A DNA stretch of 64,000 nt, from contig NZ_JAUSBV010000005.1 in NCBI RefSeq assembly GCF_030651915.1, positions 62,001 to 126,000 of the forward strand, given 5' to 3'. Positions 1-64,000 of this stretch are shown one piece after another (the stretch's first letter is position 1; the number at the start of each line of letters is the position of its first letter). The translations under genes and the position numbers were made by a program. Under the pieces are notes generated by a model, which saw only the letters and a list, made by a program, of their open reading frames with translations, was not told where the DNA came from and made no database searches. The DNA is from Parvibaculum sp. GTDB lineage: Bacteria; Pseudomonadota; Alphaproteobacteria; Parvibaculales; Parvibaculaceae.

Positions 1-1850
1 GGGCGGAAAGGTTTGCCGATGTGGTCATCCATGCCGACCTCGAAACAGGCCTCGCGGTCATGCGCCATGGCATTGGCGGTGAGCGCCAGTATCGGGATCG
101 CGACGCCCATTTCGCGCAGCTTGCGTGTGGCGGTCAGGCCGTCCATCACCGGCATCTGCAGGTCCATCAGGATGAGGTCGAAGGTTTCGTTCTGCATTTT
201 CTCCACCGCCGCCGCGCCATCGAAGACGAAGGTGGTGTCGATGCCCGCGAGGTCGAGCACGGAGCCGATGACCTTGCGGTTTATTTCATTGTCCTCGACG
301 ACGAGCACACGGCGGCCGGCCAGCGCGGATGCGGCATGTTTCCTGCCGGTCTCGCATGCCGCCGGCGCGGCGCCGGGTGCGAGCGGCAATTGGACGCTGA
401 AGACGGAGCCCCGCCCCGGTTCGCTCCTGACATCGATCTTTCCGCCCATCGCTTCCACGAGACGCGAAACGATGGCGAGGCCGAGCCCGGTGCCGTCCAT
501 CCGCTGGGCGTCCTCATCATTCGCTTGCTCGAACTCCTTGAAGATGAGGCCGATCTTGTCCGCCGGAATACCGCGCCCGGTGTCACGCACATGCAGGACG
601 AGATCGAGCCCGCTATCGGTAGAGCGCGTTTCCGCGGCAAGCGAAACCTCGCCCGTATCGGTGAACTTCACCGCGTTGCCGATGAGATTGAAGAGAATTT
701 GCGAGATGCGGTCAGGGTCGCCTTTGAGCCAGACGCGTGCCGACAGCGGCAGCACGGCATTGAAGGCGAGGCCCTTCGCCTCCGCGCGCGCCGCCATCAT
801 GTCGCAGACATTGCGCAGAAGCGTCTCGGCATAAAAGTCCTTCTTCGCGATCTCGACCCTGCCCGCCTCGAGCTTGGCCATGTCGAGAACATCGTTGATG
901 ATGGAGAGCAGCATTTCGGCGGAACTGCGCGCGGTGTTGATGAGCGAAAGCTGGTCACCGCTGACGCCGCTTAGTTCCAGCATGTCGAGCATGCCCATCA
1001 CACCAGTCATCGGCGTGCGGATTTCGTGGCTCATGGACGCGAGAAAGGAGTCCTTTGCCGCACTGGCGTGTTTCGCTGCGTCGCGGGCAGCAACAAGTTC
1101 GACGGCAATCCGCTTCTGCGCGGTAATGTCCTGGATTTGCGAGACGAAATAGAGCGGCTCTCCCGCATCCGTGCGCAGGATGGCGACCGCAAGGTGGACC
1201 CAGATGATTTCGCCATCGCTGCGGAAGTAGCGCTTTTCCATCTGATAGGTATTGCGCTTTCCCTCGATGCATTCGTGGAGGAGGTCGAGGTCGCTCTCCA
1301 GATCGTCCGGATGCGTGATATCCTGAAAGGTGAGTTTGAGGAGATCTTTCTCGCTGTATTGAAGCATGTCGCAGATGGCGTCGTTGACCTGGAGCCAGCC
1401 GCCGTCGAGGCCGACAAGCGCGATCCCGTGCGCGGCGCCCTTGAGCGCCATGCGAAAGCGCAGATCGCCCTCGGCATTCGACAGTTCGCCCGAGCAATCC
1501 TGCATCAGCCCGCGAACCGTCGTCCCGCTGCGCTCCGTGCAGAGGATGCGGACGCGGATCGGGCTGCCGGGCAGAGCGAAATCCTCCGTCACGGTGCTGC
1601 CCGCGGCGCAGCTTTCCAGCCAGCGACGCAACTGCGTCCTGGCCGGCAACTGCGCGTCGTGCGCGAGACTGAGACGGCGCGCAACATTGCGCGTGTCGAA
1701 GGTCGGCGAATGAAGTTCGAGATGCTGCGTGAGCAGATCGTAGGACCAGCGGCCGAGGCCGAATGCCTCGACGACAAGGCCCATCGCCCCGTCCGGCGTG
1801 TCGCCGACAGGCTGGTGTCCGGCGGCGGGGTCCGGTCTGGGCGGGTGCAT
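1..1850 (-). CDS. Hybrid sensor histidine kinase (PAS-HisKA-HATPase-REC), C-terminus beyond window
   Basis: The frame reads from ATG at 1850 leftward off the window edge, about 616 codons. Visible domains in order: a variable N-terminus (1-125), a PAS fold (about 128-248), HisKA with the phosphoacceptor in SMSHEIRTP (His about 275), a HATPase domain with N-box LIGNAVKF and G-boxes DTGRGIP and GTGLGLAIV, then a receiver with acidic start VVEDNEIN, phosphoacceptor in LILMDLQMP and the conserved lysine in IGKPF. No transmembrane segment or signal peptide is visible, so it is probably a cytoplasmic autophosphorylating kinase with an internal phosphorelay receiver. A further receiver or Hpt domain could lie beyond the edge. 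The input and output partners cannot be told from the window. The start has no clear Shine-Dalgarno, so the N-terminus is less certain than the rest. Confidence 0.92.
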   Translation of the reverse strand, partial: MHPPRPDPAAGHQPVGDTPDGAMGLVVEAFGLGRWSYDLLTQHLELHSPTFDTRNVARRLSLAHDAQLPARTQLRRWLESCAAGSTVTEDFALPGSPIRVRILCTERSGTTVRGLMQDCSGELSNAEGDLRFRMALKGAAHGIALVGLDGGWLQVNDAICDMLQYSEKDLLKLTFQDITHPDDLESDLDLLHECIEGKRNTYQMEKRYFRSDGEIIWVHLAVAILRTDAGEPLYFVSQIQDITAQKRIAVELVAARDAAKHASAAKDSFLASMSHEIRTPMTGVMGMLDMLELSGVSGDQLSLINTARSSAEMLLSIINDVLDMAKLEAGRVEIAKKDFYAETLLRNVCDMMAARAEAKGLAFNAVLPLSARVWLKGDPDRISQILFNLIGNAVKFTDTGEVSLAAETRSTDSGLDLVLHVRDTGRGIPADKIGLIFKEFEQANDEDAQRMDGTGLGLAIVSRLVEAMGGKIDVRSEPGRGSVFSVQLPLAPGAAPAACETGRKHAASALAGRRVLVVEDNEINRKVIGSVLDLAGIDTTFVFDGAAAVEKMQNETFDLILMDLQMPVMDGLTATRKLREMGVAIPILALTANAMAHDREACFEVGMDDHIGKPFR

Positions 1851-1906
1851 TGGAATTCCGATGATTGTCCGAAGCCGGCTGGATGGCGTTGTCTCTTCGC
1901 CTACTA

Positions 1907-1924
1907 TTAACGCGAGGGCGTTAA
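1907..1924. promoter_or_regulatory. Inverted repeat TTAACGC-GAGG-GCGTTAA
   Basis: Perfect 7-bp arms around a 4-bp centre lie 57 bp upstream of the kinase start. It could be an operator. The TTAA halves resemble CtrA half-sites, but the 10-bp gap between them does not match the usual 7-bp CtrA spacing. The assignment is speculative. Confidence 0.25.
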
Positions 1925-2147
1925 CCCGATCTTGCCATTGGGGCGCCCGGTTTCTTTTTTTGTCCCGAACGACCCGACCGAAAGCGGCCACGATTGTGCT
2001 TTGCGCGCCGGAATTTTCGACATTCCGGCTGTTTCTGCCGGTTTGTGTTATTGCGCCGCAATAAGTAAACACGCCGGAATGCCGCCATTGGACTGTCTCT
2101 GGATTGCCGCAGTCGCCGTCTCGACCAGCATTTACCAAAAAAGTTCG

Positions 2148-2178
2148 TTGACCGTCCCACCCTGGCACAACATAGAAT
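2148..2178 (+). promoter_or_regulatory. Candidate promoter for outer-membrane barrel gene
   Basis: TTGACC at 2148-2153 is followed 17-19 bp later by CATAGA/TAGAAT at 2171-2178. A strong Shine-Dalgarno (AGGGGGGT, about 2195-2202) then precedes ATG 2209. This is sigma70-like by eye only. Confidence 0.35.
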
Positions 2179-2208
2179 TGGCGTTTCATCGATTAGGGGG
2201 GTAACCAG

Positions 2209-2823
2209 ATGAAGACCTTCACCACAGCTGCCGCAGCGGCAGTACTGCTTGGCGCCATGTCGGCACCGGCCTTTGCCGAAGGCGGGCTCTATGGCAAGCT
2301 TTCGGCCGGCGCGCTCATTCTCGACGATGTCGGCGGCAATGTCGGCGGCCCGCCCGTCTCGATCAGCTTCGATACCGGCTGGACCGTTTCCGGCGCCATC
2401 GGCTCGCAGATTAACGAGAATTTCGCCATCGAGGGCGAGCTCACCTATCTGACTGCCGAGTTCGACCAGGGTACAGCCCTCGGCGTCAGCGTGCCGATCG
2501 ACGGCACACTCACCTCCATCCTCGCCATGCTCAATGCCAACCTGCATCCGATGGCGGGCAACAGCTTCGATCCCTATGTCGGTGCCGGCGTCGGCGTCGC
2601 CTTCTCCAACACCGACATCAAGTCCGTGGGCGGCGTGCCGGTCAATGCCGACGACAGCAGCGAAGATCTGGCCCTGCAGGGCACGGCCGGCCTCAACATG
2701 GCGCTCGGCGGCGGCACCAAGATCGGCGCCCAGTACCGCTATATCTGGACCGATACCGGCGGCGGCGGCGTGGACAACATTACCGGTCACGCCTTGACGC
2801 TGCATCTGATCGCAGCTTTCTGA
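2209..2823 (+). CDS. Outer-membrane beta-barrel protein
   Basis: 204 aa. A clear signal peptide (MKTFTTAAAAAVLLGAMSAPAFA, cleaved near residue 23) is followed by about eight short amphipathic strands with alternating hydrophobic residues and Gly/Asp-rich turns. The protein ends in an aromatic (final residues LHLIAAF), the usual signature for BAM-dependent insertion. Size and pattern match the small OmpA-like/OMP_b-brl porin-family barrels common in alphaproteobacteria. It probably sits in the outer membrane as an 8-stranded barrel; a specific function cannot be assigned. It is monocistronic: its own ribosome site lies upstream and a hairpin terminator follows at 2846. Confidence 0.85.
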   Translation: MKTFTTAAAAAVLLGAMSAPAFAEGGLYGKLSAGALILDDVGGNVGGPPVSISFDTGWTVSGAIGSQINENFAIEGELTYLTAEFDQGTALGVSVPIDGTLTSILAMLNANLHPMAGNSFDPYVGAGVGVAFSNTDIKSVGGVPVNADDSSEDLALQGTAGLNMALGGGTKIGAQYRYIWTDTGGGGVDNITGHALTLHLIAAF

Positions 2824-2845
2824 GCAAATCCGCTTGAGAAACGAC

Positions 2846-2877
2846 ATGGCCCGGCCTTGTGCCGGGCCATTGTCTTT
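2846..2877 (+). terminator. Rho-independent-type terminator after the barrel gene
   Basis: A 10-bp perfect stem (ATGGCCCGGC, 2846-2855, with 2861-2870) closes a 5-nt loop and is followed by TGTCTTT. It sits 22 bp past the stop codon. Confidence 0.75.
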
Positions 2878-3009
2878 CCGGTTCCTGCCTTTCGGCGCCG
2901 CCCGCGCCATCCTGTCGCATTCTGGTCAAGATCGGAGGCTAGATAGTCTGGCGCTCGGGGCGCAGGCTTTATTGCCCGGATCGTTCGGGCCAGGAAAAGG
3001 AACCGGATC

Positions 3010-3540
3010 ATGAAGAAGATCGGAGCTTTCTTGTCAGCTCTATCGTTGCTGGCGTTCTCGGCCGTCATGGCCGCGCCGGCCTCGGCCGCCGACGTCTATG
3101 AGACGCTGAAAGGCGATCCGCAGTTTTCGTTGCTGGCGCGGATGATCGAGGCCAATGATCTCAAGTTTCGCTATACGCAAGGCACAATCACCGTTTTCGC
3201 GCCGACCGACGCGGCGCTTCGCGCGCAGCCGGGCGGCGTCGACGACATGCTGACGGGCGACAATCCGAGCGGGAAGGAAAATGCCCGCGCGCTGCTTCTC
3301 TACAGCATTGTGAGCGGCCGCCACACGCCCGAGACACTTGGCGGCAAGGTGACGGAAGCGACGACGCTGCAGCGGGGCAAGGTCCGCATCGACGGCACGC
3401 GCGATCCGATCCGCTATGGCGGCGAGTTCGGCGCCAATGTCGCGGGCGCGGCGATCAGCGCGTCCAACGGCAATATCATCCCGATCGACGCCTTGCCGAT
3501 CCCGGTCTTCGAGGAGACGACGCCGCCCCAGGCACAATAA
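3010..3540 (+). CDS. Fasciclin (FAS1) domain exported protein
   Basis: 176 aa. The signal peptide ends in APASA (cleavage near residue 26). A single FAS1 domain follows, recognised by the FTVFAPTDAA-type segment (here ITVFAPTDAAL, about residues 62-72) and the later SNGNIIPIDALPIPV block (about 152-166). FAS1 domains mediate adhesion or protein-protein contacts in the periplasm or at the surface; no enzymatic function is implied. The protein is close to the minimum one-domain length and ends in a short Pro/Gln tail. It converges with the host-attachment-family gene 10 bp downstream. Confidence 0.85.
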   Translation: MKKIGAFLSALSLLAFSAVMAAPASAADVYETLKGDPQFSLLARMIEANDLKFRYTQGTITVFAPTDAALRAQPGGVDDMLTGDNPSGKENARALLLYSIVSGRHTPETLGGKVTEATTLQRGKVRIDGTRDPIRYGGEFGANVAGAAISASNGNIIPIDALPIPVFEETTPPQAQ

Positions 3541-3550
3541 GTGACGGCGC

Positions 3551-3997
3551 TCAGACGTTGAAGTCGTTCGAAAGCTGTTCCTTGATCTCGCGCGGCGTCA
3601 GCTGGGTGTAATCCTTCGCCCTTTCGCCGATGAGGAGTGCTTTCGTTTCGGGTGCCATCGCCGCGCGCAAATCGCCCAACATTTCAGGCGGCGCGACGAT
3701 GATCAGCTTGTCGAAGGCGCCTTCTCGGGTCTTTTCAAGCAGGGTCTCGGCGACCGCGCGGGCGAAGTCGCGCTTTGCCTGCCGGTGCAGGTCGGTCGGC
3801 GGCTCATAGGCCGAGCGGCGGGCGCCGGTGCTTTCGAAGACGCGGCCAGGACGTTCCGTTCCCTGCTCGCGGGTCGGCGGATTGAGAACCGTCATGTCGG
3901 GCAGTGCCGCAACGGGGTCTTCGTTGCGCTTTTCGCTGGCAAGAAAGCGGGCTTTCTGGCCGTCGGCGACGAGAATCCAGATCAGCGCGGGGCGCAT
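3551..3997 (-). CDS. Host attachment protein family (PF10116-like)
   Basis: 148 aa. The N-terminal strand IWILVADGQKARFL and the C-terminal QLTPREIKEQL segment are typical of the family first described as required for attachment to host cells in rhizobia. No signal peptide or membrane segment is seen, so a cytoplasmic location is likely, and the family name may not describe the real job. The fold resembles eRF1/baeRF-type domains: IIVAPPEMLGDLRAAM resembles the segment seen in bacterial release-factor-like proteins. That link is from family knowledge, not from a motif proven here. It lies downstream of aspS on the same strand, about 95 bp before the aspS stop side. Confidence 0.8.
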   Translation of the reverse strand: MRPALIWILVADGQKARFLASEKRNEDPVAALPDMTVLNPPTREQGTERPGRVFESTGARRSAYEPPTDLHRQAKRDFARAVAETLLEKTREGAFDKLIIVAPPEMLGDLRAAMAPETKALLIGERAKDYTQLTPREIKEQLSNDFNV

Positions 3998-4092
3998 GGC
4001 CTCCTCCTTTGCGGGTGGAGGACCATCCTAACAGCAATGCGGCGGCAACGTCACCGCGACCGAGGCACGCAGGCCCTCAGACGCTCAGGCGC

Positions 4093-5916
4093 TCAGGCGT
4101 CCTTCTTCTTTTCGAGCGGCAATGCCACGCGGATGTGCAGTTCCTTCAACTGCTTCGGCTCGACTTCGGAGGGCGCCTGCATCAGCAGGTCCTGCGCCTG
4201 CTGGTTCATCGGGAACATCGTCACTTCGCGCAGGTTTTCGACGCCGGCCAGCAGCATCACCATGCGGTCGATGCCGGGCGCCAGACCGCCATGCGGCGGG
4301 GCGCCATATTTGAAAGCGTTCAACATGCCGCCGAATTTCGTTTCGACCACCGACTTTTCGTAACCCGCAATCCCGAAAGCCTTGTACATGACATCCGGCT
4401 TGTGATTGCGGATGGCGCCGGAGGACAGCTCGACGCCGTTGCAGACGATGTCGTACTGGAAGGCGGTGATGCCGAGAATTTCATCGGCGTCGCCCTCGCC
4501 CAGCGCAAGGAACCTGTCGAGCGGATAGTTCGGCATCGAGAACGGGTTGTGCGAGAAGTCGATTTTCTTCTCGTCCTCGTTCCATTCGAACATCGGAAAA
4601 TCGACGATCCAGCAGAACTTGAAGACGCCGTCTTCGGTCAGGCCAAGCTCGGTGCCGACGCGGGTGCGCGCGAGGCCTGCAAAGCTGGTGAACTTCGCGG
4701 GCTGGCCAGCGACGAAGAAGACCGCATCGCCCGCCTTGAGGCCAAGCTGGGTGCGGATCGCTTCGGTGCGTTCCGGACCGATGTTCTTGGCAACGGGGCC
4801 GGCGCCTTCGAGCCCACCCGCTTCTTCGCGGAAGAAGATGTAGCCGAGACCCGGCTGGCCTTCGCCCTGCGCCCAGGCGTTCATGCGGTCGCAGAAGGCG
4901 CGGTTGCCGCCGGTCGGGGCCGGGATTGCCCAGACTTCGACCTTGGGGTCCTTCTCGATCAATCCGGCAAAGACCTTGAAGCCCGAGCCGCGGAAATGAT
5001 CGGTGACCGACTGCATCTCGATCGGATTGCGCAGGTCCGGCTTGTCGGAGCCGTATTTGCGCATCGCCTCGGCATAAGGAATGCGGATGAACGGGTAAGG
5101 CGAGACCTTGCGGCCGTTGGCGAATTTCTCGAACAGGCCATGCAGGACCGGTTCGATGGCCGAGAAGACATCGTCCTGATCGACGAAGCTCATCTCGACA
5201 TCGAGCTGGTAGAACTCGCCGGGCGAGCGGTCGGCGCGGGCGTCCTCGTCGCGGAAACAGGGCGCGATCTGGAAGTAGCGGTCGAAGCCCGCCACCATGA
5301 TGAGCTGCTTGAACTGCTGCGGCGCCTGCGGCAGCGCATAAAACTTTCCTGGATGCATGCGCGAGGGGACCAGGAAGTCGCGCGCGCCTTCGGGGCTCGA
5401 GGCGGTCAGGATCGGCGTCTGGAATTCGTTGAAGCCGGCTTCGGTCATGCGGCGGCGAATGTCGGCGATGATCTGCGAGCGCAGCAGGATGTTCGCGTGC
5501 AGCGTCTCGCGCCTGAGATCGAGAAAGCGATAGGTCAGGCGGATGTCTTCCGGGTAGTCCGGCTCGCCGAAGACCGGCAGCGGCAGGTCCTGCGCCTCCG
5601 ACAGCACTTCCATCGCGGCGACCGCGACTTCGATATCGCCGGTCGGCAGGTTCGCGTTGACCGTCTCGGCGGTGCGCGCCACGACCTTGCCCTCGACCAT
5701 GATGACGAATTCGGAACGGAGCTTCTCAGCCAGTCCGAAGGCTTCGGCCCGGTCGGGGTCGAAGACCAGCTGGGTCAGTCCGGCGTTGTCGCGCAGGTCG
5801 ATGAAGAGCAGACCGCCATGGTCGCGCTTGCGGTGGACCCAGCCCGAGAGGCGGATGGTCTCGCCGACATGCGATTTGCGAAGCTCGCCACAAAGGTGGC
5901 TGCGAAAACGGGTCAT
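4093..5916 (-). CDS. aspS: Aspartyl-tRNA synthetase
   Basis: 607 aa, the normal length for a bacterial-type class II AspRS. Charges tRNA with aspartate in the cytoplasm. An N-terminal OB-fold anticodon-binding domain (about 1-110, with [19 protein letters not shown]) is followed by the class II catalytic core: motif 2 at [10 protein letters not shown], the bacterial-specific GAD insertion in the middle, and motif 3 near [10 protein letters not shown] by residue 560. Many alphaproteobacteria lack AsnRS and use a non-discriminating AspRS with GatCAB. That may apply here but cannot be shown from this gene. It is divergent from rnd with about 160 bp between starts. Confidence 0.97.
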
Positions 5917-6075
5917 GGTGTAACGCCTTGAGATTCCAGCACGAATCGGCGGGAAATATGCATATTGTTATCCGGTCGGAGGCGAAAAGCGCATGGATCG
6001 GCGGGGCTTGTCAAGGGTTGGGCGGGCGCCACAGGCCCCGCGACAGGGGCCGCCGGATCGGTTATAGAGCGGCGC

Positions 6076-7230
6076 ATGGAAATCATCACGACGAATGAGG
6101 CCCTGAGGGCCGCTTGCGGCCGGCTCTCCAAAGCGGGCTTTGTCACAGTCGATACCGAATTCATGCGGGATTCGACCTTCTGGCCGATCCTCTGCCTGAT
6201 CCAGCTTGCCGGACCGGAAGACGAGATCATTGTCGACCCGCTGGCGCCCGATATCGACCTTGCGCCCTTCTACGAGCTGATGCGCAACCAGAAGGTCGTG
6301 AAGGTCTTTCACGCCGCACGGCAGGACATCGAAATCTTTGCCCATGAGGGCGACACGATCCCCGATCCGCTGTTCGACACGCAGGTGGCGGCCATGGTCT
6401 GCGGCTTCGGGGATTCGGTCGGCTACGAGACGCTGGTCAAGCGGCTGGCCGGCGGCGAGGTCGACAAATCATCCCGCTTCACCGACTGGTCGCGGCGGCC
6501 CTTGAGCGACAAGCAGCTCAATTATGCGATGAAGGACGTCACCTATCTGCGGACGATCTATGAGGTTCTGGCCAAGCGGCTGACCCAGACCAAGCGGGTG
6601 CGCTGGGTGACGGAAGAAATGTCGGTGCTGCAAAACCCCGAGACCTATGCGATGCGCCCCGAGAATGCCTGGAAGCGGGTCAAGGGCCGTTTCCGGGGCA
6701 CACGCGGGCTGGCGGTGCTGGTCGAGGTGGCGGCGTGGCGCGAGCGCCAGGCGCAGGAGCGCGACATGCCGCGTTCGCGCATCATGAAGGATGACGCGCT
6801 GGCCGAAATCGCCACGCAGATTCCACGCTCGCTGTCGGATCTCGACGGGCTTCGCGCCGTGCCCAAGGGCTTTTCCAACAGCCGCTCGGCGGCGAGCCTT
6901 ATGGAAGCGATCGAGCGCGGCCTTGCGATGAAGGAAGAGGACATTCCGGTGGTCGACGGGCCGGCGCCCCTGCCGCCCGGCATCGGACCGCTGGTCGAAC
7001 TGCTCAAGGTGCTGCTCAAGATCAAATGCGAGGAGCATGACGTGGCGCAGAAGCTGGTCGCCAATGTGTCCGACCTGGAACTGATCGCGGCGCAAGCCGA
7101 GCCCGACGTGTCGGCGCTGACAGGCTGGCGGCGCGAGCTGTTCGGCGAAGATGCGCTGAAGCTGAAGCGGGGCGAACTTGCGATTGGCGTCAATGGCAAG
7201 CGGATTGTGCTGATCGAGACGAAGCGATAG
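6076..7230 (+). CDS. rnd: Ribonuclease D
   Basis: 384 aa. A 3'-5' exoribonuclease that trims tRNA and other small RNA 3' ends. The DEDD exonuclease domain occupies about residues 1-175, with Exo [11 protein letters not shown], Exo II around [12 protein letters not shown] and Exo [12 protein letters not shown], the last supplying the Tyr and Asp of the DEDDy subclass. One HRDC domain follows (about 205-290, starting after the FRGTRGL segment), then a C-terminal helical region. ATG 6076 was chosen over an in-frame start 111 bp upstream because the conserved exonuclease fold starts directly after it and the extra residues look like untranslated leader. It converges with ppx. Confidence 0.93.
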
Positions 7231-7248
7231 AGCGCGGCCGTCCGTCGC

Positions 7249-8745
7249 TCACCTGCCGATGCGGATATCGCCCTTGCGGCCGATGGTGCGGGCGAGCGCA
7301 CCCAGTCGCTTGACGACGATTTCACCGATCAAGGGCTCGTGACGCTTCGGCACAACCAGCGTCAGCGCGTTCTTTCCGGCTTCGAGCCTGGTCTTCGGCA
7401 ACATGCCCATGGTGGCGCCCGACAGGGTGAAGGCAAGGCGCAGCGCGAGGCCCAGCACCAGCGCGCGCGCATGCTCACGCTCGCCGATAAGACCGGCGAG
7501 ATTGCCCAGCATTTGCGGTTCTCCCCTGCCCTCGTGACGGTGATAGCCGACGCGGGCGAGAAACAACCGCCCGGCGTGGTCGATGCCCGAAAAAGGTGCC
7601 AGCAAGATCTGCGTCATCGCATGATGGGCGCGGTAGTCCGGATGCACGTACCAGCCGATGTCGGCCAGGATGCAGGCGGCGCGGCGCAAGCGCTCCTCCG
7701 CCGGCGTTTCGCCCAGCACGCCGTCGGCAAAAAGCGGCGCCGTCCATTTGAAGAACTCGCCGCCATGCTGCGGGAAGCGCGCAAGACGACCGGCCAGGTC
7801 GCGGCAGCCGGCGATCAACGGGTCTTTCGCCTGCTCCTTCTTGTCGAGGCGGTCGAAGAGGATACCTTCGCGCAAGCCATAGGCCGAAATCACCACTTCC
7901 TTCGCCTTCATCGCGGTGATGACCTTGTCGAGAACCAGCGCGCCGAAAGGCAGCGCCTCAACGCGACGTTCCGAGACGTCGGGAATCTGGGCGAGCGACT
8001 TCGGACCCAGCTTTTCGATCAAGCGGGCGATATCGGCGGCGTCGCGCGCCGGAATTGTATATTGGTGGAGGACGTGGATCGGGTAGTCGCGATGCGCCAT
8101 GTGGATGCGGGCGAGGTTTCGCCAGACGCCACCGACGGCATAGAAGCGCTTGCCCTGCACATCCTTCAGCCATTCATGCTCGCCGAGCGCCCGATCAACC
8201 ACGGCTTCGGCCTCGGCGAGGCTGCCATGGGCCAGATCGATCAGGCGAAGCGGACCAATGGGAAGCGTCGTGCCGGGCCCGGGTTTGCCGCTCGAGACAG
8301 GCACCAGCTCGAGGCTGCCGCCGCCAAGATCGCCGACCAGTCCTTCGGCCTCGGGGATACCCGACAGGACCCCCTGCGCCGAGAGGCGCGCCTCATCGGC
8401 GCCGGAGAGCAAGTCGATCGAAAATCCGCAGATATTTTCGGCGCGCGCCAGGAAGGCTGCCCCGTCCTCGGCATCGCGGACGGCCGCCGTCGCCGCGGCG
8501 ACAAGCACCGGCACGCCGATCTGCTCGCGCAACGCCATGAAACGCCGGAGCGCGTCGAGCGCGCGCTCGATGCCCTTGGGATCGAGCCGCCCGGTCGAAC
8601 CGAGCGAGCGGCCGAGACCGGCCATCACTTTCTCGTTGAAAACGAGCACCGGATTGCGCTCGGCGCCCGCATAGACGACGAGGCGCACAGAATTGGAACC
8701 GATGTCGACAATGCCGAACCGGCCGCCGGGTTTTCCGCGGCTCAA
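7249..8745 (-). CDS. ppx: Exopolyphosphatase / Ppx-GppA family phosphatase
   Basis: 498 aa. Hydrolyses terminal phosphates from polyphosphate and possibly pppGpp. The actin-like ATPase fold shows phosphate-1 motif GIVDIGSNSVRL near the N-terminus and phosphate-2 motif VGDLGGGSLEL about residue 140. The C-terminal half carries the HD-like helical region of long Ppx proteins, with HPDYRAHH in its core. The start codon is TTG. The only strong ribosome site (GGAGG) sits 7 nt before it, and the neighbouring ATG is out of frame and stops at once, so the TTG is credible. It is 30 bp downstream of ppk, most likely co-transcribed, so both synthesis and breakdown of polyphosphate sit in one operon. Confidence 0.93.
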   Translation of the reverse strand: MSRGKPGGRFGIVDIGSNSVRLVVYAGAERNPVLVFNEKVMAGLGRSLGSTGRLDPKGIERALDALRRFMALREQIGVPVLVAAATAAVRDAEDGAAFLARAENICGFSIDLLSGADEARLSAQGVLSGIPEAEGLVGDLGGGSLELVPVSSGKPGPGTTLPIGPLRLIDLAHGSLAEAEAVVDRALGEHEWLKDVQGKRFYAVGGVWRNLARIHMAHRDYPIHVLHQYTIPARDAADIARLIEKLGPKSLAQIPDVSERRVEALPFGALVLDKVITAMKAKEVVISAYGLREGILFDRLDKKEQAKDPLIAGCRDLAGRLARFPQHGGEFFKWTAPLFADGVLGETPAEERLRRAACILADIGWYVHPDYRAHHAMTQILLAPFSGIDHAGRLFLARVGYHRHEGRGEPQMLGNLAGLIGEREHARALVLGLALRLAFTLSGATMGMLPKTRLEAGKNALTLVVPKRHEPLIGEIVVKRLGALARTIGRKGDIRIGR

Positions 8746-8775
8746 TGCATAACCTCCGCCGTTGGACGCCGGAAG

Positions 8776-10968
8776 TTAGCGCTCGGCGGTCTTGATGTCG
8801 AATTTCGGCGGGATGCTCTTCTTGAGGGATGTGCCACGCCCGGAAAGGCTCGCATTGTTCATGAAATAGGTATGGGCGTTGAACGGCTCTTCGCCGGGCC
8901 GCATGGCGATTCGCTCATAGCGGCCATCCGACTTCAATGCGTAACTTTGCTGATTGTCCTTGAGGTTCGCAACCATGATCTGGTCCATGACCTGATCGTG
9001 GACGGTAGGATTGAGAATCGGCACCAGAACCTCGACCCGGCGGTCCAGATTGCGCGGCATCCAATCGGCAGAGGAAATATAGACCTTGGCCCTGTCATTT
9101 GGCAGGCCGTGACCATTTCCGAAGCAGACGATTCGTGAATGTTCGAGGAAGCGGCCGATAATGCTCTTGACACGGATGTTTTCCGAAAGGCCGGGCACGC
9201 CGGGGCGCAGACAGCAAATGCCGCGGATGACGAGCTCGATTTTGACGCCCGCCTGACTGGCCTTGTAGAGCATGTCGATGATCTGCGGATCGACCAGCGA
9301 ATTGAGCTTCGCCCAGATGGCGGCCGGACGGCCGGCCCGGGCATGCTCGATTTCGGCTTCGATATCGGCAACGAGGCGCGAGCGCATGTTGATCGGCGAA
9401 ATGGCCAGAAGCTGCAATTCCTTCGGCTCAGCATAACCGGTGATGTAGTTGAAGACCTGCGCGGCGTCGTGGGCCAGGCGCGGATCGCAGGTGAACATCG
9501 AACAGTCGGTATAGATCTTGGCGGTGACGGCGTGATAGTTGCCGGTGCCGAAATGAACATAGGAGCGCAGCGCCCCGCCTTCACGGCGGGCGACTAGCGA
9601 AATCTTGGCGTGGGTCTTCAATTCGATGAAGCCGAAGACGACCTGCACGCCGGCGCGCTCGAGATTGCGTGCCCAGACGATGTTGGCCGCTTCGTCGAAA
9701 CGCGCTTTCAACTCGACCAGCGCGGTCACCGACTTGCCGGCTTCCGCCGCCTCAATCAGCGCCTGCACGATGGGGCTGTCCTTCGAGGTGCGATAGAGCG
9801 TTTGCTTGATGGCAACGACATCGGGGTCGGCAGCAGCCTGACGGATGAATTGAACGACGACGTCGAAAGACTCATAGGGATGGTGGACGATAATGTCCTT
9901 GGAGCGAATGGCGGCGAAGCAATCGCCCCCATGGTCGCGGATGCGTTCCGGGAAGCGCGCATTGTAAGGCTTGAACTTGAGGTCCGGACGATCGTCGACG
10001 ATGAGCTGGCTGGTCTGGGCAAGGCCGAGCAATCCGTCCACCGTCACCAGTTCGCGTTCGGTAACACCGAGCTCGCTGACCACCAGGTCGCGCAGCGAGG
10101 CCGGCGTGCGCGCCTCGATCTTCAGGCGGATGACGCTGCCGCGGCGGCGGCGCTTCAGCGCGCTTTCGAAAAAGCGCACGAGATCTTCGGCTTCTTCCTC
10201 GATTTCGATGTCGCTGTCACGGAGAAGACGGAAGGCGCCCTGCCCGATCACAGTGTAGCCGGGAAACAGGCGATCGAGGAAAAGACCGATCATGTTTTCG
10301 AGGCTGATGAAGCGGATGCCCGCATCGTCTTCGCGTGCCGGCAGACGGATGAAGCGCTCGACCTGGGTCGGCACCGGCAGCATGGCGTCCATCAACTTGC
10401 CGTCGGCGATGCGGCGCAACTGCATCGCAACGGCAAAACCGAGATTGGGAATGAACGGGAAGGGATGCGCGGGGTCGATGGCGAGCGGCGTCAGAACCGG
10501 AAACACCTGCTCCAGGAAGCGCGTTTCAAGCCAGGAAAATTCATCCGGCGTCACCTCGCCCGGTTCGATGACGGCAATGCCGACGTCACGCATTTCGCGG
10601 CGCAGATCGTCCCACTGCTTCTGCTGCTCGCGCATCAGCTCGTTGGCCATGGCGTTGACCCGGTCGAGCTGCTGGGCCGGCATGCAGCCGTCCTGGCTCA
10701 GCGTCTCGATGCCGGCGCTGACCTGTCCGCGCAGGCCCGCGACGCGGACCATGAAAAACTCGTCGAGATTCGAGGCCGAGATCGAGAGGAAGCGCAGCCG
10801 CTCCAGAAGCGGGTGGATGGTATTTTGCGCTTCTTCAAGCACGCGCATGTTGAAGGCAAGCCATGACAGTTCGCGGTTGATGAAGCGCGCCGGGTCGTCC
10901 ATGCCGATCGCCGGAGCGGCAGCGGGCATTTCTTCTTGTGCGGCCTCGGCATTGGGCGGCGTGGTCAT
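8776..10968 (-). CDS. ppk1: Polyphosphate kinase 1
   Basis: 730 aa, full length for PPK1. Transfers the ATP gamma phosphate to growing polyphosphate chains. The N-terminal domain begins at [20 protein letters not shown], the usual PPK1 opening. The two phospholipase-D-like catalytic domains follow, with the autophosphorylated histidine in the HAKISLVAR segment and the FGTGNYH block after it; the second H motif region is around [10 protein letters not shown]. Cytosolic or membrane-peripheral. First gene of ppk-ppx; a PHO-box-like direct repeat lies about 50 bp before the ATG, consistent with phosphate-starvation control. Confidence 0.96.
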
Positions 10969-11019
10969 CGGACAGCTTTCGGAAAAAGGGCGCGTAAGTC
11001 TCTGCTATCGCTCAAGATT

Positions 11020-11048
11020 ACGACAAACATATGACCGAGTCATTGCAG
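11020..11048 (-). promoter_or_regulatory. PHO-box-like direct repeats upstream of ppk
   Basis: Read on the minus strand, CTGCAAT-GACT-CGGTCAT-ATGT-TTGTCGT shows three 7-mers at an exact 11-bp period. They match the PhoB half-site CTGTCAT at 5/7, 6/7 and 5/7. The array ends 51 bp before the ppk ATG and reads in the direction of transcription, as functional PHO boxes do. PhoB control of ppk is known in other proteobacteria. The assignment here rests on pattern and position only. Confidence 0.5.
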
Positions 11049-11056
11049 CCGGCCTG

Positions 11057-11644
11057 TCAGCGCCCGGCAAGGGCCCGCCAGACCGCCTGTCCGGTCGCCC
11101 GCATCAGCACCTTGCGCCGCCGGGGCGGGACGGGAAGTTCCAGAATGCGCTGAAACGAGCCATGGATCAGACCGGCCATCACCTCGAAGGGAAGGTCGGC
11201 CACGGCGTCGGCCTTCACCCAGCCCTGCAGCACGGCTTCGGAGCGGCGGTCGAGTTCGGCCCTGAGCGCCAGGCTTTCAGCGTCATAGGCATGGCCGATG
11301 GGGTTGCGCTCGTTATAGAGCGCCATGTCGCGGTGCTTCTCGGCAAAGGTGCAGAGCCGCTCCCAATAGAGGCTGAACTGGGTCTCGGGCGGGGCGGCAT
11401 CCGGCCAGACATCGAGCGTCGCCGCTGCCCAGGCGCGCTTGCAGCGGCGGAAAACCGCGTTGCCCAACGCCTCCTTGCTCGGAAACCGCTGATAGAGCGT
11501 GCCAAGGCCGACACCGGCCCTGGCCGCCACTTCCGGCACGGAGACGCTTGCATATCCTTCGGCCGCGAAGAGTTCGATGGCGGCAGCCATGATGCGCTCC
11601 TCGGGTCCGGGTCGGGCCGGCTTCGCTGGGGCTCTTTTCAGCAT
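11057..11644 (-). CDS. TetR family transcriptional regulator
   Basis: 195 aa. The N-terminal TetR DNA-binding domain is clear: IMAAAIELFAAEGYAS, then the helix-turn-helix VPEVAARAGVGLGTLYQRFPSKEAL (about residues 32-56). The C-terminal ligand domain is unassigned. The frame stays open to a TTG at 11683, but that start would put the N-terminus inside the palindromic operator and has no ribosome site, so ATG 11644 is preferred. It is divergent from a three-gene set (membrane protein, luciferase-like oxidoreductase, SDR). With tandem palindromes between them, it most likely represses that set and possibly itself. The ligand is unknown. Confidence 0.88.
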   Translation of the reverse strand: MLKRAPAKPARPGPEERIMAAAIELFAAEGYASVSVPEVAARAGVGLGTLYQRFPSKEALGNAVFRRCKRAWAAATLDVWPDAAPPETQFSLYWERLCTFAEKHRDMALYNERNPIGHAYDAESLALRAELDRRSEAVLQGWVKADAVADLPFEVMAGLIHGSFQRILELPVPPRRRKVLMRATGQAVWRALAGR

Positions 11645-11680
11645 CGGACTCGCAAACAGGGTTGACAGCGCCGTCTTCGG

Positions 11681-11714
11681 CAATAATGATCATTATTGCA
11701 GTAATGATCGTTAC
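11681..11714. promoter_or_regulatory. Tandem palindromic operator of the TetR cassette
   Basis: A perfect 18-bp palindrome (CAATAATGATCATTATTG, 11681-11698) is followed by a second near-perfect copy (GTAATGATCGTTAC, 11701-11714) with one broken pair. The two centres are 18 bp apart, the arrangement expected for two TetR-type dimers bound side by side. The segment is AT-rich in a GC-rich setting and lies exactly between the divergent starts. Confidence 0.75.
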
Positions 11715-11740
11715 TGGCAATGGCGGAGGAGGACCATGGG

Positions 11741-12157
11741 ATGTCGCTGTCGAAGCCGTTCGTTGCCGGACTTGTTGTCCTTCATGCCGGCCTTCTCGTC
11801 TGGGCCGTGATGGGCTTTGCCGAGTGGTTTCGCCTCGACGTGCCGTGGCCGCATGTCGCCAATCCGCTGTTTCCGCATGGCGTCCTCCTCGCCCACTGGA
11901 CATCCGTGCTGGTGACGGCGTCGCTCTTTCTCGGCGGGCTGGCGCTGCGCTGGCCGGCGACGCCCACGGCGGTCGCCTGCGGCTATGCGGCGATGGCAAC
12001 CGTCTGCCTGATCGAAACCACCACCTATCTCGTTCACGACGCGCGCTGGCTGGCGATGGGGCTCGAATATGCCGCCTATATCGGCATAGGCTGGTTCCTG
12101 TTCCGCTCGACCTGGACGCAGGCGCATTTCGGCGGCACGGGAGGGCTTGCCGGATAA
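11741..12157 (+). CDS. Small four-helix membrane protein of unknown function
   Basis: 138 aa. Four hydrophobic helices are visible: VAGLVVLHAGLLVWAVMGF near the start, then stretches at about 45-62, 70-90 and 98-115. No signal peptide or catalytic motif is recognisable. ATG 11741 is preferred over an upstream in-frame ATG (11720) because the purine-rich GGAGGAGGA ribosome site lies between them. First gene of the TetR-controlled set with the luciferase-like oxidoreductase and SDR. The context suggests a membrane-associated or transport role beside oxidation of a hydrophobic substrate; that is inference. Confidence 0.7.
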   Translation: MSLSKPFVAGLVVLHAGLLVWAVMGFAEWFRLDVPWPHVANPLFPHGVLLAHWTSVLVTASLFLGGLALRWPATPTAVACGYAAMATVCLIETTTYLVHDARWLAMGLEYAAYIGIGWFLFRSTWTQAHFGGTGGLAG

Positions 12158-12194
12158 TTCCTTTACGAACGCAAACAAGAGGGAGGAGACAAAA

Positions 12195-13295
12195 ATGAAA
12201 ACCGGCATGGCGCTGATCTTCCAGAACCCGGAAGGATGCGGACGCGACGACCGCGAGGTCTACACAAAAGAGCTGGCGCTGGGCGCGATGGCCGAGCCGC
12301 TCGGCTTCCAGTCCCTGTGGAGTGTCGAGCATCATTTCACCGACTACACGATGTGCCCAAACGTCACCCAGTTTTTGTCCTACTTCGCAGGCAGTACGAA
12401 AAATATCGAACTCGGATCGGCGGTGATCGTGTTGCCATGGCACGATCCAATGCGCGTTGCGGAAGAAGTGGCGATGCTCGACCACATGTCGAATGGCCGC
12501 ATGATCCTCGGCATCGGCCGCGGCCTCGGGCGGATCGAATTCGAGGGCTACCGCCTCGACATGAACAAGAGCCGCGGCGCCTTCGTCGAATATGCGCAGA
12601 TGCTGCTCGAGGGTCTTGAGCAGGGCTATTGCGAGCTCGATGGCGAACACATCAAGCAGCCGCGCCGCGAAATCCGACCGCGCCCGTTCAAATCATTCCG
12701 CGGGCGCTCCTATGCGGCGGCGGTCAGCCCCGAGTCGGTCGAGATCATGGCGAAGCTCGGCGTCGGCATTCTGGTGATCCCGCAAAAGCCCTGGGAGGAA
12801 CTGATCCCGGAACTCGACAGTTACCGCGCCAAATATCTGCAATACACCGGCTGCGAGGCGCCGCCGACACTGCAATTCGGCTGGACCTATTGTCATGAAG
12901 ACGAACAGGCCGCCTATGAGGGCGCGGTCAAATATATCGGCGCCTATTACGACTCGGTGCTGAAGCACTACGAGCTGCGCGCCGATCACATGAAGAACCT
13001 CAAGGGCTATGAGTACTACGCCAAGATGCAACAGGGCATTCGCGAAGTCGGCGAGGATGCGGCGGTCAAATTCTTCCTCGATCTGCAAATCTGGGGCACG
13101 CCCGAACAGTGCTACCGGAAAATCGCGGAAACCTCGGCGCGGATTCACTCCGATCACTTCACCGGCGTCTTCTCCTATTCGGGGATGCCGTGGGATGACG
13201 CCGAACGCAACATGCGGCTCTTCGCGAGCAAGGTGATGCCGGAACTGCAGAAGCTTCCGCCGGTCAAACAGCGCATCAAGGCGGCGGCCGAATAA
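12195..13295 (+). CDS. LLM class (bacterial luciferase-like) flavin-dependent oxidoreductase
   Basis: 366 aa, a TIM-barrel flavin oxidoreductase or monooxygenase of the luciferase-like family. Recognised by the N-terminal block LGFQSLWSVEHHF, by LGSAVIVLPWHDPMRVAEEVAMLD (strand and helix of the conserved core, about residues 72-95), and by MILGIGRG near residue 105. Likely uses reduced FMN supplied by a separate reductase. ATG 12195 follows GGGAGGAGA at a good distance; an in-frame start 48 bp upstream would overlap the preceding gene. It sits between the small membrane protein and the SDR and probably shares their transcript. Substrate unknown. Confidence 0.88.
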   Translation: MKTGMALIFQNPEGCGRDDREVYTKELALGAMAEPLGFQSLWSVEHHFTDYTMCPNVTQFLSYFAGSTKNIELGSAVIVLPWHDPMRVAEEVAMLDHMSNGRMILGIGRGLGRIEFEGYRLDMNKSRGAFVEYAQMLLEGLEQGYCELDGEHIKQPRREIRPRPFKSFRGRSYAAAVSPESVEIMAKLGVGILVIPQKPWEELIPELDSYRAKYLQYTGCEAPPTLQFGWTYCHEDEQAAYEGAVKYIGAYYDSVLKHYELRADHMKNLKGYEYYAKMQQGIREVGEDAAVKFFLDLQIWGTPEQCYRKIAETSARIHSDHFTGVFSYSGMPWDDAERNMRLFASKVMPELQKLPPVKQRIKAAAE

Positions 13296-13314
13296 GGCCG
13301 GAGGGAAACGCATC

Positions 13315-14112
13315 ATGGGACGGGTTGAGGGCAAGGTCGCCATCGTCACGGGTGGCGCATCGGGCATCGGCGAGGCTTGCGCGAAAGTGCTGGCGCGCGA
13401 GGGCGCTTCGGTCGTCGTCAGCGACATCGACAGGTCAGGCGGCGCGCGCGTCGTGAAGGAAATCGGGAATGCGGGCGGCAAGGCCCGCTTCCTCGACCAC
13501 GACGTCACCTCCGAAGTGCGCTGGGCGGAGGTCGTCGCCGCGACGGTGGCGGATTTCGGCGGACTCCATATTCTCGTCAACAATGCCGGCATCGGCGTCG
13601 GCGGGCTGTGCGAGAGTTTTTCGCTCGATGATTGGCGCAAGCAGACCGCGATCAATCTCGATGGCGTGTTCCTCGGCACCAAGCATGCGATCCCGGCGAT
13701 GCGCGCTTCCGGCGGTGGCTCCATCGTCATCATGTCGTCGGGCGCGGGGCTCACTGGCGCGCCGGGCATGTCGGGCTATTGTGCCACCAAGGGTGCGGTG
13801 CGTCTGTTCGCCAAGGCCGTGGCGCTCGAGATGGCGCAGCTCGGCGACAATATTCGCGTCAACTCGGTGCATCCCGGCGTCATCGACACGCCGATCTGGA
13901 CCAAGGTAACGCCGGAGACGCGCGCGGTTTTCGGCGGTGCGGCGCAGGGCAACGCGGTCGATCCGGCGGCACTGGCCGCGGCGATGGCGCCGGTCGGCAA
14001 GGCCGGCGTGCCGGAAGACATTGCGATGGGCGTACTCTTTCTCGCGTCCGACGAATCCCGCTACATGACCGGCGCCGAACTCGTCATCGACGGCGGCGCG
14101 ACGGCGGGCTGA
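13315..14112 (+). CDS. SDR family NAD(P)-dependent oxidoreductase
   Basis: 265 aa classical short-chain dehydrogenase. Cofactor site TGGASGIGEA (about residues 12-21), acidic residue after strand 2 (VVVSDID) favouring NAD(H), NNAG motif (LVNNAGIG), catalytic Ser in MSSGAG and YxxxK as YCATK (about 158-162). It begins 20 bp after the luciferase-like gene and most likely acts on the same pathway, for example oxidising an alcohol made or consumed by that enzyme. It ends flush against the hdaA stop on the other strand. Confidence 0.9.
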   Translation: MGRVEGKVAIVTGGASGIGEACAKVLAREGASVVVSDIDRSGGARVVKEIGNAGGKARFLDHDVTSEVRWAEVVAATVADFGGLHILVNNAGIGVGGLCESFSLDDWRKQTAINLDGVFLGTKHAIPAMRASGGGSIVIMSSGAGLTGAPGMSGYCATKGAVRLFAKAVALEMAQLGDNIRVNSVHPGVIDTPIWTKVTPETRAVFGGAAQGNAVDPAALAAAMAPVGKAGVPEDIAMGVLFLASDESRYMTGAELVIDGGATAG

Positions 14113-14793
14113 TCAGAGTTTCATCTCGCCCTGCCCCGCCAGTATCTCGGCGGCGAGCGGCACGGTGATCGGCCGTTTGCCCGAGAGCGAGGCGCGGTCG
14201 AGCGCCGCCACCACATCGCGGGCGGCTGCAACCGAGCGTTCGATGCGCGCCGCCAGATAGGCGATCAGCGTTTCGGGTACGCGCAACTGGCGGTCGTCGA
14301 ACAGTTTAACCAGCACACCCGAAAGCAGCGCGTCGTCGGGCGCACCCAGCGCCGCATGCGGAAGCGCCCGCAGTCGCGACGCCAGGTCCGGCAGCCGAAT
14401 GGCGATATGTCCGGGCGCGGCGCGCGCCGTCAGCAGCAGGAAGGCGTCATCCTGCGCCGTCAGGTTGAGCAGGTGGAAGAGCGCCCGCTCGGCCGCGTCG
14501 GAGAGTATGGCGACGTTCTCGACAATGGCGGCACGGGCCGCAACGAGCGCCGGCACGTCAACGGTTTCGAGTTCGGCCGCCTCAATCCGCCGCGCCTGTG
14601 CTTGTTTGCGCCAGACTTCGGCCAGATGTGTCTTGCCGCTGCCGGCGGGGCCCGACAGTATCGCCGCGGGACCCGCCCAGCCCGGCCATGAATCGATCAG
14701 CGCCACAGCCGCCGCGTTCGACGGCGCGACCAGAAAATCCTCACGGCCGAAGGCCGGGCGGTGGCCAAGCTCGAAAACCAGTTGCTGCGCCAT
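14113..14793 (-). CDS. hdaA: HdaA-like DnaA-related regulatory protein
   Basis: 226 aa, a DnaA-type AAA+ module without the DNA-binding domain of DnaA. Walker A is GPAGSGKTHLAEVW (about residues 48-61). The Walker B region is VAILSDAAERALFHLLN, in which the usual acidic pair is weak. Sensor/arginine-finger segment LPDLASRLRA (about 133-142). HdaA in Caulobacter promotes DnaA-ATP hydrolysis with the beta clamp; the N-terminal QQLVFEL resembles the clamp-binding motif. It lies directly after the AI-2E family permease gene on the same strand, a conserved pairing in alphaproteobacteria. Confidence 0.85.
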   Translation of the reverse strand: MAQQLVFELGHRPAFGREDFLVAPSNAAAVALIDSWPGWAGPAAILSGPAGSGKTHLAEVWRKQAQARRIEAAELETVDVPALVAARAAIVENVAILSDAAERALFHLLNLTAQDDAFLLLTARAAPGHIAIRLPDLASRLRALPHAALGAPDDALLSGVLVKLFDDRQLRVPETLIAYLAARIERSVAAARDVVAALDRASLSGKRPITVPLAAEILAGQGEMKL

Positions 14794-15915
14794 TCAGTTT
14801 CCCGGCCCGCCCGGCGTGCCGCCCGTTCCGAGATAAAGCTGGCTTGCCCGATAGTGCTTGATGCCGAAGCGCGTCAATACGCCGAGCGCCGCGGCGACCG
14901 GCAACGCCAGCAGCGCGCCGACAAAGCCGAACAGCGCCGCAAAAGCGAAGATGGCGAACATCACCCAGACGGGATGCAGGCCGACGCGGTCGCCGACCAG
15001 CTTCGGCGACAGGAAGTTTCCCTCAATGAACTGACCGACGGCAAACACACCCACCACCAGACCGATCGACACATAATCAGGCCAGAACTGGAATAGCGCC
15101 AGCGCCACGCCGACGATGAAGCCGACAATCGTGCCGAGATAAGGAATGAAACTGATGATGCCGGCGATGATGCCGACCGCAAGCCCGAAGCGCAGCCCGA
15201 CAAGCGACAATCCGACCGCGTAGATGACGCCGAGCACCAGGCAGACGATGACCTGTCCGCGGACAAAGCCCGCCAGCACCGCGTTGATGTCGCGCGCCAG
15301 TTGGCGGATCGTTTCGGCGTGGTCGCGCGGCAACAACGCGTCGATGCGTTCCACCATGCGGTCCCAGTCGAGCAGCAGATAGAAGGCGACGACCGGCGTC
15401 ACCACGATCAGCGAAATCAGACCGACGAACTGCAGTCCTTGCGAACCCAGCGACGGCAGCAGATCGACCAGCCACTTCACCGAGTTGCCGACACTGTCGG
15501 CGATCGCCTTCTCGACATCGGGGGCGCGCGCGCCGAGCAGTTGCGCCAGCCTGCCGTCGCCGAGTTCGAGCAGGAAGGTCTGACCGCGCAGGATCAGGTT
15601 CGGCATGATTTCCAGCAAAGCCATCGACTGGTTGTAGAGGATGGGCAGCAGCAGGATTATCGCCACAACGGTCAGCGCCAGAAACGTCACCGTGATCAGC
15701 GCCGTCGCCAGCATTCGCGACAGGCCGAGGCGTTCCAGCCGGTCGGCCAGCGGATCGAGCAGATACGCGATGGCCATGCCGGCGACGAAAGGCAGGAGAA
15801 TGCTCTTCAGCAGCCACAGCGAAAGCACAAAGACGCCGATGACAAGGGCCCAGATTGCAAACTGGCGTTGAATGGTCATCACAATCTTTTCCGATGCTTC
15901 CGGTCCGCGCGTCAC
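14794..15915 (-). CDS. AI-2E family transporter / PerM-type permease
   Basis: 373 aa integral membrane protein. Seven to eight helices: two at the N-terminus (FAIWALVIGVFVLSLWLL, then LPFVAGMAIAYLLDPL), a pair around VVAIILLLPI, and a C-terminal bundle ending in LFGFVGALLALPVAAALGVLT. The last segment is characteristic of the family. Named after TqsA/YdgG, but most members have unknown cargo. The chosen GTG at 15915 overlaps the DUF2066 stop in a GTGA junction, suggesting translational coupling; ATG 15879 is a possible alternative. It ends against hdaA. Confidence 0.88.
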   Translation of the reverse strand: MTRGPEASEKIVMTIQRQFAIWALVIGVFVLSLWLLKSILLPFVAGMAIAYLLDPLADRLERLGLSRMLATALITVTFLALTVVAIILLLPILYNQSMALLEIMPNLILRGQTFLLELGDGRLAQLLGARAPDVEKAIADSVGNSVKWLVDLLPSLGSQGLQFVGLISLIVVTPVVAFYLLLDWDRMVERIDALLPRDHAETIRQLARDINAVLAGFVRGQVIVCLVLGVIYAVGLSLVGLRFGLAVGIIAGIISFIPYLGTIVGFIVGVALALFQFWPDYVSIGLVVGVFAVGQFIEGNFLSPKLVGDRVGLHPVWVMFAIFAFAALFGFVGALLALPVAAALGVLTRFGIKHYRASQLYLGTGGTPGGPGN

Positions 15916-17042
15916 GGGGCGACGCTAAGGTGCCAGGCCGGCGCGGACCTCACGGCGGCAGGCGGCTCGACGCTTGAGGAGGAGCCGGAGGCGGCGCTCG
16001 CAAAACGCACATTGCGTTGCGCCAGCGACAACGCCAGCATATCGGCGCTGCCTTTGATGGATATTCGCAGCTCCGCACCATGCGAAGAAATGCCGAGCAC
16101 TTCGAGGCCTTGCACCAACGGCGCCGTCGTCAAGCTGTTGCGGATGCGCTCCCATTCCTCAATGCTGGCGAAGCTCGCCGAGGCCGTGAGAATCTGCTGC
16201 GAGGCGTCGCGGACGATGATCTGCCGCTTCCATTGCAACTCCAGCGCTTCCAGCATGGCGCGCGCCGCGATGCGCAATTGTTCAGTTTCGTTGGCACCCT
16301 CGCTGAAGGTCTGACGGATCGCTGGGGCCGGCGCCGCCCCGCCGCGATGGGCAAGGGTCACATCAAACCGGCCCCCGGTCCGTGTTGCCTCCGTCACCAC
16401 GACCTCGGACACCCCATAGGTCATCGCCAATGCCGCCATGGCCGTTTGCGCCGTTTCGTCATCGGACAATGCGAGGTCGACCGGAACTGCATTGATCTCC
16501 GCAATGTCACCCAGTGGCAAAACCAGCGGCGTCATCGAATTGGCAAGATCGAGCGAGGCCCAGGCGTCGCGCCACGGATTGCCGTCATCCCAGAGAATCC
16601 GGCTGCCGTCGCGCTGAAGCACCGCAAGCAACACGGCGGGCCGGGCCTGTGTTTCGCCGAATGGAACATTTGCATCGCGCAGCAGGCGGCGCACGGCGTC
16701 GGGCTGGAAGCTGACAATCATCCGCGCGATATAACGTGTGGCGCTGGTGCGTTCATCGACGACCTGGAAACCGCGCACCGCGCGCTGGGCCGCAGCCTCG
16801 TCGACCGTCGGCAGCGATGTCCAATCTTCCGGGAGCGTCAGCTTCTTCATCACCTCGATCAAGGCAAGGCGCTGACCTTCGGCCTGCGCCGCGGTGCGCG
16901 CCGCGGTGGCGCTGTCAGCGGTCCGATCGACAGCGATGCCGTGCACGGTGAAAATGTCGCTGGCAAGCGCCGGTGCCGCCAAACCCAGCATCATCGTGAG
17001 GGCGAGGCCCGATGCACGCAGAATTCCGATCACAGAAATCAT
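15912..17042 (-). CDS. DUF2066 family exported protein
   Basis: 376 aa. The signal peptide ends near PALAS (residue 28) and is followed by DIFTVHGIAVDRTADSA. The conserved start of DUF2066 proteins includes the RLALIEVMKKL region. Family members are exported proteins of unknown function encoded next to the permease and hdaA. The last 20-25 residues are a Ser/Pro/Ala tail. First gene of a three-gene leftward unit (DUF2066, permease, hdaA) divergent from purM across about 184 bp. Confidence 0.8.
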   Translation of the reverse strand: MISVIGILRASGLALTMMLGLAAPALASDIFTVHGIAVDRTADSATAARTAAQAEGQRLALIEVMKKLTLPEDWTSLPTVDEAAAQRAVRGFQVVDERTSATRYIARMIVSFQPDAVRRLLRDANVPFGETQARPAVLLAVLQRDGSRILWDDGNPWRDAWASLDLANSMTPLVLPLGDIAEINAVPVDLALSDDETAQTAMAALAMTYGVSEVVVTEATRTGGRFDVTLAHRGGAAPAPAIRQTFSEGANETEQLRIAARAMLEALELQWKRQIIVRDASQQILTASASFASIEEWERIRNSLTTAPLVQGLEVLGISSHGAELRISIKGSADMLALSLAQRNVRFASAASGSSSSVEPPAAVRSAPAWHLSVAP

Positions 17043-17226
17043 CGATAGGCCCTTGATTCATCACGATATTCGGCGCCGGAGCGGCGCGCCTTGCCGGACA
17101 CTATATCACCGCCATGGGGGCGCGAAGAAAGGCCTTGCGGAATTTTAGCCTTTCTCTTGCGCCGGAGGACGATTTCGGGTGATTTGTGCCCCTCTTTCCC
17201 CCATTCGAGTCCCGGAAACCGCAGCG

Positions 17227-18318
17227 ATGGCCTCCACCCCCCCAAAGGACCGCCCGAACCGCTACACCTATGCGGGGGCGGGCGTGGACATCGACGCCGG
17301 CAACGAACTGGTGCGCGCCATCGGGCCGCTGGCGGCCTCGACGCGGCGGGTGGGCTCGGACGCGGCGCTGGGTGGCTTTGGCGGGCTCTTCGACCTGGCC
17401 GCCTGCGGCTTCAAGGACCCGGTGCTGGTCGCCGCCAATGACGGCGTCGGCACCAAGCTCAGGGTCGCCATCGATGCCAATATCCACGACACGGTCGGCA
17501 TCGACCTTGTGGCCATGTCGGTCAACGACCTCGTGGTGCAAGGTGCCGAGCCGCTGTTCTTCCTCGATTACTATGCCACCGGCAAACTGCATGTCGATGT
17601 GGCGCGCGAGGTGATTGCCGGTATCGCCGAGGGCTGCCGGCAGGCCGGCTGCGCGCTGATCGGCGGCGAGACGGCCGAGATGCCCGGCATGTACGCCAAG
17701 GACGATTACGACCTTGCCGGCTTCGCGGTCGGCGCGGTCGAGCGCGACGGCGTGTTGCCGCGCGGCGACGTTGCCGAGGGCGATGTGCTGCTGGGGCTGG
17801 CCTCCTCCGGCTTCCACTCCAACGGTTATTCGCTGGTACGCCGCATCGTCGAGGATAATCGCATTTCCTACTCGGCCCCCTTTCCCGGCGGCGACGGCGC
17901 CAGCATCGGCGAAGTTCTGCTGACGCCGACGCGCATCTATGTGAAGAGCGTGTTGAAGGCGATCCGCGAGACCGGCGCCGTCAAGGCGCTGGCGCATATC
18001 ACCGGCGGCGGTTTCGTCGAGAACATTCCGCGTGTGCTTCCCGAAGGGCTGGCCGCCGAGATCGACGGCGCGGCATGGACCATGCCGCCGGTTTTCCGCT
18101 GGCTGATGGCGCTTGGCGGCGTCGACGACACCGAAATGGGCCGCACCTTCAATTGCGGCATCGGCATGATCGTTGTCGTGCGCGAGGACCAGTCGCTTGA
18201 AGTCGCCGACGCGCTGGCCGAAGCGGGTGAGACCGTCATGCGCATCGGCCGGCTCCGCAAGCAGGATGCCGGCGAACCGCGCGTTGTCATCCGCGGCGGC
18301 CTGGGCTCGAAACCGTGA
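17227..18318 (+). CDS. purM: Phosphoribosylformylglycinamidine cyclo-ligase (AIR synthetase)
   Basis: 363 aa. ATP-dependent ring closure of FGAM to AIR in purine synthesis. The family opening [17 protein letters not shown] is followed by the glycine-rich [10 protein letters not shown] block, then [19 protein letters not shown], which carries the conserved active-site segment, and [11 protein letters not shown] (about residue 150). ATG 17227 is preferred to a GTG 48 bp upstream that adds an unconserved stretch. It overlaps purN by 4 bp, so the two enzymes are translationally coupled. Confidence 0.96.
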
Positions 18319-18959
18319 AGATCGGCGTCCTCATTTCCGGGCGCGGATCCAACCTTGCCGCATTGATCGGGGCATGCGCCGAACCCGGCTTTCGCGGCCG
18401 CATCGCCGTCGTCATCTCCAACCGGCCCGGTGCGGAGGGCCTCAAGGTCGCCGAGGCGGCGGGCATTCCAACACAGGTGATCGACCACAAGAATTTTGCC
18501 AGTCGCGAGACATTCGACGCGGAGCTCGACCGGGCGCTGCGCGAGGCGGGCGTCGAACTGATCTGCAATGCCGGCTTCATGCGCATTCTCTCCGACGGAT
18601 TTGTCGACAAATGGCGCAACCGCCAGCTCAACATCCACCCTTCCCTTCTGCCCGCGTTCAAGGGTCTGCATGTGCATCAGCGCGCCATCGAAGCTGGCGT
18701 GAAGATCACGGGCTGCACGGTGCATTTCGTGCGGCCGGAAATGGATGAGGGCCCCATCGTCGCGCAAGCGGCCGTACCGGTGTTGTCCGGCGACACGCCC
18801 GAAACGCTGGCCGCGCGCGTGCTCGAAGCCGAACACAAGCTCTACCCGATGGCATTGAAGCTGGTGGTCGAAGGTCGCGCCCGTGTGGTCGGCGAGCAGG
18901 TAACGCTGATGGAGGCGGACGGGACGGAGGCGGCGCCGCTTTTTGTGCCGGCAATCTGA
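18315..18959 (+). CDS. purN: Phosphoribosylglycinamide formyltransferase
   Basis: 214 aa. Formylates GAR with 10-formyl-THF. Begins [17 protein letters not shown]; the catalytic block shows [15 protein letters not shown], then [15 protein letters not shown], which holds the active-site Asn and His, and later [14 protein letters not shown] with the catalytic Asp (about residues 140-150). Expected length. Starts inside the purM stop codon. A hairpin follows at 18973. Confidence 0.96.
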
Positions 18960-18972
18960 CGACGACAGAAAG

Positions 18973-18992
18973 GCCCGCCGCATCAGGCGGGC
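18973..18992 (+). terminator. Hairpin after purN
   Basis: A 7-bp stem GCCCGCC/GGCGGGC with a 6-nt loop is followed only by TATTA, so it is a weak or Rho-assisted terminator. Confidence 0.45.
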
Positions 18993-19003
18993 TATTAGCA
19001 TAT

Positions 19004-19023
19004 GATCAGATCAGATCAGATCT
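19004..19023. repeat. Four tandem GATC(A/T) pentamers
   Basis: GATCAGATCAGATCAGATCT: a short 5-bp tandem repeat at the left edge of an AT-rich insert, 25 bp before the lipoprotein start. It could vary in copy number by slippage. Confidence 0.6.
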
Positions 19024-19047
19024 AGGCGACTTAAGGAAATTACATTG

Positions 19048-19443
19048 ATGCGCATCAAGAAGCTCGGTCATTTCGCCTATGCGGTCTGCATTGCAGCTTC
19101 TCTTAATGGCTGCTCGGAGCAATCAAATAACGAGATTTCTGATGAATACTTATCACAACTCGATCTCTGGGTAGATCAAGGTGGCGAAATTAACGAGATA
19201 CAAACCGAGCTCGTCGAGCCGTGCGGGAAGTTGGTGATGGCAAAAGGCTCAACAGCTGACAGAGCGGCGTACATTTCAACACGACAAGAAGATTTCCACA
19301 TGATGGTGGACATCTGCGTCAAGCTAACCGTTCATCGCGTTTACCCGCAGCCAGAATTTGAAAATCCAAAGATTGTCGCAACGATATGCGGAGCTAAAGA
19401 CGAACTGCTAACGAACCTTTGTGATCGCTCAAGTCTAAAGTAA
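19048..19443 (+). CDS. Predicted small lipoprotein, orphan
   Basis: 131 aa. A basic start and hydrophobic segment (KKLGHFAYAVCIAASLNGC) end in a lipobox-like LNGC, so the mature protein would begin at Cys 21 and be lipid-anchored. The mature part has three more cysteines (in VEPCGK, VDICVK and ATICGA, with a fourth near the end in NLCDR), suggesting disulfides. No family recognised. Base composition is visibly lower in GC than the neighbours and codon use differs, suggesting recent arrival between purN and ndk. ATG 19048 is 10 nt after AAGGA. Confidence 0.65.
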   Translation: MRIKKLGHFAYAVCIAASLNGCSEQSNNEISDEYLSQLDLWVDQGGEINEIQTELVEPCGKLVMAKGSTADRAAYISTRQEDFHMMVDICVKLTVHRVYPQPEFENPKIVATICGAKDELLTNLCDRSSLK

Positions 19444-19502
19444 CCCTCACATTCTCCGCAGCATTTGGCGTGCAGCCAACAAACAGTAGGCCAAAGATGC
19501 AA

Positions 19503-19530
19503 AAAGCCCCGCCGTTTCCAGCGGGGCTTT
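19503..19530. terminator. Bidirectional terminator between lipoprotein gene and ndk
   Basis: Perfect 10-bp arms AAAGCCCCGC and GCGGGGCTTT around an 8-nt loop, with an A-run on the left and T-run on the right, so it can serve both convergent genes. Confidence 0.85.
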
Positions 19531-19552
19531 CGAAATTCAGCGGCTGTCCAAA

Positions 19553-19975
19553 TCAGCCGACGATCTCTTCATCCTTGAAGAAGTATTTGATTTCCTCGGC
19601 CGCCGTTTCCGGGGCGTCGGAACCGTGGACCGAGTTGGCCTCGATCGACTCGGCGAAATCCTTGCGGATCGTGCCGGCATCGGCATTGGCGGGGTTGGTC
19701 GCGCCCATGATCTCGCGGTTCTTCGCGACGGCGTTCTCGCCTTCCAGCACCTGGACGACGACCGGGCCCGAAATCATGAAGGAGACCAGATCGTTGAAGA
19801 AGGGGCGCTCCTTGTGGACAGCATAGAAGCCTTCGGCCTGCGCCTTCGACATGTGGATGCGCTTGGAGGCGACCACACGGAGACCGGCGCTTTCGAAGCG
19901 GTCGATGATCTTGCCGGTGAGATTACGCCGGGTCGCGTCCGGCTTTATGATCGAGAAGGTCCGTTCGAGGGCCAT
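19553..19975 (-). CDS. ndk: Nucleoside diphosphate kinase
   Basis: 140 aa, normal length. Transfers phosphate between nucleoside di- and triphosphates by ping-pong through a histidine. [15 protein letters not shown] opens the fold; the active-site histidine lies in [10 protein letters not shown] (about residue 117). Cytoplasmic. Single gene ending at the shared terminator. Confidence 0.97.
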
Positions 19976-20071
19976 GCGTCAGCGTCCTGTACCAGATGGG
20001 GTGAAGATTTGGCGCGGTTTATAGCCGGGGTTGGTGACGCGGGCAACCGGGGGTGCTAAAAGCCCGCCATC

Positions 20072-21982
20072 ATGCTGCATATCAACGATCTCACCTTCCG
20101 AATGGAGGGGCGCCTGCTCCTCGACCGTGTCACCGCCGCCATCCCGCCGGGGCAGCGGACGGGCTTTGTCGGCCGTAACGGCACCGGCAAATCCACGCTC
20201 CTGAAGCTCATCACGGGCGAATACGGGCCCGAATCCGGCAGCCTTTCCTTTCCCAAGAACTGGCGCGTCGGCATGGTGCGGCAGGAGGTTCTCGCCGGAC
20301 CGACCTCACTGCTGGACACGGTGCTTGCCGCCGATATCGAGCGGTCGTCGCTGCTGGCCGAGGCGGAGACCGCCACCGACCCGCACCGGATCGCCGATAT
20401 CCATTTGCGCCTCGCCGATATCGGCGCCCATGCCGCTCCCGCCAGGGCGGCCACGATCCTTTCCGGCCTCGGCTTCGACGAGGCGGCGCAGGGCCGTCCC
20501 TGCGCCGATTTCTCGGGCGGCTGGCGGATGCGCGTCGCGCTCGCGGCCGTGCTCTTCTCCGAACCGGACCTGCTGCTGCTCGACGAACCGACCAACTATC
20601 TCGATCTCGAAGGCTCGATCTGGCTCGAGGAGTATCTGCGCACCTATCCGCATACCGTCCTGATCGTCAGCCATGACCGCGACCTTCTCAACAATGTCGC
20701 GCAGAACATTCTTCACCTCGAGCACAAGAAGCTCAGCGTCTATAGCGGCAATTACGACCGCTTCGACCGCACGCGCCGCGAAAAGCTGATGCTGCAGCTG
20801 TCGATGAAGAAGAAGCAGGAAGATGCCCGGCGCCACATGGAGAGCTTCGTCGAGCGCTTCAAGGCGAAGGCCTCGAAGGCGCGACAGGCGCAGAGCCGCA
20901 TGAAGGCGCTCGCCAAGATGGAGCCGATTGCCGACATTCTGAGCGAACGCGTGCTGCCATTCCGTTTTCCGGCGCCCGACAAGCCGCTCGCCTCGCCGAT
21001 CATCCGGCTCGAACATGCCTCGGTCGGCTACGAGCCGGGCAAGCCCGTGCTGAAAAACCTCGACCTCCGGATCGACCAGGACGACCGCATCGCTCTTCTG
21101 GGCGCCAATGGCAACGGCAAATCGACTTTCGCAAAACTCCTTTGCGACCGGCTGACCGTGAGTGCCGGGCACAAATACGATTCCAAAAAACTGCGCATCG
21201 CCTATTTCGCGCAGCATCAGCTCGACGAGCTCAACATGGGCGATACCCCTTACGAGCATTTCCGCGAGCTGAAGCCCGACGCCACCCAGGCGCAGACGCG
21301 CGCCATCGCCGGTTCCTATGGTTTCGGCGCCGACAAGGCGGATACGAAAGTCGAAAAGCTCTCCGGCGGCGAGAAGGCACGGCTGCTGTTTGCCGTTGCG
21401 ACCTTTCACAAGCCGCACATCATCATCCTCGACGAGCCGACCAACCATCTCGACGTCGACAGCCGCGAGGCGCTGGTCATGGCGATCAACGATTATGACG
21501 GCGCCTTCATTCTGATTTCGCATGACCGGCATCTGATCGAGACCTGCGCCGACCGGCTGTGGCTGGTTGCCGACGGTACGGTCTCGCCCTATGACGGCGA
21601 CCTCGACGATTACCGGAAATGGCTGCTCGATCCGGCAAGGCGCATCAAGCCGCTGGTGGCAGAGGACGACGCCGTGGCCGATGCGGCTCGCGCGCCGCGC
21701 CCCTCCAACGACAAGAAAGAGGCGCGACGGCTCGCCGCGCAAAAGCGGGAGCAGTTGGCGCCGCTGAAAAGGAAAGCGCAGACCGCCGAACAGGAAATCC
21801 AGCGTATCCAGAAGATCGTCGACGCACTGGACGCGAAACTTGCCGATCCGAAGGTGGCGGGCGATCCGGCCGCCATGTCGGCGACGGCGAAGGAACGCGC
21901 CGAGGCGTTGAAGGCGCGGGCGCGGGCGGAAGAGCTGTGGCTTGAGGCGAGCGCGACTTATGAAGAGGCGATGGCAGATTAG
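20072..21982 (+). CDS. ABC-F family ATPase
   Basis: 636 aa, two ATP-binding cassettes on one chain and no membrane segment, the ABC-F architecture. Cassette 1: Walker A GRNGTGKST, signature FSGGWRMR, Walker B LLLLDEPTNYLD. The linker (about 245-300) is rich in Lys/Arg/Met. Cassette 2: Walker A GANGNGKST, signature LSGGEKAR, Walker B IIILDEPTNHLD. The C-terminal 90 residues form a charged coiled coil. Housekeeping ABC-F proteins act on ribosomes in translation rather than in transport. Closest in layout to the Uup/YheS group; a resistance role is unlikely from context. Ends flush with the convergent phosphodiesterase gene. Confidence 0.92.
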   Translation: MLHINDLTFRMEGRLLLDRVTAAIPPGQRTGFVGRNGTGKSTLLKLITGEYGPESGSLSFPKNWRVGMVRQEVLAGPTSLLDTVLAADIERSSLLAEAETATDPHRIADIHLRLADIGAHAAPARAATILSGLGFDEAAQGRPCADFSGGWRMRVALAAVLFSEPDLLLLDEPTNYLDLEGSIWLEEYLRTYPHTVLIVSHDRDLLNNVAQNILHLEHKKLSVYSGNYDRFDRTRREKLMLQLSMKKKQEDARRHMESFVERFKAKASKARQAQSRMKALAKMEPIADILSERVLPFRFPAPDKPLASPIIRLEHASVGYEPGKPVLKNLDLRIDQDDRIALLGANGNGKSTFAKLLCDRLTVSAGHKYDSKKLRIAYFAQHQLDELNMGDTPYEHFRELKPDATQAQTRAIAGSYGFGADKADTKVEKLSGGEKARLLFAVATFHKPHIIILDEPTNHLDVDSREALVMAINDYDGAFILISHDRHLIETCADRLWLVADGTVSPYDGDLDDYRKWLLDPARRIKPLVAEDDAVADAARAPRPSNDKKEARRLAAQKREQLAPLKRKAQTAEQEIQRIQKIVDALDAKLADPKVAGDPAAMSATAKERAEALKARARAEELWLEASATYEEAMAD

Positions 21983-23242
21983 CTAGCGGCCGAGTGGAAG
22001 CACCCTGCCCTCGGCACCCTTGCCGGGCTGCAACCCAAGCAGCTTCATGACGGTCGGGTGAACATCGATCATGCCGATCCGGCCCAGGCGCTTGCCGCGG
22101 TCGACGCCCGAACCCCACGCATAGAAGATACCGTGCATCTGCGGTACGGATGCCGGATCGTATCCATGTGCGGCGCGCTGCACGTGTACCGGCGGCGTGA
22201 AGATTTCCGGCCAGACCTGCGTGACACCGAACATGTGTGCATAGTCGGGAAAAACTTCCGGGCCCTCGATCCAGTGCGGCGGCTTCGCCACGATCATCAG
22301 ATCACCGGAACGCGGACCATTTCCGAGGCGGGCGAACGCCGGGTGTGCACCCTTGCGATAAACGTCAAATGCGGCGCTGTATTCCGCCAGCGCCTTTTCA
22401 ACGCGGGCCACGCTTTCGTCCCGGTCGAGATAGATATAGGCGCTGGTACCGGCTGCCGCGACGCGCCCCTTGATGGCGTGCTTGATCATGATCCGGCCGA
22501 TATTGATCAGCGGACCAACATCGATCATGCCATGGTCGGTGCCGACAATCAGCGTCGCCTCACGGCCGCGCGGCAGGGCACGGATCGCCTTCATCAGTTT
22601 GCCAACAATAGCATCGCTCTTGCGCGCGGCTGCCAGCGCTTCGTCCGACTGTGTGCCATGTCTGTGCGCGGCGCCATCGGGACCGGTGAAATAGAGGGCA
22701 ATCAAACGTGGTCGATCGCTGCCGGTCATCGACAGCAGTTCGATCGCACGTTCGACGACCTGGTCGTCGGTCATGTGTTGCCGCAGACGGTTTGCGTAGG
22801 TCGCAAGCTTGCCCTTCGTGCCCGACCCGCGACCTGCGATCTGCAGCGCCGCCGAAACGACACCCTGACGCTCCGCCGCCTCCCACATCGTCTCGCAACC
22901 GGTGCGCCAGTCGGCGTCATAGCTGTGGTCGAAGCGCCCCTTCTTCGGGTCGAAGAAAACATTCGAGAGAATGCCGTGCCGGGCTGGCCAGCAGCCTGTC
23001 GTGAAGCTCGTATGGTTGGTCAGCGAGACCGACGGGAAGACCGGTGCGAGCCGATGCGACCACGCGCCTTCCGCGCGCATTTTATCCAGATGCGGCGTGG
23101 CGCCGGCCCTGATCATTGAAGGTGCAAATCCGTCGAAGAGAGCGACGACAACGGTTCTATCGGCAATCGACGCCGATGCCGGCCCGGCCGCAAACCCGAG
23201 CGCCGCAACCGCCACGAGCATCATGCGCGTCCGCCAAAACAT
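21983..23242 (-). CDS. Exported nucleotide pyrophosphatase/phosphodiesterase-like (alkaline phosphatase superfamily)
   Basis: 419 aa. The signal peptide ends near GPASAS. The alkaline-phosphatase-superfamily metal site is visible: VVVALFDGFAPSMI (first Asp), the nucleophile region PSVSLTNHTSF (Thr or Ser before NH, about residue 70), ALYFTGPDGAAHRHG (Asp and His ligands) and VGTDHGM (Asp-His pair). This pattern matches ectonucleotide pyrophosphatase/phosphodiesterases, which act on phosphodiesters outside the cytoplasm. ATG 23242 is used because GGGGAGG sits 5 nt before it, whereas a GTG 6 nt upstream would be fused to that site. It is 31 bp downstream of the MBL hydrolase on the same strand, probably co-transcribed. 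Confidence 0.85.
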   Translation of the reverse strand: MFWRTRMMLVAVAALGFAAGPASASIADRTVVVALFDGFAPSMIRAGATPHLDKMRAEGAWSHRLAPVFPSVSLTNHTSFTTGCWPARHGILSNVFFDPKKGRFDHSYDADWRTGCETMWEAAERQGVVSAALQIAGRGSGTKGKLATYANRLRQHMTDDQVVERAIELLSMTGSDRPRLIALYFTGPDGAAHRHGTQSDEALAAARKSDAIVGKLMKAIRALPRGREATLIVGTDHGMIDVGPLINIGRIMIKHAIKGRVAAAGTSAYIYLDRDESVARVEKALAEYSAAFDVYRKGAHPAFARLGNGPRSGDLMIVAKPPHWIEGPEVFPDYAHMFGVTQVWPEIFTPPVHVQRAAHGYDPASVPQMHGIFYAWGSGVDRGKRLGRIGMIDVHPTVMKLLGLQPGKGAEGRVLPLGR

Positions 23243-23273
23243 TGGCACCTCCCCGGCGCAGCCCGTTATGCGG

Positions 23274-24197
23274 CTATTCGATTGCGAAACCCTGCTTCAA
23301 AATGCCGGATTCGAGAAGACCATTGACAATCCCCCCATCGTGGCCAGGCACGAGTGCGATGTCGGGTTCGGCCTCATGCAAACGGTGCAGCGCCGCCAAT
23401 TGACCAAACACAGCCGTGCGATCTTCCTTGAGGAAGAACTGCGTCATGAGCCGCGCGCGTTCGCGCAACACTTCGATATTGCGATAGTGCCAAGCGACGT
23501 CGCCGAGAAAGAGCAGTTCCTCGCCATTCGCCTTCTGCACATAGACCATTTGACTGCCGGGCGTGTGACCTGGGGCCTTGATCAGCGCAACGCCGGGCGC
23601 AATCACACGATACTGTTCGTAGTCGAGCGGCTGATATCCTTCGAGCAGACCTTCAGGAAAGCGTGCAGGCAAGCTGCGTTCGGGATGCGCGAGCTGCTCG
23701 CGGGTCAGTTTCGTCGACGGCAGCACGGCCGCAAGTTCCGGATGCACCGTCAGGCCACCGATATGGTCCATGTGCTCATGCGTGATGACGATCAGCGATA
23801 CCGCCGCCATTGCGCGCTCCATGCGCGCATAAGCCTCCGCGTCGAAGGTGACGAGATTGCCGCCGCCAAGCTCTTCGTTCAGCGCCGTATCGATGAGGAT
23901 GCTTGTGCCGGGATAAACCAGACGGAAGGAATAGACCGGCACGTCGCGCGGGCCCCAGCCGTCGCCCGCGACAATGGCCGTGGCCGGAAACTGGAACGAG
24001 CCGATCAGCTCGACCTCGACAGAACCGGGCTTGTCGCCGGGTACAGCCGCCACAGCGCGACGAACCTGATTGATGTCGAGCGGGAAATCGGCATCCGACG
24101 GCATCCGGCTCTCTACAATGAGCCAGTAGTAGGCGGCGCCCGCGACAACAACAAGCGCGCCAAGCGTGACCAGCGTACGGCGTAACCAGACCGGCAT
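23274..24197 (-). CDS. MBL-fold metallo-hydrolase with N-terminal membrane anchor
   Basis: 307 aa. One hydrophobic helix near the N-terminus (TLVTLGALVVVAGAAYYWLIV) places the catalytic domain in the periplasm. The metallo-beta-lactamase signature is THEHMDHIGG (HxHxDH), followed by APGHTPGSQMVY (third His), LFLGDVAWH (bridging Asp) and LVPGHDG (last His). It resembles the AHL-lactonase/AttM-like branch in motif spacing, but substrate cannot be inferred. ATG 24197 has a strong GGGGAGGGG site; an in-frame start 63 bp upstream is less likely. Leads the phosphodiesterase gene. Confidence 0.85.
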   Translation of the reverse strand: MPVWLRRTLVTLGALVVVAGAAYYWLIVESRMPSDADFPLDINQVRRAVAAVPGDKPGSVEVELIGSFQFPATAIVAGDGWGPRDVPVYSFRLVYPGTSILIDTALNEELGGGNLVTFDAEAYARMERAMAAVSLIVITHEHMDHIGGLTVHPELAAVLPSTKLTREQLAHPERSLPARFPEGLLEGYQPLDYEQYRVIAPGVALIKAPGHTPGSQMVYVQKANGEELLFLGDVAWHYRNIEVLRERARLMTQFFLKEDRTAVFGQLAALHRLHEAEPDIALVPGHDGGIVNGLLESGILKQGFAIE

Positions 24198-24309
24198 GAT
24201 ATCCCCTCCCCTTTCATCGAATCTGCCAGAGACTATGAGCCTGCCGCCGCGGGCGATCAATCACCGGCGAATGCATGACCTCTATTCGGATTCCCGTGTA
24301 TCCGGCGCC

Positions 24310-24759
24310 TCAGGCCCTCTTCTCCCACTTGCCGGCATCGTTCTGCTGCCAGTAGGTCGCATCGTGGCCCTCGGCTTTCAGGACCTTCCAATGCTCGCGC
24401 GCGGCGGCCAGCGCGGCGGCGTCGCGACCGTCAAACATCAGGACGCAGCGCTCATAGCCCGAGAGCGGCCCCGGCCCTGCGCCGTCGACCAGAAACAACA
24501 CTTTGGCGCCGTTGGGATTTTCATCCTCGGTTGTCAGAAAAATCGGTGCCGATTCCGGCGCGCCATCGTCGCGGCTGCCATGCGGCAGAAAGCTCTCATC
24601 GCTATAGGTCCAGAGCGCGTTGTTGAGGGCTTCAAGACGCTCCGGCCCGCCTGCCCGCACCACGGCGCGCCAGCCGCGTTCCAGCGAACGCTCCAGCAAT
24701 TGCGGCAGAACGCGCTCCAACGGCGCGTTCTGCAGATGGTAAAACAGCACTTCTGTCAT
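24310..24759 (-). CDS. holC: DNA polymerase III chi subunit
   Basis: 149 aa. MTEVLFYHLQNAPLERVLPQLLERSL is the usual opening of HolC, followed by LWTYSDESFLPHG and VLFLVDG. Chi links the clamp loader to SSB during replication. The gene begins 19 bp before the pepA stop position in map order (after pepA in transcription), the same pepA-holC order found in many proteobacteria. Its ATG and first codons are part of an 11-bp-period TGACAG repeat (see 24753). There is no ordinary Shine-Dalgarno, so coupling to pepA translation is likely. Confidence 0.92.
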   Translation of the reverse strand: MTEVLFYHLQNAPLERVLPQLLERSLERGWRAVVRAGGPERLEALNNALWTYSDESFLPHGSRDDGAPESAPIFLTTEDENPNGAKVLFLVDGAGPGPLSGYERCVLMFDGRDAAALAAAREHWKVLKAEGHDATYWQQNDAGKWEKRA

Positions 24760-24781
24760 CGTTCTGTCACTGAACTGTCAC
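24753..24781 (+). promoter_or_regulatory. Three CTGTCA(T/C) repeats at 11-bp period across the pepA/holC junction
   Basis: CTGTCAT-CGTT-CTGTCAC-TGAA-CTGTCAC on the plus strand matches the PHO half-site at 7, 6 and 6 of 7 with exact spacing. It covers the pepA stop and the holC start, both read from the minus strand. Part of the pattern is forced by the TGA and the ATG-ACA codons, so a true PhoB site is uncertain. Confidence 0.35.
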
Positions 24782-26271
24782 GCTTCGTAGTGGTCGGCAA
24801 CCAGACGATTCAGCAGACGTACGCCCCAGCCCGAGCCCCAGCTCCGGTTGGTCGCGGTCTTGGGCGAGGCCATTGCCGTGCCGGCGATGTCGAGATGGGC
24901 CCAGGTGGTCTTGTTGACGAAGCGCTCGAGAAACTGCGCAGCGGTAATCGAACCGCCATCGCGACCGCCGGTGTTTTTCATGTCCGCGAACTGCGAGTCG
25001 ATCTGCTTGTCGTAGGCTGCACCCATCGGCAGGCGCCAGACCTTCTCGCTTTCGGCCTCGCCCGCGTCCGCCAATTGTTTCGACAGTTTGTCGTTGTTGG
25101 AAAAGAGACCGGCGTACTCCTTGCCGAGCGCGACCATGATGGCGCCTGTCAGCGTCGCAAGATCGACCATGAATTTCGGTTTGAAACGATTTTGCGTGTA
25201 CCAGAGCGCATCGGCGAGCACGAGACGGCCTTCGGCATCGGTGTTGATGATCTCGATGGTCTGACCCGACATGGAGGTGACGATGTCGCCCGGCCGCTGC
25301 GCTTTGCCATCCGGCATGTTCTCGACGAGGCCGATGACACCGATCGCGTTGACCTTGGCCTTGCGCGTCGCAAGTGTGCGCATCAGGCCGGTGACGCAGG
25401 CTGCGCCGCCCATGTCGCCTTTCATGTCTTCCATACCCGCTGGCGGCTTCAGCGAGATGCCGCCGGTGTCGAAACAGACGCCCTTGCCGACAAAGGCCAC
25501 TGGCTTCTCGCCGGCCTTGCCGCCCATCCAGCGCATGACCACAAGCTTGCTCTCGTGCTGGCTGCCATAGCCGACGCCAAGCAGTGAACCCATGCCGAGC
25601 TTCGTCATTTGCGCCTCGCCCAGCACCTCGACCTTGAGGCCGAGCTTCGACAGCGCGCTGGCGCGTTTGGCGAATTCGCCAGGAAAAAGAATATTCGGCG
25701 GCTCGTTGACCAGATCTCGCGCCAAGAACATGCCATCGGCAATTTTTGCCAGCGTCGCATAGTCCCTGCGCGCAGCGACCGCGGCGCGCGTCATCACGAT
25801 CAGCGATTTCAGGCTGACGGCTGCATCGTCGGCTTTCTTCTTCGTCTTGTATTTGTCGAAGCGGTACGAACGAAGCTTGACGCCGAAGGCGACGCGGGCG
25901 GCAGCCTCGCCGGCCGGCAGCTTGGCGCCCGATATGCCATCCAGAACGATCGACAGCGAGGTTTCCTTTGACTTTTCGAGACGGCCGAACAACTCGCCGC
26001 CCGCCTTCTCCAAGCCCGCGGCAGAGAGGTCCGCCGATTTCCCGAGGCCGACAAGAATGAGGCGACTGGCATTGACACCACGCGGCCCCATCACCTCCAG
26101 CATGGCGCCGACCTTGCCGGAAAACCCGGCGGCCTTCATTGCCCGCTTCAGCGCGCCACCCGTTTTGGCGTCCAGATCGGCTGCGGCGCCACGAAGGGCC
26201 GCGCCTTCGGTCACCAGGACAGCGAGCGCGCCCGATTTTGCGAGCGAGATGTCGGCGAAGGAAATATTCAT
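24778..26271 (-). CDS. pepA: Leucyl aminopeptidase
   Basis: 497 aa M17 metallopeptidase. Two-metal catalytic domain in the C-terminal half: [16 protein letters not shown] (Lys and Asp ligands, about residue 265), MKGDMGGAA, and the family signature [14 protein letters not shown] (about 345-358). The N-terminal domain is the usual macro-like fold. Releases N-terminal residues in the cytoplasm; in some bacteria PepA also binds DNA. First gene of pepA-holC, divergent from lptF across about 265 bp. Confidence 0.96.
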
Positions 26272-26536
26272 CTATGCCTCTCTTGATTAGCTTTACGTCC
26301 GGTTTCGGGCGTGCGACTCACCGATTCGCATGATCACCGGTCCGGAAAAGGCCCCCTGCCGCCTTTTCCCGCCCGTCGAAATGGGATAACCATTTCTCTC
26401 AATAGAGCCCGACAAACCGCCGTACATCCTAGCTGAATCGCCGGCAAGGGAAAGCCATCGCCGACCGGGCAGGCAACAGACCGTCCGGACGTTTCCACAA
26501 GCGCAGAGACCAGATTTCCGGGCGGGAGCCGGACTC

Positions 26537-27688
26537 ATGCTGAAGGGCCTATCGCGGTACATATTTTTGCAGGCGCTGGGGCCGCTCGTCCTGGCGACTG
26601 TGGTGCTGACCGGCATCGTCTGGCTGACACAGGCGTTGCGCATGCTCGATGTGCTGATCATGCAGGGACAGACTCTCGTGACATTTTTTCAGCTCACCGC
26701 ACTCGCCCTGCCCAGCACACTCGTCATCGTCCTTCCAATCTCGCTCTTTTGTGCGCTGCTCTATACGCTGCACAAACTGATCACCGACAGCGAAATCGTC
26801 GTAATGTTCTCCGCTGGCGTCAGCCTGTGGTCGGTCGCACTGCCTATCCTCACAATTGCGTTTGCCGTGTCGGTCCTCGTGCTTTCCTTCAGCGTCTATG
26901 TCGCACCGGCGGGGTTGCGCGAACTCAAAACCCGCCTCTATGACGTCCGAACCGATGTCGCGTCGTCAATGATCCGGGAAGGCACGTTCACCAATCCGAC
27001 CGCGGGATTGACTGTCTATGTGCGGGATCGCGCAGCGGACGGAACCACGCACGGCATCCTGGTCCATGATGGCCGCAATCCCGCCGAGCCCATTACCTAC
27101 ATGGCTGAGACGGGCAGTCTTGTAAAAGGACCAAGGGGTCCACTTCTGGTAATGTTCAACGGCAACATCCAACGCGTTTCGCGCGGCGCCGGCAAGGAGA
27201 TGGGCGCGGCAACGCTACTTTATTTCGACAAATATACTTTCGATATGTCGGCTTACATTCAAGATCATCCAGCGGTCGTCTATGTAGGCCGCGAGCGCTA
27301 TTTCAGCGAACTCATCAATCCGGCACCGGACGATCAATATGGGCAGTTGCGACGCGACAAGTTACGGGCGGACGCTCATGAACGGCTCGTGGAAGGCATA
27401 TATCCGGTAGCGCTGGCGTTGATCGCTCTTGCGGCGCTGTTGCCGGCGCCATTCAATCGGCGTGGCTATGCAATGCGGATGGTGGTGGCGGCGGGCGCGG
27501 CCTTGGGGCTGCGGGTCGTCGGATTTGCGCTCGCCAATGCGTCCCAGAACAACTTGGATTTCGTTCCCCTGGTATATCTCGTACCTATTGCGGCATGTGC
27601 CATTTCGCTTGCCGCACTCGGCGGCGTGCGCTTCGGCCGGACTCTGCGATGGCTGCCGCGGCGTCCCGGCAGAGAGAGACGCGCATGA
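26537..27688 (+). CDS. lptF: LPS export system permease LptF
   Basis: 383 aa YjgP/YjgQ-family permease. Three N-terminal helices (first FLQALGPLVLATVVLTGIVWL, then ALPSTLVIVLPISLFCALLY, then IAFAVSVLVLSFSVYVAP), a periplasmic beta-jellyroll domain (about 135-270), and three C-terminal helices starting near LVEGIYPVALALIALAALL. With LptG and the ATPase LptB (encoded elsewhere) it extracts LPS from the inner membrane. Its stop overlaps the lptG ATG. Confidence 0.93.
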   Translation: MLKGLSRYIFLQALGPLVLATVVLTGIVWLTQALRMLDVLIMQGQTLVTFFQLTALALPSTLVIVLPISLFCALLYTLHKLITDSEIVVMFSAGVSLWSVALPILTIAFAVSVLVLSFSVYVAPAGLRELKTRLYDVRTDVASSMIREGTFTNPTAGLTVYVRDRAADGTTHGILVHDGRNPAEPITYMAETGSLVKGPRGPLLVMFNGNIQRVSRGAGKEMGAATLLYFDKYTFDMSAYIQDHPAVVYVGRERYFSELINPAPDDQYGQLRRDKLRADAHERLVEGIYPVALALIALAALLPAPFNRRGYAMRMVVAAGAALGLRVVGFALANASQNNLDFVPLVYLVPIAACAISLAALGGVRFGRTLRWLPRRPGRERRA

Positions 27689-28779
27689 ACATGTCATGGA
27701 CGCTTTCACGCTATCTGGCCCGGCAGTTTTTCACCGTCGTGCTCATTACCTTTTTCATCTTTCTTACGCTCATTTTCATGCTTGGGCTGGTCGAGCTACT
27801 TCGGCGGAGCGCCGAGAAACCGGACATTTCGTTCGGGCTAATTGCATCAATGGCGTTGTTGGACCTGCCCCGGATCGGCGGAAAGACGCTTCCCTTCGCT
27901 TTTCTCTTCGGTGGTATGGCGGCATTTCTGCGGCTCAGCCGCAATAACGAACTGGTTGTTGCGCGGGCGGCCGGCGTGTCGGTCTGGCAGTTCATCACCC
28001 CGGCACTCGTTGTCTCCTTTGTCATCGGCTCATTTGTTGTGATGGTCTACAATCCAATTTCGGCGACGCTGGCCACGCAATTCCAACAACTGGAGTCGAA
28101 GCATCTCAGTCAACGGTCGAGCTTCCTTGCTCTTTCGTCAAACGGGCTATGGTTGCGTCAGGCCGATTCGACCGGCCAGTCGGTTGTCCACGCCCTGCGC
28201 ATCGGCGAGCAGGGCATCGAGCTCTATGACGTCACGATTTTTCTTTACAGCAATGCCAATGCTTTTCTTGGACGAATCGACGCGCGCGAGGCGGTGCTGA
28301 AAGACGGGTATTGGGCCCTCGGGGACGTGTGGATTCTGCTGATCAACGACCAGCCACGCCGCTATGAGACCTACCGGCAGGAAACCTCGTTGACGGCCGA
28401 ACAGGTGCATGACAGCTTCGCAAGGCCCGATACGATTTCGTTCTGGGACCTGCCGCATTTCATTCAGACCGCCGAAGCAGCCGGCTTTTCGGCACGGCGA
28501 TATCGGCTGCATTTCCACCAGATACTGGCCACACCCGTATTGCTCTGCACCATGGTGCTGGTTGCGGCCGCATTTTCGATGCGCACGGCGCGCTTCGGAG
28601 GGGTCGTTCAAGTCATCCTCGGCGGCATATTTTCCGGCTTTCTGGTCTATTTTCTTGGCGACCTGTCGCTCGCCCTTGGCCTGTCGGGGATATTGCCGAC
28701 ACTGCTGGCGGCCTGGGCGCCGTCGGCTGTGGTGATGCTTTTGGGGCTTGCTGTTCTCTTTCACCTCGAAGACGGTTAG
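27685..28779 (+). CDS. lptG: LPS export system permease LptG
   Basis: 364 aa, partner of LptF with the same layout: SRYLARQFFTVVLITFFIFL opens helix 1, a coupling segment RLSRNNELVVARAAGVSVW (about residue 95) contacts LptB, then a periplasmic domain and three C-terminal helices. ATG 27685 overlaps the lptF stop by 4 bp; an in-frame start 90 bp upstream would lie inside lptF and encodes an Arg-rich stretch without homology. Translationally coupled. Confidence 0.94.
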   Translation: MNMSWTLSRYLARQFFTVVLITFFIFLTLIFMLGLVELLRRSAEKPDISFGLIASMALLDLPRIGGKTLPFAFLFGGMAAFLRLSRNNELVVARAAGVSVWQFITPALVVSFVIGSFVVMVYNPISATLATQFQQLESKHLSQRSSFLALSSNGLWLRQADSTGQSVVHALRIGEQGIELYDVTIFLYSNANAFLGRIDAREAVLKDGYWALGDVWILLINDQPRRYETYRQETSLTAEQVHDSFARPDTISFWDLPHFIQTAEAAGFSARRYRLHFHQILATPVLLCTMVLVAAAFSMRTARFGGVVQVILGGIFSGFLVYFLGDLSLALGLSGILPTLLAAWAPSAVVMLLGLAVLFHLEDG

Positions 28780-28850
28780 ATATTGGGCGGTACCGGGTGC
28801 GAATCCGGGGCAGTTGGGGGCGGGACGCAAACGTGACATGGGGGCGATGG

Positions 28851-31079
28851 ATGGAGACTGGCGGCCGCTGCCGAGGCAATGGCGCGCTCATGGTTGGCGC
28901 GGCGCTGGTATTTTGCCTGCATGGCGCCGGCCCAGCGGTGGGTCAGGCCAATGTGCAAACCTTGGCGGGAGGCCCTGAGCAGTCGTTTCAGCAGTCCGGC
29001 GACGTGCTGATGCAGGCCGACGAGCTGGCCTATGACCGCAACGCCCGACTGGTCACGGCGACGGGGCATGTCGAAATCGCCTTCGGGAGTCGCGTGCTCC
29101 TGGCCGATCGTGTGACTTATGACGAGTCAACAGGTGTGGTGACGGCCGACGGCAATGTCGTATTGCTCGATCCGCAGGGCGAGGTTGCCTTCGCCGACCG
29201 TCTTGTTCTTCGGAATGAGATGAAAGACGGCGTGATCCAGACGCTCCGGATATTGCTGAGCGACAATTCCAAACTTGCCGGACACGACGTCGTCCGCACC
29301 GGGGGCAACATGACGACGCTGCATCGCGGCGTCTACAGCCCTTGCGATATCTGCGAGGAAAAGGGACAGACCACTCCGCTTTGGCAGATCAAGGCGTTCC
29401 GCGTCATCCACAACAAAGAAGAACAACGCATTATCTATGAGGATGCCTATCTGGAATTCTTCGGCATTCCTGTCGCCTATATTCCGTTTTTCTCCCATCC
29501 CGATCCGACCGTAAAGCGGCAATCCGGTTTTCTGCCCCCAAAACTCGCGAGCTCGACCGACCTCGGCCAGGAAGTGGAAATTCCCTATTACTGGACGATC
29601 GCACCCGATAAAGACGTGACGCTGATGCCGCGTTTTACGACCAAGGAAGGTATTATCTACAAAGGTGAGTATCGACAGCACGTTGAGAGCGGGAAGTTCA
29701 AGATGTTCGGGACCGGCACATGGCCACGCACCCAGACAGCGGGCACGCCGGGCGACGCCGATTTTCGAGGCAGCCTGTTCGGCGACGGCGATTTCGTCAT
29801 TGATGACAACTGGCGTTGGGGGTTTCGTTCCGAGCTCACGACCGACGATACCTATCTGCGTAAATACGACCTGTCGTCGGCGACCGATCTGATCAGCAAC
29901 GTAAATGCGCGCTATGCCAACGGGCGCAACAGCTTTACGGCGGACGCTTATTACTTCCGTGGACTGCTGGCGGCGGATCAGAATGCCACGACGCCTTGGG
30001 TCGCACCCATCCTGCAGTATAATTATTTCTATCCCGAACAAATCGCAGGCGGGCGTGTGGGCTTTGCAGCCAATGCCATGGTGCTCGACCGCGAACAAGG
30101 CGCGAGCTCGCGACGTCTCTCCGCCCAAGTCGACTGGGACCGACGTGAGACGACCGCAGCCGGGATCGTTTACCGGCTTTTCGCCAATCTTCGCGGCGAC
30201 TTCTATTCGGTGAGCGACGTACCCAATCCGGCGCTGCCGGGCACAACTTTCGATAGCACGACCATCGCCCGCGGCCTGCCGACGATCGGGGCCGAGTGGA
30301 GCTTTCCGATGGCGCGCTCCGACGATCGGTTCCGGCAGGTCGTCGAGCCCATCGTTCAACTCATCTATTCGCCCGACGTCGGCAACACTGTTAAAATCCC
30401 CGATGAAGACTCGCTGAGTTTCGAGTTCGACGATACCAATCTCTTCTCTGAAAACAGGTTTGTCGGTCTCGATCGCTGGGAAACTGGCGCCCGCGCCAAT
30501 GTCGGCGTGCGTTACGCCGTTTTCACACCGAGCGGTGGACAGGCATCGGCGCTGCTGGGGCAAAGTTTTCGTACTAACGACAATACGAGCTTGGCGCCCA
30601 GCTCGGGGCTCAGCGACCAATCTTCCGACTATGTCGGCGGCCTCAGCGTTGCTCCGTCGAACGACCTTCTGTTGACTTATCGCTTCCGGATCGACGACGA
30701 GCGGTACAAGATACGGCGCAACGAGGTTAACCTGATGGGTCGCACCGACCGTGTGAGCGCGCAATTCGGCTATGCTTACTTCGCGGCCGACCCGTCGGTT
30801 GCACTCGCGTCCCGCGAGGAAGTCTTTCTCGGCGGTGTCCTGAAACTTGACGAATACTGGCGCCTATTCGGACGAACGCGGCACGATATCGCCAATGACC
30901 GGGCCATCGCTAACCGAATCGGATTTGGTTATGAGGACGAATGTTTCGACTTCTCGGTCGCCTTCAACCAGTCATTCATCCGCGATCGCGACATTGAGCC
31001 GGAAAGTTCGGTAATTCTGCAGATTACGTTCAAAACGCTGGGCACGGCGCGGGTGGCCGGCAGGCCACAGGTCGACTGA
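28851..31079 (+). CDS. lptD: LPS-assembly protein LptD
   Basis: 742 aa from ATG 28851. The signal peptide has core ALMVGAALVFCLHG and ends near GQA. An N-terminal LptA-like beta-jellyroll (OstA, with MQADELAYDRNARLVTATGHVE) is followed by a large C-terminal beta-barrel ending in LQITFKTLGT before a short tail. Cysteines in SPCDICEE and DECFDF may form the disulfides that LptD needs, though the count is low. Places LPS in the outer leaflet with LptE. The frame also allows GTG 28797 only 17 bp after lptG; neither start has a strong ribosome site. Part of the lptF-rsmA rightward unit. Confidence 0.92.
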   Translation: METGGRCRGNGALMVGAALVFCLHGAGPAVGQANVQTLAGGPEQSFQQSGDVLMQADELAYDRNARLVTATGHVEIAFGSRVLLADRVTYDESTGVVTADGNVVLLDPQGEVAFADRLVLRNEMKDGVIQTLRILLSDNSKLAGHDVVRTGGNMTTLHRGVYSPCDICEEKGQTTPLWQIKAFRVIHNKEEQRIIYEDAYLEFFGIPVAYIPFFSHPDPTVKRQSGFLPPKLASSTDLGQEVEIPYYWTIAPDKDVTLMPRFTTKEGIIYKGEYRQHVESGKFKMFGTGTWPRTQTAGTPGDADFRGSLFGDGDFVIDDNWRWGFRSELTTDDTYLRKYDLSSATDLISNVNARYANGRNSFTADAYYFRGLLAADQNATTPWVAPILQYNYFYPEQIAGGRVGFAANAMVLDREQGASSRRLSAQVDWDRRETTAAGIVYRLFANLRGDFYSVSDVPNPALPGTTFDSTTIARGLPTIGAEWSFPMARSDDRFRQVVEPIVQLIYSPDVGNTVKIPDEDSLSFEFDDTNLFSENRFVGLDRWETGARANVGVRYAVFTPSGGQASALLGQSFRTNDNTSLAPSSGLSDQSSDYVGGLSVAPSNDLLLTYRFRIDDERYKIRRNEVNLMGRTDRVSAQFGYAYFAADPSVALASREEVFLGGVLKLDEYWRLFGRTRHDIANDRAIANRIGFGYEDECFDFSVAFNQSFIRDRDIEPESSVILQITFKTLGTARVAGRPQVD

Positions 31080-31217
31080 TGACGCGCAGTCCGCAAGCAT
31101 TTGAAAGCGGCCGCTTTTTAGTGCTCCGCGAACGAGCGGGGACAGGTTGATTAGAGGCCTGATTCAAGTATTCTGTCGCCCAGCGGATCGGGAAAACCCG
31201 GCACCACGCTCTAACCG

Positions 31218-31235
31218 GAGGGGCCTTCGGCCCTC
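31218..31235 (+). promoter_or_regulatory. Hairpin hiding the surA ribosome-binding site
   Basis: GAGGGGCC-TTC-GGCCCTC: the purine-rich ribosome site forms the 5' arm of a 7-bp stem with one bulged G that ends directly before ATG 31236. Folding would block initiation, so surA translation may need ribosome run-through, a chaperone or unfolding by heat. Confidence 0.45.
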
Positions 31236-32582
31236 ATGAAAGTTACGATGACGTCAGACATGCTTGCGAGCGCCAACACGCCCGCCGGAGGCCATTGTTA
31301 TCGGTCAATACGCGGCATTGTGCTGGCTTGCTTCGTCGTTTCAGTCGCCCTGTCCGCCAAGGCAACCATCGCCCAGAGCGCCGACCAAGCGGCGGACTCG
31401 CAGGCAATTGCAGCAATCGTCAACGACCAGATCATTTCGTCCTACGACCTCGAGCAGCGGGTGCGGCTGGTCATGGTGAGTTCGGGGATTCCAAATACAC
31501 CCGAAAACGTGTCGCGCATCCGGGGTCAGGTTTTACGCGCGCTGGTCGACGAATATCTGCAGACACAGGAAGCGCGGCGGCTCAACGTCAAGGTCGAAGA
31601 AGCCGAACTGAGTTCCGCGCTCGAAAGGATTGCGCAACGATCGAATATGACGGTCGCACAGATCGAGCAGTTCCTGCTGGATGGCGGCATTTCCAAATCG
31701 ACGTTGGAAGCGCAGATTGCAGCCGATATCGCTTGGCAGCGTGTCGTTCAGCAACAGTTCGGTGGGATGGTGACCGTCGGCCAGAATGAGATCGATGAAG
31801 TGTTACGCCGGCTGGAGGAAGAGGCTGACCAGCCCCGTTACCTCGTGTCGGAGATTCTTATCACCTTCGATGGCCCCGCTCACGCCGAGGAAATTGCCGC
31901 GGGGACACAACGCCTTGTCGAGCAGATGCGCGAAGGGGCGCCCTTTGAGGCCGTGGCCCGGCAGTTCAGCCAGTCCGCTTCAGCCGCCAATGGCGGCGAC
32001 ATCGGATGGGTACATGCCAGCCAGCTTCCTGCCGGCGTCAGCGACGTCGTGGCAAATATGCAGACCGGCATGATCTCGGATCCGATCCGCACGGTGAACG
32101 GATTTTACATCGTCCATGTTCGCGCCATGCAGACGGGCATCGGCGGCGACCCGATGCGCGACCAATACTCACTGATGCAAGTGGTCCTGCCGCTGACGCC
32201 GGACGCGGAACCGGCAGCCGTCGCCCGGCGTGCGCGCGAAGCGGAGGAGTTCAGATCTCAGGTCACGTCCTGTGAAGACGCGCCTGCGCTGATCCGCAAG
32301 TATCTGAGCGGCACATCGTCGCCGCCGCAACAAGTGATCGCCGGAAACCTCGAACCACGGATCCGGCAGGCGCTGGCCAATGTTCCTGTCGGTCGCGCGA
32401 CGGTTCCGCTCCGGAGCGACCGCGGCGTCGAAATGCTGGTCATCTGCGGACACCGGCCGACACAAGGCCAGATGCCAACGCGCGAGCAGATCGACGACAC
32501 GCTATATGAGCAACAACTGTCGATGATGGGACGACGCCACTTGCGCGACCTGCGCCGCGACGCCGTCGTCGTTTACCGCTGA
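31236..32582 (+). CDS. surA: SurA-type periplasmic peptidylprolyl isomerase
   Basis: 448 aa. The signal segment has hydrophobic core IVLACFVVSVALSAKA. The SurA N-terminal chaperone domain starts at IAAIVNDQIISSYDLEQRV (about residue 58), followed by a parvulin PPIC domain (about 200-290, with QFSQSASAANGGDIGW) and a second degenerate PPIC-like block (about 305-395). Folds outer-membrane proteins such as the LptD encoded just upstream. Conserved order lptD-surA-pdxA-rsmA. ATGs at 31248 and 31260 are in frame, so the exact start is open. Confidence 0.9.
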   Translation: MKVTMTSDMLASANTPAGGHCYRSIRGIVLACFVVSVALSAKATIAQSADQAADSQAIAAIVNDQIISSYDLEQRVRLVMVSSGIPNTPENVSRIRGQVLRALVDEYLQTQEARRLNVKVEEAELSSALERIAQRSNMTVAQIEQFLLDGGISKSTLEAQIAADIAWQRVVQQQFGGMVTVGQNEIDEVLRRLEEEADQPRYLVSEILITFDGPAHAEEIAAGTQRLVEQMREGAPFEAVARQFSQSASAANGGDIGWVHASQLPAGVSDVVANMQTGMISDPIRTVNGFYIVHVRAMQTGIGGDPMRDQYSLMQVVLPLTPDAEPAAVARRAREAEEFRSQVTSCEDAPALIRKYLSGTSSPPQQVIAGNLEPRIRQALANVPVGRATVPLRSDRGVEMLVICGHRPTQGQMPTREQIDDTLYEQQLSMMGRRHLRDLRRDAVVVYR

Positions 32583-32639
32583 GGACGGGCCGGAGCCTTA
32601 CTCCAGCCCTTCGCCGAAGCCCGAAGGGGTGCGCCAGCC

Positions 32640-33650
32640 ATGTCGCGCGTTGCAGCATCCAGCGGCATTTTACCCTTGGCCCTGACCATGGGAGAGCCGG
32701 CCGGCATCGGCCCCGAGATCACGCTCAAGGCATGGCGTTCCAGGGAAGGCATGTCATTGCCTTGTTTTTTTGTAACCGGCGACCCGGCGCTTTATCGCGC
32801 CCTCGGCGGACCGGTGCAGGAAATCCGACGGGCCGAAGAAGCGATCGACGTTTTTCCGCGCGCCTTGCCTGTGCTGCCCGTGCCGTTGGCCGAGATGGCT
32901 GAACCGGGACGGCTTGCGACTGCCAACGCAGGCGCTGTCCTCACCGCCATCGATCTTGCCTGCGATCTCGCCATGCTGGGCGAAGCGGGCGGCATGGTCA
33001 CAAACCCCATTCACAAGAAAACACTTTATGATGCCGGACTGGAACTGCCGGGCCACACAGAATATCTCGCGGCACGGACGGGCGGCGCTCCCGTCGCGAT
33101 GATGCTCTCCTGCCCCGGCTTGCGCGTGGTGCCGGCGACGGTACATCTGTCGCTCAAGGAAGCCGCAACGACATTGAGCATGCCCGCCATCGCGGCGCAG
33201 GGAACGATCCTGGCGCGCGCGCTGCGTGACGATTTCGGCATCGTTCGCCCGCGCATTGCGGTGGCGGCGCTCAATCCTCATGCCGGCGAAGGCGGGCATC
33301 TCGGCCGCGAAGAAATCGACATCATCGCACCTGCAATCGATGCCATCCGTGCCGCGGCGCCCTATGTCGAGATCTGGGGACCGGCGCCGGCCGACACGCT
33401 GTTTCACGCGGCGGCGCGGGCGCGCTACGACGCCGTGCTCTGCATGTATCACGACCAGGCCCTGATTCCGCTCAAAACCATCGATTTCGAGCATGGTGTC
33501 AACACAACGCTGGGGTTGCCGATTATCCGCACTTCGCCCGATCACGGCACGGCACTCGATATCGCCGGGAGTGGTACCGCTCATGCGGGCAGCCTTGTGG
33601 CGGCACTTCAGGCCGCCGGTGAAATGGCGCGCCGGCGGGCGCACGCATGA
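32640..33650 (+). CDS. pdxA: 4-hydroxythreonine-4-phosphate dehydrogenase
   Basis: 336 aa. NAD-dependent oxidation of 4-phosphohydroxy-threonine in the DXP-dependent pyridoxal phosphate pathway. Starts with [15 protein letters not shown], has [15 protein letters not shown] and the metal site [15 protein letters not shown] with its His (about residue 268); LPGHTEYLA gives a further metal His. Expected length. Stop overlaps the rsmA start by 4 bp. Confidence 0.96.
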
Positions 33651-34489
33651 CCGGGGTGGCGCTGCCGCCACTGCGCGACGTCATTGCCCGCCACGGGCTC
33701 GCGGCGCGAAAAGCGCTTGGACAGAATTTTCTGCTCGACCTGAACCTGACAGGACGCATCGCCCGGGCGGCCGGTCCCCTGGAGGGGCATGACGTCATCG
33801 AAGTGGGCCCCGGGCCGGGCGGGTTGACGCGGGCGCTGCTCGACAATGGCGCACGGCGCGTTATCGCCATAGAGCGCGACAGGCGCTGCATTGCGGCACT
33901 GGAAGAGGTTGCCGCTGCCTATCCGGGGCGGCTGACGCTTGTCGAAGGCGACGCACTGGAAACAGAGATGGCTTCACTGGTCGACCGCCCTGCCCGCATC
34001 GTTGCCAACCTGCCCTACAACATCGCCACGCCGCTGCTTGTCGGCTGGCTTCAAACCGAGCCATGGCCGCCGTGGTTTTCGAGCCTGACGCTGATGTTCC
34101 AGCGGGAGGTGGCCGAGCGGATCGTCGCCGTGCCGGGCGGCAAGGCCTATGGGCGACTTGGCGTCCTGGCCCAGTGGCGGACCCGGCCCCGCATTCTGTT
34201 CGATGTGGATCGCCGCGCCTTCACGCCACCGCCATCCGTTACCTCCTCGATTGTCGAGCTCGTGCCGCGCGACACGCCGCTGGCTCCCGCTGACCCGCGC
34301 GCGCTCGAAACGGTGGTTGCGGCCGCCTTCGGCCAGCGACGGAAGATGTTGCGTGCCAGCCTGAAATCGCTGGGACGCGATCCGGCATTGATGATCGAGG
34401 CGGCCGGCGTTCTGCCGACGCAACGCGCCGAGGAATTGACCGTCGAGCAGTTCTGCGCGCTGGCTCGCGCTTATGTTCAGGGACCCTGA
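33647..34489 (+). CDS. rsmA: 16S rRNA dimethyladenosine transferase (KsgA)
   Basis: 280 aa. Dimethylates two adjacent adenines near the 3' end of 16S rRNA late in 30S assembly. [16 protein letters not shown] motif [15 protein letters not shown] (about residue 52), acidic residue in AIERDRR and catalytic motif IV NLPYN (about 118-122), then the C-terminal helical domain. Last gene of lptF-lptG-lptD-surA-pdxA-rsmA. Confidence 0.96.
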
Positions 34490-34591
34490 ATTTTCTCGCC
34501 GAGGTTGTGAGCGTCGCCGCCGCATGCCACATTAGCGGCCAATCTGCTGTCGCAAAGCTGCGCCGCGCCGAAACTCCCGGGAGACGACCCT

Positions 34592-35641
34592 ATGAAATCC
34601 GAAGCCATTGTCGAGTACGGCCAGGCGCTGCATATCGTCGAAAGTGAAACGCCCAAGCCGAAAGGTACGGAAGTTCTGCTGAAGGTGACGCATTGCGGCG
34701 TCTGCCACTCGGACGTGCATATCCATGACGGATATTTCGATATGGGCGGCGGCAACAAACTCGATGTGCGCGGCGGGCGGCAACTGCCTTTCACACTGGG
34801 CCACGAGATCGAAGGCGAAGTGATCGCCGCGGGGCCCGAGGCCGGCGATGTCGAAATCGGAACGCGCCGTGTCGCCTATCCCTGGATCGGCTGCGGCGAA
34901 TGCCCGACCTGCAAACGCGGCGACGAACATCTGTGCAACAAGCCGCGCAACCTCGGCATTCAAGTGGCCGGCGGCTACGCCACTCATGTCATCGTTCCTC
35001 ACCCGCGCTATCTGATCGATTATGCGGGCGTCGCAGACGGGCTGGCTGCTACCTACATGTGTTCGGGTCTGACGGCCTATGGTGCGATGAAGAAGCTCGG
35101 CGAAATTTCCGCCGAAGAGCGCGTGATGGTAGTCGGTCTGGGCGGTGTCGGCATGATGGGCCTTCAGTTCGCCCGTGCGATGTTTCCCGCAGCACCGCTC
35201 GGCGCGGATGTCGACGACAGCAAGCTGCAGGCGGCCAAGGGCGCGGGAGCGCATGAGGTCTACAATCCGAAGGACCCCGAGGCGATCAAGAAAGTGCTGG
35301 CAGACACGAATGGTGGCGTCCCGGCGGCGGTCGACTTCGTCGGTTCGGAAGCGTCGTTGAAGTTCGCAACCAGCATCGTGCGCAAGGGCGGCCAGGTGGT
35401 CATCGTCGGCCTTTTCGGCGGTGGCTTCTCGATGCCCATTCCGATGTTTCCGATGCGGGCCATCTCGATCGGCGGATCCTATGTCGGTTCGCTTGGCGAG
35501 ACGCATGAGATGATGGAGTTGGTGAAGGCCGGCAAGATCGACCCGATCCCGGTCAGCGAACGTGCCCTCGGGCAGGGCTCGCAAGCGCTTGACGATCTGC
35601 GCAAGGGCGGCGTGATGGGACGAATCGTTCTGAAACCCTGA
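34592..35641 (+). CDS. Zinc-containing alcohol dehydrogenase family protein
   Basis: 349 aa medium-chain dehydrogenase. Catalytic zinc ligands in HCGVCHSDVH and LGHEIEGEV; structural zinc cysteines in GCGECPTCKRGDEHLC (about residues 97-112); NAD site VVGLGGVGMMG (about 179-189) in the Rossmann domain. Likely a cytoplasmic alcohol/aldehyde oxidoreductase; the specific substrate is not given by the sequence. Own leader of about 100 bp after rsmA; converges with gmk. Confidence 0.9.
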   Translation: MKSEAIVEYGQALHIVESETPKPKGTEVLLKVTHCGVCHSDVHIHDGYFDMGGGNKLDVRGGRQLPFTLGHEIEGEVIAAGPEAGDVEIGTRRVAYPWIGCGECPTCKRGDEHLCNKPRNLGIQVAGGYATHVIVPHPRYLIDYAGVADGLAATYMCSGLTAYGAMKKLGEISAEERVMVVGLGGVGMMGLQFARAMFPAAPLGADVDDSKLQAAKGAGAHEVYNPKDPEAIKKVLADTNGGVPAAVDFVGSEASLKFATSIVRKGGQVVIVGLFGGGFSMPIPMFPMRAISIGGSYVGSLGETHEMMELVKAGKIDPIPVSERALGQGSQALDDLRKGGVMGRIVLKP

Positions 35642-35664
35642 CCTTCCGCACCCCGGGGCGTTGC

Positions 35665-36303
35665 TCAGAGTGCTTCGCGAAGCTGCTTTACGAAATTGGA
35701 CAGGCCCGTCAAACGGCGGCGCTTCAAACGCTCGGCGCGCAAAATTGCAAGCAACGCAGCAAAGGCCCTGTCTGCATCGTCATTGACGACGATGTATTCA
35801 TATTCCTGGTAGTGGCTTATTTCGTCCGATGCCTTTTCCATGCGAGAGGCCACGACATCTGCCGGATCCTGCGCACGCCGCTCAAGGCGCTTTTCAAGCT
35901 CTTGCGCCGAAGGTGGAAGGATAAAGACCTTGACCAGATCTTCCGGCGCGGTTTCGTCGAGCTGTTGCGTTCCCTGCCAGTCGATGTCGAACAGAACGTC
36001 GCGGCCTTTGGACAGCGCCTCCTCCACCGGCTGGCGCGGTGTACCGTAATAATTTCCAAAGACCTTGGCGCTTTCGAGGAACTCGCCCTTGTTGCGCATG
36101 ATCCCGAAATCTTCGGTGCTCAGAAAGAAATAGTCCTTTCCATCGACCTCGCCCGGTCGCGGCTTGCGGGTGGTCGCGGAGACGGACATGTCGATCTCCG
36201 GATCGCTCTCAAGGAGCCGGCGCGAGAGCGTCGTCTTGCCCGCACCGGAGGGCGAGGAGAGAACCAGCATCAGACCGCGGCGATGAATGTCGATTTCTGT
36301 CAT
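35665..36303 (-). CDS. gmk: Guanylate kinase
   Basis: 212 aa. Phosphorylates GMP. P-loop VLSSPSGAGKTTLSRRLL (about residues 14-31), GMP-binding block TTRKPRPGEVDGKDYFFLS and YGTPRQPVEEAL. Normal length. Last gene of the leftward fabD-to-gmk series, 10 bp after yicC, a conserved pairing. Confidence 0.97.
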   Translation of the reverse strand: MTEIDIHRRGLMLVLSSPSGAGKTTLSRRLLESDPEIDMSVSATTRKPRPGEVDGKDYFFLSTEDFGIMRNKGEFLESAKVFGNYYGTPRQPVEEALSKGRDVLFDIDWQGTQQLDETAPEDLVKVFILPPSAQELEKRLERRAQDPADVVASRMEKASDEISHYQEYEYIVVNDDADRAFAALLAILRAERLKRRRLTGLSNFVKQLREAL

Positions 36304-36313
36304 TTCAGGCCCG

Positions 36314-37204
36314 TCATTCCACGTTCTGGACCTGTTCGCGAAGCTGATCGATGGCGGTCTTCAACTCCAGGCCAATACGGGTGAGGCCGATGTCGGCGGC
36401 TTTGGAACAGAGCGTGTTGGCTTCGCGATTGAATTCCTGGGTCAGAAAATCGAGACGTCTGCCGGCCGCCTCGGTGCCGGCAAAGATGTCCCGCGCCTGC
36501 GCGATGTGGGCATTGAGACGATCGATCTCCTCGCGCACATCGGCCTTGGTGGCGAGCAACGCCGCTTCCTGAGCCAGACGTTCTGCGGAAAGCGAGGAGG
36601 AAGCGCTGAGAAGTTCACTGATTTGCGCCGACAGGCGGGTACGCATCGCTTCGGCGGTCGCGGCGGGCGATGCCGCAGCCGCCTTCGTCAGACGTTCGAT
36701 TTCATCGACATGGGCCCGGAGCATGGTTTCGAGCTTTGCCCCTTCTTCGGCACGGGCGCGGGCCAGCATTGCCGCCGCCTCGCCAAAGGATATGACAACA
36801 GCCTCCTCGAATGCCTGACGCACCTCTTCGCTTTCCTCGACAATATCAGCGCTTTCGAGCACACCCCTCAGGGCCAGAATACCTTCAGGTTGCGGCGGTT
36901 TCATTTCGATATCGCGCCGCAGCTCGACAATGGCTTCGAGCACAACGCGCAGCGCCTCCTTGTTGACGCGAAGCGGCGCAGGTGCCGCGCTCCGGTCGAC
37001 AGTGAGGCTTGCCTGGCAATTGCCGCGCTTCAGATGTTTTGCCATTTCAGCCCGCAATCGCGGCTCCACCGCATCGAAGCCCGCCGGCAACCGGAACCGC
37101 GCATCGAGCCCCTTGCCATTGACGCTCCGCAACTCCCAGTGCCAGCGCGCGAGGCCCGCTTCGCCCTCGACGCGGGCAAAACCTGTCATGCTGGTCAGCG
37201 GCAT
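36314..37204 (-). CDS. yicC: YicC family endoribonuclease
   Basis: 296 aa. The N-terminal family opening LTSMTGFARVEGEAG and WELRSVNGKGLDARFRLP mark YicC; the C-terminal block ends RIGLELKTAIDQLREQVQNVE. YicC proteins were recently shown in E. coli to act as endoribonucleases on small RNAs; that activity is family knowledge, not visible here. Cytoplasmic, precedes gmk. Confidence 0.92.
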   Translation of the reverse strand: MPLTSMTGFARVEGEAGLARWHWELRSVNGKGLDARFRLPAGFDAVEPRLRAEMAKHLKRGNCQASLTVDRSAAPAPLRVNKEALRVVLEAIVELRRDIEMKPPQPEGILALRGVLESADIVEESEEVRQAFEEAVVISFGEAAAMLARARAEEGAKLETMLRAHVDEIERLTKAAAASPAATAEAMRTRLSAQISELLSASSSLSAERLAQEAALLATKADVREEIDRLNAHIAQARDIFAGTEAAGRRLDFLTQEFNREANTLCSKAADIGLTRIGLELKTAIDQLREQVQNVE

Positions 37205-37282
37205 TGGGTCTCCTTGGCGGGAATCATGGATACTGGCGGGCCGATTATAGCAGGCGACAGACGCAAACCGGCGTCCGACGCG

Positions 37283-38365
37283 TCATCGGATCGCTTCTTT
37301 TTCGACGCTTCCCCGGGCCTTTTCACGTTCGATCCGCCGCCATTCCAGCACACGGCGCTGATGTTCAGCCAGCGTCCGGGAAAAGACGTGGCCGCCCGTG
37401 CCGTCGGCGACAAAGTAATACTCGTCCGTTACGGGCGGGTTCAGAACGGCCTCGATCGACGCCCGGCCGGGATTGGCAATGGGCGTCGGAGGCAGGCCGT
37501 CGATCTGATAGGTGTTATAAGCGGTCGGTCTGTCGATCTCGCTGCGACGGATCGGACGGCCCAGTGCGCCCTTCCCGCCAACCAACCCATAAATGATTGT
37601 CGGATCGGATTGCAGGCGCATCGGTTTGCGGAGACGATTGACGAATACGGCCGCGACGCGCGGACGCTCGGAAGCGACGCCCGTTTCCTTCTCGACGATG
37701 GAGGCCAGAATGATCGCCTCTTCCGGCGTGTTGAAAGGCAGGTTTTCGGCGCGGGCCGCCCAGAGCTCCGCCATCAGATCGCTCGCGGCCTTCTGCATCA
37801 ACACAACCAGTTCGGCCCGCGTCGCCCCGCGCGTGAAGCTGTAGGTTTCAGGCAACAAGGCGCCCTCCGGCGGCGTCCGCGGCACTTCGCCAACGAGGAT
37901 CGGATCTGCGGCAACGATCAGCATCGCCTGCTCGCTGGTGCGCCCTTCGGGGATTGTGATGCGATGAAGGATCGAACGGCCCTCGCGCAGGATGCCGACG
38001 ATCGCCGACATGCTGGCATAGGCGGGAATTTCATATTCGCCGGCCTTCAGCGTCGCATCGGCCTTGCTGAGGCGCACGCCCGCCAGAAAAATTTGCCGGT
38101 CGGAGATGACCCCCGCCTCGTCGAGCCGGGTGGCGATGGCGCGGACGCCCATGCCGGGCGACAGCATGACGATGCGCGGTTCCGCATGCGGTCCCGCCGC
38201 CTCGAAACGATGCTTGCCATAGAGAAACAGGGCGCCCACCGTCAGTGCGGCCAGCGACGGCAGGACGATCAAGGCGATCAGAACAAGGCGCATGATGCGC
38301 CGCCGAGGTGGGGCTGCATTAGCGGCGGCAGCGGGAACTTCCGGTGTGTTTTCCCCGTCCGTCAA
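37283..38365 (-). CDS. mltG: Endolytic murein transglycosylase
   Basis: 360 aa. One N-terminal membrane helix (LVLIALIVLPSLAALTVGALFLYG), a LysM-like segment (about 70-115) and the YceG catalytic domain with the glutamate in ILASIVEKETGV (about residue 218) and the RLQSDPTIIYG block. Cleaves nascent glycan strands and so sets their length. The start is TTG at 38365, overlapping the fabF stop (TTGA), which indicates coupling. An internal ATG at 38293 would remove only the cytoplasmic tail. Confidence 0.92.
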   Translation of the reverse strand: MTDGENTPEVPAAAANAAPPRRRIMRLVLIALIVLPSLAALTVGALFLYGKHRFEAAGPHAEPRIVMLSPGMGVRAIATRLDEAGVISDRQIFLAGVRLSKADATLKAGEYEIPAYASMSAIVGILREGRSILHRITIPEGRTSEQAMLIVAADPILVGEVPRTPPEGALLPETYSFTRGATRAELVVLMQKAASDLMAELWAARAENLPFNTPEEAIILASIVEKETGVASERPRVAAVFVNRLRKPMRLQSDPTIIYGLVGGKGALGRPIRRSEIDRPTAYNTYQIDGLPPTPIANPGRASIEAVLNPPVTDEYYFVADGTGGHVFSRTLAEHQRRVLEWRRIEREKARGSVEKEAIR

Positions 38366-39618
38366 CCGGTGACCTTTTTCACCACCAGCGAGGCGTTGGT
38401 GCCGCCGAAGCCGAAGGAGTTGCTGAGCGCATAGTTGACCTCCTTCTTGCGGGCCTTGAGCGGCACGAGATCGATCTCGGACTCAACGGAGGGATTGTCC
38501 AGATTGAGCGTCGGCGGGATGATGCCATCGCGAATGGCCAGCATGCAGAAGATTGCTTCAACGGCGCCGGCCGCGCCGAGCAGATGCCCGATCGAGGATT
38601 TGGTCGACGACATCGAGACCGTGCTGACCGCGTTGCCAAGCATGCGCGTAACGGCGCCGAGTTCGATCGTGTCTGCCATGGTCGAGGTGCCATGCGCATT
38701 GATGTAGTCGATATCCGACGGCGAAATGCCGGCGCGTTTCAGCGCGGCCTGCATCGAACGGAAGCCGCCGTTGCCGTCCTCCGGTGGTGCCGTAATGTGA
38801 TAGGCATCGCCGGAAAGGCCGTAACCGGCGACCTCGGCATAAATCTTCGCGCCGCGCGCCTTGGCATGTTCATATTCTTCAAGCACCACAACACCGGCGC
38901 CCTCGCCCATCACAAAGCCGTCGCGATCCTTGTCATATGGACGGGACGCGCGCTCCGGAGTGTCGTTGTAGGCGGTGGAGAGCGCGCGGCAGGCCGCAAA
39001 TCCGGCGATGCCGATGCGGCAAATTGCCGATTCCGCGCCGCCCGCAACCATCACATCCGCATCATCGAGCGCGATCAGACGCGCCGCATCGCCGATCGCA
39101 TGAGCGCCGGTCGAACAGGCCGTGACAACCGCATGGTTCGGGCCCTTCAGCCCGTGCTGGATCGAAACATAGCCCGACGCAAGATTGATCAGCCGACCGG
39201 TAATGAAGAAGGGACTGACACGGCGCGGGCCCTTGTCGCGGAGTGTATAGGCCTCTTCGGCGATGCCTTCGAGGCCGCCAATCCCCGAGCCGATCATCGT
39301 TCCGGTGCGGCATTTTTCTTCTTCGGTCGCCGGGTGCCAGCCCGCGTCGTCCAGTGCTTGCGTCGCGGCACTCACCGCGAAAACGATGAAATCGTCGACA
39401 CGCCGGGATTCCTTCGGGTCCATCCAGTCGTCCTGGAGGAACGCCCCCTCGCCTTCGCGCGGGACAGGCATCGCAATTTTGCAGGGAAGATCGGCGGTCT
39501 CGAATTTTTCGATCTTGCGGGCCGCGGACTCACCGTTGAGGAGCCGGCGCCATGTGGTTTCAACGCCGCAACCCAGCGGCGAGACCATACCCAATCCAGT
39601 GACGACGACGCGTCTCAT
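38362..39618 (-). CDS. fabF: 3-oxoacyl-ACP synthase II
   Basis: 418 aa. Elongating condensing enzyme of type II fatty acid synthesis. Catalytic triad: Cys in VTACSTGAHAIG (about residue 165), His in NAHGTSTMADTIE (about 307) and His in SSIGHLLGAAG (about 344). Begins RRVVVTGLGMVSPLGCG. Follows acpP with a hairpin between them; its stop overlaps the mltG start. Confidence 0.97.
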   Translation of the reverse strand: MRRVVVTGLGMVSPLGCGVETTWRRLLNGESAARKIEKFETADLPCKIAMPVPREGEGAFLQDDWMDPKESRRVDDFIVFAVSAATQALDDAGWHPATEEEKCRTGTMIGSGIGGLEGIAEEAYTLRDKGPRRVSPFFITGRLINLASGYVSIQHGLKGPNHAVVTACSTGAHAIGDAARLIALDDADVMVAGGAESAICRIGIAGFAACRALSTAYNDTPERASRPYDKDRDGFVMGEGAGVVVLEEYEHAKARGAKIYAEVAGYGLSGDAYHITAPPEDGNGGFRSMQAALKRAGISPSDIDYINAHGTSTMADTIELGAVTRMLGNAVSTVSMSSTKSSIGHLLGAAGAVEAIFCMLAIRDGIIPPTLNLDNPSVESEIDLVPLKARKKEVNYALSNSFGFGGTNASLVVKKVTG

Positions 39619-39669
39619 ATCGATCCCAACTCCACATCAGAGTCCGAAAACGGCGCGAAGTTGCAAAGA

Positions 39670-39707
39670 TACGAGGCCGGGTGCGATTTGCGCGCCCGGC
39701 CCTCGTA
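39670..39707 (-). terminator. Hairpin between acpP and fabF
   Basis: On the minus strand ACGAGGGCCGGG pairs with CCCGGCCTCGT (one bulge). A partial terminator here would fit the usual large excess of acpP transcript over fabF. The T-tract is poor (TCTTTG). Confidence 0.45.
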
Positions 39708-39721
39708 CCTTGCACACAAAA

Positions 39722-39961
39722 TCAGGACTTGGCGTTCGCCTTGACGAATTCGATCGCGTCCTTGACGGTCAAAATCTTTTCCGCCGCATCGTCCGGGATT
39801 TCCACGCCGAATTCTTCTTCGAACGCCATGACCAACTCGACATTGTCGAGGCTGTCGGCGCCGAGGTCATCGATGAAGCTCGCGCTCTCGGTGACCTTGT
39901 CCGGATCGGCGCCCAGGTGCTCGACCACGATCTTCTTCAAGCGTTCCGCGATATCACTCAT
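39722..39961 (-). CDS. acpP: Acyl carrier protein
   Basis: 79 aa, acidic. The phosphopantetheine attachment serine is in [13 protein letters not shown] (about residue 37). Carries intermediates for FabD, FabG and FabF encoded around it. About 255 bp separates it from fabG, leaving room for its own promoter. No other feature was recognised in that gap. Confidence 0.98.
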
Positions 39962-40216
39962 TTTAAATCCTCAGATCTTTTGGTTTCGACCGGCCTCTAG
40001 CACCCTGCTGCTCGCTTCATGCGGCGAGGAACGGATACTGTCGATTTCGGCGGAAAGGATGCCCCTCTTCTGGCCCATTTCAAGGCAGGACCGCAAGCCA
40101 AATCGAGCGCTTAGGTAACACACTTTTCAACCCTGCACCAGCGAACGAAAACTTCGCCCGCCCGTGTCTATGGCACTGTATTTACTAACATTTTTCTGCC
40201 GCATCGTCGCGATGCG

Positions 40217-40954
40217 TCAGATCATCGCCATGCCGCCGTTGACGTGGAGGGTCTGCCCGGTCACGTAGGCCGCCTCTTGGCTCGCCAGATAGACCGCGGC
40301 GGCGGCAATTTCGTCGGCCTCGCCAAGACGGCCCGCAGGGATCGTCCCCATGATGCGGGCCTGCTGGTCTTCGTTCAGCGCGTCGGTCATGGCGCTGCGA
40401 ATGAAACCGGGCGCGATGCAATTGGCGGTGATGTTGCGGCTGGCGACTTCCTGCGCCAGCGACTTCGTCATGCCGATCATGCCGGCTTTTGACGCCGCGT
40501 AGTTGCCCTGACCGGGATTTCCCATCACACCGACGACCGACGTGATGCCAATGATGCGGCCCCAGCGTCGTTTCATCATGCCACGCAGAACGCCACGCGA
40601 GAGGCGGAAGGCCGCCGTGAGATTGACGCGAATGACCTCGTCCCATTCCTCGTCCTTCATGCGCATGAAGAGGTTGTCGCGGGTGAGGCCCGCATTGTTG
40701 ACGAGAATGTCGAGGCTGCCCATCGCTTCCTCGGCCTGCTTTGCAAGCGCGTCGACGGCTGCGGCATCGGAGAGATTGCAGGGCAGCACATGCGCCCGCT
40801 CGCCGAGCTCACCGGCCAGTGCATCAAGCGCTTCCTTGCGGGTGCCCGAGAGGCCGACCGTCGCGCCCTGACGGTGAAGGGCACGAGCGATGCTGGAGCC
40901 GATGCCACCCGAAGCACCTGTGACAAGAGCGCTTTTGCCGCTGAGATCGAACAT
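40217..40954 (-). CDS. fabG: 3-oxoacyl-ACP reductase
   Basis: 245 aa SDR enzyme that reduces 3-oxoacyl-ACP with NADPH. TGASGGIG (about residues 12-19), NNAG at about 86-89, Ser in GITSVVG and YAASK (about 151-155). Two adjacent ATGs (40957, 40954) follow AAGGAG; the second has the better spacing. 10 bp after fabD. Confidence 0.97.
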   Translation of the reverse strand: MFDLSGKSALVTGASGGIGSSIARALHRQGATVGLSGTRKEALDALAGELGERAHVLPCNLSDAAAVDALAKQAEEAMGSLDILVNNAGLTRDNLFMRMKDEEWDEVIRVNLTAAFRLSRGVLRGMMKRRWGRIIGITSVVGVMGNPGQGNYAASKAGMIGMTKSLAQEVASRNITANCIAPGFIRSAMTDALNEDQQARIMGTIPAGRLGEADEIAAAAVYLASQEAAYVTGQTLHVNGGMAMI

Positions 40955-40964
40955 CATGGGCTCC

Positions 40965-41906
40965 TTAAAGGATCTTGAGAATGGCCTCGACATCGGCCGG
41001 AGTGCCGACGGCGTGAATTTCGGGTTCCTTGGCGATACGCTTCACCATGCCGGAAAGCGCCTTGCCTGTGCCGATCTCGACGAAGCCCGAAACGCCCTGC
41101 GCTTCCATGTAAAGCACAGATTCGCGCCAGCGCACCATGCCGGTCACTTGCTCGACCAGAAGCTGGCGGATGGTCGCGGGATCGGCAACACGGGAGGCGG
41201 TCACATTGGCGACCAGCGGCACGACGGGCGCTTTCAACTCCACCGAGGCCAGCGCCTCGGCCATCTCGTCGGCGGCGGGCTGCATCAATGCGCAATGAAA
41301 CGGCGCGCTGACGGGCAGCAGCATGCTGCGCTTCGCGCCCTTTGTTTTTGCGATTTCGATGGCGCGCTCGACAGCCGCCCTGGCGCCGGAGACGACGACC
41401 TGTCCGCCACCATTGTCGTTGGCGGCCGCGCAGACTTCGCCCTGCGCCGCTTCGGCCGCGACCTCGGCGGCAGCCTCATATTCAAGGCCCAGAACGGCCG
41501 CCATCGCGCCGGCACCGACCGGGACCGCACGCTGCATGGCCTGCCCGCGGATCTTCAGAAGGCGCGCCGTGTCGGAGAGCGTGAAGGCGCCTGCCGCGGC
41601 CAGCGCTGAATACTCGCCGAGCGAATGGCCCGCCACGAAAGCCGCCTTGCCGGCGAGACTGACGCCACCCTCGCTTTCCAGCACACGCATCACGGCAAGG
41701 CTCACGGCCATGATCGCCGGCTGGGCGTTCTCGGTCAGGGTCAGGTCCTCCTGCGGGCCTTCCCACATCAACTTGGTGAGGTTCTGGCCGAGCGCCTCGT
41801 TGACCTCGTCGAAGACCTCACGGGCGCTGGCAAACGCCTCGCCCAGTTCGCGGCCCATGCCGACCGTCTGGGACCCTTGTCCCGGAAAGATGAAAGCCCT
41901 CGTCAT
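40965..41906 (-). CDS. fabD: Malonyl-CoA:ACP transacylase
   Basis: 313 aa. Begins TRAFIFPGQGSQTVGMG. The serine nucleophile is in GHSLGEYSALAAAG (about residue 94) and the catalytic His in SAPFHCALM (about 201). ATG 41906 matches the family start; the open frame extends 90 bp further without similarity. First gene of the leftward fatty-acid cluster. Confidence 0.97.
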   Translation of the reverse strand: MTRAFIFPGQGSQTVGMGRELGEAFASAREVFDEVNEALGQNLTKLMWEGPQEDLTLTENAQPAIMAVSLAVMRVLESEGGVSLAGKAAFVAGHSLGEYSALAAAGAFTLSDTARLLKIRGQAMQRAVPVGAGAMAAVLGLEYEAAAEVAAEAAQGEVCAAANDNGGGQVVVSGARAAVERAIEIAKTKGAKRSMLLPVSAPFHCALMQPAADEMAEALASVELKAPVVPLVANVTASRVADPATIRQLLVEQVTGMVRWRESVLYMEAQGVSGFVEIGTGKALSGMVKRIAKEPEIHAVGTPADVEAILKIL

Positions 41907-42048
41907 CGACGCTCCCCGCTCCTGCCACCCGGCTCGATATCTGGCTGATTTCCAGACCTTTTTCGATGTCCGACGGGTGCCGGACCGGAGCGCCAAGAAA
42001 TACCGGCTGGCGACCCCGAGTCAAGCCACGGCGGCGACCATTTGATCC

Positions 42049-42076
42049 TTGCCTCGCCCCCGCTTTTCCGTATATT
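42049..42076 (+). promoter_or_regulatory. Candidate rpsF promoter
   Basis: TTGCCT (42049-42054), 16-bp spacer, TATATT (42071-42076). Transcription would start near 42083 and give a leader of about 165 nt before rpsF. Confidence 0.45.
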
Positions 42077-42110
42077 GCGCGGCTTCTGAAGGCCTTGGTT
42101 GGAGGCTGAA

Positions 42111-42249
42111 CGGAACACCGCGCCCAAGGGCGCGGCAGGGCATGCAAGTCCGGGTTCCGGTGTCTCCGCTTCTTTGGTGGTCCTTTCGAGCCTTTTGAGG
42201 GCTCAAAGGGGGCTTTGCACCGGGGCCGGATACAACAGGAAAAAGGCTC
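42111..42249 (+). promoter_or_regulatory. Structured rpsF leader, candidate S6:S18 autoregulatory RNA
   Basis: A perfect hairpin CCGCGCCC-AA-GGGCGCGG (42118-42135) competes with a longer pairing of ACACCG (42115-42120) to CGGTGT (42158-42163). A later GAGCC/GGCTC stem lies near 42188-42204. rpsF leaders in many bacteria bind the S6:S18 complex; I cannot confirm the consensus loop here. Confidence 0.35.
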
Positions 42250-42747
42250 ATGGCTCTTTACGAGCATGTTTTTATTGCGCGGCAGGACGTGTCGCAGCAA
42301 CAGGTCGAGGGGCTCACCGAGCAGTTCTCGACCATCATCAAGGAAAATGGCGGCCAGATCGGCAAGGCCGAGTATTGGGGTCTTCGCAACCTCACTTACA
42401 AGGTCCGCAAGAACCGCAAAGGCCATTACACGCTTTTGAACATCGATGCTCCGCATGCGGCCGTTGCCGAAATGGAGCGTCAGATGGGCATCAACGAAGA
42501 CGTGCTGCGCTTCCTCACCGTGCGTGTCGAAGAGCATGAGACCGAGCCGTCGGCCGTGATGCAGAATCGTGGCGACCGCGGCGAGCGTGGAGATCGCGGC
42601 GACCGTGGCGATCGCGGCGGCCGTTTCGGCGACCGTGAACGCAGCGACCGCTTCGGCGGCGACCGTGGTGGCAGCCGCTTCGGCGGCGACCGCGAGCGCG
42701 CACCCCGTCGCGACCGTGAAGACACAGAAGGAGGCGCGGCATCATGA
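42250..42747 (+). CDS. rpsF: 30S ribosomal protein S6 with long charged repeat tail
   Basis: 165 aa; the S6 fold ends near residue 98 ([11 protein letters not shown]). The remaining 60-odd residues are a low-complexity tail rich in Gly, Asp and Arg, with [16 protein letters not shown] followed by two FGGDRGG-type units, a strongly charged and probably disordered extension. S6 binds 16S rRNA with S18. E. coli S6 has a short Glu tail instead. Overlaps rpsR by 4 bp. Confidence 0.96.
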
Positions 42748-42986
42748 GCACGTCACAACCTGCACGCCGGCCTTTTTTCCGCCGCCGCAAGACCTGCCCG
42801 TTCTCCGGCGCCGATGCTCAGAAGATCGACTACAAGGACGTGAAGCTTCTGCAGCGCTACATCTCGGAGCGCGGCAAGATCGTCCCTTCGCGCATTACGG
42901 CCGTGTCGGCCAAAAAGCAGCGTGAACTCGCCCGTGCCATCAAGCGCGCGCGCTTTCTCGCCCTGCTTCCCTATGTGATCGGCTAA
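42744..42986 (+). CDS. rpsR: 30S ribosomal protein S18
   Basis: 80 aa. Basic start, then [31 protein letters not shown] and the closing [13 protein letters not shown]. Partner of S6 on the platform of the small subunit. Begins inside the rpsF stop codon. Confidence 0.97.
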
Positions 42987-43009
42987 GGCCCGGGAAAAGG
43001 AAAACAACG

Positions 43010-43621
43010 ATGCAAGTCGTACTTCTGGAACGGGTCGAGAAGCTCGGTCAAATGGGCGAAGTCGTCAAAGTCAAAGACGGCTTCGCGCGCAACTTCCTGC
43101 TGCCGCGCAAGAAGGCTCTTCGCGCCACCAAGGAAAACATCGCTCGCTTCGAAGGCCAGCGCGCCCAGCTTGAGGCGCGCAACCTGGAACTGAAGAAAGA
43201 AGCCGAACAGTTTCTTCCGAAGGTTGCGGGGCAGTCGTTCATCGTGCTGCGCCAGGCCGGCGAAACCGGCGTTCTCTACGGTTCGGTCAGCACGCGGGAT
43301 ATTTCCGATGCGATGACGACGGGCGGTTTCACGACCGCGCGCAACCAGGTGGTGCTCGACAAGCCGATCAAGACGATCGGCCTGCACCCGATCCGCATCG
43401 TGCTGCACCCCGAGGTGTCGGCGACGATCACGGTCAATGTCGCGCGCACCGAAGAAGAAGCCAACCGGCAGATGGCGGGCGAAGATCTGACGCAGCGCCA
43501 CGACGACGACGACGAAGAAGCCATCGAGGCGGCCGCATTCTTCGAATCCGAGGAGCTGGCGCCGCACGACGAGGACGAGGCCACCGAGGGTGAGCCGGAA
43601 GCCGCGGAAAACAAGGAATAG
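43010..43621 (+). CDS. rplI: 50S ribosomal protein L9 with acidic C-terminal tail
   Basis: 203 aa versus about 150 in E. coli. The N-terminal domain ([35 protein letters not shown]-type) and long helix are normal. The C-terminal domain ends near residue 155 and is followed by about 45 residues dominated by Asp and Glu ([15 protein letters not shown] and onward). Extended acidic L9 tails occur in alphaproteobacteria. Followed by a strong terminator. Confidence 0.96.
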
Positions 43622-43652
43622 AGTTTCGTCCCTTTGCGGGACCGGACTTTCG

Positions 43653-43683
43653 AAAGGGCGCTCCCGAGGGGCGCCCTTTTTCT
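43653..43683 (+). terminator. Terminator of the rpsF-rpsR-rplI operon
   Basis: 9-bp perfect stem AAAGGGCGC/GCGCCCTTT, 9-nt loop, then a T-rich tail. Confidence 0.88.
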
Positions 43684-43797
43684 TTGGGCGCTTGCATGTG
43701 CGGCGCGATTAAACTTAGATGATCAAACGGAAACGGTCGCGCCGCACGGCAGACCGAGGACCTGATGTTCAGGCGAACCTCGGTGCAGGAGGGTTCG

Positions 43798-45045
43798 ATG
43801 CTGTTCAGTTCGCTTCTCAGACAAATCGTCAAACGCGGTGCGCTGACGGTGGTGAGCGCAAATGGCCGGATACGCGAGTTCGGCGACGGGCGCGGCGTGC
43901 GCGTGACCGTTCGGCTGCACGACAAATCCGTCGGCACCGAGATGGCGTTCAATCCCTATCTCAAACTCGGCGAAGCCTTTATGGACGGTCGGCTGACCAT
44001 CGATCCGCCGGCGACGATCTATGAATTTCTCGACATCCTGACGGCCAATCTCGGCACGCGCTTCGCCGGTCCGATTTTTGAAGTCTATGGCGCCTTGCGA
44101 CGCGCCAAACGGCGCATCGACCAGCGCAACCCGATCGGCCGCGCGCAGAAAAACGTCGCCCATCACTACGATCTCGACGGCGGCATCTACGATCTCTTTC
44201 TCGATGCCGACAAGCAATATTCCTGCGCCTATTTCGCGCAAGCCGACATGACGCTGGAAGAGGCACAGACGGCCAAGAAGCGCCACATCGCGGCGAAACT
44301 GCGCATCGAGCCCGGCATGCGCGTGCTCGATATCGGCTGCGGCTGGGGCGGCATGGCGCTGACGCTGGCGGAGGAAACCGGCGCCGAGGTTGTCGGCGTG
44401 ACGCTGAGCCACGAGCAGCACAAGGTCGCCTGCCGCCGCGCCGAGGAACGCGGGCTGACGGGCCGCGTCGATTTCCGGTTGCAGGACTACCGTGCACTGA
44501 CGGAAAATTTCGACCGTATCGTCTCGGTCGGCATGTTCGAACATGTCGGCGTCGGACATCACCGCGAGTACTTCAACCGCGTGCATGACCTGCTGACGGA
44601 TGACGGCGTGGCGCTGATTCACACGATCGGGCGGCTCGACGGGCCCGGCTCGACCAATCCGTGGATCGCCAAATATATCTTTCCCGGCGGCTATATTCCG
44701 GCCTTGAGCGAGATCACCAGCGCGGCGGAACTGAGCGGCGTCTGGATGACCGATGTCGAAGTGCTGCGGCTCCACTATGCCGAAACGCTGCGCGAGTGGC
44801 GGCGGCGCTTCATCGAAAAGCGCGACACGGCGGCGCATATCTATGACGACCGCTTCTGCCGGATGTGGGAATTCTATCTCGCCGGTTCCGAAACCTCGTT
44901 CCGCAACGAAGGCATGGCCGTGTTCCAGTTGCAGCTGGCGCGCAACATCGCGACGCTGCCGCTGACCCGCGACTACATGATCGAGGACGAACGCGCACTC
45001 AACGCGGCGGCGCATGGCGCGCGGCAGCTGCGCGCCAGCGACTGA
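43798..45045 (+). CDS. cfa: Cyclopropane-fatty-acyl-phospholipid synthase
   Basis: 415 aa. SAM-dependent methylene transfer to unsaturated acyl chains in membrane lipids. SAM motif VLDIGCGWGGMALTL (about residues 170-184), preceded by the conserved NVAHHYDLDGGIYDLFLD block and followed by SVGMFEHVGVGHHREYF, which holds catalytic-site residues. ATG 43798 has AGGAGGG in front; an ATG 33 bp upstream does not. Single gene closed by a terminator. Confidence 0.93.
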   Translation: MLFSSLLRQIVKRGALTVVSANGRIREFGDGRGVRVTVRLHDKSVGTEMAFNPYLKLGEAFMDGRLTIDPPATIYEFLDILTANLGTRFAGPIFEVYGALRRAKRRIDQRNPIGRAQKNVAHHYDLDGGIYDLFLDADKQYSCAYFAQADMTLEEAQTAKKRHIAAKLRIEPGMRVLDIGCGWGGMALTLAEETGAEVVGVTLSHEQHKVACRRAEERGLTGRVDFRLQDYRALTENFDRIVSVGMFEHVGVGHHREYFNRVHDLLTDDGVALIHTIGRLDGPGSTNPWIAKYIFPGGYIPALSEITSAAELSGVWMTDVEVLRLHYAETLREWRRRFIEKRDTAAHIYDDRFCRMWEFYLAGSETSFRNEGMAVFQLQLARNIATLPLTRDYMIEDERALNAAAHGARQLRASD

Positions 45046-45054
45046 AACGAAAAA

Positions 45055-45091
45055 GCCTGCGGCGCATCGGATGCATGCGCCGCAGGCATTT
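45055..45091. terminator. Bidirectional terminator between cfa and doxX-family gene
   Basis: 13-bp perfect stem GCCTGCGGCGCAT/ATGCGCCGCAGGC with a 7-nt loop, A-run on the left and ATTTG on the right. Confidence 0.88.
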
Positions 45092-45093
45092 GT

Positions 45094-45474
45094 TCAGGCG
45101 CCGCGGCGCGCGTCGAGACTGTAGCGACCGGCGCCGTGGGCGAAGACATAGAGCATGCCGCCGGCGATGGCGAAGTTCTTCAGGAAGGACGGATCCGACA
45201 AGCTCGGATGAAAGATCACGGCCGCCAGCACACAGAAGATCGCGAAGGCGAGCGCCACGAGACGCGCCTGATAACCGATCAGCAGCAGAATGCCGCCGCC
45301 GAGTTCAAGCGCCACCGTGGCCACATAGACGATTTGCGGCAGCGGCAGGCCCTTGGATTCAATGAAACCGATGGTGCCTTCAGCGCCCATCGCCTTGTTG
45401 ATCCCTGCAAGGATGAAAAGCGCGGACAGAAAAATGCGGCCCACAAGGGTCGCGTAGTCATTGGCGGCGTTCAT
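45094..45474 (-). CDS. DoxX family membrane protein
   Basis: 126 aa, four hydrophobic helices, the first carrying GRIFLSALFILAGINKAM, which is the DoxX opening, then PQIVYVATVALELGGGILLL and a LVALAFAIFCVLAAVIFH helix. DoxX-like proteins are small inner-membrane proteins often linked to thiol or oxidative-stress metabolism; the exact role is unknown. Own promoter region shared with the dnaB side. Confidence 0.88.
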   Translation of the reverse strand: MNAANDYATLVGRIFLSALFILAGINKAMGAEGTIGFIESKGLPLPQIVYVATVALELGGGILLLIGYQARLVALAFAIFCVLAAVIFHPSLSDPSFLKNFAIAGGMLYVFAHGAGRYSLDARRGA

Positions 45475-45587
45475 GGAAGTCCCTCCCCCATTGGTTGCAA
45501 CGGGTCGAGCCTAGGCCGTCCGGAGGCGGGGATAAAGCCGGGGAAATGACAGCGCGGCGGCAGCGAAAACGGCTGCGGCCCCCCCCT

Positions 45588-45620
45588 CTGTCACAAAACT
45601 GTCAAAAAACTGTCACAAAC
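45588..45620 (+). promoter_or_regulatory. Triple PHO-box repeat upstream of dnaB
   Basis: CTGTCAC-AAAA, CTGTCAA-AAAA, CTGTCAC-AAAC: three 11-bp units with A-rich 4-bp spacers, the exact architecture of PhoB sites (7-bp CTGTCAT half-sites, 11-bp period). It reads towards dnaB, 217 bp before its ATG, and lies 114 bp behind the start of the divergent DoxX-family gene. No gene lies between except a possible 12-codon ORF at 45694-45732. Confidence 0.65.
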
Positions 45621-45634
45621 GGTGCCGGGCCCGA

Positions 45635-45762
45635 CTTATCCCCCGGGGATAAGCCGACTTATCCCCGTTTTCGCGACTATTCCACAGGGCCCGATGGAAA
45701 ATTCCCGTGACGCGACAGGCGCTTGTGAATGATCTCTCCACTTATCCCCACCCCTGTATAAC
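45635..45762 (+). promoter_or_regulatory. 19-bp palindrome, DnaA-box-like repeats and candidate -10 before dnaB
   Basis: CTTATCCCC-C-GGGGATAAG (45635-45653) is a perfect palindrome. CTTATCCCC recurs at 45658 and 45741; the last extends to TTATCCCCA, one mismatch from the DnaA box TTATCCACA. The 13-mer CCGACTTATCCCC is repeated 23 bp apart (45631, 45654). A candidate -10 TATAAC lies at 45757-45762. No other content was seen in this intergenic stretch. Confidence 0.5.
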
Positions 45763-45836
45763 GAAGTTGGGGACGACGGCGAATCACCCCTCATTCGCAT
45801 ACCATCGGGCGGCCTGTTTCGACTAGAACGAGTGCC

Positions 45837-47330
45837 ATGGAAAATTCGCAAGCCGCCTATTCGCCGACGCCCGAAGCCAACGACGCCACCGCCTACCGGG
45901 TGCAGCCGCACAATATCGATGCGGAGCAGGCGCTGCTGGGCGCGATCCTGGTCAACAATGAGTCCTATGACCGCGTGGCGGGCTTCCTCGAGGTGGCGCA
46001 TTTCTTCGACGCGCTGCATGGCCGCATCTACGAGGCGGCGGCGAAGCTTATTACGCAGGGCCACCTCGCCTCGCCGGTGACCTTGAAAAACTATTTCGAG
46101 CGCGACGCGGCGCTCAGCGAGATCGGCGGCCCGCAATATCTGGCGCGGCTCGCCGGCGCGGCGACGACAATCATCAATGCCGAGGAATACGGCCGCACGA
46201 TCTACGACCTGGCGATCCGCCGCGAGCTGATCCAGGTCAGCATCGAGATGCATTCCCGCGCCTATGACGCGCCGGTCGACGACACGCCGGCGCAACAAAT
46301 TCTCGATGCGGAGCAATCGCTCTATCAACTGGCCGAGCGCGGCAAATATGAAGGCGGCTTCCAGAGCTTTCACGAGTCGCTCAACACCGCGATCGACATG
46401 GCGGCCGAAGCCTTCAAGCGCGATGGCGGGCTTTCCGGCATTTCGACCGGCTTGCGCGATCTCGACAATCGCCTCGGCGGCTTGCAGCGCTCGGACTTGC
46501 TGATCCTTGCCGGCCGGCCCTCGATGGGCAAGACGGCGCTTGCCACCAACATCGCCTTTCACGCCGCCAAGGCCTACAAGGCCGAGCACCACCCCGACGG
46601 CACGGTGACGGCGCTGGACGGCGCCATTGTCGGCTTCTTCTCGCTCGAAATGTCGTCGGAGCAGCTGGCGACCCGCCTGCTGGCCGAACAATCGGGCGTG
46701 CCGTCGGAACGCATCCGCCGCGGCAACATTCATGAGGACGAGTTTCACCAGCTTGTCGAGGCGGCGCGCGAGCTGCAGAGCATTCCGCTTTATATCGACG
46801 ACACCGGCGGGCTGACCATCGCGACGCTGGCGGCGCGTGCCCGGCGGCTGAAGCGGCAGCGGGGCCTCGGGCTTCTGGTCGTCGACTATCTGCAATTGCT
46901 GGCGGGCAGCGGCAAGGCCGGCGAGAACCGCGTGCAGGAAGTGACGCAGATCACCACCGGCCTCAAGGCGCTGGCCAAGGAACTCGACGTGCCGATCATG
47001 GCGCTGTCGCAGCTCTCGCGCCAGGTCGAAAACCGCGACGACAAGCGGCCGCAGCTATCGGATCTGCGCGAGTCCGGCTCGATCGAGCAGGACGCCGACG
47101 TGGTGATGTTCGTCTTCCGCGAGGAATATTACGCCTCGCGGCGCGAGCCGACCGAGGGCACGCCCGAACATCTTCAGTGGCAGGAGGAAATGGGTCGCGT
47201 GCACGGGCTGGCCGAATGCATCATCGGCAAGCAGCGCCACGGGCCGACCGGAACGGTGAAGCTGCAGTTCCAGGCCGATGTGACGCGGTTCTCGGATCTG
47301 GATCAGGTGCATACGGAGGGGTTTGAGTGA
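45837..47330 (+). CDS. dnaB: Replicative DNA helicase DnaB
   Basis: 497 aa hexameric 5'-3' helicase of the replication fork. N-terminal primase-interacting domain (VQPHNIDAEQALLGAILVNN onward to about 125), linker, then RecA-like domain: Walker A AGRPSMGKTALA (about residues 222-233), FSLEMSSEQLATRL, Walker B LLVVDYLQLL and the SQLSRQVENR arginine-finger region near 385. No intein insertion. First bases after its stop belong to the AT-rich module promoter. Confidence 0.97.
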   Translation: MENSQAAYSPTPEANDATAYRVQPHNIDAEQALLGAILVNNESYDRVAGFLEVAHFFDALHGRIYEAAAKLITQGHLASPVTLKNYFERDAALSEIGGPQYLARLAGAATTIINAEEYGRTIYDLAIRRELIQVSIEMHSRAYDAPVDDTPAQQILDAEQSLYQLAERGKYEGGFQSFHESLNTAIDMAAEAFKRDGGLSGISTGLRDLDNRLGGLQRSDLLILAGRPSMGKTALATNIAFHAAKAYKAEHHPDGTVTALDGAIVGFFSLEMSSEQLATRLLAEQSGVPSERIRRGNIHEDEFHQLVEAARELQSIPLYIDDTGGLTIATLAARARRLKRQRGLGLLVVDYLQLLAGSGKAGENRVQEVTQITTGLKALAKELDVPIMALSQLSRQVENRDDKRPQLSDLRESGSIEQDADVVMFVFREEYYASRREPTEGTPEHLQWQEEMGRVHGLAECIIGKQRHGPTGTVKLQFQADVTRFSDLDQVHTEGFE

Positions 47331-47334
47331 GGGG

Positions 47335-47384
47335 TTGACTTGTTAAAATTTTTCCCCTCAAATGAGGGAAGAATTTTTAACAAG
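47335..47384 (+). promoter_or_regulatory. Promoter overlapped by long inverted repeat (operator) of the XRE/ImmA module
   Basis: TTGACT (47335-47340) and TCAAAT (47358-47363) are 17 bp apart. A 22-bp imperfect inverted repeat (47339-47360 with 47363-47384, 19 of 22 pairs, 2-bp centre) covers everything from the end of the -35 to the ribosome site AAGGA (47382-47386). This is a typical layout for autorepression by the HTH protein encoded second in the module. Confidence 0.65.
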
Positions 47385-47394
47385 GATTTCCAAG

Positions 47395-48054
47395 ATGCTG
47401 CCATGCACGATCTTGAAAGACACTGACGAGGTCGAAGCTCGCCTTCGGGAGCATTTCGGCCTCGGACGGGTCGAAGTCATGCGGATTGCCCTAGGTGCGC
47501 TTGCCGCGAGAAATGACAGCGTCGCTTTTGACCCCCGCATCGCTAAGGGCTTGCTTGCATATATCTACGGGGTACGGACCCTCCGCGAGGTTTGCGCTGA
47601 CGCCGGGGGTTACGAACCCGTAAGCCATTACAATATTGAGTCCGCATACAACGCCGCGCGCTCGCTAAAGATTATGTTCCAGACTGCGGACTGCACATGC
47701 ATCGACGGACGCGATCCGAAGGCGATTTCAGCGATTGGCCCCGCGAAGGAGCTCTTTATCAAGGAAGCTTCAACCGGTTTCCTGTTTCCCGAAATGGAGA
47801 AGGAACGCGAAGAGCGACTCGCCCACCTCAGTGAGTTTGACAGGGCTGAGGCGTGGTATGTGTATGTTGCCTTTCCCAACAATACCGTGACTTGCGAGCT
47901 GTCTCGTCCGCTTGGCGTGACGGGTGGGCAGTTTTCAAACATTGTCGAGCGGATTTTCATTCTTGGTGAAGGCGACTTGGGGCCCTCCGGGCTGCTCGAT
48001 TTCAGCGATGAGGCACCAGCGTCCGAGATCAAACCTGTAGTCTCCAAGAAGTAA
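47395..48054 (+). CDS. Unknown 219-aa protein, first gene of XRE/ImmA module
   Basis: 219 aa; I recognise no family. Soluble, no signal peptide or membrane helix. It starts MLPCTILKDTDEVEARLREH, then a predicted helical part (about 20-95), a segment with two close cysteines (TADCTCIDGRD, about 106-116), a charged helix MEKEREERLAHLSEFDRAEAW (about 141-161) and a C-terminal part with GVTGGQFSNIVERIFILGEGD. ATG 47395 lies 8 nt after AAGGA. An ATG at 47362 in the same frame would place translation inside the operator. One base separates its stop from the next start, so the two proteins are made together. Lower GC than dnaB. It might be a toxin or effector controlled by the partner; that is inference. 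Confidence 0.8.
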   Translation: MLPCTILKDTDEVEARLREHFGLGRVEVMRIALGALAARNDSVAFDPRIAKGLLAYIYGVRTLREVCADAGGYEPVSHYNIESAYNAARSLKIMFQTADCTCIDGRDPKAISAIGPAKELFIKEASTGFLFPEMEKEREERLAHLSEFDRAEAWYVYVAFPNNTVTCELSRPLGVTGGQFSNIVERIFILGEGDLGPSGLLDFSDEAPASEIKPVVSKK

Positions 48055-48055
48055 A

Positions 48056-49153
48056 ATGCCTGTATTCAACAGCAGTCGCCTGAAGCTGGCCCGCAAACGG
48101 CGGCGTATGACCAGCACCGAACTCGCGAGAATATCGGACATTAGTGCGGTCACAATTTCCAGGATTGAAAGAACCGATAACGAACCAACGGACGAAACAA
48201 TTAAGGCACTCGCTACCGCCCTCTCTTTTCCTATCGAGTTTTTCTTCGGCCCTGATGTGGAGGAAGTTGAAAAAGACGCTGCCAGCTTTCGCAGTTTGAA
48301 ATCTATGTCCGCAAAGGAGCGCGACGCTGCGTTGGCTGCTGCCTCGGTTGCGTTTCTTGTCTCGGATTGGGTCGAAGTCAGGTTCAATCTGCCGTCAGCT
48401 GACTTATTTGATTTCGGACATGAACGTGACCCACAGATTGCAGCAAGGCGCTTGAGGTCCCGTTGGGGATTGGGCGAGCAGCCCATCAGCAACATGATTG
48501 AGTTGCTTGAGGCAAAGGGCGTCAGGGTTTTTTCTCTCTCAGAGAACACTCGCTCAGTCGATGCTTTTTCGTGTTGGAGAGGAGCTATTCCCTACATTTT
48601 TCTCAACACCTTCAAATCATCTGAGCACAGCCGGTTCGATGCAGCACACGAACTTGGACACCTCTGTCTGCACCGACATGGCGGCCCTCAGCAAAAGAAC
48701 GCTGAAGCTGAGGCTAACATGTTTGCAGCGAGTTTTTTGATGCCTGAGGCTGATGTTCGCTCGCGTATTCTTTATATCAATTCGCTTGATCAAATCAGGA
48801 TAGCCAAAAAACGCTGGGGAGTGTCACTCTCCGCGCTGACATATCGCTTGAGCAAACTCGGCATACTGAGCGAGTGGCAAAGCCGGAGGTTCTTTATCGA
48901 AATAAACAGACTCGGCTTTAGAACAACTGAGCCTGATCCAATACCCCACGAGTTTTCATTTATCTGGCAAACCGTATTTCGGGAGCTTTGGAAAGATCGA
49001 ATTACAAAGCACGATATTGCAGAAGCGCTTCATATCCCCGCTGAAGAACTGGAAAGCGTTGTTTTCGGTTTGGCATCCCCCGCATTTGACCCTCGTGCCA
49101 GATTGGACGCTGAAAGCAATGGTCGCCCAGTTTTGGCTATCGATAACAAATGA
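48056..49153 (+). CDS. XRE-family regulator fused to ImmA/IrrE metallopeptidase
   Basis: 365 aa. HTH domain at about 7-60 (LKLARKRRRMTSTELAR, then ISDISAVTISRIERTDNEP) and ImmA/IrrE zinc peptidase with HELGH at 198-202 and a downstream Glu in AEAEANMFAASFLMP (about 217-230), the expected third ligand. Such proteins cleave or control repressors; fused to an HTH they commonly regulate their own operon. The C-terminal 110 residues (SALTYRLSKLGILS onward) look like a further helical domain. Composition is clearly AT-richer than the flanks and codon use differs, suggesting transfer. It ends where the toxin-like remnant begins. Confidence 0.88.
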   Translation: MPVFNSSRLKLARKRRRMTSTELARISDISAVTISRIERTDNEPTDETIKALATALSFPIEFFFGPDVEEVEKDAASFRSLKSMSAKERDAALAAASVAFLVSDWVEVRFNLPSADLFDFGHERDPQIAARRLRSRWGLGEQPISNMIELLEAKGVRVFSLSENTRSVDAFSCWRGAIPYIFLNTFKSSEHSRFDAAHELGHLCLHRHGGPQQKNAEAEANMFAASFLMPEADVRSRILYINSLDQIRIAKKRWGVSLSALTYRLSKLGILSEWQSRRFFIEINRLGFRTTEPDPIPHEFSFIWQTVFRELWKDRITKHDIAEALHIPAEELESVVFGLASPAFDPRARLDAESNGRPVLAIDNK

Positions 49154-49235
49154 ATTGATTTTTCTCGTGACCGCGTGGGCGAAGATAGCGAGGCCGACAT
49201 GCACAAGGTTGGACGCGACATCAAGCAAGGCTTGA
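49149..49235 (+). pseudogene. Possible 3' remnant of a HigB/RelE-type toxin gene
   Basis: The frame at 49149 reads NELIFLVTAWAK and ends at a stop by 49235. This resembles the conserved last strand of HigB-type toxins (IFLLTAYAK-like). It has no start of its own and begins at the end of the ImmA gene, directly before a HigA-like gene, where a toxin would be expected. The match is short, so this is tentative. Confidence 0.35.
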
Positions 49236-49489
49236 AAGAGGCCCTCGCCTTTTCGCGCGGCAAGGCGGCGGGGGCGCGGGTTCATATTCCGGCCGAGATC
49301 GACGTCAAGGCGATGCGGGCGCGGCTCGGGATGACGCAGAAGGAATTTTCGGAGACGTTCAAGATTCCCGTCGGCACGCTGCGCGACTGGGAACAGGGCC
49401 GCCGGGCGCCGGACCAGCCGAGCCGGATGCTGCTGCGCGTGATCGAGCGCGAGCCGCAGGCGGCGAAGCGGGCGCTGAAGGGGGTTTAA
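49199..49489 (+). CDS. HigA/NadS-like XRE antitoxin, apparently orphan
   Basis: 96 aa. The N-terminal segment KVGRDIKQGLKEALAFSRGKA is followed by an XRE HTH (VKAMRARLGMTQKEFSETFK, then IPVGTLRDWEQGRRAP, about 34-75), the usual order in HigA2/NadS-type antitoxins. These are normally preceded by a RelE/HigB toxin. Here only a possible toxin tail precedes it. The frame stays open to a GTG at 49175, but ATG 49199 has GAGG at a proper distance. GC-rich like the chromosome, unlike the module to its left. Confidence 0.8.
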   Translation: MHKVGRDIKQGLKEALAFSRGKAAGARVHIPAEIDVKAMRARLGMTQKEFSETFKIPVGTLRDWEQGRRAPDQPSRMLLRVIEREPQAAKRALKGV

Positions 49490-49494
49490 GGGGT

Positions 49495-49525
49495 TTCACG
49501 CGGAGACGCGGAGCCGCGGAGAAGG
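49495..49525 (+). repeat. CACGC(R)GAG-type dispersed repeat, copy 1
   Basis: TTCACGCGGAGACGCGGAGC and onward: short unit recurring every 8-9 bp, related to copies at 50284 and 51622. Confidence 0.6.
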
Positions 49526-49610
49526 TTTGCTGGCGCTTCCACCTTCGCCAAGGCTACGGCAGACAGGTCGCGCCGGAAGCGGATTTTTCCCCTGCCCCTC
49601 CTCCCCTCGG

Positions 49611-49638
49611 TGTCATCCCGGCGAACGCCCGGGCGACA
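49611..49638. repeat. TGTCATCCCGGCG inverted repeat, copy 1
   Basis: Imperfect hairpin element whose arm is shared with 51775-51815. Dispersed elements of this kind are common in alphaproteobacterial intergenic DNA. Confidence 0.5.
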
Positions 49639-49675
49639 GTTGTGGTTGTGGAGAGTGTGAGGGCAAAAGCGCGCG

Positions 49676-50275
49676 ATGGACGATGTGACAACGCAAACGA
49701 AGGCTGTCTATGAGGCTCATGCGGCGGCGTGGGATGCAGAGCGGAGCCGGGCGTTGTTCGAGAAGGGGTGGCTCGATCGGCTGCTGGCGTTCGGCGCGGC
49801 AGGGGACAGTGTTCTCGATGTGGGCTGCGGCGCGGGGGAGCCGGTGGCGGGGTATCTCGTCGCGCAGGGGCGGCGCGTTTGCGGGGTCGATTTTGCGGGC
49901 CCGATGCTCGATATCGCGCGGGCGCGGTTTCCCGGCGCGCGCTGGCTTGAGGCGGATATGCGCACGCTCGATCTCGGCGCGACCTTCGCCGGCGTGATCG
50001 CCTGGGACAGTTTCTTTCATCTGACGGCGAACGAACAGCGCGCGACGCTGCCGCGGCTCTGCGCCCATGTCGCGCCGGGTGGCGCACTTCTGGTGACCGT
50101 CGGGCCTTCCGAGGGCGAGGCCATCGGCTCGGTCGACGGGGCGGCGGTTTATCATGCGAGCCTGTCGATCGGGGAGTATGAGCGACTGTTGAACGAGGCG
50201 GGAATGCGGCTTGTCGCGTTCACGCCGGACGACCCGGACTGCGCGGGGCATTCGGTATTGCTTGCGGCGCGGTGA
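49676..50275 (+). CDS. Class I SAM-dependent methyltransferase
   Basis: 199 aa. SAM motif I VLDVGCGAGEPVAGYL (about residues 42-57), acidic residue in GVDFAGPMLD, motif II-like WLEADMRTL and VIAWDSFFHL (about 105-114). Methyltransferase_25/11 type, cytoplasmic. The substrate is unknown; the context of repeats and accessory genes gives no clue. Confidence 0.85.
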   Translation: MDDVTTQTKAVYEAHAAAWDAERSRALFEKGWLDRLLAFGAAGDSVLDVGCGAGEPVAGYLVAQGRRVCGVDFAGPMLDIARARFPGARWLEADMRTLDLGATFAGVIAWDSFFHLTANEQRATLPRLCAHVAPGGALLVTVGPSEGEAIGSVDGAAVYHASLSIGEYERLLNEAGMRLVAFTPDDPDCAGHSVLLAAR

Positions 50276-50283
50276 ACAGGGGG

Positions 50284-50429
50284 TTCACGCGAAGGCGCGA
50301 AGCCGCGAAGGAAGGATTCACGCAGAGGCGCAGAGACGCAGAGGGGGTGTCGTATGGCGGTGTGCCTCAATCGGTTCCGGGTTGCTTCGCCTTCGGCTCG
50401 CAATGACGATTTGGGGTTTGCCCCTGCCC
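50284..50429 (+). repeat. Composite dispersed repeat, left copy
   Basis: CACGC-type units at 50284-50346, then GTTGCTTCGCCTTCGGCTCG and CAATGACGATTTGGGG. The part 50318-50429 is repeated at 51649-51765 in the same orientation on the other side of the 351-aa gene. The GCTTCG...GCAATGACG part is also half of the element at 62194. The whole short gap between the two genes is filled by it. Confidence 0.75.
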
Positions 50430-50447
50430 GCCCGCGCGCCGGCCTCT

Positions 50448-51503
50448 TCAGTAACCCCTGTCGAGATAGACCTGCCATTCGTTCAGTTCGCGGCGGGCAT
50501 CTTCCACCGCACTCAGGATGTAGGCGTTCTGGCTCGCTGCGTCTTCCAGCGCAACGGTGCCGGCACTCAGTCTCATGTTGCTCGTCAATTCGGCGGAGGT
50601 CGGCACCCGGCCCTTGAAATGATCCCGCGTATAAAAGAGGTCCGGCACATTGATCCGCCGCGTCTGGCCGTTGGAGAGGCTGCCGCCGCCGACACGGACG
50701 ATCCGCACCATCTCGGGATCGAGGCCGTCGCCCAGACCGATGAAATCGAGATACACAAGATCCCGCGACAGCCGCGACCCGTCCTTGCGGTCGAACAGCT
50801 CGAACTCGACCTGCACCAGGCCGAGGTCGAGCCCGGTCCGGTTGGTGAGCACGAAGTCGGCGTCGACATAAAATTCCCTGTAGTCCGGCATGTGATCGGG
50901 AAGCCGCGCCGCCAGACGATTCTGATGGCCGCTGAAGCGGGTCAAGGCGACGTCCACCTTGGCGAGCATGGCGCGGATTTCCGGCTCGCGGGCGATTTCG
51001 GCCTCGAGGCGGCGCACTTCTTCGCGGCCGCGGGCGACATTGGCGAGGCGTGACGCCTCGGCATCGCGCGCATATGCGGCCTCGATCGCCGCGACTTCGG
51101 CCTGATGGGCGGCGCGGTGGCGGGCGACCAGGCGCGCGCCGGTGTAGCCGTGCCAGGGCGCGAACCGGGCCATGTAGTCAGGCCTCTCGCCCGTCGCGCG
51201 ATCGATGCCCCTCCAGCTCAGGTAAGTGAAGATGGTCTGGAATTCCTCCTCTTCCTCCTCCGGCAGCGCGGCGACGATTTGAAAGATGGAGCGCTCGAGG
51301 GCCTCGAGCGAACTGGCGTCGATGACGGGGCCGCTCGCAAAGAGCGCAGCGGGATGAAGCGCGGGGACCGCATCGGTCGCGACGATCGCGCCGTAGAGCA
51401 GCACGAGAACAGCGGGCACGGCCAGTATCTTCGCCCAAAGCGGCAAGCCGCCCTTGCGTCCCTCGCCGCCGGCGCCCTGCCCCGTTTTCTCCGAACCCGC
51501 CAT
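50448..51503 (-). CDS. Unknown 351-aa protein with N-terminal membrane anchor
   Basis: 351 aa. A short cytoplasmic start rich in Gly and Lys, then one helix (AKILAVPAVLVLLYGAIVA, about 24-42), the rest predicted outside the membrane. Middle part: acidic run LPEEEEEEFQ (about 78-87), then a long Ala/Arg/Glu helix (about 130-185), probably coiled coil, followed by a beta-rich domain (about 215-310) with TNRTGLDLGLVQVEFELFDR. No family recognised. ATG 51503 is used; the frame runs on to a TTG without a ribosome site. The gene is flanked by direct repeats. Confidence 0.7.
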   Translation of the reverse strand: MAGSEKTGQGAGGEGRKGGLPLWAKILAVPAVLVLLYGAIVATDAVPALHPAALFASGPVIDASSLEALERSIFQIVAALPEEEEEEFQTIFTYLSWRGIDRATGERPDYMARFAPWHGYTGARLVARHRAAHQAEVAAIEAAYARDAEASRLANVARGREEVRRLEAEIAREPEIRAMLAKVDVALTRFSGHQNRLAARLPDHMPDYREFYVDADFVLTNRTGLDLGLVQVEFELFDRKDGSRLSRDLVYLDFIGLGDGLDPEMVRIVRVGGGSLSNGQTRRINVPDLFYTRDHFKGRVPTSAELTSNMRLSAGTVALEDAASQNAYILSAVEDARRELNEWQVYLDRGY

Positions 51504-51621
51504 CAGCCTTGCCCTTTCCCGTTTGTGAAGGGCGCATTTTAGGGAAAAGACGCGTGTGTGCAATTTCGCGGTGCCAGGCTTGCGATGGCATGCGGGGCGG
51601 CGCGGCGATGGGAAGGGAAGG

Positions 51622-51765
51622 ACTCACGCGGAGACGCGAAGGAAGGGCTCACGCAGAGGCGCAGAGACGCAGAGGCGGCGTCGCATGGCGATTATTCTGT
51701 ACCTCAATCGGTTTTGAGTTGCTTCGCCTTCGGCTCGCAAGAACGATTTGGGGATTGCCCCTCCC
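51622..51765 (+). repeat. Composite dispersed repeat, right copy
   Basis: Same order as the left copy: CACGC-type units, a diverged spacer, ACCTCAATCGGTT, TTGCTTCGCCTTCGGCTCGC and CGATTTGGGG. The last half differs from the left copy by a handful of bases. Confidence 0.75.
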
Positions 51766-51774
51766 ACCCTCAGG

Positions 51775-51815
51775 TGTCATCCCGGCGCTTGTTGCCGGCT
51801 TTCGCCGGGGTGACA
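51775..51815. repeat. TGTCATCCCGGCG hairpin element, copy 2
   Basis: 13-bp arms (one G-T pair) around a 15-nt centre, followed by GTTTTATTTT. It may also act as a terminator. Confidence 0.6.
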
Positions 51816-52000
51816 GTTTTATTTTGGGAGATGCCTGAGGCCATCGCCGGCATTTGCGGAAATTCCGAGGGCCATCGCCGGTGCTTGGCTTGGTAGTTTC
51901 CGAGTCTCGCCGGCGGCACGCTTCGCCGCGACAATGCGTTTGCCGCGTCCGTTCGCGGCCGAACGCGCCCGCGGCGCGCTGACATTTTGAGGTCGATCCC

Positions 52001-52798
52001 GTGAAAACAAAAATCCTGACGATTGGCGGCGTGGCGGCCGTGCTGGCGCTGGCCGGTTGCGTCGAGCCCTATCCGCAGCAGCCGCGCGCGACGATGCAGA
52101 GCAAAGCCCCTGTCTATAGCAGCGGCTATACCAACATCTATGACGGCTATTATGACGGCCATTACGGCCCGCATGCCGGCGGCTACTGGGGGCCCGACGG
52201 CGCCTATTATTATCTCGGCCGGGACGGCAATTATCACCGCGACGACAGGGGCCATTATCGCCGCGAGGCCTTCAAGGGCGCCACGCCCTTCCACCGCGAC
52301 GACCGGCATCGCGGCACCGACAACCGATACGGCCAGAACTACGCCAACACGGAAGGCGGCTATTATAACGGCTATTACGGCCCGCATCTCGGCGGCTATT
52401 GGGGGCGCGACGGCTACTATTATTATCTCGGCCGGGATCGCAACTATCACCGCGACGACCAGCGGCACTACCGTCACAACGCCTTCCAGGGGGCCACGGC
52501 CTTTCGCGGCGGCGACGGCTATCGCGGCGACGACAGCCGAAACGTCCCGACCAACATCAGCAGCACGGAAGGCGGCTATTACAATGGCTATTACGGCCCG
52601 CATCTGGGCGGCTATTGGGGGCGCGACGGCTACTATTACTACCTCGGCCGGGATCGCAACTATCACCGCGACGAGCAGCGGCATTATCGTCACAACGCCT
52701 TCCAGGGGGCCACGCCCTTCCGCGGCGGCGACAGCTATCGCGGCGACGACCGGCAATCCCCCTACAAGAACGATCCGGGCCACGGCTCGAAGCGCTGA
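52001..52798 (+). CDS. Tyr/Gly/His-rich repeat lipoprotein
   Basis: 265 aa. GTG start, 8 nt after TGAGG. Signal with lipobox LALAGC (Cys about 20), so lipid-anchored. The mature part is three tandem units of about 70 residues, each with GYYGPH(L/A)GGYWG, a YYYLGRD core, then NYHRDD and a HYR..AF.GATPF segment. Units 2 and 3 are nearly identical. High in Tyr, His, Arg and Asp, low in hydrophobic residues. It resembles no enzyme; the aromatic and His content suggests a metal-binding or structural surface protein. This is inference. Minor antisense and other-frame ORFs overlap it. Confidence 0.8.
   Translation: MKTKILTIGGVAAVLALAGCVEPYPQQPRATMQSKAPVYSSGYTNIYDGYYDGHYGPHAGGYWGPDGAYYYLGRDGNYHRDDRGHYRREAFKGATPFHRDDRHRGTDNRYGQNYANTEGGYYNGYYGPHLGGYWGRDGYYYYLGRDRNYHRDDQRHYRHNAFQGATAFRGGDGYRGDDSRNVPTNISSTEGGYYNGYYGPHLGGYWGRDGYYYYLGRDRNYHRDEQRHYRHNAFQGATPFRGGDSYRGDDRQSPYKNDPGHGSKR
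52349..52750 (+). repeat. Two 186-bp near-identical units at 216-bp period inside the lipoprotein gene
   Basis: 52349-52534 and 52565-52750 align with few, mostly synonymous changes. An older diverged unit precedes them (about 52140-52320). Recent duplication in frame. Confidence 0.85.
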
Positions 52799-52806
52799 AC
52801 ATGTTT

Positions 52807-52832
52807 CACCGCGCGCAGCGATGCGCGCGGTG
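52807..52832. terminator. Perfect 11-bp hairpin with GCGA loop
   Basis: CACCGCGCGCA-GCGA-TGCGCGCGGTG, a GNRA tetraloop stem between two convergent genes. No T-run, so termination strength is uncertain. Confidence 0.55.
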
Positions 52833-52856
52833 TAAGGGCGCCCGCCGCCGCGGCGC

Positions 52857-55262
52857 TCAGGCCGCGGTGCCGTGCCGGGCTTGCGCAGGGGCCGGGAAGT
52901 AGACGGTGACGGTGGTGCCTTCGCCGAGGCGGCTCTCGACTTCGAGGCGGCCGCCATGCAGTTCGATGAAGGATTTGGTCAGCGCCAGGCCGAGGCCGGT
53001 GCCCTCATGGGTGCGGGCCAGCGCGCCCTCGACGCGGACAAAGGGTTCGACGACGCGGGCGATATCTTCCGGCGCGATGCCGATGCCGGTGTCGGCGACC
53101 GACAGCGCGATCTCGCCGGCGCGGGTGCGCCGTGCCGTCAGCTCGATGCGGCCGCCTTCGGGCGTGAACTTCAACGCATTCGAGAGCAGGTTCAGCAGCA
53201 CCTGCTTGGCGAGGCGCGGATCGGCATGGACGGTGCCGGCGCCGCGGCGGATCGCGACCGAGAAATGCTGCCGCTTTTCGCGGATGCGGCCGCCGACGAT
53301 CACCTTGCAGGCATCGGCCAGCTGCCGGATCGAAATGTCCTCGGGCTCGAAGTCGATCTTGCCGACCTCGACGCGCGAGACGTCCATGATGTCGCTCAGC
53401 ACATCGAGGAGATGGCGGCCGCTTTTCAGGATGTCGCCGACATATTCGCGGTATTTCGGCACGGCGAGCGGGCCGAAGACCTCGCGCTGCATCATTTCGG
53501 AAAAGCCCAGGATCGCATTCAGTGGCGTGCGCAATTCGTGGCTCATATTGGCCAGGAATTCCGACTTGGCGCGGTTGGCGACAACGGCCTCGTCGCGCGC
53601 CGCGACAACGGCCAGTTCGGTCAGCTTGCGCTCGGTGATGTCCTGGACGGTGCCGCGCGACAGCAGCGGGTTGCCTTCGGCGTCAAATTCGGTGGCACAA
53701 CGCTCCTCGACCCATTTGACGGTGCCGTCGGCCAGGCGCAGCCGGTGGGTGACGACGTAAGGCGTGCGATCGACCAGCGACTTGCGGTAGGCCGCATTGA
53801 TGAGGTCGCGGTCGTCGGGATGGACCGCATCGAGAAAGGCCTCGTAGGTGGCGCCGAATTGCTCCCGGTCGAGACCGAACATCTCGTAGATTCCGTCGGT
53901 CCAGATGAGTTCCTCCGTCCTGATGTCGAGTTCCCAATGGCCGAATTTCGCCATGCGCTGCGCTTCGGTCAGGCGCGCCTCGCTTTGCCGCAGGGTTTCG
54001 AGGGCGAGGCAATAGTCGGTGACGTCCTGCGCCACGCCGGCCAGAAAGAGCGGCACGCCGTTGTCGTCCATGATGCAGCCGCCATGGGCACGGACATGCA
54101 GGAAGCGGCCGCCGGCGGCGCGAATACGAAACTCATGGGTGAAGTTCTCGGCCCGGGTTTCGACAGCCCCGGCCAGCGCCGCGTGAAAGCCGTCGAGATC
54201 GTCGCGGTGCACATGCCGGAAGAATTGATCCTGTGCCGCCACGCGGTCGTCGGCGCCGATGCCGAACAATGTGCCCGATTCCGGACTCCAGGACATGCGG
54301 CCGGTCGGCAGGTGGATGTCCCAGACCGCCATGCGCGCGGCTTTTTGTGCCTGGTGCAGCCGGCGGTCGCTGGTCTCGCGCGCTTCCTCGGCCGCCACGC
54401 GTTCGGTCACGTCGCGGGCATTGATGACGATGCCGCCGATGGCCGGATGTTCAAGGCAATTGGTGCCGGTCAGATGGAGGGTGCGCGGGGTGCCGTCCTT
54501 GTGCCGGAAGCGCGCTTCCAGTTCGGTGCGTTTGCCGGCTTCGGCCAGGATCGAGAGAAGGGCGGCCTCGACGCGCGGCCGGTCGTCGGGATCGACGAAT
54601 TCAAGCGCGTTGACCCCCGCCAGATCGTCGTCGATATAGCCGAGAATGTTCTTGGTGAAGGGACTTTCGAAGCAGATGGCGCCGTCCGCACCGACAACCG
54701 TGGCGATGTCGGTTCCGAACTCAAGCAGCGCGCGCAGCATCGCCTCGCTGCTGCGCAAGCTCGCGTCGCGCTGCCGGCGTTCGGTGACGTCGCGCGCGAT
54801 GGCGAGGAACATCGGGCCGCCATCATCGGCGATCCTTTCGACAACGATTTCGAAGAACCGCTCTTCGCCGCACTTTCCCTTCACCGGAATTTCGTGCGCG
54901 CCCCGGCCAACAATGACAGGCGACGCGCCGGCCGCATAGGCGGCGATCAGGCTTGCGAGCTCCCTGCGCTGCGCGGGGGCGACCAACATTGTCAGCGACC
55001 GGCCGCGCACCTCGTCGGGCGCGTAGCCGAGTATCCGTTCGAGCGCCGGATTGGCCGCCTCGATGCGGCCCCTGGCGTCGAAAATCAGGATGACATCGCC
55101 GGCCGCCTCGAAGAGGCGCACAAACATCGAGCGGGCGGCGTCGTTCGACAGCGACAGGGGGAGCGTGGCCGCCCGCCCTGCCTTGCCGCACGCATCGTCT
55201 TTGCCGTCGATGTCCATCTCTACAACGCACTCAACTCGTCCGCGCCATCCCGACGCCACCAT
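52857..55262 (-). CDS. Multi-PAS sensor histidine kinase, PleC/DivJ-type core
   Basis: About 801 aa. No membrane segment. Four PAS units can be followed by their ends: FLAIARDVTERR, VINARDVTERV, LAGVAQDVTDY and RGTVQDITERK. HisKA follows with NMSHELRTPLNAILGFSEMM (His about residue 560) and the FGPLAVPKYREYVGDI segment typical of PleC/DivJ-like kinases. HATPase: N-box LLSNALKF, DTGIGI, GTGLGLAL. No receiver domain, so it needs a partner encoded elsewhere. Starts compete: ATG 55262, TTG 55271 (nearer the GGAGG site) and ATG 55217. It follows the other kinase gene on the same strand by about 150 bp. Confidence 0.9.
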   Translation of the reverse strand: MVASGWRGRVECVVEMDIDGKDDACGKAGRAATLPLSLSNDAARSMFVRLFEAAGDVILIFDARGRIEAANPALERILGYAPDEVRGRSLTMLVAPAQRRELASLIAAYAAGASPVIVGRGAHEIPVKGKCGEERFFEIVVERIADDGGPMFLAIARDVTERRQRDASLRSSEAMLRALLEFGTDIATVVGADGAICFESPFTKNILGYIDDDLAGVNALEFVDPDDRPRVEAALLSILAEAGKRTELEARFRHKDGTPRTLHLTGTNCLEHPAIGGIVINARDVTERVAAEEARETSDRRLHQAQKAARMAVWDIHLPTGRMSWSPESGTLFGIGADDRVAAQDQFFRHVHRDDLDGFHAALAGAVETRAENFTHEFRIRAAGGRFLHVRAHGGCIMDDNGVPLFLAGVAQDVTDYCLALETLRQSEARLTEAQRMAKFGHWELDIRTEELIWTDGIYEMFGLDREQFGATYEAFLDAVHPDDRDLINAAYRKSLVDRTPYVVTHRLRLADGTVKWVEERCATEFDAEGNPLLSRGTVQDITERKLTELAVVAARDEAVVANRAKSEFLANMSHELRTPLNAILGFSEMMQREVFGPLAVPKYREYVGDILKSGRHLLDVLSDIMDVSRVEVGKIDFEPEDISIRQLADACKVIVGGRIREKRQHFSVAIRRGAGTVHADPRLAKQVLLNLLSNALKFTPEGGRIELTARRTRAGEIALSVADTGIGIAPEDIARVVEPFVRVEGALARTHEGTGLGLALTKSFIELHGGRLEVESRLGEGTTVTVYFPAPAQARHGTAA

Positions 55263-55411
55263 CGGCGCCAAGCGACCTCCAGCATTCAGATTAGGCCGCC
55301 ACCGGTAAAGAAATTCTCCGTTTCAGGCAGCAACAGCAGCGCCGGCGCTTCCCTTGGGCAACAAACACAGACTGGCGGCGCTTCTCAAACAAGCCGCCGC
55401 GGCGGCGGGCT

Positions 55412-57532
55412 TCAGCCGGCGCCAGCGACGGCGCGGGCATGCTCGAAGCGGCAGCGCCCGGGCGGCAGGATGACGGTGACGATGGTGCCGCGTCCCGGCT
55501 CGCTTTCGAGGGCGAGGCGGCCGCCATGCTGATCCGTGAGCGACTGCACGATCGAGAGACCGAGTCCGAGGCCTTCATAAGTACGGCTGAGATGGCCCTC
55601 GACCTGGCCGAAGCGGGAGAGCGCCTTCGGGATGTCGTGCTGCGCAATGCCGATGCCGGTGTCAGAGACGGCGATGCTGTAGCCGCCGGCGTCGCAGGCG
55701 AGCGTCACGGCGACCGTGCCGCCGGGAACGTTGAACTTGATCGCATTGCCGACGAGGTTGGTGACGATCTGACGGATCTTGCGTTCGTCGGCGCGGACGG
55801 ACGGCAGGCCGGCCGGCATCTCGATGCGACAGGCGACACCCGCTCTTTCGGCTTTCAGCTTCACCGTGTCGAGCACCTGACGGGCGACTTTCTCGACGCG
55901 GACTTCCTCTTCATTGAGCGAGTCGGTGCCGGATTCGACGCGCGAGATGTCGAGGATGTCGCTGACAAGGTCGAGAAGATGACTGCCGCTCTCGTTGATG
56001 TCCTTCGCATAGTCCGCATATCTGGCATTGCCGAGGGGGCCGAACATTTCGTGCTTCATGATTTCGGAAAAGCCGATGATCGCGTTCAGCGGCGTGCGCA
56101 GTTCATGGCTCATCGTCGCCAGGAATTCGGTCTTGGCGCGCGAGGCCTGTTCGGCCAGCTGCAATGTGCGGCCCAGTTCGTCGGCGCGCGCCGCGAGAAC
56201 GGTGTTGGCTTCCTTGAGGTTATGCGTCAGCTCGTCGCGCTCGCGTTCGGTGCGGCGGAATTTCAGGACGAAGGCGCGTACATGCAGGGTCGTCACGAAG
56301 ATGATCAGCAGGCTCGACAGTTCCATCGAGGAGGTGACGACCTTCATGCTCGACAGGACTTCGTAGCCGAAGGTGGCGGCGGCCGCGACCAGAACGACCA
56401 GCGCATCCCGGCGCGCGTTTCTCTGCAGCAGCAAGGTGCGCACGAGCGTCGTGCCGAGACTGAGCGCGATGACGGCCCAGAGCAGCTGAAAGGGCTCGCG
56501 CAGCAGCGTGATCGTGCCGGGCGCAAAGAACGGCGCGCCGACAAGGGCAAAGAGGCAGAAGGCCGCCGAGACCGCATAGATCAGCTTGTCGATCCACAAG
56601 ACGCGGCCGTCGCGGAAAAGATAGAAGATGAAGGCGTAATAGGCCGGCGCGATCAGGAACAGCGAGAGATATTCGAGATCGTATTTGCGCGCTTCCGAAA
56701 ACTCCGGCAGATAGTCCCAGACCAGATTGCTGACGAAGAAGACGCGGAAAGCGGTGGCGGCGGCCAGCCCCGCGAAGATGACATGGCCGCCGTAGCGATC
56801 ATAGGAACGGCCGACGACCAGCGTGGCGGCGGCGACCACCAGCATCACCAGCACGATCGCCGTCGGCAGCGCGCTGGCGCGGCGCTGCATCGAATCCATT
56901 TCCTGCAGGAAGCCGATCCGCGGCACATCGACAATGCCGCCCTGCTTGTGGACATGGTTGGCCAGCTGGACGACCAGCCGGAACTGCCGCAGATCGTGCG
57001 GCAGCGCAATGACCGGCGCGGTCGGGTTGTTGGCGACAAGCTGTTGCGCCCGCGCCGGGTCGCCGTTCTGATGCAGCAGATGATCACGGACAGAGCCATC
57101 GGCCGCTTTCGCCACCGCATGGATCGCGTAGATCGAGCGCGTCGTGCCCATCGAGAGAGCCAGGAATTGCGAGGTCTGCGGCAGGACGAGATCGATGCAA
57201 TAGGTGGCGACGCCATGACCGGTCGTGACATCGGCCGTCAGCGCCGGGCCCCAGATGTCGGGAAGCGAAACCGGTTTGGCCGCCAGGGCGGGATCGGGCA
57301 GAAGACAGCCTGCGGCGGCGAAGCGTTCGGCCGGTACGATCGCGTCGCGATAGACGGTCCAGCCATCCGCCAGCGACATGCGGTCGCCGGGCTCGAATGT
57401 CTTCGGCGCCGCGACCGGCGCGCCGGCGGCGTCAGCCGACAGTGCGGCACCGGACGCCAAAGCGACCACGCCGGTGAGCAGAGATGCTGCCAGCCGCATG
57501 ATCCATCTCTGATTTGGCGATTTCCGGTACAT
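55412..57532 (-). CDS. 7TM sensor histidine kinase, PleC/DivJ-type core
   Basis: 706 aa. Signal-like N-terminus (LAASLLTGVVALASGAALSA), a periplasmic domain (about 45-215) resembling 7TMR-DISM extracellular domains, seven hydrophobic helices (about 222-420), a short coiled coil, then HisKA with TMSHELRTPLNAIIGFSEIM (His about 480) and FGPLGNARYADYAKDI, and HATPase with LVGNAIKF, DTGIGIA and GLGLGLSIV. No receiver. Kinase core is clearly related to the neighbouring multi-PAS kinase. ATG 57532 has GGAG 9 nt upstream. Confidence 0.9.
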   Translation of the reverse strand: MYRKSPNQRWIMRLAASLLTGVVALASGAALSADAAGAPVAAPKTFEPGDRMSLADGWTVYRDAIVPAERFAAAGCLLPDPALAAKPVSLPDIWGPALTADVTTGHGVATYCIDLVLPQTSQFLALSMGTTRSIYAIHAVAKAADGSVRDHLLHQNGDPARAQQLVANNPTAPVIALPHDLRQFRLVVQLANHVHKQGGIVDVPRIGFLQEMDSMQRRASALPTAIVLVMLVVAAATLVVGRSYDRYGGHVIFAGLAAATAFRVFFVSNLVWDYLPEFSEARKYDLEYLSLFLIAPAYYAFIFYLFRDGRVLWIDKLIYAVSAAFCLFALVGAPFFAPGTITLLREPFQLLWAVIALSLGTTLVRTLLLQRNARRDALVVLVAAAATFGYEVLSSMKVVTSSMELSSLLIIFVTTLHVRAFVLKFRRTERERDELTHNLKEANTVLAARADELGRTLQLAEQASRAKTEFLATMSHELRTPLNAIIGFSEIMKHEMFGPLGNARYADYAKDINESGSHLLDLVSDILDISRVESGTDSLNEEEVRVEKVARQVLDTVKLKAERAGVACRIEMPAGLPSVRADERKIRQIVTNLVGNAIKFNVPGGTVAVTLACDAGGYSIAVSDTGIGIAQHDIPKALSRFGQVEGHLSRTYEGLGLGLSIVQSLTDQHGGRLALESEPGRGTIVTVILPPGRCRFEHARAVAGAG

Positions 57533-57702
57533 TGCGGGACGCTCCAAAGGCACCACCGATTATCCGACCGTTTTGTTAAGAAGTTGTTGGTCAGCGGCGT
57601 TGAAACCGAGGCGATTCGGCCCGGCGCCGCGGGCGGAATCGCTTCCCGCCCCGGCTGCGACCCGGGCGCGCATGCGGCAATTTGATCGGCGCCGGACCGG
57701 AT

Positions 57703-57718
57703 TAGGGTATTGACCCTA
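57703..57718. promoter_or_regulatory. Inverted repeat TAGGGT-ATTG-ACCCTA before the monooxygenase gene
   Basis: 6-bp perfect arms overlapping a TTGACC -35-like hexamer (57710-57715), about 80 bp upstream of ATG 57796. Candidate operator; the -10 is unclear. Confidence 0.3.
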
Positions 57719-57795
57719 GATTTCCCGGCCCCAAGATAGGCGCAGGGACATTCGGCGACAGATCAGAAGCGCCGCCAAGAAAGAGAGACCGGGAA

Positions 57796-59310
57796 ATGAC
57801 TGGGACGGACACACTGACAAGGCCGCAGCCGGCGGGCGCGGCGACGAAGGATGTCGAACATTTCGACGTGCTGGTCGCGGGCGCCGGCATTTCCGGCATC
57901 GGGGCGGCCTATCACCTGAAAGAGCAATGCCCGGACAAGAAATTCGTCATTCTCGAAGGGCTCGACAGTTTCGGCGGCACCTGGCACATGCATCGCTATC
58001 CGGGCATCCGCTCCGACAGCGACCTCTTCACCTTCGGCTATCGCTTCAAGCCATGGACCAGCGCCCCGATCGCCTCGGCCGAGGAAATTCTCAAATATAT
58101 GGGCGAGGTGATCGAGGAAAACGATCTGGCGCGCCATATCCGCTATCACCACCGGATCGTTTCGGCGCGCTGGTCGAGCGCGGACAATCTGTGGACCATC
58201 GACGCCCTGCGCAGCGATACCGGCGCGACGGCGCGTTTCACGGCCAATTTCCTCTGGATGTGCCAGGGCTATTACCGCCATTCGGAGGGCTATACGCCGG
58301 AATGGCCCGGCATGGACAAGTTCCGTGGACGGATCGTCCATCCGCAGACATGGCCCGAAGATCTCGACTACAAGGGCAAGCATGTGCTGGTGATCGGCTC
58401 GGGCGCGACGGCGGCGACGCTGGTGCCGGCGATTGCCGGGGACTGTTCCCATGTGACGCTGTTGCAGCGCTCGCCGACCTATTTCATTCCGGGGCGCAAC
58501 GAAAACGTGCTGGCCGACCAGCTGCGCGTGCTCGGCATCGACGAAAACTGGATTCACGAGATCACGCGGCGGCAGATCCTGTTCGATCAGGCCGAGTTCA
58601 CGCGGCGCTCGTTCGAAGAGCCGGCGGCGGTGACCGAGGAGCTGCTGGCGGCGGTCGGCATGTTCCTGCCCGAAGAGACGGTGAAGGAACATTTCACGCC
58701 GCGCTACCGGCCGTGGCGCCAGCGCATCGCCTTCGTGCCCGATGGCGACATCTTCCAGGGCATCGCGTCCGGCAAGGCGAGCGTCGTCACCGACGAGATC
58801 GAGCGCTTCACCGAAAAGGGCATTTTGCTGAAATCCGGCAAGGAGCTCGAAGCCGACATCATCGTGACCGCGACCGGCTTCAACCTTTCGGTGCTTGGCG
58901 ACATCCAGTTCGAGATCGACGACAAGGCGCTCGACTTCGCCGATACCGTCACCTATCGCGGCATGATGTTCACCGGCGTGCCCAATCTGGTCTGGGTGTT
59001 CGGCTATTTCCGGGCGAGCTGGACGCTGCGCGTCGATCTCCTTGGCGATTTCGTCTGCCGGCTGCTCAATCATATGGGCAAGCGGCAGGCCCGGAGCGTG
59101 ACGCCGATGCTGCGGCCCGAAGACAAGGACATGGAGCTCAAGCCCTGGATCGACCCGGAGAATTTCAATCCGGGCTATCTGATGCGCTCGATGCATCTGA
59201 TGCCCAAGCGCGGCGACAAGCCCGAATGGGAACACACGCAGGATTACTGGCGCGAGAAGGACGAGCTGCCGGCGATCGATCTCGACGGGCCGGAATTCGT
59301 CTACAAGTGA
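57796..59310 (+). CDS. FAD-dependent monooxygenase, Baeyer-Villiger type
   Basis: 504 aa. FAD site VAGAGISGIGAAYHL (about residues 20-34). The Baeyer-Villiger fingerprint FxGxxxHxxxWP appears as FRGRIVHPQTWPED (about 176-189). NADPH site VLVIGSGATAATLVP (about 198-212). ATG motif VTATGFNLS near 358. Oxidises ketones to esters, or related heteroatom oxygenation, with NADPH and O2; substrate unknown. Cytosolic. No regulator adjacent. Its stop is followed by a frame that stays open into alr. Confidence 0.92.
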   Translation: MTGTDTLTRPQPAGAATKDVEHFDVLVAGAGISGIGAAYHLKEQCPDKKFVILEGLDSFGGTWHMHRYPGIRSDSDLFTFGYRFKPWTSAPIASAEEILKYMGEVIEENDLARHIRYHHRIVSARWSSADNLWTIDALRSDTGATARFTANFLWMCQGYYRHSEGYTPEWPGMDKFRGRIVHPQTWPEDLDYKGKHVLVIGSGATAATLVPAIAGDCSHVTLLQRSPTYFIPGRNENVLADQLRVLGIDENWIHEITRRQILFDQAEFTRRSFEEPAAVTEELLAAVGMFLPEETVKEHFTPRYRPWRQRIAFVPDGDIFQGIASGKASVVTDEIERFTEKGILLKSGKELEADIIVTATGFNLSVLGDIQFEIDDKALDFADTVTYRGMMFTGVPNLVWVFGYFRASWTLRVDLLGDFVCRLLNHMGKRQARSVTPMLRPEDKDMELKPWIDPENFNPGYLMRSMHLMPKRGDKPEWEHTQDYWREKDELPAIDLDGPEFVYK

Positions 59311-59472
59311 GGCGTTAACCGCTTCGCGCGAGGCCGGGTTTCGCCGGGCGCGCCTTCCTTCTATGATCGCGGCCGTTTCACCGTCCGCGACCAGGAGGGG
59401 CGCGCCCTGCCCTCATCGTCCTCCCCCGTTCCGAGCAGACCCGACGCGGCCGCGCTGGCGGCGGCGGGCGGC

Positions 59473-60621
59473 GTGCTGACGGTCGATCTCGATGCGGTGG
59501 CGGCCAATTACAACATCGTCAAGGCGACGGCGCCGGGCGCCGAGGCGGGCGCCGTGGTCAAAGCCGATGCCTATGGGCTCGGCATGGTGCCGGTGGCGCG
59601 GCGGCTGGCGGCGGAAGGCTGCGGCAGCTTTTTCGTCGCCGAGGCGCGGGAGGGCGCGGCGCTGCGCGCTGCTCTGCCCGGCGTCACCATCTATGTGCTC
59701 AACGGGCTCTTTCCCGGCACGGCGGCGCTTTACCGCGAGGCGGGGCTCGTGCCCTGCCTTGCCTCGATCGACGAGCTTGCCGAATGGCGCGCCGAGGCGG
59801 CACGCGCGGGCACGCGCCTGCCGGCGGCGCTGCATTTCGACAGCGGCCTCAACCGGCTCGGCATGAGCGCCGCCGACGCTGCCGCCATCGCCGAAGAGGG
59901 GGCGCTCAGCGCCGGCGTCGATGTGCGGCTGATCATGAGCCATCTCGCCTGCGCCGACGATGCCGCGCATCCGCAGAACGCGGCGCAGCTCGGCCTCTTC
60001 CGCACGGTGCTCGACCTGCTGCGGCCGCGCTTTCCGGCGGCGCGGATCAGCCTCGCCAATTCGCCGGGGGTGTTTCTCGGGCCCGATTATCATTTCGATC
60101 TGGTGCGGCCGGGCGTCGGGCTTTACGGCGGCAATCCGCTGACGGGCCGAGCCGCCCCGTTTCGCCCGGCAGTGACGGTCGAGGCACGGGTGATCGCGCT
60201 GCGGCAGCTTTCAGCCGGCGACGCGGTCGGCTACAGCGCCAGCTGGCGGGCCAGGGGCCCTGCCCGCATCGCCGTTCTGGCCGCCGGCTATGCCGATGGC
60301 TATTTGCGGGCGCTCGGCCGGACCTCGGGCGAAAAAGCGCAAGAAAAGGGCGGACAGGCGCATATTGCCGGGTACACTGTGCCGGTTGCGGGGCGAGTCT
60401 CGATGGACATGCTGGCGGTCGATGTCAGCGCCGTTCCGGAAGGGCTGATCCGCCGCGGCGACATGGCCGAACTGATCGGCCCCAATATTAGCGTGGACGA
60501 TGTCGGCCTCCGGGCCGGGACCATCGGCTACGAGATTCTCACCAGCCTCGGGCGGCGATACATGCGGCGCTATGTATCCGAAGCCCACGGCGCGAGCGAC
60601 GAGCCCGGGGGGCCGATTTGA
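59473..60621 (+). CDS. alr: Alanine racemase
   Basis: 382 aa from GTG 59473. PLP enzyme supplying D-alanine for peptidoglycan. PLP lysine in VVKADAYGLG (about residues 28-37), HFDSGLNRLG, and catalytic Tyr in GYSASW of the C-terminal domain. No ATG is available upstream and the GTG lacks a ribosome site. A strong AGGAGGGG at 59393-59400 instead precedes an in-frame CTG at 59407, which would add 22 residues; the true start may be there. The stop overlaps the mlaE start, so the ABC genes are coupled to it. Confidence 0.93.
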   Translation: MLTVDLDAVAANYNIVKATAPGAEAGAVVKADAYGLGMVPVARRLAAEGCGSFFVAEAREGAALRAALPGVTIYVLNGLFPGTAALYREAGLVPCLASIDELAEWRAEAARAGTRLPAALHFDSGLNRLGMSAADAAAIAEEGALSAGVDVRLIMSHLACADDAAHPQNAAQLGLFRTVLDLLRPRFPAARISLANSPGVFLGPDYHFDLVRPGVGLYGGNPLTGRAAPFRPAVTVEARVIALRQLSAGDAVGYSASWRARGPARIAVLAAGYADGYLRALGRTSGEKAQEKGGQAHIAGYTVPVAGRVSMDMLAVDVSAVPEGLIRRGDMAELIGPNISVDDVGLRAGTIGYEILTSLGRRYMRRYVSEAHGASDEPGGPI

Positions 60622-61391
60622 CTTTCTTCACGATTATCGGCCGGGTCGTGCTGGCGCTGCTTGCCGAGATCGGCCGGCTGGCGCTGTTCGTCTGGCAGGC
60701 CGTCAGCCATATCATCCGGCCGCCCTTCTTCTGGCGCCTGACCGCACAGCAGATGATGCGAATCGGCTATTTCTCGCTGCCGGTGGTGGCGCTGACCGCC
60801 TTCTTCACCGGCGGCGCGCTGGCCCTGCAGATCTATTATGGCGGCAACGAATTCAACTCGGAATCGATCGTCGCCTCGATCGTGGCACTCGGCATTACCC
60901 GCGAGTTGGGCCCCGTGCTTGGCGGGCTGATGGTGGCCGGGCGCGTGTCGGCGGCGATCGCGGCCGAACTCGGGACGATGCGGGTCACCGAGCAGATCGA
61001 CGCGCTGACGACGCTGTCGACCAATCCGTACAAATATCTGGTGGTGCCGCGTGTCGTCGCCGCCGTCGTCACGCTGCCGATCCTGGTCTTCTTTGCCGAT
61101 ATCATCGGCATCATGGGCGGCTTTGTGGTCGGCACCTCGACGCTCGATTTCAATGCCGGCGTCTATATCAAGAACACGGTGGACTTCCTGAAGCTCAGCG
61201 ACGTGACATCGGGCCTGATCAAGGCGGGCGTGTTCGGTTTCATCATCGCCACCATGGGCTGTTTTCACGGCTTCCATTCGAAAGGCGGCGCACAGGGCGT
61301 CGGCCGGGCCACGACCAATGCGGTGGTCAGCGCCTCCATCCTCATCCTCGCGGCGAACTATGTGATGACGTCGCTGCTGTTCGCGAATTGA
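60618..61391 (+). CDS. mlaE: MlaE-type ABC transporter permease
   Basis: 257 aa. TTG start overlapping the alr stop by 4 bp. Five to six helices; conserved ALGITRELGPVLGGLMVAGRV (about 88-108) and AELGTMRVTEQIDAL mark the MlaE/YrbE family. With MlaF it forms the inner-membrane complex moving phospholipids between the membranes. The substrate-binding MlaD gene is not next to it here. Confidence 0.93.
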   Translation: MTFFTIIGRVVLALLAEIGRLALFVWQAVSHIIRPPFFWRLTAQQMMRIGYFSLPVVALTAFFTGGALALQIYYGGNEFNSESIVASIVALGITRELGPVLGGLMVAGRVSAAIAAELGTMRVTEQIDALTTLSTNPYKYLVVPRVVAAVVTLPILVFFADIIGIMGGFVVGTSTLDFNAGVYIKNTVDFLKLSDVTSGLIKAGVFGFIIATMGCFHGFHSKGGAQGVGRATTNAVVSASILILAANYVMTSLLFAN

Positions 61392-61401
61392 GGAGGCCGC
61401 A

Positions 61402-62175
61402 ATGAGCGATGCCAAGATCGAACTCAGGAATGTCCACAAGCGCTTCGGCTCGAAGGTGGTGCTGGACGGCATCAACCTGACGGTGCCGAAAGGCCAGTCG
61501 CTTGTCGTCATCGGCGGCTCGGGCACCGGCAAGTCGGTGATGATCAAATGCGTGCTCGGCATCATCCGCCCTGACCGCGGCGAGATTTTCGTCGACGGCA
61601 AGAATGTCCTGAAGATGGACCAGAGCGAGCGCGAGAAGTCGCTGCGCAAGTTCGGCATGCTGTTTCAGGGTGCGGCGCTGTTCGACAGTCTGGCGGTCTG
61701 GGAGAATGTCGCTTTCGGCCTCATTCAGGGCCGGCGCATGAAGCGCAAGGCGGCCAAGGACATCGCCATCGAGAAGCTGGCGAAAGTGGGGCTCGGACCG
61801 GAAGTCGGCGAGCTCTATCCGGCCGAATTGTCGGGCGGCATGCAGAAGCGCGTCGGCCTGGCGCGCGCCATCGCCGCCGATCCGGAAATCATTTTCTTCG
61901 ACGAGCCGACGACCGGGCTCGACCCGATCACGGCCGATGTCATCAATCAGCTGATCGTCGACCGGGTGAAGGAACTCGGCGCGACGACGCTGTCGATCAC
62001 GCATGACATGGCGAGCGTCAGGAAGATCGCCGACCGGGTGGCGATGATCTACAAGGGCAAGATCATCTGGGACGGGCTGCGCGCCGATATCGACAAGAGC
62101 GGCAACGATTATGTCGACCAGTTCATTCACGGCCGCGCCGAAGGGCCGATCGGCATGGATGTGCTGAAGCCCTGA
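61402..62175 (+). CDS. mlaF: MlaF-type ABC transporter ATP-binding protein
   Basis: 257 aa. Walker A GGSGTGKSVMIKC (about residues 36-48), Q-loop LFQGAALFDSL, signature ELSGGMQKRVGLARA and Walker B IIFFDEPTTGLDP, then SITHDMASV with the switch His. Energises MlaE. Followed by a large dispersed repeat. Confidence 0.95.
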   Translation: MSDAKIELRNVHKRFGSKVVLDGINLTVPKGQSLVVIGGSGTGKSVMIKCVLGIIRPDRGEIFVDGKNVLKMDQSEREKSLRKFGMLFQGAALFDSLAVWENVAFGLIQGRRMKRKAAKDIAIEKLAKVGLGPEVGELYPAELSGGMQKRVGLARAIAADPEIIFFDEPTTGLDPITADVINQLIVDRVKELGATTLSITHDMASVRKIADRVAMIYKGKIIWDGLRADIDKSGNDYVDQFIHGRAEGPIGMDVLKP

Positions 62176-62193
62176 GGGGTCTCCCTCCACGGT

Positions 62194-62295
62194 CGTCATT
62201 GCGAGCGACCGTCAGGGAGCGAAGCAATCCACAAGCGGCAAGTTCCGAGCGTGCGGCTTCTGGATTGCTTCGTCGCTTCGCTCCTCGCAATGACG
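62194..62295. repeat. CGTCATTGCGAG long inverted repeat
   Basis: Outer arms CGTCATTGCGAG (62194-62205) and CTCGCAATGACG (62284-62295) are exact; inner GAAGCAATCCA pairs with TGGATTGCTTC. Followed by GTTTTGTTT, so it may terminate mlaF transcription. A half of it recurs at 50381 and 51719. Widespread repeat type in alphaproteobacteria. Confidence 0.85.
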
Positions 62296-62333
62296 TTTTG
62301 TTTCTGATTTTGTAGGGCATTCGGAAATCCCCC

Positions 62334-63743
62334 ATGGCCAAGGCATCGCGCAATTTCGTCTGCCAGTCCTGCGGCGCGGCCTCGCCGCGCTGGTCGGGAC
62401 GCTGCGAGGCCTGCGGCGAGTGGAACACCATCGTCGAGGAAGCCGGCGCGAGCGCCGGCATCGGCGCCGGGCCGGCCAAGGCCGGCGGCCGGGCCAAGGG
62501 ACGGCGGATCGAACTCGTCGAAATGAGCGGCGAGACGGCAGACCCGCCGCGCCACATCACCGGCATGGCCGAATTCGACCGGGTGACCGGCGGCGGGCTG
62601 GTGCCGGGATCGGCGGTGCTGATCGGCGGCGATCCGGGGATCGGCAAGTCGACGCTGCTGCTGCAGGCGATGGCGGCGCTGGCGGTCAAGGGTGGGCGCG
62701 CGATCTATATTTCCGGCGAAGAGGCGATCGCGCAGGTCAGGATGCGGGCGCGGCGGCTGGGGCTTGGGGAAGCGCCGGTACAGCTCGGCGCCGAGACCAA
62801 CCTCAAGGACATTCTCGGCACGCTGGAAAGCGGGACGCCGCCCGATGTGGTCGTCATCGATTCGATCCAGACCATGTGGACCGAAGCGCTCGATTCGGCG
62901 CCGGGCACGGTGGCGCAGGTGCGCGCCTCGGCGCAGGAGCTGGTGCGCTTCGCCAAGCGGCACGGAACGGCGGTGATCCTGGTCGGCCATGTGACCAAGG
63001 AAGGGCAGATCGCCGGGCCGCGCGTCGTCGAGCATATGGTCGATGCAGTGATCTATTTTGAGGGCGAGCGCGGGCACCAGTTCCGCATTCTCCGGGCGGT
63101 CAAGAACCGCTTCGGGCCGGCCAACGAGATCGGCGTTTTCGAGATGGGCGAAAAGGGTCTGGCCGAAGTGCCCAATCCGTCTGCCCTCTTTCTCGGCGAG
63201 CGCGACGGGGAGACCAGCGGTTCGGCGGTCTTTGCCGGGATCGAGGGGACACGGCCGGTGCTGGTCGAAATCCAGGCGCTGGTCGGCAAAAGCGCATTGG
63301 GGACGCCGCGCCGGGCCGTGGTGGGCTGGGATGGCGGCCGGCTGTCGATGGTGCTGGCGGTGCTGGAGGCCCGTTGCGGGCTGACGCTGGGGGGGCAGGA
63401 TGTTTACCTCAATGTGGCCGGCGGCCTCCGGATCAACGAGCCGGCGGCCGATCTGGCCGTGGCGGCGGCACTGATTTCGTCGGTTACCGGCCAGCCGCTG
63501 CCTTCCGATTGCGTGATTTTCGGCGAAATCAGCCTTTCCGGCGCCGTCCGGCCGGTCAACCAGATGGAAACGCGGCTGAAAGAGGCGGAAAAGCTCGGGT
63601 TTTTGCGCGCCATCCTGCCCGCCATGGCGGCCAGGTCGCGGCCCGGGACCGGGCTCGCCTTCACCGAAATTTCGGACCTTCAGGGTCTAATTGCCCATCT
63701 GGCGACCAAATCCGGCGCCAAACGGCGCGGCGGCGAAATGTGA
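62334..63743 (+). CDS. radA: DNA repair protein RadA
   Basis: 469 aa. N-terminal zinc finger CQSCGAASPRWSGRCEACGEW (four Cys, residues 10-28), RecA-like core with Walker A GGDPGIGKSTLLLQ (about 99-112), the RadA-specific VKNRFGPANEIGVFEM (about 257-272) and a C-terminal Lon-like domain. Drives branch migration in recombinational repair. Followed after 28 bp by cvpA. Confidence 0.97.
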   Translation: MAKASRNFVCQSCGAASPRWSGRCEACGEWNTIVEEAGASAGIGAGPAKAGGRAKGRRIELVEMSGETADPPRHITGMAEFDRVTGGGLVPGSAVLIGGDPGIGKSTLLLQAMAALAVKGGRAIYISGEEAIAQVRMRARRLGLGEAPVQLGAETNLKDILGTLESGTPPDVVVIDSIQTMWTEALDSAPGTVAQVRASAQELVRFAKRHGTAVILVGHVTKEGQIAGPRVVEHMVDAVIYFEGERGHQFRILRAVKNRFGPANEIGVFEMGEKGLAEVPNPSALFLGERDGETSGSAVFAGIEGTRPVLVEIQALVGKSALGTPRRAVVGWDGGRLSMVLAVLEARCGLTLGGQDVYLNVAGGLRINEPAADLAVAAALISSVTGQPLPSDCVIFGEISLSGAVRPVNQMETRLKEAEKLGFLRAILPAMAARSRPGTGLAFTEISDLQGLIAHLATKSGAKRRGGEM

Positions 63744-63771
63744 TAGGCTGCGGCTGTTATGGGAGAGTGAT

Positions 63772-64000
63772 TTGACGCTGTTCGACGGTATCGTCATTGC
63801 GGTTCTGCTGATTTCGAGTGTGCTGGCGCTGCTGCGCGGTTTCACCAACGAAATGCTGTCGATCGTGGCCTGGGTGGCCGGGGCGCTGGCGGCGCTGTGG
63901 CTCTTCCCCTATGTCGCACCCTATTTCGCCAAATTCATCACCTCGCCCTGGCTCGCCGCCGTGGTGGCGGCGCTGGTCGTGTTCCTGGCCGGCTACCTGC
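63772..64000 (+). CDS. cvpA: CvpA family membrane protein, 3' end beyond window
   Basis: 76 codons visible. TTG start soon after GGGAGAG. Reads TLFDGIVIAVLLISSVLALL, RGFTNEMLSIVAWVAGALAA and a second hydrophobic stretch near the edge, the pattern of CvpA (colicin V production-type) proteins. In relatives purF follows. Confidence 0.85.
   Translation, partial: MTLFDGIVIAVLLISSVLALLRGFTNEMLSIVAWVAGALAALWLFPYVAPYFAKFITSPWLAAVVAALVVFLAGYL

What the first reader, a model, noticed from the sequence alone, without database searches (positions are those of the whole stretch)
45588..45620. Three-unit PHO box pointing at dnaB
CTGTCAC/CTGTCAA/CTGTCAC at an exact 11-bp period with A-rich spacers matches the PhoB site architecture. 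No phosphate-uptake gene is near; the downstream gene is the replicative helicase. Phosphate-dependent control of dnaB, or of the DoxX gene, would be unexpected.
Basis: partly seen in the sequence, partly recalled or inferred. Interest (0 to 1): 0.62.

Follow-up and report, generated by a model that had tools for sequence, protein, structure and literature searches.

The report
Evenly spaced PhoB-like chromosome sites
The repeat in front of dnaB is not a private switch for that gene but one of about 70 near-identical, evenly spread DNA sites in this bacterium's chromosome, found only in one group of Parvibaculum species, and they look like a chromosome-scale device built on a phosphate-regulator binding motif.

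Summary
The three CTGTCA units at 45588-45615 are real and beyond chance, but not a dnaB device. The genome holds 73 exact triplets; 68 share a composite element: C-run, triplet, CAAA, usually TTATCCCC-type words downstream. The genus is Parvibaculum. The looser triplet occurs 16-74 times in 15 of 27 genomes of the genus, and at most 3 times in any sampled genome outside it. Elements are evenly spaced (means about 50-85 kb), favour convergent gene ends, lack a -10 at fixed distance, and keep place and orientation between species while the core is rewritten to a species consensus. PHO boxes before pstS and a plcP-agt-like pair share the 11-bp architecture; their matrix scores elements nearly as high, so PhoB or a relative is the likely binder. 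Third-position GC skew steps up at elements in two genomes, same trend in a third; a weak lean toward the origin. Best reading: clade-specific, chromosome-scale, non-promoter sites bound by an OmpR/PhoB-type protein. Binder and mechanism are inferred. Phosphate control of dnaB or doxX has little support.

The parts
45547..45552 (-). TGACAG, an inverted CTGTCA half-site; GACAGC words are enriched just upstream of the elements
   Evidence: (46 hits in the -100..0 bin of 68 loci, about 2.5 per bin far away)
45579..45586 (+). C8 run directly before the T that joins the triplet
   Evidence: 97-100% C at the five positions before the T in 68 elements
45588..45594 (+). repeat unit 1 CTGTCAC
45599..45605 (+). 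repeat unit 2 CTGTCAA
45610..45616 (+). repeat unit 3 CTGTCAC, followed by AAA
45636..45643 (+). TTATCCCC word
45645..45652 (-). TTATCCCC word, inverted (reads GGGGATAA on +)
45659..45666 (+). TTATCCCC word; with 45645-45652 an inverted pair
45742..45749 (+). further TTATCCCC word
45094..45474 (-). flanking DoxX-family gene, diverging from the element
   Evidence: PF07681
45837..47330 (+). flanking gene dnaB, replicative helicase
   Evidence: PF03796, PF00772
24753..24780 (+). second triplet in the window, without C-run; its spacers resemble the consensus of sister species, so perhaps an unconverted relic
   Evidence: relic status is inference

Best explanation
The repeat is the core of one member of a dispersed, clade-specific family of about 70 chromosomal sites. 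Shown by sequence: composite make-up, even spacing, conserved positions and orientation, species-wide rewriting of the core, and a step in strand asymmetry at the sites. Inferred: an OmpR/PhoB-family response regulator, most simply PhoB itself, binds the three 11-bp units in tandem, and at least one further protein binds the TTATCCCC-type words. The bound element acts on the chromosome as a whole (nucleoid architecture, replication or segregation), not as the promoter switch of a neighbouring gene. The element near dnaB is there because that intergenic gap is one of the set.
For: Copy number: 73 exact triplets in 3.5 Mb; CCCCT + triplet 65 against 0 reversed. Composite: a TCCCCG-type word within 250 bp of 56 of 68 elements against 1 of 402 control stretches (G000), and 39 of 46 against 5 of 276 (G014) (controls are stretches at fixed places, mostly coding); 72 of the 81 copies of CTTATCCCCG in the genome lie within 350 bp of a triplet with 0-1 mismatch. 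Even spacing: CV 0.61 (G014), 0.62 (G001), 0.53 (G000) against 0.93-0.98 for random placement, P 0.0004 or less in each. Non-promoter: convergent gaps 25 of 64 in G000 (background 11 of 121) and 17 of 45 in G014 (background 14 of 90); no fixed -10. Conservation: 30 of 46 G014 elements share an adjacent gene and orientation with a G000 element (2 opposite, 1 ambiguous), yet variable core positions of orthologous pairs agree no better (0.494) than shuffled pairs (0.498), against 0.82 and 0.70 within a species. GC3 step: +0.102 over +-10 kb, positive at 10 of 10 elements, against +0.008 at 83 control junctions, P 0.0002; +-3 kb, 46 elements +0.050 against 147 controls -0.004, P 0.003 (G014); G000 right-left difference +0.038, P 0.004. 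Binder: PhoB matrix scores.
Against: No binding or transcription data. PhoB, with an unchanged recognition region, is present in the element-free species G012, G002, G006 and G018, and the core consensus drifts (ACGTCA in G017) while the pstS and plcP-like boxes do not, which fits a different or additional binder. The triplets are nearly gone in G012, G002 and G021, so the family is dispensable. The lean toward the origin is weak (41 of 59, 30 of 46, 12 of 14) and absent beyond 1 Mb from it (14 of 23, 10 of 18). The +-3-kb skew step is absent at the 10 divergent G014 elements (-0.013), and at +-6 kb the ten isolated elements give only +0.044. G001 shows the skew form only as an untested trend. 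One downstream gene, a PHO4 phosphate transporter 88 bp from its element (L050), may be truly Pho-controlled.
Confidence: 0.5

Rival explanations
1. Selfish or inert intergenic repeats: PhoB-box-like elements kept alike by short-patch gene conversion or copying, tolerated in harmless gaps, with no function; PhoB binding would be incidental noise.
For: The core is homogenised within species; the C-run form has 0-2 copies in G001, G013 and G022 but 54 and 65 in G042 and G000; nearly lost in three species; E. coli PhoB has many transcriptionally inert sites, there intragenic and not conserved (PMC10294691, abstract and outline seen).
Against: Positions and orientation are conserved and flanks are orthologous, spacing is even, extra half-sites and TCCCCG words lie at varying distances, as if evolved in place rather than copied as a block, and skew steps at elements.
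Confidence: 0.2
2. A true PHO box that controls dnaB and/or doxX under phosphate limitation.
For: High PhoB matrix score; dnaB starts 221 bp downstream; the triplet is kept before dnaB in 13 of 25 other genomes.
Against: 67 further equivalent elements; no -10 at the distance seen at pstS and plcP; the triplet is absent before dnaB in 12 of 25 other genomes that carry dnaB.
Confidence: 0.06
3. Dispersed replication-linked sites: each element is a place where replication can (re)initiate, restart or switch, which leaves an origin-like upward step of GC skew.
For: Upward GC3 step at elements in G014 and G000, for both gene strands in G014, with the same trend in G001; even spacing; an element within about 0.7 kb of the parB match in G000 and G014; helically phased, iteron-like repeats.
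Against: The step is modest and rides on a positive base level; in G001 no element match lies within 60 kb of parB; TTATCCCC is not a DnaA box (TTATCCACA, recalled); element-free sister species exist; no initiator that binds GTCA triplets is known to me (recall).
Confidence: 0.12
4. RNA-level element: a transcription terminator, Rho-loading site or small RNA at gene ends.
For: Often 7-100 bp after a stop codon; inverted TTATCCCC/GGGGATAA pairs in a number of copies; C-rich motif strand.
Against: A strict 11-bp DNA period is not needed by RNA; in 22 of 64 G000 cases the gene on the 5' side points away; no Rfam match reached its threshold in the window stretch (best 22.8 bits against 55).
Confidence: 0.07

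Closest known systems
PHO box / PhoB binding site (pstS, plcP-agt-like pair)
   Same: 11-bp direct repeats with GTCA cores, 4-bp A-rich spacers, three units; matrix scores overlap
   Different: No -10 at fixed distance, mostly not in promoter position, C-run (G000, G042) and TCCCCG words attached, species-specific consensus, about 70 copies
matS/MatP of the enterobacterial Ter region (recalled)
   Same: Dispersed short sites every few tens of kb that organise a chromosome; GTGAC/GTCAC half-sites
   Different: matS is a palindrome confined to Ter; here polar direct repeats over the whole chromosome
KOPS / polar guide motifs (recalled)
   Same: Orientation biased along the ori-ter axis
   Different: KOPS are frequent 8-mers pointing to ter; here 50-70 sites with a weak bias toward ori
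REP/BIME and other dispersed intergenic repeats (recalled)
   Same: Clade-specific, intergenic, near gene 3' ends
   Different: Core not palindromic, evenly spaced, fixed places, core rewritten in place

Membership tests
PHO box (PhoB promoter site) | Tandem 7-bp CTGTCAT-like units at 11-bp period | tested here: met
PHO box (PhoB promoter site) | Takes the place of -35, with a -10 at fixed distance, before a phosphate-regulated gene | tested here: not met
   pstS and plcP-like boxes serve as positive controls
PHO box (PhoB promoter site) | Bound by PhoB-P, neighbour induced at low phosphate | not testable with these tools
   needs ChIP and RNA data
Dispersed chromosome-organising sites (matS, KOPS, parS, Noc sites) | Many copies spread non-randomly over the chromosome | tested here: met
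Dispersed chromosome-organising sites (matS, KOPS, parS, Noc sites) | Relation to the ori-ter axis or replication strand | tested here: inconclusive
   (41/59 P 0.004, 30/46 P 0.054, 12/14 P 0.013; no bias beyond 1 Mb); skew step; terminus assumed opposite parB
Dispersed chromosome-organising sites (matS, KOPS, parS, Noc sites) | Dedicated DNA-binding protein with effect on chromosome layout | not testable with these tools
   no binder identified by experiment
REP/BIME-type repeats | Palindromic units | tested here: not met
   core is three direct repeats; inverted TTATCCCC pairs occur beside it in part of the copies only

The most novel reading that the evidence does not exclude
In one Parvibaculum clade the chromosome is divided into some 45-70 units by composite, rapidly co-evolving sites where replication-linked strand asymmetry switches upward, as at an origin. 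They would be dispersed bacterial replication (re)initiation or strand-switch sites, possibly gated by phosphate status through PhoB.
Probability: 0.12. Interest if true: 0.95.

Novelty: new variant of a known kind. Interest (0 to 1): 0.72.

Why it matters
A PhoB-type motif, familiar as a promoter element, appears to have been turned into an evenly spaced, chromosome-wide set of sites in one young clade, with the core rewritten together at fixed places and with sister species that lack it or nearly lost it. That gives a natural experiment on how chromosome-organising systems arise, how a DNA-binding specificity and its sites co-evolve, and whether phosphate signalling can act on the whole chromosome. 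P. lavamentivorans DS-1, the type strain, carries about 46 elements, so it can be tested.

Tried and rejected
Promoter reading: tested by gap class, -10 position and downstream genes; rejected as the general account. RNA family: nothing above threshold in the window stretch. Mobile repeat inserted at new places: rejected as the main account because 30 of 46 places are orthologous. KOPS-like pointing to ter: the bias is weak and in the other direction. Change of PhoB specificity as cause of the drifting consensus: the recognition stretch is identical in the 9 PhoB proteins aligned; of 11 genomes searched, the incomplete G010 and G021 had no hit over the PhoB cut-off. The PmrA-like regulator beside plcP was looked at as another binder and not pursued. 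Viral contigs: 42 stretches hold the bare triplet pattern; not examined. One search used a mistyped word (ATTATCCCCG, 0 hits) and was replaced. Classical two-replichore skew was sought in 20 stretches of G001 and not seen clearly.

Limits: genes were called with a home-made codon-usage script, not a standard gene finder. The reversed-pattern controls are 0 in 24 of 27 genomes but 3-5 in G001, G013 and G022; as in G000 they may be the elements themselves read out of phase, not checked there. The ten long-range sites were 10 of 46, chosen for distant neighbours, after I had seen the 6-kb skew values of all sites. For spacing, matches under 100 bp apart were merged in G001 (61 to 58), only the four largest contigs of G000 (57 elements) were used, and G014 included the plcP box. 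Four triplets without C-run (three places) and a shifted duplicate were dropped from 73 to reach 68. The matrix left out the G012 pstS box and the weaker boxes of G018 and G006. Control stretches are mostly coding, not matched intergenic DNA.

Full report
Observation. The triplet is exactly as described: CTGTCAC, CTGTCAA, CTGTCAC at 45588, 45599, 45610. The window holds two such triplets with up to 3 mismatches allowed, 45588 and 24753, where 0.04 are expected. The window is G000:C8:62001-126000 of a 3.5-Mb genome that holds 73 exact triplets. The reversed control (3 mismatches allowed) gave 88 hits, but 85 of 86 such hits in the fetched loci overlap a triplet, because AACTGTCA also fits the reversed word. 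CCCCT plus triplet has 65 copies against 0 reversed.

What the copies share. Of the 73, 68 have a run of C before a T and the first unit; one is a shifted duplicate and four lie at three places without C-run. Aligned, the conserved core spans about -9 to +30: C-run, T, three CTGTCA units, A-rich spacers, CAAA. Around it lie GACAGC words upstream and TTATCCCC/GGGGATAA words downstream. TCCCCG-type words occur within 250 bp of 56 of 68 elements against 1 of 402 control stretches in G000, and of 39 of 46 against 5 of 276 in G014; a palindrome like TCCGTGTACGGA (up to 2 mismatches) is near 20 of 68 against 17 of 402, and 11 of 46 against 9 of 276 (controls mostly coding). Of 81 copies of CTTATCCCCG in the genome, 72 lie within 350 bp of a triplet with 0-1 mismatch.

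Who has it. Of four named loci found with the DoxX protein, three are titled Parvibaculum and one only Alphaproteobacteria. G014 is a single contig of 3,914,745 bp, the size printed for P. lavamentivorans DS-1 (PMC3368416, passages read). With the looser pattern YGTCAH-N5-YGTCAH-N5-YGTCAY, 15 of 27 genomes of the genus have 16-74 matches and the other 12 have 0-2; reversed controls are 0 in 24 of 27 and 3-5 in G001, G013 and G022. Among 385 alphaproteobacterial genomes of 276 genera, two of them Parvibaculum, none outside the genus exceeds 3, and the three other genomes of the family have 0. In a DnaB tree of 26 genomes (G023 gave no DnaB match) the carriers fall in one clade of 17 with full support, within which G012, G002 and G021 keep only 1-2 matches (rooted at the midpoint only).

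Position and concerted change. Before dnaB the triplet is present in 13 of 25 other genomes and absent in 12. Comparing G000 with G014, 30 of 46 G014 elements share an adjacent gene and the orientation with a G000 element, 2 are opposite and 1 ambiguous; 26 have shared genes on both sides. Yet the variable core positions of orthologous pairs are no more alike (0.494) than shuffled pairs (0.498), against 0.82 and 0.70 within each species, while the flanks stay orthologous. Each species has its own form: CTGTCACAAAACTGTCA in G000, CTGTCATCGAWCTGTCA in G001, CTGTCATCGAACTGTCA in G014, CGTCATCGAAACGTCA in G017. The C-run form is found 65 times in G000 and 54 in G042 but 0-2 times in G001, G013 and G022. 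So the sites stay and the core is rewritten.

Spacing and context. Distances between elements are too even for chance: CV 0.61, 0.62 and 0.53 in G014, G001 and G000 against 0.97, 0.98 and 0.93 simulated, P 0.0004 or less (merging and contig choice told under Tried and rejected). Convergent gaps are over-represented: 25 of 64 in G000 (background 11 of 121), 17 of 45 in G014 (background 14 of 90); 4 and 2 more are not cleanly intergenic. Of 28 genes that start downstream in the element's direction in G000 I scanned 27 (the 73-codon one in L041 was left out): one is a phosphate gene (PHO4 transporter, L050), one has no family, others are dnaB, citrate synthase, LytB, MraZ, a zinc efflux protein and so on (one search also held three other proteins).

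PHO boxes as controls. Before pstS, the boxes of G000, G001, G014, G017, G011 and G012 share one form; G018 and G006 have weaker ones. Before a metallophosphatase and glycosyltransferase pair that I take for plcP-agt (name from recall; Pfam gives Metallophos; that literature seen as search listing only) a box is kept in 5 of 5 species read, with CATATT about 21 bp downstream in 4 and CATAGT in G014. That these are PhoB targets is inference from family knowledge. A matrix from ten of these boxes gives elements a median of 36.7 (G000, 68), 30.7 (G014, 46) and 27.8 (G017, 16; lowest 14.8), against 31.6-42.1 for the boxes in leave-one-out, 21.6 for the triplet at 24753 and 9.9 for the best other place in the window. 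Elements have no -10 at fixed distance. PhoB's recognition stretch is the same in the 9 PhoB proteins aligned, from element-bearing and element-free species. E. coli PhoB is known to have many transcriptionally inert sites (PMC10294691, abstract and outline read), so binding alone would not prove a function.

Strand asymmetry. Corrected for gene strand, third-position GC skew on the motif strand is positive near elements: mean +0.052 in G000 (51 of 68 positive) and +0.087 in G014 (36 of 46), and higher on the right than on the left (P about 0.0035 in each). Over +-23 kb at 10 isolated G014 elements it averages +0.02 on the left and +0.12 on the right. The +-10-kb step is +0.102, positive at 10 of 10, against +0.008 at 83 control junctions (P 0.0002); at +-6 kb it is only +0.044; at +-3 kb, 46 elements give +0.050 and 147 controls -0.004 (P 0.003), but the 10 divergent elements show none. 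Genes on both strands and fourfold sites agree. In G001, 20 sampled stretches give -0.05 in the 10 kb left and +0.10 in the 10 kb right of the nearest element, with scatter farther out and no test made. parB marks the origin at 2.00 Mb in G001 and 1.409 Mb in G014; elements lean toward it (41 of 59, P 0.004; 30 of 46, P 0.054; 12 of 14 on the parB contig of G000, P 0.013), with the terminus assumed opposite and no lean beyond 1 Mb. An element lies within about 0.7 kb of the parB match in G000 and G014, but none within 60 kb of it in G001.

Interpretation. I think it most likely that an OmpR/PhoB-type protein, simplest PhoB, binds the triplets together with a second factor at the TCCCCG words, for a chromosome-scale purpose. 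Shown: the family, its spacing, conservation, concerted change and skew step. Inferred: binder and purpose. The main rival is a homogenised, functionless repeat family. Phosphate control of dnaB has little support. I found no paper on such sites in searches for Parvibaculum with intergenic, repeat and PhoB (one hit, on ExoR/ChvI), for Parvibaculum lavamentivorans with genome and repeats (8 listed), and for regularly spaced motifs with GC skew (2 listed); only listings were seen apart from the two papers named, and the library lacks most subscription papers.

Noticed in passing
window 24753-24780 (L045): Second triplet at a gene border that looks like pepA-holC (names by inspection only), without C-run or TTATCCCC words, with spacers like the sister-species consensus; similar relic-like triplets at L015:3001 and L061:3001-3039.
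   Followed up: partly
L230:3388 (G000:C2:53388), L145:3001, L233:3557, L231:4111, L232: Conserved PHO box with a -10-like CATATT (CATAGT in L145) before a metallophosphatase-glycosyltransferase pair (likely plcP-agt lipid remodelling); in L230-L233 next to a PmrAB-EptA-like operon (names by inspection).
   Followed up: yes
elements in L030, L049, L054, L065, L069, L128, L140, L154: A palindrome like ATCCGTGTACGGAT recurs near elements (20 of 68 against 17 of 402 control stretches in G000), a possible third binding word.
   Followed up: partly
L032:3001-3040 and its G001 counterpart L163: Four-unit element with C-run and GACAGC arms before a short-chain dehydrogenase gene; the C-run form is present at the G001 counterpart, where it is otherwise rare.
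   Followed up: no
G001 (20 stretches L210-L229): No clear two-replichore GC skew; third-position skew is weak and mostly negative across the sampled contig.
   Followed up: partly
viral contigs, loci L273-L314: 42 viral stretches carry the bare CTGTCA triplet at 11-bp period.
   Followed up: no
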